A stretch of 49,559 nt of DNA from an uncultured Gammaproteobacteria bacterium (GTDB lineage Bacteria > Pseudomonadota > Gammaproteobacteria > Pseudomonadales > Litorivicinaceae): the NCBI GenBank assembly GCA_913042205.1, contig CAJWIY010000009.1, forward strand, positions 1 through 49,559, read 5' to 3'. This document shows, in pieces, positions 1-49,559 of the stretch. The notes under the pieces are model-generated. The model was not told where the DNA came from, searched no databases, and saw nothing but the letters and a program-made list of their open reading frames with translations. The first letter of the stretch is position 1, and each line of letters starts with the position of its first letter. The position numbers and the translations under genes were made by a program.

Positions 1-624
1 ATCGGTGGTGGTGAGTTTCGAACAGTTGCCACTGATGGACATAGACTTAGTCTTTATCAAACGTCTCTAGAGGGAATGTCGACAGACCCAAGTTCGCTGA
101 TTGTGCCTCGCAAGGCGGTGCTTGAATTGGCGAGACTTCTAAATAGTGCAGATGAGACGGTTGAGTTGGCTTTTTCAACGAGCCATTTTAGGGCGTTAGG
201 GCCGACATTCATTTTTACCAGTGTTTTGATTGACGGGCGCTTTCCAGACTATGAGCGTGTGGTTCCTCAGGGGGGCGACCACGTGGTTCGCGCGGACCGC
301 AAACGTTTGCGTGAATGCCTGCTGAGGGCCGCAATCCTCTCGAGCGAACAGTATAGAGGTGTTCGTTTGCGCCTTTCACAGGGCCAGATCGAAGTGTTTG
401 CAAATAACGCAGAGCAAGAGGAAGCCCAAGAGACTCTGGAAGTGGAGTTTGTTGGAGAGGACGGTTTTGAGATAGGTTTTAATGTTAGTTATTTACTTGA
501 CGTTTTAGCGACTATCGGGACTGAGCTGGTTGAGTTGAGATTTGGAGATTCAAATCGGAGCGCTTTGCTTGTGGGTGTCGGGGATGACTCCGGAAGATAT
601 GTTGTGATGCCAATGCGACTTTAA
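1..624 (+). CDS. dnaN: DNA polymerase III beta subunit (sliding clamp), 3' part
   Basis: This is the C-terminal 207 residues of the beta clamp, the ring that tethers the replicative polymerase to DNA. The frame is open from the first base of the window, so the start lies upstream. The first residues read through FRTVATDGHRLS, the typical motif of the middle clamp domain, and the protein ends in YVVMPMRL, the usual C-terminus that shapes the partner-binding pocket. An internal ATG at 76 is not the start. The family is about 366 residues long, so a little over half is present. The TAA stop is directly followed by the GTG of recF. The order dnaN-recF-gyrB is the standard origin-proximal arrangement. 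Confidence 0.97.
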   Translation: MGGGEFRTVATDGHRLSLYQTSLEGMSTDPSSLIVPRKAVLELARLLNSADETVELAFSTSHFRALGPTFIFTSVLIDGRFPDYERVVPQGGDHVVRADRKRLRECLLRAAILSSEQYRGVRLRLSQGQIEVFANNAEQEEAQETLEVEFVGEDGFEIGFNVSYLLDVLATIGTELVELRFGDSNRSALLVGVGDDSGRYVVMPMRL

Positions 625-1701
625 GTGATTACTTCTCTTCAAATTAGTCATGTAAGGGGGCTCGAGGAGACATCTATGTCACTCGGGCCCTCTGTCAATA
701 TGTGGGTTGGTGATAATGGTGCTGGCAAAACTTCGGTCCTTGAGGCGGTGTCTATTTTGTCTTTTGGGCGAAGTTTCGTCTCATCTCGAGTCAGGTCAGT
801 GATCGCTTTCGATCAGGAAAGTCTGACCGTTTTCGGCAAAGTTAAAAGGGGTGGAACCGATCATCGGCTTGCTGTGCAAGTTGGTCGTAATGAAGAACGT
901 AAGTTGCGTGTTGATGGCGTTGCGGCTAGAGGTCAAGGAGCACTAAGCAAAATTTTACCTGTATTGCAAATTACCCCGCATATTTCAGACATGGTGTCTG
1001 GAAGTCCAAGCGACCGTCGTAGATTTGTTGATTGGGGCGCTTTTCATTGGTCGGATGGAAATGGTCAGCTTTTTAGCGGGTTGCGGAGGGCAGTATTACA
1101 GCGCAATGCAGTGCTCAGGGGTGGTATACTGTCCGAGCGCGACCTCTTTCCGTGGGAGCAGCAAGTCGCGCAATATGGAGAGGCTGTAAATGAGTGGAGG
1201 GAAATGTTCGTAAATGATCTAAAGCCCTCGTTTCAGTCTTTTTTGTCAGAGCTTGGCTTAGGAGTTGAACTTGAGATTGCTTTTCGAACCGGTTGGGGTG
1301 AAAAAGGGTTATCGGAAGCTTTGGCCGCCAATCGTATTCGAGAGATTAAGGCGAGATCTGCATTAGTTGGGCCGCAACGCGCTGATTTAGAGATCTTGCG
1401 GGAGGGTGGAAGGGCTAGTGATACGCTTAGTCGAGGACAGCGCAAGATTTGTAATCTCGCATTGATTTTAGCGCAACTGTCGGCTGCGGGGCGGCGCGGG
1501 CTTGATCCAGTGTTATGTTTGGATGATCCCGGGGCGGAGTTAGATGGGGATTCTTTGTCACGCGTCTGGAAGGTAGTTGTTGAGAGTGGGGCGCAGGTTT
1601 TGGCAACAGGGATAACAGTTGATCGCATCGGGGTAAACGCAGATCAGCTGGAGCATGCGAGAGTGTTTCACGTGAAACATGGCAGAATCGTTTCGCATTA
1701 A
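625..1701 (+). CDS. recF: DNA replication and repair protein RecF
   Basis: RecF is an SMC-like ATPase that, with RecO and RecR, loads RecA at single-strand gaps and helps restart stalled forks. The 358-residue length is normal. The Walker A motif GDNGAGKT is at residues 29-36. The ABC signature (TLSRGQRK) and Walker B (VLCLDDPGAELD) are near the C-terminus. The start is a GTG immediately after the dnaN stop with zero spacing, so translation is probably coupled. The C-terminal codons for VFHVKH contain a perfect parS palindrome (1664-1679). gyrB follows after 9 bp. Confidence 0.97.
   Translation: MITSLQISHVRGLEETSMSLGPSVNMWVGDNGAGKTSVLEAVSILSFGRSFVSSRVRSVIAFDQESLTVFGKVKRGGTDHRLAVQVGRNEERKLRVDGVAARGQGALSKILPVLQITPHISDMVSGSPSDRRRFVDWGAFHWSDGNGQLFSGLRRAVLQRNAVLRGGILSERDLFPWEQQVAQYGEAVNEWREMFVNDLKPSFQSFLSELGLGVELEIAFRTGWGEKGLSEALAANRIREIKARSALVGPQRADLEILREGGRASDTLSRGQRKICNLALILAQLSAAGRRGLDPVLCLDDPGAELDGDSLSRVWKVVVESGAQVLATGITVDRIGVNADQLEHARVFHVKHGRIVSH
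1664..1679. other. parS site 1 (ParB-binding palindrome)
   Basis: The 16-mer TGTTTCACGTGAAACA is a perfect inverted repeat and matches the widely conserved chromosomal parS consensus. It lies in the last codons of recF, 31 bp before the gyrB start. It is the first of three such sites in 3.2 kb. ParB nucleates here to spread and to load SMC for origin segregation. ParA and ParB themselves are not in the window. Confidence 0.92.
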
Positions 1702-4659
<2,958 letters not shown>

Positions 4660-4660
4660 A

Positions 4661-6721
4661 TCAATGCTGTATAAAGCTAAAATCAGCCAACTGCTCGTAA
4701 GCGTCTTTCACAAGTCGGCAAATCCCAAGACGGTTTTTTTTGATTTCAGTGTTTTCGCTGTTCACCATCACATGATCAAAAAATGCGTCCGTTTCTGTTT
4801 TCATGCTTAGCAAATATTCTAATGCTTCGGTATATGTTTCACGTGAAACCGCGCTCTTCACATCCTCATTGATTCGGGCTGCTGTCTGAAACAAGGCTTT
4901 TTCGCTTGAGTGTTCAAATAAGGAAGCGTTAACGCTGCAGGAATCTGAGTCATCGTGTTTCAATAAATTTGCGACCCGTTTATTTGCTGATATTAAAACT
5001 CCAAAATCTTCGCTATGAACTTTTTCCGTTAGCGCTTTCACGCGGGCTTCTGTAGCGGCCGTGTTAAGCTTGTTTGTTGCTTGTACCGCTACTACGATAT
5101 CGTGACGATAGTCAAGTTCTAATAATCTTACACGCTCACGATCACTAATAAATTGCACTAAGGCCGCGAGAGCGTCAGGTTCTCCCTTTATAGGCTGTGC
5201 GTTAAAAGCTTCGGATAACCACGGTTCAAGGTCTAGGCTCAACTCCGTCCGTTCGTTGAGCCTCAATACTCCTATTGCGGCTCTTCGGAGCGCAAAGGGG
5301 TCCTTGCTGCCTGTGGGCGGTTGGTTAATCGCGAAAAGTCCTGCGAGGGTATCCAGCCGGTCTGCTAGCGCTAATATTGATCCAAATAGGTCATCAGGAA
5401 TACTGTCAGATGCCCCTGCCGGTTGATAGAGTCCCTGAATCGCTTTTGCCACATCAGGATCTTCTTGCTCTAACGTGGCGTATAGGGTCCCTATCCGTCC
5501 TTGTAGCTCGTCAAATTCAAGTACCATCTCCGATACCAAGTCGCATCGTGAGAGCTCCGCTGCTTGATGCATAATTTTTACGTCGACTCCGATAGATCTT
5601 GCAATTTCCCCCGAAAGCTTTTTTAAGCGATCGGTTTTCGCGCCGAGAGAACCCAATTTTGGATGAAATGTAATTTTATCAAGCCGATCCCTTCTAGATC
5701 TAAGGGTGTGTTTACGGTCGGTATCGTAGAAGAATTTTGCATCCGAAAGTCTCGCACGAATAACGCGTTGATTCCCGGCAATAACTTGACTCTCATCTTT
5801 GCTCTCAATATTCGAAACGATTATAAATCGATTTGTCAACTCGCCAGTTTGGGCTCGAGTGGGGAAGTATTTTTGGTGCCCTTTCATAGCAGCAATCAGT
5901 GCCATATCAGGGGTCGAGAGGAATTTTTCTTCAAATTTTCCACATAACCCAACCGGCCATTCTACAAGACACGTGATTTCAGTAAGTAAGGCGTCATCCT
6001 GATCAACCCAAACACCATGGGTTTCAGCCGTTTTTTGGATTACTTCCCACGTTTTTTCTGTCCTCGCGTTGAAGTTTCCTATCACGAAAGCCTGATTTAA
6101 AATTTTTTCGTAATTTGATGCGTGATCGATCACCATCTCGGCTGGAGCCATGAATCGATGGCCGAATGTTGTGTTACCGCTGTTCAATCCAAAAATAGTA
6201 ATCGGTACAATTTGTTCGTCTAGCATCGCCAAAATCCAGCGCGCTGGCCGCGCGAATTCATCTCGGCTACTGCCCCACCGCATTTGCTTCGAAAGAGTTA
6301 ATGATTGGATAACATCAGAGCATACTTGAGCGAGGACAACGGATGCTTTTTGTCCGTGCTTGACACCCTTATAGACGACCCAATGCCCTTTTTCTGTCTT
6401 TATTGACGACGTGTGCTCGGGCTCGATTCCGAGGCCTTTACAAAACCCTTTCAGTGCTTTTGTTGGCGCCCCGTTGATATATGCTGCTGAGTATGCTGGC
6501 CCGCGACGCTCGAACACCTTTTTATCAGATCGTGTAGCCACCCCCGAGATCATCGCTCCAACTCTGCGCGGCGAGGCAATCACCGAAATATCTGAGAAAC
6601 CCAGTGACGCAGACATCAATTTTTCTTTGAAGAGACTATGTAGCTGACTGTTAATTGACGGAAGTGCTGAAGAGGGTAGCTCTTCACATCCAAGCTCAAA
6701 AACGAACGAAGACGACGTCAT
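4661..6721 (-). CDS. glyS: Glycyl-tRNA synthetase beta subunit
   Basis: GlyS is the tRNA-binding subunit of the bacterial alpha2-beta2 glycyl-tRNA synthetase. The 686-residue length matches the family (E. coli 689). The start [12 protein letters not shown] and the motif GHQKYFPT are characteristic. The ATG overlaps the glyQ stop by 4 bp (6718-6721), the usual coupled glyQ-glyS arrangement. A parS-like site lies in its 3' part. The gmhB gene follows after 1 bp. Confidence 0.97.
4835..4850. other. parS site 3 (15 of 16 bases)
   Basis: TGTTTCACGTGAAACC differs from sites 1 and 2 only at the last base. It lies in the 3' part of glyS, 661 bp from site 2, and encodes VSRET in the glyS frame. The intact ten-base core TTCACGTGAA and the proximity to the two perfect copies make ParB binding likely. 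Confidence 0.82.
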
Positions 6722-7662
6722 CCGGTTGCCTCATCTAAATACTGCGCACGAAATGTTTCATCTGCTAGGGGAAAACCAGCTCTTTTCCGGGAGGAAAAAT
6801 AGCTTTCTGCGACTCGCCGGGCAAGATTACGCACTTTCAGGATAAAACGTTGGCGCTCTGTCACACTGATTGCATGGCGGGCATCGAGGAGATTAAATGT
6901 GTGACTGGCTGTCAAAACCTGCTCATACGCAGGCAATGACAACTCCGAATCCAACAGCTTCTCACAAGATTTTTCTGCTTCGTCGAAAGCGGTGAATAGC
7001 CAGTCCGTGTTTGCGTGTTCGAAATTGTATGCACTCATTTCTTGTTCATTTTGCAAGAAAACATCTCCGTAGGTCACCAGTCCGACATCATTTTTAGTCC
7101 AAACTAAATCATACATGGACTCAACATTCTGCAAATACATTGCGATACGCTCGAGGCCATAAGTAAGCTCCCCGGTAATAGGAAAGCATTCGAGACCGCC
7201 AACTTGCTGAAAGTAGGTGAATTGTGTGACTTCCATACCATTAAGCCATACCTCCCATCCCAGACCCCAAGCGCCCAAGGTTGGTGATTCCCAGTTGTCT
7301 TCAACCAATCTCAAATCATGAGTTTGCGAGTTAATCCCCAGATACTCCAAAGAACCAAAATAGAATTCGACAAGATTTCTTGGGTGTGGCTTCATTACCA
7401 CTTGAAATTGGTAGTAGTGTTGCCCTCTATTTGGATTTTCGCCGTATCTCCCATCTGTCGGTCGTCTTGATGGTTGCACATAAGCCGCGTTCCAGCGTTC
7501 AGGACCAATTGCTCGAAGAAAAGTCGCTGGATGGAAGGTTCCGGCCCCCATTTCCATGTCATAGGGCTGTAAAATGACGCAACCTTTGGCCGCCCAGTAT
7601 TGTTGAAGGGCGAGGATGAGTCCTTGAAAAGTTGAAATATCTGGTGTGCCATTAGGTGGCAT
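6718..7662 (-). CDS. glyQ: Glycyl-tRNA synthetase alpha subunit
   Basis: GlyQ is the catalytic, class II subunit that activates glycine. At 314 residues it has family length (E. coli 303). It begins with [18 protein letters not shown] and carries the conserved stretches [14 protein letters not shown] and [19 protein letters not shown]. It is the first gene of the glyQ-glyS-gmhB run and is divergent from the acyltransferase gene, with 56 bp between the starts. Confidence 0.97.
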
Positions 7663-7718
7663 AGTAGTTCCGTCGGCTAGGTTAACGGGGGACAGTATAG
7701 CTAACAGGTTGGAAATTT

Positions 7719-8579
7719 GTGCAGTTGATTAAGTGGTTTGTTTGGTTTCTTGGCATAATTCCATTTTTTGTGCAGCGATTTTTGTCAAAGATTGTCGCCT
7801 TTTATCTTCTGGTCGTACCAAATCATTCTGCTCAGATTACAAAATTAAATATTGAGCTTGCTTATCCAGAGCTTTCTGAACGCCAAAGATTGGAGATTGT
7901 CCGTGCGTCGTTGACGGATCTTGGCCAGAAGTTTTTTAGCCTCATAAGTACCTGGGTGAGGCCCACTCAAAATTCATATCAACTCGTTAAAGTTGTGAGC
8001 GGACTGGATACTTTCCAAAACGCTTCTGCAAAAAAGCCAACATTGATTCTTTTGCCCCATATTGGAAATTGGGAACTGTTTGGTGTTTGGCTGACGCAGT
8101 ATCGATCATACACGGCGATGTTTCGTCCATTACGCATCTATCATATTTCCGAAATGGTGCGAAAGGCACGCGAGCGCGGCGGAAATATTCTTGTTCCTGC
8201 TACCACGATCGGTGTGAGACAAATATGGAAAAGATTGAATAATGCTGAAACAGCCATCGTCTTACCTGATCAAGCACCCAAAGAGGGTGAGGGAGTCTAC
8301 GTCCCTTTTTTCGGTCACCAAGTGTTGACACCCGTTTTACCCTATCGGCTGGCGCTAGCTACGGGCGCTGAAGTATTTATCGGTGCAGCCGTGCGCGTCG
8401 AGCATCATTATGAAATTATATTGAGACATTTGAAAAAACCTCTGCTCGAAGATCAAGAGCAATGGTTGTCAGTAATGAATGCGGAAATTGAGACATTGGT
8501 AAGACAATTTCCAAACCAGTATCAGTGGGAGTATCGTCGGTTCCGTAATGCTCCCGATGGTTCTCTGAGGTATCCTTAG
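7719..8579 (+). CDS. Lipid A biosynthesis acyltransferase family protein (LpxL/HtrB-like)
   Basis: This is a 286-residue inner-membrane acyltransferase of the LpxL/LpxM family, which transfers acyl chains from acyl-ACP to lipid A precursors. The HX4E motif (HIGNWE, His114 and Glu119) is intact, there is an N-terminal hydrophobic anchor, and LPDQAP is typical of the family. The start is GTG at 7719 with a purine-rich AGGTTGGA upstream. A related acyltransferase is commonly found beside glyQ in Pseudomonas. It overlaps the end of trkH by 4 bp. A second, divergent paralogue lies at 44268-45155. The exact acyl position and chain length cannot be read from the sequence. Confidence 0.85.
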
Positions 8580-10027
8580 CGCTGCCAAAATGATGGCGAT
8601 AGAACTACCAATAGAGTAAATAGCTCAAGTCTACCGAGCAGCATTGCGAAGCTCAAAATATACTTTGTGCCGTCTGAGAGGCCGGCGTAGTTAGACGCCA
8701 CATTACCAAGGCCTGGCCCTAAGTTGTTAAGGCAGGCGCCTACGGCCGAATACGCTGTGATGGGGTCTTCACCCAAGGCCATGCAGAGGAGCATTAAAAT
8801 AGCGAAGGTCAGAATATATGCAGCTAAAAACCCCCATACTGCCTCTATAACTCTTGAGCCAACAGGCTTGCGCCCGATCTTGATAGGGATAACCGCGTTC
8901 GGATGAATTAGTCTCTTAATTTCACGAGCACCCTGTTTGTACAACAACAGCATCCGAATAATCTTTATTCCACCGCCCGTAGAGCCTGCACACGCACCGA
9001 TGAAGGCACTCATGAGCATTAAGAACGGTATAAAATTTGGCCAAATTCCATAGTCAGACGTTGAGAACCCAGTAGTTGTTGCTATAGATACAGCTTCAAA
9101 AATTCCTTTACGGAAGGCCTCGCTAACTTGATATATTCCACGTTCCACGAGTACCAGTGAGACTAAAAGCGAAAGCCCGGCTAGAAATAATAAATAGACT
9201 TTCCATTCCGGGTCGGCTCCATAGTGTTTAAAACTCTTGTTGTGCCAGGCGATAAAATGTAGCGAGAAATTCATTCCAGAAATAATCATAAATATTATTG
9301 CTACTGTCTCAATCGTGACGCTGTTGAAATGGCCTATCGAGGCGTCGTAGGTAGAAAATCCACCAATCGCAATGGTTGAAAATGCGTGACAGATGGCATC
9401 GAACACTTCCATGCCAGAGATCCAATAAGCAAATGCGCATGCCAGAGTCAGGGACAGGTAAATCAACCACAGCGCTTTTGCAGTCTCGGCAATACGCGGT
9501 GACAGTTTGGCATCTTTCACAGGGCCAGGGGTTTCGGCCCTGTATAATTGCATGCCTCCTATGCCCAGCATAGGAAGTATCGCGACTGCGAGAACGACTA
9601 TGCCCATACCACCAAGCCATTGAAGTTGTTGCCTGTAGAAAAGTATGGATTTGGGAAGATTGTCTAAGCCGGAGATAACTGTTGCGCCAGTTGTTGTTAA
9701 GCCACTTATCGATTCGAACAATGCGTCAGTAACACTAATATTTAACTGGCTTGATAATGCTAGAGGAACGCTTCCTGCGCTGCCGAGCACAAGCCAGAAA
9801 AGCACTGTGATGATAAACCCATCGCGGATTCTGAGTTCACGCTTCTGGCGCCTTGTAGGAACCCAGCTTACAAATCCTGCGCCGAACACCAGCATTGCAG
9901 CTGCACCAAACAGCGCAATCTGTCCATCTTTGAAGACTAAACTGACTCCAATTGGGGGCAGCATCGTCAAACTGAAAAGCATTAGCAGCAACCCAAGAAT
10001 TCGAAGAGTCGGGCCGAACTGACTCAT
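8576..10027 (-). CDS. trkH: Trk potassium uptake system membrane protein TrkH
   Basis: TrkH is the K+-translocating membrane subunit of the Trk system, gated by TrkA. The 483 residues equal the E. coli length. The protein is strongly hydrophobic with repeated membrane-pore-membrane units. Selectivity-filter-type stretches are visible, such as SGLTTTGATV, ATTTGFSTSDYG and the glycine-rich GACAGSTGGGIK. Its ATG overlaps the trkA stop by one base (TAATG on the coding strand), so it is the last gene of def-fmt-rsmB-trkA-trkH. Its stop shares TTAG/CTAA with the convergent acyltransferase. Confidence 0.95.
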   Translation of the reverse strand: MSQFGPTLRILGLLLMLFSLTMLPPIGVSLVFKDGQIALFGAAAMLVFGAGFVSWVPTRRQKRELRIRDGFIITVLFWLVLGSAGSVPLALSSQLNISVTDALFESISGLTTTGATVISGLDNLPKSILFYRQQLQWLGGMGIVVLAVAILPMLGIGGMQLYRAETPGPVKDAKLSPRIAETAKALWLIYLSLTLACAFAYWISGMEVFDAICHAFSTIAIGGFSTYDASIGHFNSVTIETVAIIFMIISGMNFSLHFIAWHNKSFKHYGADPEWKVYLLFLAGLSLLVSLVLVERGIYQVSEAFRKGIFEAVSIATTTGFSTSDYGIWPNFIPFLMLMSAFIGACAGSTGGGIKIIRMLLLYKQGAREIKRLIHPNAVIPIKIGRKPVGSRVIEAVWGFLAAYILTFAILMLLCMALGEDPITAYSAVGACLNNLGPGLGNVASNYAGLSDGTKYILSFAMLLGRLELFTLLVVLSPSFWQR

Positions 10028-11418
10028 TATAGGAATGTAGGCGCGACTGAAAATAACCGTTCGATATCGGCTATTTTACGTTTGTCTGTTAGAAACATAA
10101 TGACGTGATCCTGATGCTCTATTGCAAGGCGGTCGTGAGCAATTAGGACCTCGTCATCTCGCACTATCGCACCAATCGTTGCTCCTGCTGGTAAATCGAT
10201 ATCACCAATGCATCGATTAACGACCCGGCTCGAGCGAGTATCACCATGCGCAATTGCTTCGATAGCTTCCGCAGCACCACGACGAAGTGAGTGCGCAGCT
10301 TGGATTGATCCTCGGCGCACTAACTGTAGAAGAGAGCCAATGGTCGCCTGTTCTGGACTAACAGCAATATCGATCGAACCACCTTGAACTAGGTCCACAT
10401 AAGCAGCGTTATTGATCAAAGTCATTACTTTTCGCACACCCAACCGCTTCGCAAGCATCGATGACATAATATTTGCTTCATCGCTATTAGTTACTGCACA
10501 AAATACATCTACATCGTCAACGCGTTCTTCCAGTAGCAGATCTTGATCGGAGGCATCACCCTGCAGAACGACTGTTTTATTGAGCATTTCGGAAAGTTCT
10601 TTGCATCGAATCTGACTACGTTCAATTAATTTCACCCGATATTGGTTTTCGATTGATGTTGCCAGCCTGGCACCGATATTTCCGCCTCCAGCTATCAGAA
10701 TTCTGCGGTAGGGTCTTTCGAGTTTTTGTAGTTCAGAAACCACTGCTCGGATATCTTTACGGGCCGCTAGAAAGAAAACTTCGTCGTCTGTTTCGATTAC
10801 CGTATCGCCTCGTGGAATAATTGGTCTATCTTTTCGAAAAATGGCAGCAACTCGGGTGTCAACTTTAGGCAAGTCTTTTCGGAGATCCTTTAATTCCCTG
10901 CCTACGAGCGCTCCGTCTGTATAGGCTTTAACAGCGACTAGTTGCACTAAACCACCAGCGAAATCCATTACCTGAAGTGCTCCCGGCTGCTGAATTAGCC
11001 TGAAAATCGCTTCTGTAACCAGCTGTTCTGGTCGTATGATTTGATCTATGTTAAACGCCGTTTTTCCACCAAATAAAAGATTTGTCTTGTTATCCTTTTC
11101 GCCGTCGTAGGCTGGTGAGCGGACGCGCGCGATTTTTGTTGGTGTTCTAAATAGTGCGTGGCTAATTTGACATGCCACCATGTTGATTTCGTCTGAGTTG
11201 GTGACAGCTATCAACATATCTGCGTCTATACCGCCAGCTTGTCTCAGGATTTCTGGGTATGATCCGTTACCATGAATTGTGCGAATATCGAGACGATCTT
11301 GCAAAGCACGCAATCTAAATCGATCGGTATCCACTATGGTAATGTCATTGGCTTCTGAAGCTAAATTTTCCGCAAGGGTCGCACCAACCTGGCCTGCGCC
11401 CAGAATAATGATTTTCAA
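10027..11418 (-). CDS. trkA: Trk system potassium transporter regulatory protein TrkA
   Basis: TrkA is the cytoplasmic NAD(H)-binding gating ring of the Trk K+ channel. The 463 residues comprise two RCK units. Each has a Rossmann glycine motif: [16 protein letters not shown] at the N-terminus, with an acidic strand-2 residue for NAD, and [14 protein letters not shown] near residue 235. TrkA-C domains follow each unit. Its ATG overlaps the rsmB stop by 4 bp and its stop touches the trkH start. Coupling with trkH keeps channel and gate together. Confidence 0.95.
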
Positions 11419-12731
11419 GCAGATACCTCGTCATAATTGGGTTCTGATTTAACCAGAAGCGAGTAGAAGAAACCATCACCACCAGAGTGAGTTGGTAAAT
11501 GCTGTATTCCAAATTCCGTGTTGATTCCGGGAGCGTTGGTAATCGCCATAAGTTGAGCATCTTTGTGGCGATCTAGAAACTTCTTAATTTGATGCTGGTT
11601 TTCTTGTGGCAAAATCGAACATGTGGTGACTAAAAGCCTGCCGCCGACAGCCAGAGTTTCCCAAGTTGCATCTAGGATCATAGTTTGCATACCAATTAAT
11701 GATTTTAAAGAGTTTTCAGAGCGCATCAGCCGTACATCGGGATTTCTCCGAATAACGCCAGTTGCCGAACATGGCAAATCGAGCATAATCGCATCGAAAT
11801 GTTGGTGGTCCCACCAACTCTCTATATGTGACGCATCGGCTGCTATAAGTTCTGCCCGTAATCCGAGCCTCACCAGATTTTCTCTTATGCGGGATAAGCG
11901 CTTTTCGCTGATGTCGAGCGCTGTGATGTGGCTGTTAGCCATCTCAAGCAAATGACAGGTTTTTCCGCCTGGCGCTGCACAGGCATCGAGGATCCTTTCG
12001 TCAGCTTGGGGATTTAAAATTATGGATGCCCACTGACTGGACTCATCTTGCACGCTTACCACGCCCTCAGCAAAGCCTTCAAGAGACTGCACTGTTATTG
12101 GTTGTGACAAACGCACCGAGTCAGTTGCAGAGCCTTGCTCCGCTTCTATGCCAAGTGCCTTGATTCGAGCAAGATAGTCGTCTCGGCTTTGTCTACGGCG
12201 ATTGACACGCAGAGTCATTGGCGGATGAACATTATTTTCCACTAACACTTGTTCCCAATGCTTCGGCCAATTTTTTTTTATGGTGTCGATCAACCATTGT
12301 GGATGGTTCCATAATGTTTGAGCGGAGTGTCGCTCCATTTTTAATTCGGATTTTTTCCGGATAAACTGCCGAAGCACAGCGTTCACTAGGCCACGAGCCC
12401 AGGGGCGCTCTTCGGTGACGGTGACGTCGACATACTCAGAGACGACGGCATGTTCCTTGCTGCCCATCCAACCGAGTTCGTAAATCCCACATCGAATAAT
12501 TGAACTAAGTATCTGATCTCTCGCTTTGAGGGGTTTATCAAGTAGCTGCGACTCTATTTCTTCAAGGTGAAACCACTCACGACAGATACCGTAACATATA
12601 GATCGTAGAAACTTTTTGTCGTTTTCTGTGAGGATTTTTGTGTGTTTTCGAATTAGGACGTCAAGGTTTGATTGTTGGTTCTGGAGCGCATCGATCACCT
12701 CCGCAGCATGAGCCCTTACAGACTTTCTCAC
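11415..12731 (-). CDS. rsmB: 16S rRNA (cytosine-967-C5)-methyltransferase RsmB
   Basis: RsmB methylates C967 of 16S rRNA with S-adenosylmethionine. An N-terminal NusB-like RNA-binding domain precedes the Rossmann methyltransferase with [11 protein letters not shown] (SAM). The two family cysteines are in LDLPCSATG and [12 protein letters not shown] chose the GTG at 12731 (438 residues; E. coli 429). It has GGAG eight bases upstream and forms a GTGA four-base overlap with the fmt stop. An ATG at 12767 would add 12 residues, overlap fmt by 40 bp and has no visible ribosome site. The gene sits between fmt and trkA, as in Pseudomonas. Confidence 0.93.
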
Positions 12732-13675
12732 GCGGGCTGCTCCGTCAATTTTATTGGCTCGAGCCATGGTGCCGATTGGTGTGATGATATTTGTTCTGAT
12801 ACTAAACGGTTACCTCCTGGTAACTGACATTCAAGCACTTCCAGGTTTCCCGTGTTTGTGCTGATGAGGATTTTTTGATTTTCCTTCCACAGCAAGCCTG
12901 CGGCAGGTGCTGACCCTCGTGCCCTTTGTACAGAAAAAATTTTGATTCGTGATGACCCGGCGAAGGTAAATGCACCTGGGATAGGATTGAAGGCATGGAT
13001 CTGTCGCATCACGCTGGATCGCTTTTGGCCCCATTGAATACAAGCGTGTTGAGTCGAGATTTTTTGCGCGTAAGTTACACCTTCCGCTGGCTGTTGAACG
13101 AGCTGGTGATCAGAGTCAGCGAGTTGCTTAAGAGTTCCAACTAACAGCGGAGCGCCTAGTTTTGCGAGCTGATCATGTAATTCGGTGGCAGTTGTTCGAT
13201 CTGTGATTGCGGTTGAAACCTTGGCGAGCATTGGGCCCGTGTCAAGCCCTTCATCCATAAGTATGATAGTAACGCCGGTCACTGAGTCACCTGCTTCGAT
13301 ACATCGTTGTAATGGTGCAGCGCCTCGCCATCGAGGTAAAAGTGACGCATGGACATTCAGGCAGCCAAGTCTCGGGCTTTCTAGAACTTCGGTTGTCAAA
13401 ATTTGTCCGTAGGCGACGACAACCATCGCGTCAAAATTTTTTTCTTTGATCCACTGGATCTCATTTGGGTCTTTGAGTGTCTTCGGTTGTTTCACAGGGA
13501 TTCCGGCTTGGAGGGCATATTTTTTTACTGCGCTCTCAGAAAGACGCTGTCCTCTCCCGCTTCGACGATCAGGTTGCGTTAGCACATACTCAACACAAAT
13601 ATTAGAGTCATGGAGCAGCGCATCTAGTGTGGGTACGGCGAATTTGGGAGTGCCCGCAAAGAGGACTCGTAGCAT
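12728..13675 (-). CDS. fmt: Methionyl-tRNA formyltransferase
   Basis: Fmt formylates Met-tRNAi using 10-formyltetrahydrofolate so that translation can start. The 315 residues match the family. The motif LNVHASLLPRWRGAAP places the catalytic Asn107 and His109, and DEGLDTGPM supplies Asp145, aligning with E. coli N106, H108 and D144. The ATG is immediately adjacent to the def stop with no gap, so formylation and deformylation enzymes are made from one transcript. Confidence 0.97.
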   Translation of the reverse strand: MLRVLFAGTPKFAVPTLDALLHDSNICVEYVLTQPDRRSGRGQRLSESAVKKYALQAGIPVKQPKTLKDPNEIQWIKEKNFDAMVVVAYGQILTTEVLESPRLGCLNVHASLLPRWRGAAPLQRCIEAGDSVTGVTIILMDEGLDTGPMLAKVSTAITDRTTATELHDQLAKLGAPLLVGTLKQLADSDHQLVQQPAEGVTYAQKISTQHACIQWGQKRSSVMRQIHAFNPIPGAFTFAGSSRIKIFSVQRARGSAPAAGLLWKENQKILISTNTGNLEVLECQLPGGNRLVSEQISSHQSAPWLEPIKLTEQPA

Positions 13676-14188
13676 TTAAGATATTGCCTCGACGCGCTTT
13701 TGTTTTGTTAGCTTAGACTTAATTCGTGAACGTTTTAGGCCTGACAGGTGGTCAACAAATAATTTTCCGTTGAGATGGTCACACTCGTGTTGAATGCAAA
13801 CAGCCAGAAGTCCCTCGGCTTCCATTTCATAGGTTTCTCCGTCTCGGTTAAGTGCTTTTAGTCGAACGCGGTTAGGGCGCTTTACAACCTCGTAGACTCC
13901 CGGGACCGAAAGGCAGCCTTCTTGCATCTCATCTATTTCTTGGGTCAAGGTTTCAAATTCTGGGTTGATCATAACCAACGGTTGGTTTTCGTCGTCTTGG
14001 AGATCGATCACGACTAAGCGAAGATGAACGTCGACCTGTGTTGCGGCAAGTCCGATACCTTGTGCGTTGTACATGGTTTCGAACATATCGTCTATCAGAA
14101 CACGAATTGAATCATCAACCTTTTCTACAGCCTTGGCGACGGTTCGAAGCCGCGAATCTGGAAACTCAAGAATTGTACGTAAAGCCAT
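13676..14188 (-). CDS. def: Peptide deformylase
   Basis: Def is the metal-dependent enzyme that removes the N-formyl group from nascent proteins. In its 170 residues all three signature motifs are intact: [16 protein letters not shown] (metal ligand Cys92) and QHECDHLNG (ligands His134 and His138 around the catalytic Glu). It is the first confidently called gene of the minus-strand run continuing to trkH. An unusual open frame lies 24 bp upstream on the same strand. Confidence 0.97.
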
Positions 14189-14549
14189 GTCTTTTCAAAT
14201 TCTTTTGATTGCTTAATATTTTGAAATTGTACCCGAAGTCCTCGCCCTCGACACCTCACACTGTTTGATATTTTGCAGTAACTCGTCTGCGTCTTTAGTA
14301 AGAGTTTCGTATTGGTAGGCTGCTTCAGCGGTAATGCCGTTGGTAGAAAGGAGCGTCTGCACAGGTTCGTTATACAACTTACTGTTTTCAGGCTCGTGGC
14401 AGTAATTGATAAAACATCTCTTTTTACGGCAGTCATGCAGTGCCTGAACAGGAAGCAGAATCGTCGAAATTAAACCCCTTATTTTTTATAGTTAAAGACT
14501 AGAAAGTATTTGGTGTTTATGATGCGTATTCATTGATATTGGTTGATTC
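14189..14549. other. 361-bp region between def and tsaC
   Basis: This is the only stretch over 300 bp without a confident gene. Most of it is taken up by the unassigned minus-strand open frame at 14213-14485. The AT-rich remainder, about 14486-14549, must hold the tsaC promoter and that of the def operon. I could not define clear -35/-10 boxes. In Pseudomonas the lysM and dprA genes stand between def and tsaC; neither is present here. Confidence 0.6.
14213..14485 (-). other. Open frame without a canonical start, upstream of def
   Basis: Ninety sense codons run from a TAA at 14486-14488 to a TAA at 14213-14215, 24 bp before def on the same strand. The translation looks protein-like: a hydrophobic stretch (GLISTILLPVQA) resembling a signal peptide, then CRKKRCFINYC and an acidic, helix-prone C-terminus (AYQYETLTKDADELLQNI). 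It has no ATG at all. Its first GTG or TTG comes only after about 35 codons. An AAGGGG lies near the 5' end, upstream of two ATT codons. It could be a small exported protein with a non-canonical start, a decayed gene, or chance. I recognise no family. Confidence 0.3.
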
Positions 14550-15095
14550 ATGATTTTCCAAAATGATTTGATAACGACATCCCGAATAGTTGCCTCAGGC
14601 GGGGTTGTGGCACTGCCAACCGAGGGAGTTTGGGGGCTAAGCTGCCAATTTGATAATTCTTGTGCGATTCAGCGTGTATTAAATGTAAAGAAGCGGAATC
14701 TAGAGAAAGGGCTAATTACGTTGGTTATTGATTTTACTCACCTCAAGTCATGGTTTACTCGCCCGATTCTAGACTTGGCGAAATACGAGGCAGGCCGTCC
14801 ATCGACTTGGATTATTCCCGTGAATAATGATTGCCCCAGAATACTCACCGGAGGACGTGACTCTGTTGCTGTACGCAGGGTAAAAATGCCATATCTTGTG
14901 CAGCTGATTCAGATCACGGGCCCATTGGTTTCTACATCTGCTAATCGGTCGGGTCTTGCGGCCTGCATGAGTCGTTGGCAAGTCATGAATCAACTTGGAG
15001 ATTTGGTTGATCATGTTGCCAAAGGCCGTACGCAGGGTTATAGGAAACCGAGTACTATCCGGGATATGCAAACAGGAACTGTCATCAGGGATTGA
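14550..15095 (+). CDS. tsaC: Threonylcarbamoyl-AMP synthase
   Basis: TsaC (YrdC family) makes threonylcarbamoyl-AMP from threonine, bicarbonate and ATP, the first step of t6A formation at position 37 of ANN-decoding tRNAs. The 181 residues are one YrdC domain. Visible are [12 protein letters not shown], the basic [10 protein letters not shown] (the KxR...K nucleotide-binding motif) and [12 protein letters not shown]. It precedes hemF by one base, as in Pseudomonas (tsaC near hemF and aroE). Confidence 0.94.
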
Positions 15096-15096
15096 G

Positions 15097-15996
15097 ATGA
15101 TCGATTTTCAGTCAGTTGAAATATATCTTCTGCAGTTACAGGACAAAATTTGCAATGCGGTTGAGGCTGAGGATGGACACGTTCAATTTCAGCAGGATCA
15201 ATGGGAACGACAAGAGGGTGGTGGTGGCCGCTCGCGTACTTTATCTGGTGGAGCACTTTTTGAAAAAGCTGGAGTCGGATTTAGTCATGTCAAAGGAGCT
15301 GAGCTTCCACCATCGGCGACTGCGTTGCGTCCGGAGCTTGTCGGCCGCTCTTGGCAAGCGATGGGCGTTAGTCTAGTTATTCATCCTGAAAATCCTCATG
15401 TACCGACGGCACACGCTAATGTGAGATTTTTCCTCGCTGAAAATGATACCAAGGATCCTATTTGGTGGTTTGGTGGGGGGTTCGATCTAACACCATTTTA
15501 TCCAGTTGACGAAGATTGCGTGCATTTTCACCGTGTTGCTAAAGAAGCCGTGGAACCTTTTGGTACTGAATACTATCAGCAGTACAAAGCAGCTTGTGAT
15601 TCATATTTTTATCTCCCACATCGCGACGAAACCCGTGGTATCGGCGGGTTATTTTTTGATGATTTTAATGAACTTGGTTTCGAACAGAGCTTTGCATTTA
15701 TGCAATCGGTCGGAAATGCCTTTTTACCTGCGTATATACCAATTGTTCGTCGTCGTAAGGGCACTACCTACAGCGTCAGAGAACGGGAGTTCCAACTATA
15801 CCGGCGCGGGCGATATGTTGAGTTTAATCTCGTTTATGATCGCGGTACTTTGTTTGGATTACAAAGCGGTGGTCGGGCCGAGTCGATCTTAATGTCGATG
15901 CCTCCGTTGGCTCGGTGGGAATATGGTTATGTCCCTCTGCGTAATACGGATGAAGCGAGATTATCTGAGTATTTACGGCCGAGAGACTGGTTGTGA
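15097..15996 (+). CDS. hemF: Oxygen-dependent coproporphyrinogen-III oxidase
   Basis: HemF is the aerobic enzyme that oxidatively decarboxylates coproporphyrinogen III to protoporphyrinogen IX in heme synthesis. With the ATG at 15097 it has 299 residues, exactly the E. coli length. A longer in-frame start at 14995 would lie inside tsaC and adds unrelated residues. Conserved stretches include [39 protein letters not shown] and [18 protein letters not shown]. Its presence implies aerobic growth. One base separates it from tsaC, and it overlaps aroE by one base. Confidence 0.96.
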
Positions 15997-16820
15997 TGCA
16001 CAAGTTCGCCGTATTCGGTGACCCAATAGCACACTCAAAATCTCCAGATATTCATCGGCGTTTTGGAGATCAATTCGGGCTTGGCGTTGCTTATGAAAAA
16101 GTTCACGTCAATGAGAATGAGTTTGAATCCAAGGTGCGTCAATTTTTTCTAGATGGCGGACATGGGCTCAGCATTACGGTTCCGCACAAGTGGAGCGCAT
16201 TTCAGATCGCGAATGAGCTGTCCGATGAGGCGTTGCTTGCGGGTGCCTGCAACACTTTAATGGCTTCTGATGAAGGTTTATATGGCCATAACACCGATGG
16301 GTTAGGCTTGATTGACGATCTCGATCGGTTAGGTTGGTCACCAGCTGGTAAGCGTATTCTGCTCCTCGGAGCAGGTGGTGCTGTGGCGGGTTGCCTGGGT
16401 CCGTTGGTTGCGAGAGAACCCGAAGAAGTGGTGATTGCGAATCGCTCGGTAGACAAAGCCAGACGACTCGTTGACCGATTCGACCGCGGGGTTCGGGGTA
16501 TTGGTCTGACTGAACTTGATTTACAGGGGGCACCATTTGATCTTGTGATTAATGGTATTTCGGCAGGGCTCTCAGGAAGCGCAGGTGTGGAGTTGACAGA
16601 TCGTATCGTGAATGCTGACGGTGCTTGTTATGACTTGATTTATAGTGTTGATGATACTCCTTTCTTGAAAATGTGCCGTTCGCTGACGGATCAGCGAGCG
16701 GATGGTCTTGGGATGCTGCTGGCTCAAGCTGCGCGGCAATTTGAACTGTGGACCGGTTTTTTACCAGATCCCTTTGAACAATTTATCGATTTTGGGCGGG
16801 TCCCAAATGCTCACATTTAG
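15996..16820 (+). CDS. aroE: Shikimate 5-dehydrogenase (NADP+)
   Basis: AroE reduces 3-dehydroshikimate to shikimate in aromatic amino-acid synthesis. The ATG at 15996 shares its A with the hemF TGA (TGATG) and gives 274 residues (E. coli 272). A GTG three bases earlier is also possible. Substrate and cofactor motifs are present: FGDPIAHSKSP at the N-terminus, ITVPHK with the catalytic Lys, NTDGLG with the conserved Asp, and the Rossmann motif LLLGAGGAVAGC. The hemF-aroE pair is conserved with Pseudomonas. Confidence 0.95.
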   Translation: MHKFAVFGDPIAHSKSPDIHRRFGDQFGLGVAYEKVHVNENEFESKVRQFFLDGGHGLSITVPHKWSAFQIANELSDEALLAGACNTLMASDEGLYGHNTDGLGLIDDLDRLGWSPAGKRILLLGAGGAVAGCLGPLVAREPEEVVIANRSVDKARRLVDRFDRGVRGIGLTELDLQGAPFDLVINGISAGLSGSAGVELTDRIVNADGACYDLIYSVDDTPFLKMCRSLTDQRADGLGMLLAQAARQFELWTGFLPDPFEQFIDFGRVPNAHI

Positions 16821-16845
16821 CTTTGCATATGGTTAGATTTTTCTG

Positions 16846-18009
16846 ATGACGGTTATGGCAAAGAAGCTTCCCCTTGCCCGTTTAGGAGTTGTAGGTGGTG
16901 GACAGCTTGCAAGAATGCTCGCGCCAGCTTGCAACAATCATGGCGTGCAGATGTTGATCCTTGATTCTTTAAATAACTCACCTGCTGGACAGGTGGCCTT
17001 TGATCAAATCGAGGGCGAGCCCGATGATCCTGCTGTGTTGCAACTCCTATGTGAACGATCTGATGTCGTGACATTTGATATAGAAAATGTCGGAGCTGAT
17101 ATTTTGATGGCTCTAGCTGATCAGAGTATTGAAATCGTTCCGGCACCCGCGGTTATTCGGCTTATTCAAAACAAGTTTGACCAAAAGTGTCATTATCGAG
17201 TTTCTGGAATCCCCACAGCTGATTTTATCGACCTTACTGAGAAATCAAGCTTCTCAGATGTTAAGGCTTTCGGGTTGCCCTGCGTCCAAAAGGCCCATAC
17301 TGGTGGTTATGATGGACGTGGAGTTCATATTATTAGGTCCAGAGAGGATTGGGAAAATCGGTTAGAAACCCCGAGCTTTCTTGAGGCATTCATCTCTAAC
17401 GGAACTGAGTTAGCAGTTATGGTCGCTCGTCGTGCATGTGGCGAGATGGCGGTATACGATCCGGTTGAGATGGTTGTAGATCCCAAGCTTAATTTACTTG
17501 ATTATTTGATCGCACCGGCTCGTGTGAGTGCGAATGTGTCGGAAGCGGCGCAAGAACTTGCAAAAAAGACGGTTGAATCTTTTGCAACACCGGGATTGTT
17601 TGGTGTCGAATTGTTCCTCACCAATTCTGGTGACTTATTAGTAAATGAAGTTGCACCGAGAGCACATAATTCCGGTCATCATACGATAGAGGCTTGTGTG
17701 ACAAGCCAGTTTGAAAACCAGTTGCGCGCGTGTCTAGATTTACCGCTTGGACAAACGGACTTGCAGGGGTGTGCACTGACCGCAAACCTGATTGGTGAGG
17801 CGGGTTATGTTGGATGCCCAGTGATAGAGGGGCTAGATGAATTTGTAAAGATAGCGAACTCACATATTCATTTATATGGGAAAGATACATGTCGTCCTGG
17901 CAGAAAGATGGGACACTTCACTTTGATTGGAGACGACCACGATGAATTGATTCGGCGCTTGGCGTCGATACGCGATGTTTTAATTGTTCGAGGAGATACG
18001 CCGCAATGA
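16846..18009 (+). CDS. purK: N5-carboxyaminoimidazole ribonucleotide synthase
   Basis: PurK is an ATP-grasp ligase that carboxylates AIR to N5-CAIR with ATP and bicarbonate in purine synthesis. It has 387 residues. The N-terminal pre-ATP-grasp motif is [24 protein letters not shown] is the nucleotide lid, and [19 protein letters not shown] with [10 protein letters not shown] closes the active site. An in-frame ATG three codons downstream (16855) is an alternative start. No strong ribosome site is visible for either. It overlaps purE by 4 bp. Confidence 0.95.
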
Positions 18010-18500
18010 CAGTAAAGGTTGGCGTTATTATGGGATCAGATTCTGATTGGTCTGTGATGGGGGGTGCTGTGGAGGCTCTGAAGAGTCTTGGGGTGAGTGT
18101 TGAGGCGACGGTAGTTTCGGCGCACCGAACGCCTGAGCGATTAATGGATTATTCAAAGTCAGCACGAGAGCGTGGGCTAGAGGTCATTGTTGCTGGCGCT
18201 GGTGGGGCGGCTCATCTTCCGGGTATGGTTGCAGCATTTACCGAATTGCCAGTCATTGGTGTGCCTATCCTGACGACGCACTTGAATGGTGAAGACAGTT
18301 TGTTATCGATTGTACAGATGCCAAAAGGGGTCCCAGTAGCAACAGTAGCAATCAACGGAGCCTATAACGCGGGACTACTGGCAGCTCAAATCGTTGCAAC
18401 CGCGGATGAGTCCTTGCGTGATCGCTTCGCTGTATATAAAAAAGAGTTAGCCTCACAAGTGGTTGAAAAAGCAAAAGATGTGGAGCGAGTATCGAGTTAA
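18006..18500 (+). CDS. purE: N5-carboxyaminoimidazole ribonucleotide mutase
   Basis: PurE converts N5-CAIR to CAIR, acting right after PurK. The 164 residues carry the class I PurE signatures [23 protein letters not shown] with the catalytic His, and [12 protein letters not shown]. The ATGA overlap with purK indicates translational coupling. Its TAA is read as TAA on the other strand too: TTAA is shared with the convergent gamma-carbonic anhydrase-like gene. Confidence 0.97.
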
Positions 18501-19033
18501 CCGGTTACTTCGCGATGCTTGTTAGCTAGCTTGATGTAATGGATTGCTGAATATTTTAAAAATTCTTTTTCAACATCGTTGAGTGGTCTAACCATCTTCA
18601 CTGGCGATCCAACATATAAATGTCCTGATTTAAGAGTTTTGCCCGGCGGTACTAGACTCCCGGCGCCGATCATTACTAAATTTTCAACGATTGCGCCATC
18701 AAGTACGATGGCACCAATACCCACAAGCACGTCGTTACCCACGGTACAGCCATGTAGGCACGCTCGGTGACCAATTGTTACACGATCTCCAATAATGAGT
18801 GCTTTTCCCCCCTTTGTGTAGGGCCCGTCATGGGTACAATGCAAAACTGCGCCGTCTTGAATATTTGTTTTCGAACCGACGCTAATGGTATTCACATCAC
18901 CACGAATAACTGCCATTGGCCACACCGAAACATCTTTGCCGAGGGTCACTTTTCCTGCAACGAAGGCGGAAGGGTCAAGCCAGACAGATTCGTGAATAAC
19001 TGGTTCTTGGTTGTCATAAGAGCGAACAGTCAT
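18497..19033 (-). CDS. yrdA: Gamma-carbonic anhydrase family protein (left-handed beta-helix)
   Basis: This 178-residue hexapeptide-repeat protein of the YrdA/PaaY/CaiE group forms a trimeric left-handed beta helix with metal at the subunit interfaces. Repeats of the [LIV]-G-x-x type run through the centre. The metal-type histidines are seen in [14 protein letters not shown] and nearby. The ATG at 19033 is chosen because AAGGA precedes it at good spacing. An upstream in-frame start at 19093 would collide with yheV. Carbonic anhydrase activity is not certain for this branch. Confidence 0.88.
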
Positions 19034-19092
19034 AATGGTCCTTGTGTTGTGTAGAAAATCCCTCACTATTTTCTGAATAGGGATGGGGGTCA

Positions 19093-19350
19093 ATGATGGT
19101 AATTAAACGATTTATCGCCGGCGCTGTTTGCCAGCATTGCGGTGGTCATGACAAAACGAGGGCTTGGGACGATGATAGTGAAAAATTGATGCGACGCGAA
19201 TGTATATCATGCGGGTACCAAGAGGTCATAGCGTTGGAGGTCCGCGACACGTCCGAGCTAGTGACTCGCGTAAATTATGCCGATCCAGTTTTTGATGAAG
19301 ACGTGAGGTCGGTTAGGATTTTAGATGATTCTGATCCGAATGGGTCCTAA
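19093..19350 (+). CDS. YheV-family putative metal-binding protein (zinc ribbon)
   Basis: This 85-residue protein (84 if the second ATG is used) begins KRFIAGAVCQHCGGHDKTRAW and has a second CxxC in RRECISCGYQE. It matches the small YheV family (E. coli YheV starts with a similar KRFIAGA-CPAC). The four cysteines should bind one zinc. The function is unknown. It is divergent from the carbonic anhydrase-like gene (59 bp between starts), and its last 38 bp overlap the convergent MATE gene. Confidence 0.8.
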   Translation: MMVIKRFIAGAVCQHCGGHDKTRAWDDDSEKLMRRECISCGYQEVIALEVRDTSELVTRVNYADPVFDEDVRSVRILDDSDPNGS

Positions 19351-20656
19351 CCTCATGAACAACAGCGGGGAGCCTCAATGCTAGCGATAAAGTTCTGAGC
19401 GCAGAGAACATCAAAAAGGCACCCATCAAACTATCGAGACTGGTTGATCCAAACGCCCATATACCCCCTACCCAGCCAAAGCCCGTGGAGAAACACATCG
19501 TGAGACACATGTCGAGCGTCTTGGTCATGCCAATAAATACGCCGTCAAGCCAATAGGACCAGCATAAGACTAGTACAATCCCGGCAAACCAGACCATCAA
19601 ATCGGTGGCTTGGCCAATAACCGCGTCAAAATCAGTTAGCATCGAAAAAATTTGTAATTGGAAAATTGTAAATATCGATACGATTATCACGGCTGAGAAT
19701 CCAGATAAGATCGCACCCCCCTTAAGGCTATCTATAAAGCGATTAAAGTGACGCTCCCCGAGGGATTGTCCTGCTTCTATTTCCGCGGCGTATGCGAATC
19801 CATCAAGGGCATAAGCTGCTGTCGCGAGAAGAACCAAAATAAGCCCAACCGAGGCTGCCTCGACGGTTCCTAGCCGCGCAGCGAACACAGATAAGCTTAC
19901 GAACACGCCGTGGAGTGCGATTGTTCGAATCATCAGCGGTAGGTTTACTTTGATAAGTTTGACAACGAGCGTCGGTTGCCACGTTTGTTTGAGTGGTCGC
20001 CTCATATTTCTTAAGCCAAGTGCGAGTATTGTAAAGGCAACGATCAAGCCCACGTATTCTGAGATGACCGTTCCGAGCGCGATACCGAAGCTATTCATCT
20101 GATACCCAATGGCTAAGGTATAGTTCAGGCAAATGTTTAGGAGGTTAATAGTTATCGCAAGATAAAGCGCAATCTGGGTATGACCTTTTCCGACGAACCA
20201 TCCGGTGAGTACAAGTAGAGAAAGGTTGGCGGGTGCGCCCCATAGTCTGGTTTCGAGGTATTCCTCTAGTGGTTGGTGCATCTCCGCAGGGGCTTGCGCC
20301 AGCTCAAGAAGCGGGGCGGTTGCTTGGGAGCCGAGCACCAACAGTCCTACTCCAATTATGGCGGCTAAAGTAATCGCGTGCGATAAAATGCTAAATGATA
20401 GGCTATGATCTTTTGCACCAACCGCCTGAGCGACCATACCCGTCGTCCCCATACGTAAGAACGAAAAAGCACCAAAGAAGACCACTAACAGCTCAGCACC
20501 GACCGTCACAGCAGCAAGATAATAGGCGTGATCTAGGTGACCTGAGATGGCCGCATCAGCTAGACCGAGGATCGGGGTTGAGATATTGGCGATAATCAGT
20601 GGAAGCGCTAGCCGCCAAAGTCGTCTAATCGGCTCTATCTCGAAATGAGGTTGCAT
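19313..20656 (-). CDS. MATE family efflux transporter (DinF-like)
   Basis: This is an integral membrane protein of 447 residues with about twelve hydrophobic segments arranged as two six-helix halves, typical of MATE exporters that use Na+ or H+ gradients. The N-terminal RRLWRLALPLIIANISTPILGLADAAISG contains the family signature P-x-x-x-x-N with conserved Asp and Gly residues, as in the DinF branch. The start overlaps the thrB end by 22 bp, so it is probably co-transcribed with thrB. The substrate is unknown. Confidence 0.88.
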   Translation of the reverse strand: MQPHFEIEPIRRLWRLALPLIIANISTPILGLADAAISGHLDHAYYLAAVTVGAELLVVFFGAFSFLRMGTTGMVAQAVGAKDHSLSFSILSHAITLAAIIGVGLLVLGSQATAPLLELAQAPAEMHQPLEEYLETRLWGAPANLSLLVLTGWFVGKGHTQIALYLAITINLLNICLNYTLAIGYQMNSFGIALGTVISEYVGLIVAFTILALGLRNMRRPLKQTWQPTLVVKLIKVNLPLMIRTIALHGVFVSLSVFAARLGTVEAASVGLILVLLATAAYALDGFAYAAEIEAGQSLGERHFNRFIDSLKGGAILSGFSAVIIVSIFTIFQLQIFSMLTDFDAVIGQATDLMVWFAGIVLVLCWSYWLDGVFIGMTKTLDMCLTMCFSTGFGWVGGIWAFGSTSLDSLMGAFLMFSALRTLSLALRLPAVVHEVRTHSDQNHLKS

Positions 20657-21600
20657 TGGGGATCGTGGCGACGAGAGATTAGAATTTCGAGAAAATCATT
20701 AGGGTCTTTTATATGTGGCGGGGCCTGCGGACCTCCCTTACGTTTGCGGGCTAGCGCAACCAGGCGAAGTATCCAAAACCGCAAAGCAGCTGTTTCAACG
20801 GCAGGCGGCCAATGACTCATTTCTTGATCTGTGAGCGGACGGTATCGGGTGTATCCTGCCATCATCGCTTCGGTTTTTAGTTTGTCGAGACGGCTCGATT
20901 CATCGGAACACCAATCATTGATAGTGATAGCCAGATCAAACAATAGCGACCCATTACAGGCGTTATAGAAGTCAATAATCCCGGCTAAAGAACCGCTATT
21001 AAATAGGGCGTTGTCACAGAACAAGTCACCGTGAATAATCCCTTGAGGAAGTTTTCCTGCGTGAGACGCAAATGAACCGGACCGGTAAATCTGATCACTC
21101 AACATATCTCGATATTTTGGTGGCACGAAATCAAGTACGCGTTTTACGCTCCCCTCCCACCATCTATGCCATCGGTGGTTCTCTCGCTTTAAGTCAATAT
21201 AATTTTGAGTGGCGTAATGCATTTTACCGAGTGCTTCGCCTATTTGACGGCAGGCATCCGGGGTAATGGGAGAGATCGTCGAACCCTTTATCCGGGAAAA
21301 CAGAGCGGCGGGTTTATTTTTTATTGCGAACAAACGTGCACCCTCTTGATTCGCAATGGGTGATGCCACAGGAACCCCGTCGTCTGACAGCCGGCGATTA
21401 AGTTCAATGAAAAATGGAATTTCATCAAATCCTTGCTCTTCAAATATTTGGAGTACAAATTCTTTTTGGTTGAAGGAGACAAAGTAGGTGGTATTTTCGA
21501 CCCCAGCGTCCACCCCTTTAAAGCTTTTTAAGTCACCAAAATTGAATTGTCTGGTGAATTCTTGCATTTCTTGCAGAGTTAATTCTGTGTACACACCCAT
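20635..21600 (-). CDS. thrB: Homoserine kinase, APH-fold type (ThrB type II)
   Basis: This ThrB belongs to the aminoglycoside-phosphotransferase-like fold, not the GHMP kinases, and phosphorylates homoserine in threonine synthesis. The ATG at 21600 gives 321 residues starting VYTELTLQEMQEF, like the Pseudomonas enzyme. The longer frame adds 18 residues without homology. Kinase motifs are GVENTTYFV for nucleotide binding, IIHGDLFCDNALF (catalytic Asp and Asn) and IIDFYNA (metal Asp). Placement next to polA is the same in Pseudomonas, which supports thrB over other APH kinases. Confidence 0.88.
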   Translation of the reverse strand: MGVYTELTLQEMQEFTRQFNFGDLKSFKGVDAGVENTTYFVSFNQKEFVLQIFEEQGFDEIPFFIELNRRLSDDGVPVASPIANQEGARLFAIKNKPAALFSRIKGSTISPITPDACRQIGEALGKMHYATQNYIDLKRENHRWHRWWEGSVKRVLDFVPPKYRDMLSDQIYRSGSFASHAGKLPQGIIHGDLFCDNALFNSGSLAGIIDFYNACNGSLLFDLAITINDWCSDESSRLDKLKTEAMMAGYTRYRPLTDQEMSHWPPAVETAALRFWILRLVALARKRKGGPQAPPHIKDPNDFLEILISRRHDPQCNLISR

Positions 21601-21669
21601 CGCCGTACCTCGTCCAAGCGCGGTATTATGCATGGACAGAAACAAAAGCAACACTTTCGGGAGCCGGGA

Positions 21670-24360
21670 ATGCCTGCACCATTGGTTTTAGTTGATGGGT
21701 CATCTTATCTTTATCGTGCGTTTCATGCCTTGCCCCCGCTATCAACCAAAGATGGGCGACCGGTTGGCGCGATACGTGGTGTTATTTCTATGTTGAACAA
21801 ACTGGCAGACTCAACGGGCGCCGATCGTATGGTCGTTGTTTTCGACGCGCCCGGAAAAACATTTCGCGACGAAATGTACGCCAAATATAAAGCCAACCGG
21901 GAAAAAATGCCTGAGGAGCTTCGAGCACAAATCGAGCCGTTGCATGCGATCATTCAAGCGCTCGGGTTTCCATTGCTCGTTGTGCCAGGTGTGGAAGCTG
22001 ATGATGTTATTGGGACACTTGCGAAACAAGCTGAAGCAAACGGTGAGTCTGTTCTAATTTCGACAGGCGATAAAGATTTCGCGCAACTCGTCACCGATAA
22101 GGTGACGTTGGTTAATACAATGAATGACACCACTATGACGCCCATCGGTGTTAAGGAAAAATTTGGTGTGCCACCTGACTCCATTATCGACTTTTTGGCG
22201 TTAACTGGCGATAGCGTGGATAACGTCCCGGGCATACCAAAGTGCGGCCCGAAAACGGCTGCCAAATGGCTTAACACGCACGGAACTCTCGATGATGTGG
22301 TTGCAAATGCAGGAATAATCTCAGGAAAAATTGGCGACATTTTCCGAGAGCATATGCATGTCTTACCACTCTCTAAGGCATTGGTTACCATTAAAACTGA
22401 TTGTGATTTACCCGTGGGCTTAGATGATTTGGCTCGCTTCACTCCCGATAACGATAAGCTGACTGTGTTTTATACGGACCTCGAACTGAATCAATTTTTA
22501 AGACAGCTCTCGAGCGCACCACCGGATAATTTACAGTCTGTCGTGAAATCTGGCTCAGTCGAGATTTCTTATGAGCTAGTGAATACACCAGAACGGCTAG
22601 AATTCTGGGTCTCGCAGTGTCGAAGTTCGACGACCTTCGCACTGGATACAGAAACCACGTCACTGGTTGCACGTAACGCGGACTTGGTCGGTATATCGCT
22701 CGCCTATGAGGCTGGACGAGCCTGTTACATCCCTGTTTCGCATGTTGAGGGTGATCAATTAGATGCCAAAGTTGTCCTTAACTCGATTGCCTCTTTGTTG
22801 GCAGACTGTGGTCTGACGATGGTCGGGCACAATCTAAAGTATGACCTGACGGTCCTTGAATCTGTGGGCCTAGAGCCTAGCTGCGCAGTCGCTGATACGA
22901 TGTTGATGAGTTATGTCCTAGACGCCGCGTCCGGTCGACATGATATGGACTCTGTGGCGAGACGTACTTTGGGAATTGATACGATTTCTTACGAAGATGT
23001 ATGCGGAAAGGGAGCGAAACAAATTGGGTTCGCTGAAGTAGCTCTCGATCAAGCCTCTCAATATGCATCTGAGGATGCTGACATTACGCTCCGGCTCTAC
23101 CAGGTTTTTTACGAGCGCTTGGAGAGAGAACTGTCTTTGAGATCGATTTATCAGGACTTAGAGTTGCCAGTTATGCTCGTGCTTCGGGACATGGAGAACC
23201 GCGGTGCTTTGCTGGATGTTGAGATTCTTCAGGCGCAGTCAGAGGTTCTAGGTTCTCGGCTTAAGGAGCTCGAGTCGGAAGCACAGAATTTGGCGGGCCG
23301 ACCCTTTAACTTGGCCAGTACTAAGCAGTTGCAGGAAGTCTTATTTAGTGAATTGAAGCTTCCAGTAATTAAGAAAACGCCGAAGGGCGCTCCCTCAACA
23401 AACGAGGAGGTGCTACAAGATCTTGCGTTGGACTATCCGTTACCGAGGCTGCTGCTGGAGCACCGCAGTTTATCAAAGCTGAAAGGTACATATACTGACA
23501 AGCTTCCTCAGGAGTGTGATCCAGCTGATGGGCGTGTACACACTTCTTTTCATCAGGCGGTGACATCAACGGGCCGGTTATCATCATCTGATCCTAATTT
23601 ACAAAATATCCCTGTTCGTACCGAGGACGGCCGCCGGGTTCGCAGAGCGTTCGTAGCGCCAAAGGGTTGGTCTATTGTGGCTGCCGATTACTCACAGATT
23701 GAGCTTCGTATCATGGCGCATCTTTCTGGTGATCGGGGTTTGGTTGATGCCTTCGCAAAAGGCGAAGATATTCATCGCGCGACAGCCTCTGAGGTATTTG
23801 CCGTGGAACCGATGTTTGTTACCAGCGAGCAGCGTCGCCGAGCCAAAGCGATTAATTTTGGTTTGATTTATGGCATGAGTGCCTTTGGTTTGGCGAGACA
23901 ATTAGGTATTGAGCGTGCTCAGGCGTCGACATATATTGATCGGTATTTCGAGCAATATCCCGGCGTACGACGATACATGGATTCAACGCGTAGCATGGCT
24001 CATGAGAAAGGGTATGTCGAAACGGTGTTTGGGCGGCGGTTGACTCTTCCTGACATCAGAGCGAAGCAGGTTCCCGTGAGGCAGGCGGCTGAGCGTGCGG
24101 CGATTAATGCTCCGATGCAGGGTACCGCTGCGGATATCATTAAACGAGCGATGTTGCGGGTTCAAAACGCACTTAAATCGACCGATATTGGCTGTTATCT
24201 GATATTGCAGGTACATGACGAGCTTGTGTTTGAGGTGGTTGACCAAGATCTAGCAGAGGCACGTCAGTTGGTTCGGACTGAAATGGAGTCGGCGGCAAAA
24301 TTATCGGTCCCATTGGTTGTCCAAATAGGAACTGGTGAGAGTTGGTTTGAGGCGCACTAA
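21670..24360 (+). CDS. polA: DNA polymerase I
   Basis: PolA fills gaps and removes RNA primers. I start it at the ATG 21670 (896 residues, PAPLVLVDGSSYLYRA), which matches the family N-terminus and follows a GGGAGCCGGGA stretch. The N-terminal 5'-3' exonuclease has VEADDVIGTLA and GDKDFAQLV. The proofreading 3'-5' exonuclease looks active: DTE at 326-328, GHNLKYDL and YASEDAD. The polymerase has motif A DYSQIELR (Asp673), motif B RRRAKAINFGLIYG and motif C VHDE (Asp850). It is followed by a small-RNA candidate, and thrB is divergent 69 bp upstream. Confidence 0.98.
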   Translation: MPAPLVLVDGSSYLYRAFHALPPLSTKDGRPVGAIRGVISMLNKLADSTGADRMVVVFDAPGKTFRDEMYAKYKANREKMPEELRAQIEPLHAIIQALGFPLLVVPGVEADDVIGTLAKQAEANGESVLISTGDKDFAQLVTDKVTLVNTMNDTTMTPIGVKEKFGVPPDSIIDFLALTGDSVDNVPGIPKCGPKTAAKWLNTHGTLDDVVANAGIISGKIGDIFREHMHVLPLSKALVTIKTDCDLPVGLDDLARFTPDNDKLTVFYTDLELNQFLRQLSSAPPDNLQSVVKSGSVEISYELVNTPERLEFWVSQCRSSTTFALDTETTSLVARNADLVGISLAYEAGRACYIPVSHVEGDQLDAKVVLNSIASLLADCGLTMVGHNLKYDLTVLESVGLEPSCAVADTMLMSYVLDAASGRHDMDSVARRTLGIDTISYEDVCGKGAKQIGFAEVALDQASQYASEDADITLRLYQVFYERLERELSLRSIYQDLELPVMLVLRDMENRGALLDVEILQAQSEVLGSRLKELESEAQNLAGRPFNLASTKQLQEVLFSELKLPVIKKTPKGAPSTNEEVLQDLALDYPLPRLLLEHRSLSKLKGTYTDKLPQECDPADGRVHTSFHQAVTSTGRLSSSDPNLQNIPVRTEDGRRVRRAFVAPKGWSIVAADYSQIELRIMAHLSGDRGLVDAFAKGEDIHRATASEVFAVEPMFVTSEQRRRAKAINFGLIYGMSAFGLARQLGIERAQASTYIDRYFEQYPGVRRYMDSTRSMAHEKGYVETVFGRRLTLPDIRAKQVPVRQAAERAAINAPMQGTAADIIKRAMLRVQNALKSTDIGCYLILQVHDELVFEVVDQDLAEARQLVRTEMESAAKLSVPLVVQIGTGESWFEAH

Positions 24361-24375
24361 TTTTTCTAGTTTTGT

Positions 24376-24402
24376 GAACTTTTTTGGATCTGGTTTGTCC
24401 TA
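24376..24402 (+). promoter_or_regulatory. Sigma-E/AlgU-type promoter candidate
   Basis: GAACTT at 24376-24381, a 16-base spacer, then TCCTA at 24398-24402. This fits the extracytoplasmic-stress sigma consensus (GAACTT, 16-17 bases, TC..A). The predicted start of transcription is near 24408-24411. It lies 15 bp after the polA stop and points at the hairpin-rich region that follows. Confidence 0.6.
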
Positions 24403-24408
24403 GTATTA

Positions 24409-24492
24409 ATGCAACGATTTTCCCTCTTTCGTTGAGCCGACGAGACCCCTGTCGGACCTTGAAACCCCGGTGTGAGCTACTGGGGTTTTATT
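24409..24492 (+). ncRNA. Candidate small RNA in the polA-engB interval (Spot 42/ErsA position)
   Basis: About 85 nt downstream of a sigma-E-type promoter. It has a pyrimidine-rich single-stranded segment (TTTTCCCTCTTTCG at 24418-24431) complementary to purine-rich ribosome sites. A perfect 5-bp hairpin follows (CCGAC 24437-24441 with GTCGG 24451-24455), then an intrinsic terminator. There is no credible open frame. E. coli keeps spf (Spot 42) between polA and engB, and Pseudomonas keeps the AlgU-dependent ErsA there. Position, promoter type and terminator together support an ErsA-like regulator. Transcription and targets are inference. Confidence 0.65.
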
Positions 24493-24493
24493 T
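24462..24493 (+). terminator. Rho-independent terminator after polA / small RNA
   Basis: AAACCCC (24462-24468) pairs with GGGGTTT (24482-24488) around a 13-base loop and runs into TTTTATTTAAT on the plus strand. It can end both polA readthrough and the small-RNA candidate. The engB stop codon, on the other strand, lies at the edge of the stem. Confidence 0.8.
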
Positions 24494-25159
24494 AATATCT
24501 CCCTCAAGATGTTGCCTGACCCAGCTTGAGGCCTCCACAAGTCCGGTTCTATTCAGGCTACTGAAGTTTAATACTACTGATTGAGGTCTTTTTGTCTGGA
24601 CCGAGTGTCTTGATTTTGCCGCCTGATTGCGGCTTACCTTGTCAGTTTTCGTCAGCAAAAGTAGCGTATCTATTTCACGATGATCAGCGAATGTGAGCAT
24701 CTGTCGATCAAGGGCTGTCATAGGGTGTCTTATATCCATGAGGAGCACGAGCCCGGACAGAGTTCGACGTTCAGCTAGAAATGTTCCGAGATGATTTTGC
24801 CATTGTTGCTTCATCGCTTCAGGAACCTTGGCGTACCCGTATCCAGGTAAATCTACGAGAAAGCCACCGGTTTCAGGAACCTCAAAAAAATTGATAAGTT
24901 GAGTACGGCCGGGTGTTTTGGATACTCGAGCTAGGTTTTTCTGACCCGTTAATGTATTTAAAGTGCTAGATTTACCAGCGTTTGAGCGACCGCAAAAGCC
25001 AACCTCTGGACCGCATTCGGGCGGACAGTAATTAAGCGAGGGGGCACTGACCAAAAACGTTGCCTGTGCAAGTTTTGGGTCAAGCTGAATATCGCGCACG
25101 GTTGTTAAATCCTTCACTGTATAAATTTTAGGTGCAATGTATACTACGCCATCACACAT
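24488..25159 (-). CDS. engB: Ribosome-biogenesis GTP-binding protein EngB (YsxC/YihA)
   Basis: EngB is an essential GTPase acting in 50S subunit assembly. It contains G1 GRSNAGKSS, the family signature [12 protein letters not shown]3 DLPGYGYAK and G4 TKTDK. The listed ATG at 25159 (223 residues) has AAGGAAG eight bases upstream. GTG codons at 25117 and 25099 (the latter with AAGGAT upstream) give 209 and 203 residues, closer to the usual 200-215, so the start is uncertain. An ATG at 25201 would overlap the start of the divergent cytochrome gene and is unlikely. Confidence 0.9.
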
Positions 25160-25191
25160 CGAATGGTCTTCCTTAGAGAGAGATGAATTGA

Positions 25192-25809
25192 ATGAAGTCA
25201 TTACTCACTGCTATTGCACTGACTGTAGCTTCGGCGGCAGTTACTGCAGCCGAATCGGCAACTAAGAATGCCTATGTTGGCGATGCAGATCAGGGTAAGT
25301 CAAAAAGCGCAACCTGCTCCGCATGCCATGGATCAGAGGGTAACAGTGCTGCTGCCGATTACCCGAAATTGGCCGGACAGCACGCGAGTTATTTGGCATC
25401 GACCTTGAGAGCATATCGAGATGGGTCGCGGGAGAATGCGATCATGGCGGGCCTTGCTGCGGTCTTGTCGGATGAAGATATTGCGGATCTTTCGGTCTAC
25501 TACGCAACCCAATCTGTTTCTAGTGGTGCGGTTCAGCCTGATCTTCTAGAGCGAGGCGAGCAACTTTATCGGTTTGGCGACTCAGAAAAGGGCATCAGTG
25601 CCTGTGCAGCGTGTCATGGTCCAACAGGAGCGGGTTTGGCCTCAGCTGTTTTCCCATCTCTGAAGGGCCAGTGGGCAGGATATTCTGAGACCCAGCTCAG
25701 ATCATTTCGTGATGGTTTGCGTATGAACGTCATGATGAACGGTGTTGCGAAGAATATGTCTGATGCCGACATTGAGGCGGTCTCCAGTTATGTTGAGGGC
25801 CTCAAATAG
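25192..25809 (+). CDS. Cytochrome c4, periplasmic di-heme
   Basis: This 205-residue protein has a clear signal peptide ([19 protein letters not shown]) and two covalent heme sites, CSACH at 42-46 and CAACH at 138-142. They lie in two similar halves, each with methionines suitable as axial ligands (NAIMAGLA and NVMMNGVA). This is the cytochrome c4 architecture, carrying electrons to terminal oxidases. Location beside engB, polA and dsbA matches Pseudomonas. The stop overlaps the dsbA GTG by one base. Confidence 0.93.
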
Positions 25810-26435
25810 TGTTTAAACGTGCATTGTCGATATTATTGATTGGTTTAGGCCTGGTTCTGAGTCAGTCTGGTTTCGCAAACGAGTTCCAAGAAGGAGTTCA
25901 TTATCAGACTTTGGCAAAACCAGTCGTAACATCAGACCCAGAGAAAATTGAGGTAGTAGAACTGTTCTGGTACGGGTGCCCGCATTGCGATTCTCTTGAT
26001 CCAGCACTGAAAGTCTGGGTTAACAGGCTTCCCGCAGATGTTAGCTTTGTCCGGATTCCGGTAGTTTTCGGCCGATCTTGGGAAATGCACGCCCGGATGT
26101 TTTGGGTAGCTAAAAATATTGGATTGTTGGAAACGATTCACGAGCCCCTCTTTAATGCCATTCATCGCGAGGGCCAGCGGCTTCAAAGGGTAGATGACGT
26201 CGTGGCATTTTTCGAGAGATTTGGCGCTGATCCGGCCATCGTCAAACGAGAGTTAGGCAGCTTTGCGACAGAGAGCGCTTTGCGGCTTGCGGACGCTCGC
26301 ACCAGAGGTTATGGAATCCGAGGAGTCCCCGCCTTCGTAGTGGATGGTCGTCACGTGACGGGAATAGCGCAGGCGGGAGGAGAGAACCAACTATTTGATT
26401 TGCTGGATGAGTTGATCAAAAATTCACGTAAGTAG
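25809..26435 (+). CDS. dsbA: Thiol:disulfide interchange protein DsbA
   Basis: DsbA is the periplasmic oxidase that introduces disulfides. The start is a GTG overlapping the cytochrome stop (TAGTG). A signal peptide (ALSILLIGLGLVLSQSGFA) is followed by the thioredoxin fold with WYGCPHC (Cys57 and Cys60) and the cis-proline loop GVPAFVVDG. The 208-residue length equals E. coli DsbA. Coupling to cytochrome c4 may reflect the shared need for extracytoplasmic thiol chemistry in c-type cytochrome maturation. Confidence 0.95.
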   Translation: MFKRALSILLIGLGLVLSQSGFANEFQEGVHYQTLAKPVVTSDPEKIEVVELFWYGCPHCDSLDPALKVWVNRLPADVSFVRIPVVFGRSWEMHARMFWVAKNIGLLETIHEPLFNAIHREGQRLQRVDDVVAFFERFGADPAIVKRELGSFATESALRLADARTRGYGIRGVPAFVVDGRHVTGIAQAGGENQLFDLLDELIKNSRK

Positions 26436-26484
26436 GGTGAGTGGTGCTCGGCGCTAAATTGCCCTAATTTCACAATATTTGCTC

Positions 26485-26994
26485 TTAGAAATCTATTAGG
26501 TCGGAGGCCTTTGCCTTTTGGTCACGTAAGGTTTTGGCGTAGGCCGAGTCCACTAAATCAATTTCTACCGTAAGGTCCGGCGTTAGGCTAATTATTTTTG
26601 TACGCCGAATACGTGCTCGTAATTCCAAGGTCTCGTCGTCATTTCGGTAGAGATTAAAGAATCGCAGGAAGTTTTTCTCCTTTGAATTTATCTCAGAAAT
26701 TGCCACAGAGCAGGACGTGACATAACCGTATTTGTCGCAAATCCGATTTACTAATTTCGTTTGCGTCTGTGGATCATTCGGTAAACCTTCCTGTCGATAG
26801 AAAATCCGAACAATTTTTCCTTCAGGATCATGTGTGACAGTTAAATATTCTTTAGCTGGACCCACCAGATTCTGGAAATCATCTACAGAATCATTTATCC
26901 GAAGACCCGCCACGTCAAAAGCCATCGTGGCCTGGGATACTATGAGTGCCAGAATCGCAGGTAGAAAATTTGATGTAGCTTGATTCCTGATCAT
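26485..26994 (-). CDS. Exported protein of unknown function
   Basis: This 169-residue protein has a probable signal peptide (FLPAILALIVSQATMA, then FDVAGLRI). The mature part includes a segment of short charged strands, with NRICDKYGYVTSCSVAISE holding two cysteines, and a basic, hydrophilic C-terminus. No family is recognised. The pattern GLRINDSVDDFQNLVG resembles small exported proteins of unknown role. It is the last gene after argD (28 bp gap). It converges on dsbA with a 49-bp gap in which I see no hairpin. Confidence 0.7.
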   Translation of the reverse strand: MIRNQATSNFLPAILALIVSQATMAFDVAGLRINDSVDDFQNLVGPAKEYLTVTHDPEGKIVRIFYRQEGLPNDPQTQTKLVNRICDKYGYVTSCSVAISEINSKEKNFLRFFNLYRNDDETLELRARIRRTKIISLTPDLTVEIDLVDSAYAKTLRDQKAKASDLIDF

Positions 26995-27022
26995 GAAGCA
27001 CAGTTTAACTTATTTGCCACGG

Positions 27023-28228
27023 TTAAGTTTGTTTTTTAAAGTGGCTATATGCTCGGTCGAGCCTTGTCAGAGCGTCCTTAACCTCGGATTCAGAAATGAT
27101 AAGCGGTGGCGCGAAGCGGTGGACGTCTGGACCCGCGCCTAGCGTCATCAGACCCTCTTGCATAGTAAGCGTTACCAGTTCACTCGACCGACCTGCGTAG
27201 TCTTCTTTCAAGACCGCGCCGATCAGTAGCCCTTGGCCTCTAATCGTTTTAAAAAGCTTATGTCTTTTATTGAGCTCATTGAGTCCTTGCATCAACTGCT
27301 TACCCCGACTAATAACATTATTTAGAAGCTCAGGCTGGTTAATGATTTCAAGCGCCTTTCCTGCGACTGCGGTCCCTAGAGGGTTCCCTCCGTAAGTGCT
27401 TCCATGAGTTCCTGGAACGAGGTGTTCTGAGATCCACTCTTTGCATAACATCGCGCCGATTGGAAAGCCACAACCAAGACTTTTAGCAGAAGTTAGGATA
27501 TCGGGAGTAACGCCGCTGTGTTGGTAGGCAAATAATTTTCCAGTTCGCCCCATCCCAGTTTGCACTTCATCAACGATGAGAGCTGCGCCAACTTGGTTAC
27601 ATGCGGTCCTAATCTTCTCGAGGAATGTAGAACAAATCGGACGAACACCTCCTTCTCCCTGCACTGGCTCCACCATGACTGCGCATGTTTTTTCAGAAAT
27701 TTGTGCCTCGATGGCTTTACAATTATTAAATGGTAGGTGTTTAAAACCTGCGGGCATGGGGCCAAAACCGGTCCTATATTTTGGTTGACCACCGGCAGTG
27801 ATGGTAGCAATAGTTCTGCCATGGAAGGCATCATTGAATGCGATGATTTCGGATTTATCTGGGCCAAAGATATTAAACGCAGCCTTTCGTGCTGCCTTGA
27901 TGGCGGCTTCATTTGCCTCTGCTCCAGAATTACAAAAAAATACACGGTCTGCAAAGGTGGCATGGACCAGCGCCTTGGCTAGATGGATCGCGGGTTCATT
28001 TGCCAGAACATTAGACAGATGCCAGACCTTGTTAGCTTGGTCTGTGAGTGTCTTGATAACTTCTGGGTGGCAGTGACCAAGAGCGCTGACTGCGATGCCA
28101 CCGGCTAGATCTAAATATGATTCTCCATTTTGGCCAAATAAATTACAGCCCTGTCCTTTCACGATAATAGTCGGAGGCACGCCATAATTAGGCGTCAGTA
28201 CTTGTTGATAATCGGATAAGTCAGTCAT
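27023..28228 (-). CDS. argD: Acetylornithine aminotransferase
   Basis: ArgD is a class III PLP transaminase that makes N-acetylornithine from N-acetylglutamate semialdehyde in arginine synthesis. It may also act on succinylornithine or succinyldiaminopimelate. In its 401 residues, FCNSGAEANEAAIK binds the cofactor phosphate, VDEVQTGMGRTG holds the PLP-ring Asp, and the Schiff-base Lys is in TSAKSLG (Lys249). It overlaps the upstream HDAC-family gene by 8 bp. ArgA, the first enzyme of the pathway, lies 9.6 kb away. Confidence 0.94.
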   Translation of the reverse strand: MTDLSDYQQVLTPNYGVPPTIIVKGQGCNLFGQNGESYLDLAGGIAVSALGHCHPEVIKTLTDQANKVWHLSNVLANEPAIHLAKALVHATFADRVFFCNSGAEANEAAIKAARKAAFNIFGPDKSEIIAFNDAFHGRTIATITAGGQPKYRTGFGPMPAGFKHLPFNNCKAIEAQISEKTCAVMVEPVQGEGGVRPICSTFLEKIRTACNQVGAALIVDEVQTGMGRTGKLFAYQHSGVTPDILTSAKSLGCGFPIGAMLCKEWISEHLVPGTHGSTYGGNPLGTAVAGKALEIINQPELLNNVISRGKQLMQGLNELNKRHKLFKTIRGQGLLIGAVLKEDYAGRSSELVTLTMQEGLMTLGAGPDVHRFAPPLIISESEVKDALTRLDRAYSHFKKQT

Positions 28229-29156
28229 TTAACATCATCTCAATATGGGCAGATACACTGCGACCAAGTGCCCCGAGATGATACCCACCTTCAAGCATAG
28301 ATACGATACGTGATTGACTATGTCGGTCCGCAATGTCAATAATCATTGACGTGAGCCAACGATAATCGTCTTCAATAAGATTGAGACCGCCTAGAGGATC
28401 CTCAGCGTGAGCGTCGAAGCCAGCTGAAATCAGCAAAAGTTCTGGACTAAATCTATCGAGTGCTGAGAAGAAATCGCGCTCTACTTTCTGGCGGTATTCA
28501 TGGCCTATTGAGCCGGCATTGATTGGGGTCAGGACCAAGTGATCGCCTGGGGTATCGAAATGACGGTTGGGATAGTATGGGTGCTGAAATGATGAACATA
28601 CCATAACGCGCTCGTCATTTTCGAAGATGTCAATAGTTCCATTTCCGTTGTGAACATCGAAATCGATGATGGCCACCCGCTGGAGGCCATGGTGTTCAAT
28701 GGCATGTAATGCGGCTACAGCTACGTTGTTGAATAGACAGAACCCCATCGCCAGCGACTTTTCAGCATGATGTCCGGGAGGTCTTGTCGCACAGAACGCG
28801 CGTTGAATATTACCTGCAATTAAATGATCAACTGCCTGGCATCCCGCCCCTGTAGCTAAAAGTGCAGCACGAAGAGACCCAGGTCCTATCGATGTATCGT
28901 TATCAATGGCAATCAAACCACCAATTGTTGCGTTTTCTCCGATTTGCTGAATTTCTTGGATATATTCGAAATTATGTGCACGTTTAATTTGCGCTATATC
29001 GGCAGGTTCTGATTTAAACTGAATCAGATCCACCATTAATCCTTGCGACCGAAGTTCTTTATCGATTGCTTGCAAACGCATTGGGCTTTCAGGATGCGTG
29101 TGTCCCATGTGGTGATTCATGCAATCTAAATGTGTGAAGTAACCGACCCGCTTCAT
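28221..29156 (-). CDS. Histone deacetylase family protein (acetylpolyamine or protein deacetylase-like)
   Basis: This 311-residue metal-dependent deacetylase carries all catalytic landmarks: the His pair in RPPGHHAE (129-130), zinc ligands in DFDVHNGNGT (Asp167, His169) and SAGFDAHAEDPLGG (Asp248), and the C-terminal EGGY with the transition-state Tyr. The ATG at 29156 is chosen over a TTG one codon earlier. Family members hydrolyse acetyl-lysine, acetylpolyamines or similar amides. Here it is coupled by an 8-bp overlap to argD, which hints at an N-acetyl amine or amino-acid substrate. That is inference. Confidence 0.87.
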   Translation of the reverse strand: MKRVGYFTHLDCMNHHMGHTHPESPMRLQAIDKELRSQGLMVDLIQFKSEPADIAQIKRAHNFEYIQEIQQIGENATIGGLIAIDNDTSIGPGSLRAALLATGAGCQAVDHLIAGNIQRAFCATRPPGHHAEKSLAMGFCLFNNVAVAALHAIEHHGLQRVAIIDFDVHNGNGTIDIFENDERVMVCSSFQHPYYPNRHFDTPGDHLVLTPINAGSIGHEYRQKVERDFFSALDRFSPELLLISAGFDAHAEDPLGGLNLIEDDYRWLTSMIIDIADRHSQSRIVSMLEGGYHLGALGRSVSAHIEMMLND

Positions 29157-29168
29157 CAAAGGGTACCA

Positions 29169-29825
29169 CTAGTCCGCAAAGCTTATCACTGGCCAGCCCT
29201 GATCATTCGCTAGTTCTGCTAGTGACTGGTCCGGATTAACAACAAAAGCCTCGTTTGCTTTTTCCAGGAGTGGTCGGTCATTGATGGAATCTGAGTAAAA
29301 ATGAATTGTTGACGCTTTTTCGCCTTTGGAGGCTAGCCAATTTGATAATGCATCAACTTTTCCTTCTTTATACGTCGGAACCCCAACTAACTCCCCGGTG
29401 TATTGTCCGTTGATAATTTCAAATTCGCAGCCGAGATAACTGTCGACACCATGCAAACCGGCGATCGGCTCGATGATAAACGTGTTAGTCGCCGAGATAA
29501 TAAGAGTATGAAAGCCACTGATCTTATAGGCTCGAATATACTCAAGCGCCTTCGACTGAATTTTTGGACAAATGATCTCACGGACGTATTGATCGCGCCA
29601 CTCGGTTACCTGTTCGATGGGATAATTTTGCAAGACTTCACAGGCGAACCGCTGATACGCTCTAATGTCCAGATTCGCATCTAGGTAATTTTGGTAGAAG
29701 CGTTCGTTATTTTCTCGATAATGTTCCCTATCTACTGCGCCGGTATCAATCAGGAACTGGTTCCAAGCTTTGTCGCTATCTATAGGAAGTAGGGTGTGAT
29801 CGAGGTCGAAGATGGCAAGGTCCAT
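29169..29825 (-). CDS. HAD-IB family phosphatase (SerB-like)
   Basis: This 218-residue HAD hydrolase has the nucleophile motif FDLDHTLLP (Asp7, Asp9), motif II ISATN, and motif IV YSDSINDRPLL. The alpha-helical cap after motif I and the subfamily pattern match the HAD-IB proteins that stand next to rppH in Pseudomonas. The substrate is not known. Phosphoserine and other small phosphate esters are possible. It is the first gene of the minus-strand run to HDAC, argD and the exported protein, and is divergent from rppH with 74 bp between starts. Confidence 0.87.
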   Translation of the reverse strand: MDLAIFDLDHTLLPIDSDKAWNQFLIDTGAVDREHYRENNERFYQNYLDANLDIRAYQRFACEVLQNYPIEQVTEWRDQYVREIICPKIQSKALEYIRAYKISGFHTLIISATNTFIIEPIAGLHGVDSYLGCEFEIINGQYTGELVGVPTYKEGKVDALSNWLASKGEKASTIHFYSDSINDRPLLEKANEAFVVNPDQSLAELANDQGWPVISFAD

Positions 29826-29899
29826 TGAATTTATCTCGTTTGATTGAGCGATCTGTTAAAAGTTGAAAGAATGCGAGGGATTTTTGGGAGTTTCAAGTC

Positions 29900-30391
29900 A
29901 TGATTGATCAGGACGGTTTTCGGTTAAATGTGGGGATCATTCTCGCGCATCCGACGGGCTCCGTTCTGTGGGCTAGGCGACGAGGTCAAGATTCCTGGCA
30001 GTTTCCACAAGGAGGAATGAAATCTGGCGAGACCGCTGACGATACGCTTTATCGTGAACTTCATGAGGAGCTTGGTATTTCACATAACCAAGTGACAAAG
30101 CTAGCACAAACCGCCGGTTGGCTGCGTTATCGGCTCCCCAAATCTTTGATCCGACCACGCGGCCGAAAAACTTGTGTTGGTCAAAAACAACGCTGGTATC
30201 TGCTCGCGTTAAGCGACTCCTTTATTCAGCCGAATCTTGCTGCGACAGATCATCCCGAGTTTGACGCCTACCAGTGGGTGAGCTATTGGTATCCCCTCGG
30301 TCAGGTAATTCCGTTCAAACGAGATGTTTACCGACAGGCGATGATTGAGCTTGCCCCGGCACTGCGTTGGGTTGGACCAATGGCATGTTAG
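29900..30391 (+). CDS. rppH: RNA pyrophosphohydrolase RppH (Nudix)
   Basis: RppH removes the 5' pyrophosphate from mRNAs and so opens them to RNase E. Its 163 residues start [14 protein letters not shown], very close to E. coli RppH, with [16 protein letters not shown]. The Nudix box ([20 protein letters not shown]) is complete. The next gene, ptsP, starts inside it with a 7-bp overlap. The HAD-rppH-ptsP order is as in Pseudomonas. Confidence 0.95.
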
Positions 30392-32679
30392 ACATTTTGA
30401 GGCGCTTGGTTCAGGCGGTCACTGACGCGGCAACTTTAGATGAAGCACTCACCATCATAGTGACGCGTATTAAAGATACGATGCAGGCCGGGGTGTGTTC
30501 GGTGTACCTACTGGACGAGTCAACTGACAGATGGCTATTAATGGCAACTGACGGGCTGAATCCAGACTCTGTTAGATCAGCCAGCCTGGCTAGGACTGAC
30601 GGCCTTGTCGGAACCGTGGGTAGCCGGGGGGAGTTAGTGAATCTAGACGATGCACCGAATCATCCAGCATTTCGGTTTTTGCGCGAAACAGGTGAAGAAA
30701 TTTTTCAGTCGTTTTTGGGTGTGCCGATCGTTCACCAACGTGAAATTTTGGGCGTTCTTGTTGTTCAACAAACAACCCAACGAAAATTCAGTGATGAGGA
30801 AGAAGCACTGCTCGTAACAGTTGCTGCTCAGTTATCCGCATTAATCGCGCATGCCAAAGTTTCTGGGCGGCTGCATTTAAGTCAAACCACCGGCGAAAAG
30901 CCAACTGACGTACATTTTAAGGGGGTGGCTGGCATAGGAGGCGTGGCCACAGGGACGGCTTTTGTGCGTCAGCCACCGGCAATTCTGCGGCGGGTTAAAG
31001 ATGCCAAGACAGATCAACCGGAGCTTGAGCTTGGAGAGTTTCAAGCGGCTCTCAGTGAGGTTAAGGCTGAGCTGAGACAAATCAGTGATTCCTTATCAGA
31101 GCACTTGGCCAGAAAAGAAACGGCGCTTTTTGATACTTACTTGAGGATGCTTGAGGATCACACATTAAGTGGCGAAGTCTGTCAACGTATTCGCTCCGGA
31201 GAGACCGCGCCGACTGCACTGAAATATGTTGTTCTTGATCTGGTTGCTCGCTTTGAGGCGATGGATGATACCTACCTCAAAGAGAGGGCGACCGACTTGT
31301 TGGACTTAGGGCGTCGGATACTTGCTAAATTACTTCATGAGCAATCTGAAGCCTTTGAATATCCAGATGATGTGATTCTGATCGCGGAAGATGTGACCCC
31401 CGTGATGCTAGGAGAGGTTGCGACTAAATCACTTAAAGCAATTGTTTCTATCAAAGGCTCAGCTAATTCCCACGTCGCTATCTTGGCTAGGGGCCTTGGT
31501 ATCCCGGCGGTGATGGGTGCAGTAGATTTACCACTTAGCGATATTTCTGGTGCACATTTAATCATCGATGGATGGCGTGGAGAGGTTATTGTAGAGCCTT
31601 CCGAGCACGTGCTTGCCGAGTATCAGCAGGCGATTGACGATGTCGCGATCCTTGAAATGGATTTGGAGCAGGTCGAGCCGGGTGCTGCAACTACCTATGA
31701 CGGTACGCGTGTGCACCTAATGCTGAATGCTGGGCCGTTCGGTGATTTATCAAATCGGCAGCGAAGCTTTATTGATGGTGTTGGTCTATATCGTACAGAA
31801 TTTATCTTTCTGGCCCGCTCCCGGTTTCCCACAGAAGATGAACAAGAGAGTGAGTACCGAGCGGAGCTTGAAACATACGCACCGATGCCGGTTGTGATGC
31901 GAACACTTGATATTGGCGGTGACAAAAGCCTTCCTTATTTTTCGATTGAGGAAGAAAATCCATTCCTCGGATGGCGGGGGATAAGGGTTACGCTCGATCA
32001 TCCAGAAATTTTCTTGACTCAAATTCGTGCGATGTTGCGCGCCGACTCGGGCTCAGGAAATCTGCGCATTTTATTACCCATGATTACAACTTTAGAGGAA
32101 CTGCGAGCATCGAGGGCATTAATCGAGCGAGTCGTCCTAGAACTTAGAGCAGAGGGGACCCGTGTTACCACGCCTGAGGTCGGTGTCATGATTGAAGTAC
32201 CAAGCGCAGTTTACCTCGCGCCCGAGCTAGCAACAGAAGCAGATTTTTTATCTGTTGGATCTAACGATCTAACCCAGTACTTGTTGGCTGTTGATCGGAC
32301 AAATTCCCGCGTCGCCGATATATTTGATGGGTTCCACCCGGCAGTACTGAGGGCGCTTGAAATCACCTCAAAAGCTGGAGTAAATGCAGATATTCCGGTT
32401 GCGTTATGCGGTGAAATGGCGGGTGATCCGCTGGCGGCAGTGTTACTGGTTGGGTTGGGTTTCAATGAGCTGTCGATGTCCTCCGCTGCACTCGTTTCTG
32501 TCAAGAGGGCATTGGGCGCTTTTCATTTGCGCGAATGCAAACAGCTTGCCGCTAAAGCGCTCAAGAGTGAGTCTGGTGAGCATGTGCTCCGGATAGTTGG
32601 TCACGCATTTATGGGAAAGCAGTTGAACCTATTGGTACCGCCTAATTTACGTGAGTCACTTGAAATGGAAGTCTCATGA
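30385..32679 (+). CDS. ptsP: Phosphoenolpyruvate-protein phosphotransferase PtsP (EI-Ntr)
   Basis: PtsP is Enzyme I of the nitrogen phosphotransferase system. It takes phosphate from PEP and passes it to NPr, linking nitrogen status to K+ uptake and other processes. The ATG at 30385 gives 764 residues starting [14 protein letters not shown], like the E. coli protein. A frame start at 30367 is rejected. It has a GAF domain at about residues 1-160, the phospho-histidine in [12 protein letters not shown] (His363), and the PEP-binding TIM barrel with [18 protein letters not shown] and CGEMAGDP. TrkA/TrkH, a known target of this system in enterobacteria, are in the window. Confidence 0.96.
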
Positions 32680-32774
32680 AAGAAATTCTGTTTGTTCTGT
32701 GGCGGGTAGGTTTTTTCCTCGCTTTTGGGGGGCGATCGCATGACGCACTTTGTCATCGACCCAGTAGCAATTGA
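32676..32774 (+). CDS. Possible short hydrophobic leader ORF before lgt
   Basis: An ATG overlapping the ptsP stop (ATGA) opens 32 codons that begin [18 protein letters not shown] and end inside the first codons of lgt. The hydrophobic stretch and the four-base overlap at its start are suggestive of a coupling peptide. It is too short to distinguish from chance, and it overlaps the lgt ribosome site in another frame. Confidence 0.2.
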   Translation: MKEILFVLWRVGFFLAFGGRSHDALCHRPSSN

Positions 32775-33531
32775 TTTCGGATTTATTCAGATCCATTGGT
32801 ACGGCCTCATGTACGTTCTTGGTTTTTTGGTTGGTTACGCCCTCGCAATTTACCGAATTGGCCGCGGGCTGTTCCCCATCAACCGCGAGCAGATGTCGGA
32901 TCTCTTAACTTGGATAGCACTTGGGGTTATTTTGGGTGGCCGTGTTGGATACATGATTTTTTATCAGCCAGAACGATTGCTTGAAGAACCGCTTTCCTTA
33001 TTCTTTATCTGGGAAGGTGGCATGGCATTCCACGGCGGGCTCATAGGTGTGATCGCTCTGACTTGCATATTCGCTCGTCGGCACCAAGTCGCACCGCTTG
33101 CGTTAGGTGATGCGCTCGCACCTCTGATTCCTTTGGGTCTCGGACTTGGACGACTTGGAAACTTTATCGGTGGAGAACTGTGGGGCCGCCCCACTGATAT
33201 GTCTTGGGGGATGGTCTTTGCGAGAGCCGATACGCTTCCCCGTCATCCGAGCCAGCTGTATCAGTTTGCTCTGGAGGGCGTCGTGTTATTCGTGATTCTC
33301 TGGATGTTTTCGGCCAAATCAAGGCCATCAGGCCAAGTGACGGGCCTTTTTTTGTTGGGTTATGGGGTGTTCCGTTTTGCAGTTGAGTTTGTACGTGAGC
33401 CTGATGCCCACCTCGGATTTATTTGGTTAAGTTGGATGACTATGGGGCAGCTGCTCTCTATTCCGATGATTGCGATTGGTGTTTGGTTATTGATGTTACG
33501 TAAGGGGCCCCTGAATGCGCGTATATCTTGA
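32740..33531 (+). CDS. lgt: Prolipoprotein diacylglyceryl transferase
   Basis: Lgt transfers diacylglycerol from phosphatidylglycerol to the lipobox cysteine of prolipoproteins in the inner membrane. The ATG at 32740 (263 residues) has GGGGGG eight bases upstream. The TTG at 32725 is rejected. It is a multi-pass membrane protein with [12 protein letters not shown], the HGG-containing MAFHGGLIG, and the signature [14 protein letters not shown]. Its 3' end overlaps thyA by 17 bp. Confidence 0.95.
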
Positions 33532-34348
33532 TTTGTTGCAACTGTTATTGGATCACGGGACAGATAAAGGCGATCGAACGGGCACCGGGACCCTCAGTCG
33601 CTTCGGGCATCAAATGCGTTTTGATTTGACTCAAGGCTTTCCTCTGGTCACTACTAAAAAAGTTCACGTGAAGTCTGTGATTCATGAACTTTTATGGTTT
33701 ATTCAGGGTGACACTAATACTCAATATTTACGTGACCACGGCGTTTCTATCTGGGACGAGTGGGCAACAGAGGATGGCGCATTGGGGCCCTTGTACGGGG
33801 CCCAATGGCGTTCGTGGTCAGCACCTGATGGCCGTATGATCGATCAATTGACTGGGGTCGTTGACTCCATCAAAGTCCGTCCCGATTCAAGAAGGCTCTT
33901 GGTTTCAGCGTGGAATCCAGCGCTACTACCTGATGAGACTCAGTCGCCTCAGGATAACGTGCGGGCTGGTCTAATGGCACTGGCTCCGTGTCACACACTC
34001 TTTCAGTTCTATGTAGCCAATCGAAAATTGTCTTGCCAGCTATATCAGCGTTCAGCAGATGTATTTTTAGGAGTGCCTTTTAATATCGCGAGTTACGCAT
34101 TGCTAACACATCTTGTTGCTGACCAGTGTGGACTCGGGATGGGCGACTTTATTTGGACAGGTGGTGATGTTCATCTGTATCAAAACCATTTGGAGCAGGC
34201 TCGTGAACAATTATCACGGGATCCGAAACCGCTACCGACACTAAAATTGATGCGCACGCCAGACAAGATAACTGAGTATACGGAAGCGGATATCTTAATC
34301 GAAGGATATGATCCCCATCCTCATATCAAAGCACCTGTGGCCATCTGA
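33515..34348 (+). CDS. thyA: Thymidylate synthase
   Basis: ThyA methylates dUMP to dTMP with methylene-tetrahydrofolate. The 277 residues include [11 protein letters not shown], the catalytic Cys159 in [12 protein letters not shown], and the dUMP site [21 protein letters not shown]. There is an insertion of about 13 residues just before the Cys loop compared with E. coli (264 residues). It overlaps lgt (17 bp) and folA (1 bp). DHFR made from the next gene regenerates the dihydrofolate produced here. Confidence 0.97.
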
Positions 34349-34860
34349 TGCGGGTTTCTTTAATCGTTGCTCGGGCAGATAACGGCGTTATAGGGATCGA
34401 TAATAAGCTTCCATGGCATCTTCCTTGTGATCTCAAATACTTTAAACGAGTGACAATGGGTAAGCCGGTTGTTATGGGCCGCAAGACGTTTGAATCTATC
34501 GGTCGGCCGCTTCCCGGTCGGACCAATGTGGTTGTAACGCGCAATCATGATTGGTCGGCACTTGGTGTGCGAGTTGTTTCAAGTCTTCGGAGCGGATTGA
34601 AACTGGCTTGCGCCCAAGCCGAGCTAGATGGCGTTGATGAGGTGATGCTGATCGGAGGTGCCACTCTCTATCAAGAGTCGATGGCGTTGGTAGATCGGAT
34701 GTATGTGACGCAGGTGCATCTATCACCCGAGGGGGACGCATTTTTTGAGGCACCAGATGAAACAATGTTCAAGCAAACCTCTGTCTATGATCATGTCGCA
34801 GATGAGATCTCGCCAGCCCACAGTTACGAGATCTGGGATCGGCGTCAGACGACCACTTAA
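34348..34860 (+). CDS. folA: Dihydrofolate reductase
   Basis: FolA reduces dihydrofolate to tetrahydrofolate with NADPH. The 170-residue protein has [24 protein letters not shown] with the catalytic acidic residue in [18 protein letters not shown] for NADPH, and IGGATLYQ. The ATG overlaps the thyA TGA by one base. The stop codon shares TTAA with convergent ilvD. Confidence 0.96.
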
Positions 34861-36530
34861 TCACCGTCTGTAACAGCACCCAAGCTAGCTGATGATACAA
34901 GTCGCGCATATTTTGCCAGGACGCCGCGTTTCGGGTTTGTCTTTTCCATTTTCCAGGATGCTTTTCGGGTAGCAAGTTCAGCGTCCGGGAGATCAACAGT
35001 TAACGTATTTGTTTTTGCATCAATTGTGACGACGTCACCATCTTGCAGGAGCCCAATGGCACCCCCTGCAGCTGCCTCAGGCGTGACGTGGCCAATCACA
35101 AATCCATGAGAACCTCCTGAGAACCGGCCGTCCGTGATTAGTGCAACCTCTTTACCGAGCCCTGCACCCATGATGGCACTGGTCGGTGACAGCATTTCAC
35201 GCATGCCTGGCCCACCCTTGGGTCCCTCATAACGAATTACGATGACGGAACCCTTTCCGATTTTTCCATCTAAAATCGCTGAGAGCGCTTCTTCTTCCGA
35301 ATTAAAGCAACGAGCATCTCCCGTGAACGACAATCCTTCTTTGCCTGAAATTTTAGCAACAGCGCCCTCGGGTGCAAGATTACCGTATAAAATGCGCAGG
35401 TGGCTGTCTTCCTTCACCGGATTTTTAAAGGCACGAACAATGTCTTGGGACTCTGGATACGGTGAGACAGCTGCTAAGTTTTCTGCCATCGTCTTTCCAG
35501 TACAGGTCATCACGTCACCATGTAAAAGACCGTGATCGAGCAACATCTTCATGAGCGGCTGGATTCCACCAATTTCAATCAGCTCACTCATTAGGTATTT
35601 TCCTGATGGTTTGACGTCTGCTAGTACCGGGACTCGCTCTCCAATCGTCGTAAAATCATCGAGAGTTAGTTCTATTCCAGCGCATTGAGCCATTGCGAGC
35701 AGATGAAGTACCGCATTGGTTGAGCCACCAAGCGCGATAACGACCGTGATCGCGTTTTCAAACGATTTTTTATTAACGATATCTGATGGTTTGAGATCCG
35801 TCTCGATCATCCGCATGACGGCTGCTCCAGCGCGCTCGCAGTCCTCTTTTTTGTCCGATGATACAGCTTCTTGAGCGGATGAATTCGGTAATGATAACCC
35901 GAGCGCTTCAATGGCACTGGCCATGGTATTCGCAGTGTACATCCCGCCGCAGGAACCGGGCCCAGGGATTGCGGTTTTCTCAACCGCGATAAGCTGGTTG
36001 TCGTCAATCGTTCCTGCTGCACGTTGACCAACTGCTTCAAAAACAGAGACGATGTCGCGACGTTCCGCGCCCGGCTTGATAGTTCCGCCGTACACGAAGA
36101 CTGATGGACGATTCAGTCGGAGCATAGCCATAACGCAGGCAGGCATGTTTTTATCGCAACCGCCGATTGTGATAACTCCATCAAAGCCTTGGCCTGCGAC
36201 GACAGTTTCAATGGAGTCGCAGATCACCTCACGGCTCACTAACGAGTAGCGCATTCCTGGCGTACCCATACTGATACCGTCACTGACGGTGATGGTATTA
36301 AATACCACAGCCTTGGCGCCAGACGCGTTTGCCCCTTTCTCAGCATGATCAGCTAACTGGTTGATATGCATGTTGCAAGGAGTGACCATGCTCCACGTAC
36401 TGGCGATTCCGATTTGTGGTTTTTTGAAATCGTCATCATCAAAACCTACAGCGCGAAGCATGGCGCGAGAGGGTGTTTGTGTCAGTCCGTCGACGATTAC
36501 GGACGAATAAGGGCGACGTTTGTCGGTCAT
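34857..36530 (-). CDS. ilvD: Dihydroxy-acid dehydratase
   Basis: IlvD is an iron-sulfur dehydratase in valine, leucine and isoleucine synthesis. It has cluster cysteines in [10 protein letters not shown] and [14 protein letters not shown]. At 557 residues it belongs to the shorter IlvD form rather than the 612-616-residue form of E. coli and Pseudomonas, although the location (folA-ilvD) resembles Pseudomonas. argA lies 8 bp upstream on the same strand, so the two are probably one operon. Confidence 0.95.
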
Positions 36531-36538
36531 AGCCGGTC

Positions 36539-37828
36539 CTATAGTTCTTTTTTAAGGATCAGCGAATTTCGCTGAAGGTTATACAGAGCCTGCCGATTTT
36601 CTGGCAGCTCTTCAATAGAAGACATTACAAAACCACGTTCTTTAAACCAGTCGCTTGCTTGTGTCGTCAATACAAAGAGACTTTGAAGCGATTTAGCCCG
36701 TGCCTGCTCTTCGACATGTTTCAATAGTTTGGTACCGATGTTCTGGTCCGTTGTGGTTTGGTCTGCGGTCAGCGCGGCTATTTCAGCACACCGGTCATCT
36801 AGGGGATACATTGCAGCAGAGCCTAAAATACGGCCATCTTGTTCGATCACATAAAAATGATTTATTTCGGCTTCGAGTTTGTCGCGAGACCTTTGAACCA
36901 GCGTGCCATTTTCCTCCATTGGCGCGAGCAAGTGGATTAGTCCTGGTAAATCATCAATTCGTCCTTGACGAACAGATGCGGCAGGCTGCGACGCAATCAA
37001 GGTTCCAGTCCCTTCGGTGGTCATCAGCTCGGTCAAAATTGCGCCATCAAGGCCTGTGCCGAGCAGATGGCAACGCTCGACACCACCGCGAACAGCCCTT
37101 TCTGTGGCATCCAACCGGCGTTTCATTTCATCATTTTGATTGGATTTTATGGTACTAATTAATGACAGGGCCAATTCAGAAATGCGACCTCCTTTTTGGT
37201 CTAAGCAATATGGCGTTTCGCCCATCAACACGAGTTTATCGGCGTGCAGTGCAACAGCAGTCTCGGCAGCTACTTCCTCGCTGGCTAGATTGTAGAGCTC
37301 GCCGGCCGGTGAATGAGCTAGGTGGTCCAGATAAACGACCGATCCTGCGGCTAATTGTCTGCGGATACCGCTGGCATCAATGCGCCTTACAGAACCTGTC
37401 AATTTATGATCAATGCCCTCGTGTATGCCTACTGGTTTTGCCGAAACGAAGTTTCCTGAGGTCAGAGAAGAGCGACCTCGGTTCCGATGCAGCGCTCGCA
37501 TGTAGAGCCCTCGAAAGACCAATCCATTTCTGCATGCAAGTTCTACTATCCGTTTAAGTAACGTCTCATCGGTGATGCGTCGATTTCCATGATGGGTGTT
37601 TGCAATACCTTGCTCATGGATATACGAATCAATGGCGTGGCGTGTACTCTGTACGAGAACAAGGTGAACGCCCAAGGCATTGAGTAACACAAGATCCTCT
37701 ACCAATCTGCTTACACTGGATTGAGCTTGGTCACAATCGGACAGTAAAACGACAAAGGTTTTACCCCTAAAATGCTCGATGTAAGGTCCTGCTTCGCGGA
37801 GCCACGATACTAAGGGTTGCGTTTGAAT
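36539..37828 (-). CDS. argA: N-acetylglutamate synthase, probably starting at an ATT codon
   Basis: ArgA acetylates glutamate, the first step of arginine synthesis. It has an N-terminal amino-acid-kinase domain and a C-terminal GNAT domain ([23 protein letters not shown]). The first usual start in frame, a TTG at 37705, would give 388 residues and cut off [20 protein letters not shown], which aligns with the conserved ArgA N-terminus. No ATG, GTG or TTG exists between 37705 and the in-frame TGA at 37874-37876. An ATT at 37826-37828 has AAGAGGAG seven bases upstream and yields 429 residues, the usual length (Pseudomonas about 432). It is divergent from the CYTH gene, 33 bp away. Confidence 0.88.
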
Positions 37829-37835
37829 AGTTAAA

Positions 37836-37843
37836 CTCCTCTT
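37836..37843 (-). promoter_or_regulatory. Strong Shine-Dalgarno that decides the argA ATT start
   Basis: On the coding strand AAGAGGAG is followed by TTTAACT and then ATT (37828-37826). The seven-base spacing from AGGAG is textbook, and no ATG, GTG or TTG lies at a suitable distance. This supports initiation at the ATT codon. Confidence 0.75.
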
Positions 37844-37861
37844 GTTGCGGGGAATTGTGCG

Positions 37862-38728
37862 ATGAATCCGACATCAACTCCAGAAACGATTGAGCTCGAA
37901 CTAAAATTCGGGTTACGTGATTGTGGTATTGATCGAATACCTCTTGTGCTCAAGGACTTACTGCGATACGACATACTTGCCCAAGCCAACACCTTGAAAA
38001 ACGCCTATTATGACTATCAAGGCGTACTACATGAACACGGTGTTGCCATTCGAACCCGGTCGGTTGGTAACCGCCACGAGATGACTGTAAAAGTGCGCCA
38101 AGCTGCTGAAAGCGGTTTGTCACGGCGAGAGGAGCGGAACATAAGGATTCCAGAGCCTGTATTGGACTATGGTGCTTTAGACGAGCTTCCTCTTCCTGAT
38201 CCCGTGAAAACAGTTATCAAAAATCGATCATTAGACCCTGTCTTTGAGAATGTGTTCGAGCGAACTGACTGGCGTATTACGCAGCCTGATTGCGATCTCA
38301 TGCTCTCTTTGGATAGGGGATCAGTTCGGGTAGACAACCGTGAATCACCAATCTCAGAACTCGAACTGGAATTAATTTCTGGAGATGTAAATCGAATGAT
38401 CGAGTTTGGTTGTCAGTTAGCAGACTCGCTACCGTCCTTCATGGCGATCATTTCCAAAGCCGAGCGTGGAGATCGATTGATTCGGTCCGCACATCCAATG
38501 CAGGATCTGAAACCGCGTCAAAGACGAGATTGGTTGAATTGGCTGAGTCGCGCACTTGATCCACTATCAGGCCCGGCCCCAGGCGAGGCATATCTTGCCC
38601 TCGAGGAGCTAGGTGAACCCGAGGCTTTAGTAATGTTTGGTGAGCCAGTTGCGCGGGGCGAATTACCTTTGGGTCTCGCGCGCTGGATGGTCGAGTTATC
38701 TTTGGAGTCAATACGTGGAACCGACTGA
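37862..38728 (+). CDS. CYTH domain protein (inorganic triphosphatase-like)
   Basis: This 288-residue protein begins with a CYTH domain: ELELKF gives the ExExK metal-triphosphate motif, followed by alternating charged strands (VAIRTRS, MTVKVRQ, RREERNI, ELELELISGD). Such enzymes hydrolyse inorganic triphosphate or related compounds. E. coli carries the similar YgiF directly before glnE, which supports the assignment. YgiF has a C-terminal CHAD domain of about 200 residues; here only some 70 residues follow the CYTH domain, so CHAD is missing or vestigial. glnE starts inside its last 14 bases. Confidence 0.82.
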   Translation: MNPTSTPETIELELKFGLRDCGIDRIPLVLKDLLRYDILAQANTLKNAYYDYQGVLHEHGVAIRTRSVGNRHEMTVKVRQAAESGLSRREERNIRIPEPVLDYGALDELPLPDPVKTVIKNRSLDPVFENVFERTDWRITQPDCDLMLSLDRGSVRVDNRESPISELELELISGDVNRMIEFGCQLADSLPSFMAIISKAERGDRLIRSAHPMQDLKPRQRRDWLNWLSRALDPLSGPAPGEAYLALEELGEPEALVMFGEPVARGELPLGLARWMVELSLESIRGTD

Positions 38729-41342
38729 TTACTCGCGGTTTTTATCTCATTGGGTTGAGAAGTTTGATCCAGAGCGGTCCTGGTTGCTGGGTAGTGGAGC
38801 AAAGCCCCCCCTTGAGACAGAGATTCAGGCGAGTTGGCAAAATCTGGTTACATCTAACACTCCTGAGTTTGATCGTGAAGCCCGGCGACTCAGGAATCGG
38901 ATGCAGGCTGGGTTGATTTACCGGCTACTTGTTGGTTCGGACTCGTTTGCGGATACCGTCAGGGTCACGACTCAACTAGCGCAATCTGCCTTGAATGCGA
39001 CGTTACAACACCATCGTATAATACTCGACCAAGCCTTTGGTGAGCCATCTAATCCGGCATTCTCGATTCTGGGGATGGGCAAGCTTGGTGGCAGAGAACT
39101 CAACCTATCGTCCGACATCGATATCTTTTGTGTCTTTGCCGAGGATGGTGAGACCGCGGGTCCTAGAGTGCGTGATCACGGAGAGTATTTCACCCGTTTA
39201 ACACAGCAAGTGACCAAGTCTCTGGAAACGCAAACGGCCGACGGTATCGTGGCTCGTGTTGATCAACGTTTACGGCCGTGGGGTTCAGCTGGTCAGTTGG
39301 CGATTCCTCTGATTGCCTGTGGGGACTATTACGAGGTCCACGGCAGAGAATGGGAGCGTTTTGCACTTTTGAAGGCAAGACCTGTTGCCGGGGATCTTGG
39401 CTTGGGTTCCGAGCTGTTACAGACCTTGAAACCTTTTATATATCGAAAATACCTAGATTTCGGTGTCTTTGAGTCGATCCGCGACCTTAAATCTAAGATT
39501 GAATCAGAGGTACGTCGCAATGGTCGTGAAACGAATCTCAAAGTTGGTCGCGGCGGAATCCGGGAGATTGAGTTTATCGTTCAATCCCTGCAGTTGTTGA
39601 GGGGTGGTCAGATACCCAAGCTTCAGGTATCTGGATTTTTAAATGCCTTGCAGGCCCTGGTTGATGAAACAATATTGAGTCAAGAAGATGGGCGACAGTT
39701 ACGTGACGACTACCTATGGTTGCGCCACGTGGAACATGTCATACAAGCAGAAAATGATCAACAGACCCAAGAGTTACCGTCAGACTGTGGCCAGCTTGCG
39801 ACGATATTGGGTTTTGAAACAGCTAGTCACTTTGAGAGACATCGACGAGTAGTTACGGACCGGGTACATGAGGCTTTTGCGGCTTTTATGCATGTGGAAC
39901 CGCCCATACAAAAAAGTTGTATTGAAGTCAGAGACGAAGTTAGGCAACGACTGGATAGTTTTACTGACGACCCTGTCTGTGAGCGACTGGAGCCGATCGC
40001 ACGCAACCGGTTAATCACGCTAGTCAATCAACTTGCCCCCGAGTTAAGTTTCTATCCTGTCGTGGTGACTGATCGTATGTTGCGGTTTATTGGCACTTGC
40101 ATACGGCGAACCGTTTATCTGTCTTTGCTTTCCGAAAACCCTGCGACACGTGAGCGGATGCTGGATATTCTGAACCGCTCCTCGTGGGTTACGGAACGCC
40201 TGATTGAAATGCCGGCATTACTCGATGAGTTACTTATGCTTGATGTGAGTGATGCCGTCTTATCGCGCGAAATGATTGGTCAAGAATTGAATATGCGACT
40301 GCTAAGAGTTGATCCAGATGATCCGGAGCATTTGACAGAGGTTATGGTGCAGTTTGCTAGGGGCCTCGCGTTCCGAGTGGCCGTGTTTGAGATACGAGCC
40401 GAAATCCCCCTGATGCAAGTTTCCGATCAACTAACCTGGATCGCAGAAGCGGTCGTTAGCGAAGTTTTGCGTTATGCGTATAGCGAAATGGCAACCAAGC
40501 ACGGACAACCTGTCCGCATTGGAGACAATCGTGAGGATGCTCTGGGGTTATCGATACTCGGATATGGGAAACTTGGCGGCCTCGAGATGAGTTATGAGTC
40601 AGATCTGGATTTGGTTTTTGTGCATGGTATAGACCCTGATCAGCTAACAGACGGCGCGATGCCAGTCGAGGGTGGTTTGTTCGTAAATAGGGTCGTACGT
40701 CGAGTGATTGCGTTGCTTGAGACCAATACACGATTTGGTCGGCTATACGATATCGATACACGATTACGGCCCTCGGGACGTTCAGGTTTGATGGTTGTTG
40801 GCATCGATGCGCTGAAGAAATATTTGGACGAATCGGCGTGGACATGGGAATTACAAGCATTTGTTCGGGCAAGGCCTGTCGCTGGAGATGCGTTGCTTGG
40901 TAACAAATTAGAGATGCTTAGGACGGAGATTCTCCGTCAACCGAGAATGCTTGATAGATTACTACGCAATGTCGTCGACATGCGTGAGAAAATGCATAGC
41001 CACTTTGATGCCGGTGTCAACAAGACCGGTTTTGATCTAAAGCATGACCGAGGAGGTATCGTTGATATCGAATTTATGGTGCAATACCAAGTTCTGGCGC
41101 ATGCAGAAGCGCATCCAGAGCTTGCGGCATATACCGATAATATTCGACAGCTCGATGGACTTTCTCAGTCTGGATGTATTTCAATAAGGGATGCAGATGT
41201 GCTTAAAAGGTCCTATGTCCGTTACAGAGCGCTGATTCATGAGGCAATTCTGGCTGGTCGAAAAGGTCGAGTGAGCGTTGATATGATTGAAAGCGAACGA
41301 TGTCAGGTAGAGGCTATTTGGGCCCACTGGATGTCTAATTAG
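38715..41342 (+). CDS. glnE: Bifunctional glutamine synthetase adenylyltransferase/deadenylase
   Basis: GlnE adenylylates and deadenylylates glutamine synthetase in response to PII and glutamine. Both nucleotidyltransferase domains are intact: LGMGKLGGRELNLSSDIDI in the N-terminal deadenylase half and LGYGKLGGLEMSYESDLDL in the C-terminal half. I start at the GTG 38715 (875 residues), which has TTGGAG seven bases upstream and overlaps the CYTH gene by 14 bp. An earlier frame start at 38637 lies deep in that gene. The protein is about 70 residues shorter than E. coli GlnE (946), mostly at the N-terminus. Confidence 0.94.
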   Translation: MEPTDYSRFLSHWVEKFDPERSWLLGSGAKPPLETEIQASWQNLVTSNTPEFDREARRLRNRMQAGLIYRLLVGSDSFADTVRVTTQLAQSALNATLQHHRIILDQAFGEPSNPAFSILGMGKLGGRELNLSSDIDIFCVFAEDGETAGPRVRDHGEYFTRLTQQVTKSLETQTADGIVARVDQRLRPWGSAGQLAIPLIACGDYYEVHGREWERFALLKARPVAGDLGLGSELLQTLKPFIYRKYLDFGVFESIRDLKSKIESEVRRNGRETNLKVGRGGIREIEFIVQSLQLLRGGQIPKLQVSGFLNALQALVDETILSQEDGRQLRDDYLWLRHVEHVIQAENDQQTQELPSDCGQLATILGFETASHFERHRRVVTDRVHEAFAAFMHVEPPIQKSCIEVRDEVRQRLDSFTDDPVCERLEPIARNRLITLVNQLAPELSFYPVVVTDRMLRFIGTCIRRTVYLSLLSENPATRERMLDILNRSSWVTERLIEMPALLDELLMLDVSDAVLSREMIGQELNMRLLRVDPDDPEHLTEVMVQFARGLAFRVAVFEIRAEIPLMQVSDQLTWIAEAVVSEVLRYAYSEMATKHGQPVRIGDNREDALGLSILGYGKLGGLEMSYESDLDLVFVHGIDPDQLTDGAMPVEGGLFVNRVVRRVIALLETNTRFGRLYDIDTRLRPSGRSGLMVVGIDALKKYLDESAWTWELQAFVRARPVAGDALLGNKLEMLRTEILRQPRMLDRLLRNVVDMREKMHSHFDAGVNKTGFDLKHDRGGIVDIEFMVQYQVLAHAEAHPELAAYTDNIRQLDGLSQSGCISIRDADVLKRSYVRYRALIHEAILAGRKGRVSVDMIESERCQVEAIWAHWMSN

Positions 41343-41360
41343 ATTAATTGGAAATAGGAA

Positions 41361-42293
41361 ATGCAGCCGAACTTTGCTGATAGAGATGGTTTGATTTGGT
41401 TCGATGGTGAACTGAGACCGTGGCGTGATTGCCAGACACATGTTCTTACGCACACCTTGCACTACGGGCTTGGATGTTTTGAGGGTGTTCGCGCCTATCA
41501 GACTGCCGATGGTGCAGCGATTTTTAGGTTGCATGATCACACACGACGCTTGTTTGATTCCGCTAAGATCCTCGGGATGAACATCCCATTCTCGATGGAA
41601 GAAATCGATGAAGCACAAAAGGCCGCTGTTTCCTCTAACGATTTAGATCACGCATATTTGAGGCCAATGGTTTTTTATGGATCTGAGGGCATGGGTCTTC
41701 GCGCGGATGCTTTGAAAACGCGAGTGATCGTTGCAGCATGGGCTTGGGGTTCCTATATGGGGGAGGAGAACATGAGGCGTGGCATCAAAGTCCGCACTTC
41801 GAGTTACACCCGGCACCATGTGAATATCACAATGACCAAGGCGAAAGCGAATGGTAACTACATGAATTCGATGCTGGCTCTTCAGGAGGCCCTGACCGGT
41901 GGCGCCGATGAAGCACTTCTTCTCGACCCAGAAGGCTACGTTGCAGAGGGATCTGGCGAAAACATGTTCATCGTTCGTGACGGTGTCATTTATACCCCAG
42001 AATTGACGAATTGCTTGGACGGTATCACGCGGAAAACTATTTTTGCCCTTGCGAAAGAGCACGATATTGCTGTCGTGGAGAAGCGGATTACCCGCGATGA
42101 AGTCTTGATCGCAGATGAGGCATTCTTCACTGGAACCGCAGCGGAAGTTACACCGATTCGTGAACTTGATTCGCGCCCAATCGGATCTGGCTCTCGCGGA
42201 CCTATTACCGAAGTGCTGCAGTCAGATTACTTCGATGTGGTTCATGGACGGAATGGAAAATTTAGCGAGTGGGTCACACTCGTTAAGGGGTGA
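41361..42293 (+). CDS. ilvE: Branched-chain amino-acid aminotransferase
   Basis: IlvE performs the last step of valine, leucine and isoleucine synthesis (fold IV PLP enzyme). Its 310 residues include LHYGLGCFEGVRAY, the PLP-lysine region TMTKAKANGNYMNS and EGSGENMFIV. An AATAGGAAATG start context is good. The glnE-ilvE-waaF-waaC order is conserved with Pseudomonas. Confidence 0.95.
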   Translation: MQPNFADRDGLIWFDGELRPWRDCQTHVLTHTLHYGLGCFEGVRAYQTADGAAIFRLHDHTRRLFDSAKILGMNIPFSMEEIDEAQKAAVSSNDLDHAYLRPMVFYGSEGMGLRADALKTRVIVAAWAWGSYMGEENMRRGIKVRTSSYTRHHVNITMTKAKANGNYMNSMLALQEALTGGADEALLLDPEGYVAEGSGENMFIVRDGVIYTPELTNCLDGITRKTIFALAKEHDIAVVEKRITRDEVLIADEAFFTGTAAEVTPIRELDSRPIGSGSRGPITEVLQSDYFDVVHGRNGKFSEWVTLVKG

Positions 42294-42296
42294 TAG

Positions 42297-43337
42297 ATGC
42301 CAACCCTAGTGGTTGGCCCAAACTGGGTCGGCGACATGATTATGGCGCATGGGCTGATTGCATTCCTAAAGTCAAAACGTCCAGATGATCCAATCCATAT
42401 GCTGGCTCCTAGCTGGAGTTTGGACGTTGCGAGGCGGATGCCCGAAATTGATCAGTTGATTGAACTTCCGTTTGATCATGGGGAGCTCAGGCTAAAAGAG
42501 CGTTGGTCTTTCGCCAAGCGTTTGAAGTTCTCGCGCTATCATCGTGCGTTCATCCTCCCTAATTCCTTAAAATCTGCCCTGATCCCAGCCATGGCAGGTA
42601 TTCCAAGACGTATCGGTTGGCGTGGTGAATACCGATACAAGCTATTAACCGATTTTCGAATTCTGCGTGAGTCGCGCTTCCCTCGGATGATAGACCGATA
42701 CATGGCGTTGGGGTTTCCTGCAAATCTCGCATTGTCAGCCAATCAGTTGCCAGAAGCACCACCCTACCCGCGTCTTGCCGTGGATGAGGCTTCTCAGGCG
42801 CTCTTGGTTTCTCGGTATGGTTTGGACGCAAGTCGTCTCGTAGCCTTGTGTCCAGGGGCCGAATTTGGCCCCGCTAAGCAATGGCCCCTTGAACAGTTTG
42901 GTAGTCTGACGATACGTCTAATTGACGCTGGATATCAGGTTGTTTTGTTGGGCTCACCAAACGATGCAGGAGACGCAGAAGCGTTACTGGATCAAGTGCC
43001 AGCTTCAAAAAGCGGTGAGGTAGTCAACTTGGCAGGCGACACAACCATACCCGACGCAATTGATGTGATTGGTTTGGCTAAGGTTGTTGTGACTCACGAT
43101 TCGGGTCTTATGCACGTCGCTGCTGCCACCGGTAGGCCATTGGTCGCTTTGTTCGGTCCATCCTCACCTGACCACACCCCGCCGCTTAGCAAGAAAGCAA
43201 TCACGCTGACGCATCCCGTGCCATGCCATCCTTGCTTTCAGCGGGAATGTCCGCTTCAGCATCAAGCGTGCCTGTCTGAACTATCGGTGGGCCAAGTATT
43301 TGAGGCCTTATCTCGACAGATTAAGCGGATCAGGTGA
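42297..43337 (+). CDS. waaF: ADP-heptose:LPS heptosyltransferase II
   Basis: WaaF adds the second heptose to the LPS inner core. Family 9 glycosyltransferase motifs are present: VVGPNWVGDMIMAHGL at the N-terminus, LCPGAEFGPAKQWP for the nucleotide sugar, and HDSGLMHVAAATGRPLVALFGPSSPDHTPP. The 346-residue length is normal. The conserved Cys-rich tail (HPCFQRECPLQHQACL) is also seen in E. coli WaaF. It is 3 bp after ilvE and overlaps waaC by one base. Confidence 0.95.
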   Translation: MPTLVVGPNWVGDMIMAHGLIAFLKSKRPDDPIHMLAPSWSLDVARRMPEIDQLIELPFDHGELRLKERWSFAKRLKFSRYHRAFILPNSLKSALIPAMAGIPRRIGWRGEYRYKLLTDFRILRESRFPRMIDRYMALGFPANLALSANQLPEAPPYPRLAVDEASQALLVSRYGLDASRLVALCPGAEFGPAKQWPLEQFGSLTIRLIDAGYQVVLLGSPNDAGDAEALLDQVPASKSGEVVNLAGDTTIPDAIDVIGLAKVVVTHDSGLMHVAAATGRPLVALFGPSSPDHTPPLSKKAITLTHPVPCHPCFQRECPLQHQACLSELSVGQVFEALSRQIKRIR

Positions 43338-44299
43338 TGCGTGTATTAGTTGTTAAAACATCATCCATGGGTGATCTCGTACACACCCTGCCAGCGTTAA
43401 CGGATGCAACTAACGCATATGGCGACATAAGATTTGATTGGGTTTGTGAGCCTGCTTTTTCGGATATTCCTCGTTGGCATCCATCGGTCGGTTATGTCTT
43501 GGCGATTCCTCTGAGACGCTGGAAAGGGCAGTTGCATCGTCTTTTGTTTTCCCGTGACCTCGCGGCATTTAAGCAAGTCCTCGGTGCAGAACGATATGAC
43601 GTGGTGATTGATGCTCAGGGATTATTGAAAAGCGCATTTTTAATCACTCGATTCACTGATGGCCCAAAGCATGGGTTTGATCGACGATCAGCAAAGGAAG
43701 GCATGGCTGCGACTGTTTATGACGTGAAACATCGTGTTGCCCGCTTACAACATGCCATATCACGGACACGCGAATTGTTTGCAAAATCACTCGGATATCC
43801 TGTACCGGATACAGAACCAGACGCATCGATTAATTTAGGTCGACCGCAGAAACTAGCCGATCGATTAGTACTCGTTACACGGGCCAGTCGGCAGTCAAAG
43901 TGCTGGACCAGTGACAGATGGAGAGCGGTGATTGAGGACGCCATTCCCCAATTTTCTGAGATTGTCTTACCAGTCGGGAGCGAGATAGATTATGAACTCG
44001 TTTCAGACATGACCAATGGTTTGCCGGTGCGCATACTGAATCGAGCCTCTTTGGATGATGTCGCATTTGAAATCTCGGGGTCGCGAGCGGTAGTGTCTGT
44101 TGATACTGGGCTCGCTCACGTGGCTGATGCTCTTGGCAAAGAAATGCTTGCATTGTACGGCCCGACAAAGCCTCGTCTAGTTGGACCAGTCGGCGAGAGG
44201 TCGCAAATTTTGAAGAGCCCAACAGGCGAGATGGCTGATATCAATGCTGCTGCGGTCATGGAATGGATTAGTCAGACTGGTAAAGCGTCTGCTTCGTAA
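43337..44299 (+). CDS. waaC: ADP-heptose:LPS heptosyltransferase I
   Basis: WaaC adds the first heptose to Kdo. The ATG at 43337 overlaps the waaF TGA (TGATG) and gives 320 residues; a GTG one codon earlier is possible. It has VLVVKTSSMGDLVHTLPAL at the N-terminus and SVDTGLAHVADALGKEMLALYGPTKP for ADP-heptose. The last 32 bases overlap the convergent acyltransferase. Confidence 0.94.
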   Translation: MRVLVVKTSSMGDLVHTLPALTDATNAYGDIRFDWVCEPAFSDIPRWHPSVGYVLAIPLRRWKGQLHRLLFSRDLAAFKQVLGAERYDVVIDAQGLLKSAFLITRFTDGPKHGFDRRSAKEGMAATVYDVKHRVARLQHAISRTRELFAKSLGYPVPDTEPDASINLGRPQKLADRLVLVTRASRQSKCWTSDRWRAVIEDAIPQFSEIVLPVGSEIDYELVSDMTNGLPVRILNRASLDDVAFEISGSRAVVSVDTGLAHVADALGKEMLALYGPTKPRLVGPVGERSQILKSPTGEMADINAAAVMEWISQTGKASAS

Positions 44300-45155
44300 G
44301 ATCTGGATTGGTTTTAAACCGTTTGTGCATCCACATGTATTGTGATGGGTGCTTTCTAAGGGCCTTTTCAATGCATTGGTTTAGTTGACACGCATTTTCA
44401 ACTTCGTCATTACAGGGGTAATTGTCGGGCATTGCGACAAAAGAGAGGTGGTAAACGCCCTTAATATCTCGGTGTAAATCTAAAAAAATACTGACGGCTC
44501 CGGAAATCCTCGCTAACCGCGATGGGGTCGTTACGGTGCATGCTGAACGACCAAAAAAGGGTGCGAAGACGGAACCCCTTGGCCCCATATCTTGATCGGG
44601 CCCGAACCAGACGATGTCACCTTGTTTCAAGCGTTTTACTATCTCGCGTAATGCTCGAACATCGACCAGTTCGGCATAACGGGTTCGCCCACTACGAACC
44701 GTCTGATCAAAAGTCGGGTTGTCATTTGGGCGGTAGCTGATCACAAAACGTCCAGCAACAGCATGCAAAAGTGGAGCGACTAAATCTAGCATACTGTAGT
44801 GAGGACATAACAATAAGATACCGGCTTGGTTCTCTCTTGCGGCATGAACGAGTTCTTGGCCAGAAACGACCACTTTATCGTCGATAAAACCGATCGGACG
44901 GTGCCAAGACCAGGCAGTTTCAGTCAATCCAACTCCGTTTTGGATGAAGCACTCTTTGACCAGTTTTTTCTGTTCGCTCGGGGTTAACTCCGGAAAGCTG
45001 ACAGAGATATTCCTCTCACACACCAGTCTGCGGCCCCTTGCGGTATAGAACAGCAGGGTTCCCAGAAGGCGCCCCGTAGCTACTCCAAGTGCTGGCGGCA
45101 TCGCAGCCAGTAGCCTTATAAGGCCAACTCCCAGCGGAACGAATGAAAAGCCCAT
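44268..45155 (-). CDS. Lipid A acyltransferase family protein, second paralogue
   Basis: This is a 295-residue LpxL/LpxM-family protein with an N-terminal hydrophobic segment and the HX4D motif CPHYSMLDLV (His119, Asp124). VWFGPDQDMG and the C-terminal YMWMHKRFK are also typical. It differs from the paralogue at 7719, which has HX4E, so the two probably place different acyl chains or act at different positions. It sits among LPS core genes, divergent from hldE, which favours an LPS role. Confidence 0.87.
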   Translation of the reverse strand: MGFSFVPLGVGLIRLLAAMPPALGVATGRLLGTLLFYTARGRRLVCERNISVSFPELTPSEQKKLVKECFIQNGVGLTETAWSWHRPIGFIDDKVVVSGQELVHAARENQAGILLLCPHYSMLDLVAPLLHAVAGRFVISYRPNDNPTFDQTVRSGRTRYAELVDVRALREIVKRLKQGDIVWFGPDQDMGPRGSVFAPFFGRSACTVTTPSRLARISGAVSIFLDLHRDIKGVYHLSFVAMPDNYPCNDEVENACQLNQCIEKALRKHPSQYMWMHKRFKTNPDLTKQTLYQSD

Positions 45156-45226
45156 GTGTAATCCGGTTGGGTTCGTTGATGAAGCTGGGTACTATAACAA
45201 GCTTCGAATCATTAGAGAGATCTTCT

Positions 45227-46642
45227 GTGTCACATATGTTTTCCGCATCGCGAGTCATGGTCGTCGGCGATGTCATGTTGGATCGGTACTGGCACGGTGA
45301 TGCGGGACGGATCTCTCCAGAAGCTCCTGTTCCAGTCGTGCGCGTGACGCACGATGAGGTTCGACCGGGCGGTGCTGCCAATGTTGCGCTGAATGTGTCA
45401 TCGCTTGGCGCAGAGGCTGTTTGCGCAGGAATAGTGGGCAACGATAGCGATGCGGATCTTTTGGAGCAAACGCTTCAGAATCACAATGTGAATCCGTTAT
45501 TCATCCGTGTTGAACAACGAACCATCACTAAATTGCGTGTAATAAGCCAAGCCCATCAGATGATTCGCCTCGATTTTGAAACTCCTTTTGACGTATCAAG
45601 TGCTAAAGCGTTAGCTGATTCAGTATCGCTTGGTGGAATAACCTCAATTGTTTTGAGCGATTATGCCAAGGGTAGTCTTGAGCCTCACTCACTGATCCAA
45701 AAGGCGCGTGCTTCCAAGATACCGGTGATTGTAGATCCAAAGGGAACCGATTTCGAGAAGTATTGCGGAGCTACGTTGTTGACGCCTAACCGCGCAGAAT
45801 TTGAGGCCGTTTGTGGGTCATGGAAAAACGAACAAGACCTGATTGATAAAGGACTAACGCTGATCAAAAGGCTAGATATTGAGGCAATATTGGTCACTCG
45901 CTCTGAGCAAGGAATGACGTTAATACTGCGGGATGGCTCCGCACATCAATTTGCAACAATGGCGCGTGAGGTTGCTGATGTTACAGGCGCTGGCGATACC
46001 GTCATTGCGGCTTTAGCTGCCGGTCTTGGTGCTGGAATCAGTCTGGCTTCGTCAGCTGAACTGGCCAATCAGGCTGCCGGAATCGTTGTATCGAAGTCGG
46101 GCACTGCAACGGTTAGTGGTCGTGAGCTTGAGAGCGCATTATCTATCGATAATAGCATTTTTCATTCGGCGGAGGATTTGACCGCATGGGCGGAAAAATA
46201 TCGGGCTCGGGGGGAAAAAATTGTGATGACTAACGGTTGTTTCGATATCTTACATGCAGGCCATGTAGCTTATCTGAGAGAGGCAGCGTCACTTGGCGAT
46301 TTTTTGATTGTTGCGGTCAATTCAGATGCTTCAGTTGCTCGACTAAAAGGTGCTGATCGCCCAGTGAATACAGTAGAGAGACGTCTTCAGGTCCTCGCTG
46401 GGCTTGAGGCGGTTGATGCCGTCATTGCATTTGAAAACGACACACCAATCCCATTGATCGATATTGTACGGCCCGACGTTCTTGTGAAAGGAGGTGACTA
46501 TAAGTCTATTGAGGAAGTGGTCGGTTATGAGCGTGTTCTGGGGTACGGGGGAAAGGTGAAGGTGTTAGGTGAGGTGGGCGCCTTATCGACCAGCCACCTG
46601 ATTGCAAAAATTCGTCAAACAGACTCAGATTCAACCAGCTGA
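45227..46642 (+). CDS. hldE: Bifunctional heptose-7-phosphate kinase / heptose-1-phosphate adenylyltransferase
   Basis: HldE phosphorylates heptose 7-phosphate at C1 (N-terminal ribokinase-like domain) and later adenylylates heptose 1-phosphate (C-terminal nucleotidyltransferase). It has [24 protein letters not shown] and [14 protein letters not shown] for the kinase, then [16 protein letters not shown] with HAGH and [11 protein letters not shown] for the transferase. The start is not certain: GTG 45227 (471 residues) has GAGAG seven bases upstream, ATG 45236 is next, and ATG 45179 would give 487. The family is about 475. The last 28 bp overlap convergent gmhA. Confidence 0.93.
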
Positions 46643-47193
46643 CAGATAGTGTGCATCATCAAGATGTGGCATTCTTGAATGCGGGCGGTATTCTCAGATG
46701 GTGCGACCAAAACGTAATCAGCGATCGTTTGTATTACGCCATTCGGCTTATCACCGACCAGAGCAACAGTACGGATACCCTTTTTTTTTGCGACCTCCAA
46801 CGCTTTGACTACGTTTTTCGAATTACCGCTGGTTGAGATTCCAATTAGTAGGTCACCAGACTGCCCGAGACCTTCGACTTGGCGTGAAAAGACTTCCTCA
46901 TAGCCATAATCATTTCCAATTGCTGTGAGTGCCGATGTGTCTGTGGTGAGCGCAATTGCTGCAATTGATTTACGTTCCTTTTCAAAACGACCAATAAACT
47001 CAGCGGCAATGTGCTGACTATCGGCTGCAGATCCACCATTACCGCAGAGCATGATCTTTTTATTGGCTTTAATCGTTGATGAAGCCACTTTTGCAACTTC
47101 GAGTAGTATTGCCAGGCTTGTGGTGTCGTCGATGAGGGCTTGTTTGGTGTCAATGCTCGCCTGAAAAGTAGCTTTGATCGTCTCTAGACTCAT
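46615..47193 (-). CDS. gmhA: Sedoheptulose-7-phosphate isomerase
   Basis: GmhA converts sedoheptulose 7-phosphate to heptose 7-phosphate, the first step of ADP-heptose synthesis. It is a 192-residue SIS-domain protein with [17 protein letters not shown] and [11 protein letters not shown], plus the metal-site region [16 protein letters not shown]. Translation is coupled to the upstream aldo/keto reductase by an ATGA overlap. It is convergent with hldE, the next enzyme in the pathway. Confidence 0.95.
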
Positions 47194-47966
47194 TGTTGGA
47201 TCTCTGTTGGGAGTGCAAGACAGTTATTGCGCAAATGCACAGGGCTGATGGTGCCAATGATAGCGGAAGTGATACTAGGGTGCGCGAAAAGATCTTTAAA
47301 AATCGAAGGGATTGACGCTGTAAGATGCCCGCTTCCCAGAGCTTTTTTAACTAGTAACCCCGCTCCGTTATTTTTGGCTTCGTCAATCAAGGGTTTTTCG
47401 TCTGACTGCTCAGGGTTGAGCGTTATCATCAAACAGTCTGCGCCTTGACTAAGGGCTAATCGTCCTCCTTCAACTGTTTTGCCAGATAACCCAACAGCGT
47501 GGACCAGCCCCTGCTCTCGAGCTTTGATTAGGGTTCTCAGAGCACCAAGCGTTAGGTGTTCGATATCTTGGCCATCTGAGTGTAGCAATACCACATCGAG
47601 GCGATTGCGATTCAGGCGCCTGAGACTTCGCTCCAGACTTTTCATTATAGCTTTTTCAGAGAAATCGTAGTGACTACCAGTTTCCTTATCGTAGGCTTCA
47701 CCGACCTTTGTAATAATATGAAAATCATTAGGCACCTCTGGCAATAGTGCACCGAGCCGTTTTTCTGCTTTGCCATACGCTGGCGCTGTATCGAGACAAT
47801 TGATACCTAGTTGCGATGCTAGCCTCAGAAGTTCAATAACTTCTCGGTCGGTAGGTAACTCAAATCCTGACGGATATTTGAGGTCAGTATTTCGTCCGAT
47901 TTTGACTGTACCTAAACCAATGGGACTTAGTTCAAGGCCAGTTCGACCCAATTGACGTCGAATCAT
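47190..47966 (-). CDS. Aldo/keto reductase family protein
   Basis: The ATG at 47966 gives 258 residues and an ATGA overlap with the upstream oxidoreductase. In-frame starts at 47972 or 48002 are less likely. The TIM-barrel signatures are visible: [34 protein letters not shown] with the catalytic Tyr, a Lys in ITKVGE and a His in VLLHSDG. NADPH is the expected cofactor. The substrate is unknown. Being coupled on both sides, to an FAD oxidoreductase and to gmhA, suggests a sugar- or lipid-related substrate. That is inference. Confidence 0.85.
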
Positions 47967-49084
47967 ACCCATGGGTAAGTTCCTTGCGGTGCGACCGGCC
48001 ATTGAGGTTGCCTAGAACTACCGGGGTTTATTTCTAGCATCGGCAGGATTTGGTCTGCGAGAGCAGGTGCGAGCGCAAGTTTAGTTGGCCAGGCCACAAT
48101 CAAGTTGTTGCACTTGGTGACGAAGGCGGTGTCAGGTCGATTTCCCGCATTAGTACTCGGTTCTGCTCGGTTTACGCGAAAGATACGTGTTGTTTCAATA
48201 GTTGGTTCAAGCCAACGGAGAGCTTCTGATACCGCGCATACGGCTCGATGACGCAGGTGGTCATCGTCTAGGTTCACACCGTCCTCAGCGAGTTGACCGC
48301 CCAGATAGAGATATTGAGCCCCTCCAAATTCATGTGTTGAGATTGAAAGTTTGGGCTTACTGCCGCCACCAAATTGGTGGCCAAATACTCTTGGGATGGG
48401 CCGGACGAGCTTACAGACACTCATCGCTAGAGGGCGAAGCTGCATCTGTGGACGTTGTCCATTAAGGGTTGATAGGAGAGGCTCAGTGCCTTCGCCTGCC
48501 GTCATGATGACGTCACCGTGCATCTGGCCAGCTGAAGTTTCAACGCCACAAACATGGCCGTTTCGTGTTAAAAAGCCTGTGACCTCTGCATGAAAGAGCT
48601 GGCCGTCCAATAGTTCTGCGAAGGCCTCGATGAGCGTATCCAGCCTTAAAACGGGTTCTGAAAGACGGTAAAGATGGCCTTTGAATCTAGGATAGTTAAA
48701 TGCGGCTTCGGTTCGAGGGTCAATACGTTCCATGCGTGCGCGCATGGCCTTGCTTGCGAAGAACCCCATCAGATTGGTGGCGACCGACCCGACAGACCAC
48801 AATAACTGATCCTCCCGTTCTAATTGAACAGCCCTGAGATCTACTCTGCCGTTGCCTTTCAGCGCTTGTTTCCAGCGCGAGGGCATTGCACCAATTTCGT
48901 TTGCTGCTTTGGATAGCCGCCCATCGAGTGCATACTTGGTTCCACCGTGAATCATCCCCTGACTTGCAAGAGTCTGGCCTTGGCCAAGTGCATTTTTCTC
49001 GATAACACAGCATGGGATATTGCGAGCTTTCAGTTCAGCTGCTAACCAGAGACCTGAAATCCCTCCGCCGACAACGATCTTCAT
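47963..49084 (-). CDS. FAD-dependent oxidoreductase (DAO/GlpD-like fold)
   Basis: The 373 residues start KIVVGGGISGLWLAAEL, a Rossmann FAD motif at the very N-terminus, with VIEKNALGQGQTLASQGMIHGGTKYAL typical of the D-amino-acid oxidase / glycerol-3-phosphate dehydrogenase fold. No signal or membrane segment is seen. It is the first gene of a coupled run with the aldo/keto reductase and gmhA. The divergent waaA start is only 24 bp away. The substrate is not recognisable. Confidence 0.82.
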   Translation of the reverse strand: MKIVVGGGISGLWLAAELKARNIPCCVIEKNALGQGQTLASQGMIHGGTKYALDGRLSKAANEIGAMPSRWKQALKGNGRVDLRAVQLEREDQLLWSVGSVATNLMGFFASKAMRARMERIDPRTEAAFNYPRFKGHLYRLSEPVLRLDTLIEAFAELLDGQLFHAEVTGFLTRNGHVCGVETSAGQMHGDVIMTAGEGTEPLLSTLNGQRPQMQLRPLAMSVCKLVRPIPRVFGHQFGGGSKPKLSISTHEFGGAQYLYLGGQLAEDGVNLDDDHLRHRAVCAVSEALRWLEPTIETTRIFRVNRAEPSTNAGNRPDTAFVTKCNNLIVAWPTKLALAPALADQILPMLEINPGSSRQPQWPVAPQGTYPWV

Positions 49085-49090
49085 GCAGGC

Positions 49091-49100
49091 ATGCTAGCAT
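49091..49100. other. 10-bp palindrome in the FAD oxidoreductase/waaA gap
   Basis: ATGCTAGCAT is a perfect palindrome in the 24 bp between the two divergent start codons. It may be an operator or chance. Its short length makes this weak. Confidence 0.2.
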
Positions 49101-49108
49101 CTTCACCT

Positions 49109-49559
49109 ATGGGACGACATCTGTATTCACTGCTCTTGCTACTTTGCGCGCCACTTTTAATCGCACATGTGGTTCGTAAGTATGGTCGAGAGAATTGCGA
49201 TCCGATGGTGGGGCGCAGACTCGGGATTAATATTCCTGATCAGGTGGATGCCTGTCTCTGGATTCACGCGTGCAGTCTTGGCGAGGCCAAAGTTGCTTTG
49301 GAGCTTGCCCGAGCGCTTGTTAAACATGATTCGTCACTGCACATCTTTATGACAGCCACTACGCCCGTTGGACTCCGCCTCTTGGCTCGGAGTGAATTCG
49401 CGAGCCATGTGTTTCCTTGGGACTTCCCGTGGGTTTGGTCTCGTTGGCTGGCCAAACTCCGCCCTAAAGCTTTGGTCGTCATTGAGACAGAGCTTTGGCC
49501 GAACTTAGTCGCAGCCTGTTATCAGGGAGCTGTCCCTGTAATTCTCGCGAATGGACGCT
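49109..49559 (+). CDS. waaA: Kdo transferase WaaA, 5' part
   Basis: WaaA transfers Kdo from CMP-Kdo to lipid IVA. The first 150 codons are present and the frame runs off the window end. After an N-terminal membrane anchor (LYSLLLLLCAPLLIAHVV) come WIHACSLGEAKVA with the conserved Glu general base, TATTPVGLRLL, and VIETELWPNLVAAC, all characteristic. The ATG at 49109 has no obvious ribosome site. Another in-frame ATG lies at 49091. It extends the LPS core genes in this region. Confidence 0.94.
   Translation, partial: MGRHLYSLLLLLCAPLLIAHVVRKYGRENCDPMVGRRLGINIPDQVDACLWIHACSLGEAKVALELARALVKHDSSLHIFMTATTPVGLRLLARSEFASHVFPWDFPWVWSRWLAKLRPKALVVIETELWPNLVAACYQGAVPVILANGR

Follow-up and report, generated by a model that had tools for sequence, protein, structure and literature searches.

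A genus-wide conserved AUU codon as the very probable start of argA in Litoricola-type Gammaproteobacteria

Where does translation of argA begin when the reading frame offers no ATG, GTG or TTG ahead of the conserved N-terminus of the protein, and what might an unusual start be good for? The question is raised by a 49,559-nucleotide stretch of DNA from an uncultured gammaproteobacterium (contig CAJWIY010000009.1 of assembly GCA_913042205.1), referred to here as the window. In it the gene for ArgA, which catalyses the first committed step of arginine synthesis, was originally predicted to initiate at an AUU codon. To our knowledge, few bacterial genes begin at AUU, and it is for infC that the use of this codon is best explained. 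The following features of the window are used throughout.

36539 to 37828, minus strand: argA (N-acetylglutamate synthase) coding sequence read from the ATT, 429 codons plus stop
37826 to 37828, minus strand: ATT (AUU), the putative start codon, the same in all 21 argA genes of the genus
37836 to 37843, minus strand: AAGAGGAG, Shine-Dalgarno sequence 7 bases before the ATT, computed duplex -8.6 kcal/mol
37874 to 37876, minus strand: TGA, in-frame upstream stop
37703 to 37705, minus strand: TTG, first canonical in-frame start, within conserved coding sequence
37829 to 37861, no strand: gap of 33 bases between the divergent argA and CYTH genes
37862 to 38728, plus strand: divergent CYTH-domain gene
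34857 to 36530, minus strand: ilvD-type dehydratase, with its ATG start 8 bases past the argA stop

The minus-strand frame spanning 36539-37876 is open from the TGA at 37876-37874. A frame scan confirmed that ATG, GTG and TTG are absent until the TTG at 37705, which lies 41 codons downstream of the ATT at 37828-37826. Profile searches with the protein read from this ATT gave 451.4 bits for NF003641 (cut-off 344) and 433.3 bits for TIGR01890 (cut-off 202.85), the latter being matched over positions 1-429 of 429 and beginning at ArgA residue 6. The kinase-like domain comes first (PF00696 at residues 35-255) and is followed by the GNAT domain (PF00583 at residues 316-393), and a phmmer search aligned the solved N-acetylglutamate synthase (NAGS) 2r8v to residues 6-427. 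As judged from these matches, the gene is a full-length ArgA of the same enzyme family and domain layout as the classical enzymes that start at ATG, GTG or TTG. A start at 37705 would cost the N-terminal segment with the motifs PYI and RGKTFV, a segment that aligns with 2r8v. The profile and 2r8v alignments therefore agree with the prediction that the 41 codons ahead of this TTG encode the ArgA N-terminus. Gene finders restricted to ATG, GTG and TTG would trim 41 residues from the window protein and 27 in many relatives, so that a conserved N-terminal segment is lost. This truncation had also been foreseen, and our canonical-start scan indeed opened the window reading frame at 37705.

Ahead of the ATT, the order is AAGAGGAG (37843-37836), TTTAACT and ATT, which bears out the predicted spacing of 7 bases between the Shine-Dalgarno sequence and the start. 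The duplex energy of -8.6 kcal/mol, computed with an assumed standard 16S tail, is stronger than that of 90% of 160 canonical-start genes of a related genome (G001). Among the relatives, the Shine-Dalgarno sequence is weaker at loci L018 (-5.8 kcal/mol) and L019 (-6.9 kcal/mol). Folding of the mRNA at the start site showed no consistent pattern, with 11 to 86% of 160 genes being more structured.

For a comparison within the genus, we used 22 genomes of the Litoricola/OM252 group, including the isolates HIMB30 and LSUCC0096; this Litoricola-type group has been named OM252, 'Candidatus Halomarinus' (PMC8269220). Whole-genome searches found ArgA in the window genome and in 20 same-genus relatives, whose proteins are 57-95% identical to the window ArgA. 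In the 22nd genome (G010, 68% complete) only a kinase-like match was obtained and ArgA was not found. One genome (G015) carries, besides its main argA, a partial and divergent ArgA-like match on contig C400 (5884-6423; 180 profile positions, 216.7 bits; 30% identity to the window ArgA). This match represents either contamination or a second gene and was left out of the 21 argA genes.

Codon 1 is ATT in all 21 genes and ATG in none, so the alignment of relatives that had been proposed as a check came out in favour of the AUU start. It also bears on the simplest alternative, namely that an ATG was misread as ATT in sequencing or assembly. The window does come from a 93-contig assembly, but the identical codon occurs in 21 genomes, isolates HIMB30 and LSUCC0096 included; for the genus an error is refuted, and we give it practically no weight. 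The codon itself is conserved beyond its amino acid. The 21 ArgA sequences share a single residue in 152 alignment columns. Leaving aside Met and Trp, 150 such columns remain, and only at codon 1 is the codon itself invariant. The other five all-Ile columns contain mixtures of ATT, ATC and ATA, with 2-5 codon changes on the ArgA tree, and outside codon 1 ATT makes up 37.5% (199/530) of the Ile codons in these genes. As the 21 sequences share ancestry, with 16 of them falling in one clade of the ArgA tree, they are not independent trials.

Coding constraint was compared on both sides of the ATT in 16 of the 21 taxa, L018-L021 being omitted because of upstream gaps and L006 because of a short flank. 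In codons -11 to -1, the pairwise differences at codon positions 1, 2 and 3 numbered 212, 137 and 250, with no codon periodicity, whereas in codons 2-41 they numbered 525, 284 and 2107, a strong periodicity, with 1736 synonymous against 661 nonsynonymous pairwise differences. Coding constraint thus begins at the ATT. The distance between argA and the divergent CYTH gene points in the same direction: in four relatives the gap measures 32, 34, 35 and 35 bases rather than 33 with the ATT unmoved, so the stretch upstream of argA is not kept in frame. Furthermore, codon -2 of L005 is an in-frame TAA, after which only AGT and ATT come ahead of the next canonical start at codon 42; translation of this gene therefore cannot start farther upstream.

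These data have to be weighed against the possibility that the true start of argA is a canonical codon elsewhere, either the TTG at 37705 or a codon upstream of the ATT, and that the upstream reading is artefactual. The opening of the window frame at 37705 in the canonical scan would fit such a reading, as would the codons that precede the ATT in three relatives: codon -1 is ACT, AGT, ACC, GCC or CAT in 18 of 21 genes, but ATG in L017 and GTG in L020 and L021. However, the window frame lacks any canonical codon ahead of 37705, and in 15 of the 21 genus members, the window among them, none precedes PYI in frame. Codons 2-41, moreover, evolve as protein and carry sequence conserved in the family. 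In three further genes (L014, L018 and L019) there are only TTG or GTG codons that are poorly placed relative to the Shine-Dalgarno sequence or lie inside conserved sequence: a TTG at codon 6 in L014, an in-frame TTG at codon -2, one base from the Shine-Dalgarno sequence, in L018, and TTG and GTG at codons 6-7 with a GTG at -53 in L019. A canonical start elsewhere is accordingly most improbable for the window gene. Relatives with unambiguous starts elsewhere had been named as grounds for giving up the original prediction; this is not the situation in 18 of the 21 genes, whereas L017, L020 and L021 may start at the ATG or GTG at codon -1. Since the ATT is retained behind ATG or GTG in these three, it can persist without being the start. 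On the tree, at least two changes between a canonical codon at -1 and ATT only are required, the deep branches of the genus being weakly supported.

Outside the genus, the picture is different. A canonical in-frame start lies ahead of PYI in all 77 outgroup genomes examined, which belong to another genus of the same family or to the order, and in this respect classical argA genes are unlike that of the window. Matches were obtained in 137 of 145 genomes of the order and starts were inspected in part of them; the count of 77 corresponds to 79 loci minus the duplicates L186 and L203, and 40 of the outgroup regions were picked by hand, not randomly. In at least one outgroup locus (L027) the pattern used to anchor PYI hit a preceding QYV, so that the tally of ATG, GTG and TTG is affected, but not the 77 of 77. 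With this rough anchor, 53 outgroup genomes had just one candidate start close to the N-terminus, and in 23 of them it was GTG or TTG, which hints that argA might often carry a weak start across the order.

Taken together, the AUU at 37828-37826 is very probably the start codon of argA, as originally predicted, given the ATT in 21 of 21 genes, the invariance of the codon, the onset of coding periodicity and the outgroups.

The ATT could alternatively be conserved as a DNA-binding site rather than as a start, for instance as an ArgR half-site (ATTCA). The start codon does form part of ATTCA in 20 of the 21 genus members, L002 having ATTAA. Yet the bases directly before the ATT vary, and the argA frame would still require a start at this place. 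In addition, ArgR (PF01316) was detected in 0 of the 22 genus genomes, 10 of which reach 90% completeness or more with contamination of no more than 5%, while the positive control was matched in E. coli and eight others. An ArgR operator therefore does not explain the ATT, and we consider a binding site of any kind very unlikely as its cause. Since no ArgR was detected in these genomes, some other control of argA is to be expected; the AUU start could be such a control, or it could act as a fixed throttle beside feedback inhibition.

The surroundings of argA are compact. Since argA and the CYTH gene are only 33 bases apart, one or both of their promoters probably lie within the coding sequence of the opposite gene. 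Adjoining the CYTH start, CGCACAAT is present in 21 of 21 genus members. On the other side, ilvD follows 8 bases after argA in 14 of the 21, including the window, and 3-10 bases after it in five more, and the two genes are probably read from a shared transcript. A weak start could then also set ArgA below IlvD. In L003 (genome G016) and L005 (genome G007), the adjoining ilvD is decayed: it has lost its start codon and carries early stops. Both genomes are incomplete, and for each the ilvD family search gave only one lower-scoring dehydratase, located elsewhere. The ATT is kept in both, which counts against a balance of ArgA below IlvD as the main reason for the AUU.

How might such a start work? 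We propose that argA would be translated from the AUU at 37828-37826 into a 429-residue protein beginning fMet-Gln-Thr, with Met as the presumed first residue, and that the strong Shine-Dalgarno sequence 7 bases upstream would position the AUU. In other bacteria AUU is an inefficient start codon and is discriminated against by IF3. Initiation on argA would hence be weak and the level of ArgA, encoded by the first gene before ilvD, would be low. As an overall explanation, an AUU-started argA whose weak initiation keeps ArgA low is the best available, and we hold it with good confidence. That the AUU is a throttle on output, itself presumed to be low, and has been kept by selection appears probable. 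A dynamic control linked to IF3, on the premise that initiation here depends on that factor, is a more tentative idea, which we consider rather doubtful.

The AUU might also be the start and nevertheless be neutral, a poor start codon that drifted in and stayed without any value for control. The strong Shine-Dalgarno sequence could offset part of the loss in initiation, and the throttle role is proposed by analogy. On the other hand, codon 1 is never ATG, GTG or TTG in 21 species whose proteins diverge to 57% identity with the window ArgA, and all other degenerate positions with a fixed residue have changed their codon at least once. Switches to AUU are moreover reported to be very rare, with one among 61,358 ancestral AUG starts and one among 5,080 ancestral GUG starts (PMC5622118). 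A neutral AUU is thus unlikely, and we continue with the throttle kept by selection as the preferred reading.

We also searched the genus for other non-canonical starts. The inferred infC start was readable in 13 genus members, 10 of which have ATC and 3 ATT. A canonical codon in frame before INEEIR is absent in 11 of these 13, and in the other two the sole one is a TTG 15 codons downstream of the ATC. Thus infC of this genus also appears to use AUC or AUU. The infC family search gave no match in 8 of the 22 genomes, that of the window included, and a fourteenth match was partial. Loss of IF3 as the reason for AUU use was considered and rejected, the absence of infC from the window genome reading as an assembly gap. 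In the window genome (G000), neither infC nor a full-length thrS was found in the genome search, probably owing to a gap between contigs; rplT is present on contig C5 near 63940-64281 of this assembly, which is rated 98% complete. It is a speculative and rather unlikely extension that argA belongs with infC to a small group of genes whose start codons IF3 discriminates against. Entry into arginine synthesis would then be tied to the IF3:ribosome ratio, as a translational control of argA in genomes where no ArgR was detected.

As a second AUU gene, pcnB was rejected: at its conserved N-terminus it has TTG in 18 and ATG in 1 of 19 genus members. The TTG in these 18 of 19 (L149-L167) is in itself a conserved weak start, on a gene whose E. 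coli counterpart begins at AUU. For a broader survey, a 400-kb sample, about one fifth of each genome, was compared between G001 and G008, yielding 266 non-overlapping pairs of open reading frames. In 76 of them at least six aligned codons precede the first canonical start in both genomes, and four passed a filter for coding-like change. The only clear case was argA, with 42 codons upstream of the first canonical start, 13 synonymous and 0 nonsynonymous differences. The other three were weak (11 codons with 3 synonymous and 1 nonsynonymous differences, 12 codons with 2 and 0, and 43 codons with 6 and 4) and were rejected by eye. As argA alone was clear among these 266 pairs, a general habit of AUU starts in the genus was rejected as well. 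The comparisons G001-G020 (215 pairs) and G008-G020 (278 pairs) gave 0 candidates; G020 has a GTG before the ATT, so that argA could not show up in them. Starts that precede a canonical one by fewer than six codons escape the survey, and infC was outside it, being located on other contigs in all three genomes. An earlier version, run without the test for synonymous change, gave at least 68, at least 11 and at least 17 candidates, and those listed were mostly conserved leaders by eye.

Among the closest known systems is infC, the gene of IF3, which like argA here has a non-canonical AUN start. It differs in that infC autoregulates its own product, whereas we know of no role of ArgA in initiation. 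An AUU on a gene other than infC, although again a different gene from argA, is that of pcnB in E. coli, which according to Binns and Masters 2002 is reportedly translationally limited and said to keep output low. The start of infC is given as ATT in E. coli and ATC in Streptomyces (PMC5472188) and as AUA in S. aureus (PMC13009471). Nostoc proteogenomics is reported to have revised eight genes to ATA or ATT starts on the basis of peptides (PMC8557916). Such starts may therefore be commoner than the textbook pair. Our literature search, in which the broader work on AUU, IF3, infC and non-canonical starts was judged by title, yielded no report of an AUU start on argA, which may be in print elsewhere.

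Similar in arrangement are genes with conserved non-canonical starts and strong ribosome binding sites. In Streptomyces, sigR is reported to start at GTC in 32 of 34 species and at GTT in the other two, with a strong conserved ribosome binding site; it is repressed by IF3, as are non-canonical starts in E. coli and Streptomyces (PMC5472188). Both sigR and argA thus have genus-wide conserved non-canonical starts with a strong ribosome binding site, GTC in the former and ATT in the latter. In Staphylococcus, cvfC1 (AUU), the first gene of its operon, and ccpN (AUA) are described as having conserved non-canonical starts with strong extended Shine-Dalgarno sequences, and AUU and AUA starts gave about 10% of the reporter output of AUG in S. 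aureus in poor medium (PMC13009471). The combination of conserved start and strong Shine-Dalgarno sequence is as in argA, in different genes and a different phylum. The IF3 effect on sigR was measured and the starts of cvfC1 and ccpN were shown by ribosome profiling, whereas the argA start is predicted from sequence comparison. We infer its purpose, a low level of ArgA and sensitivity to IF3, from infC, sigR, cvfC1 and ccpN. A biosynthetic gene with a genus-wide AUU, in a group with cultured isolates, offers a natural test between a fixed throttle and IF3-linked control. On the present comparison argA is a new member, conserved throughout its genus, of the small known class of AUU-started genes.
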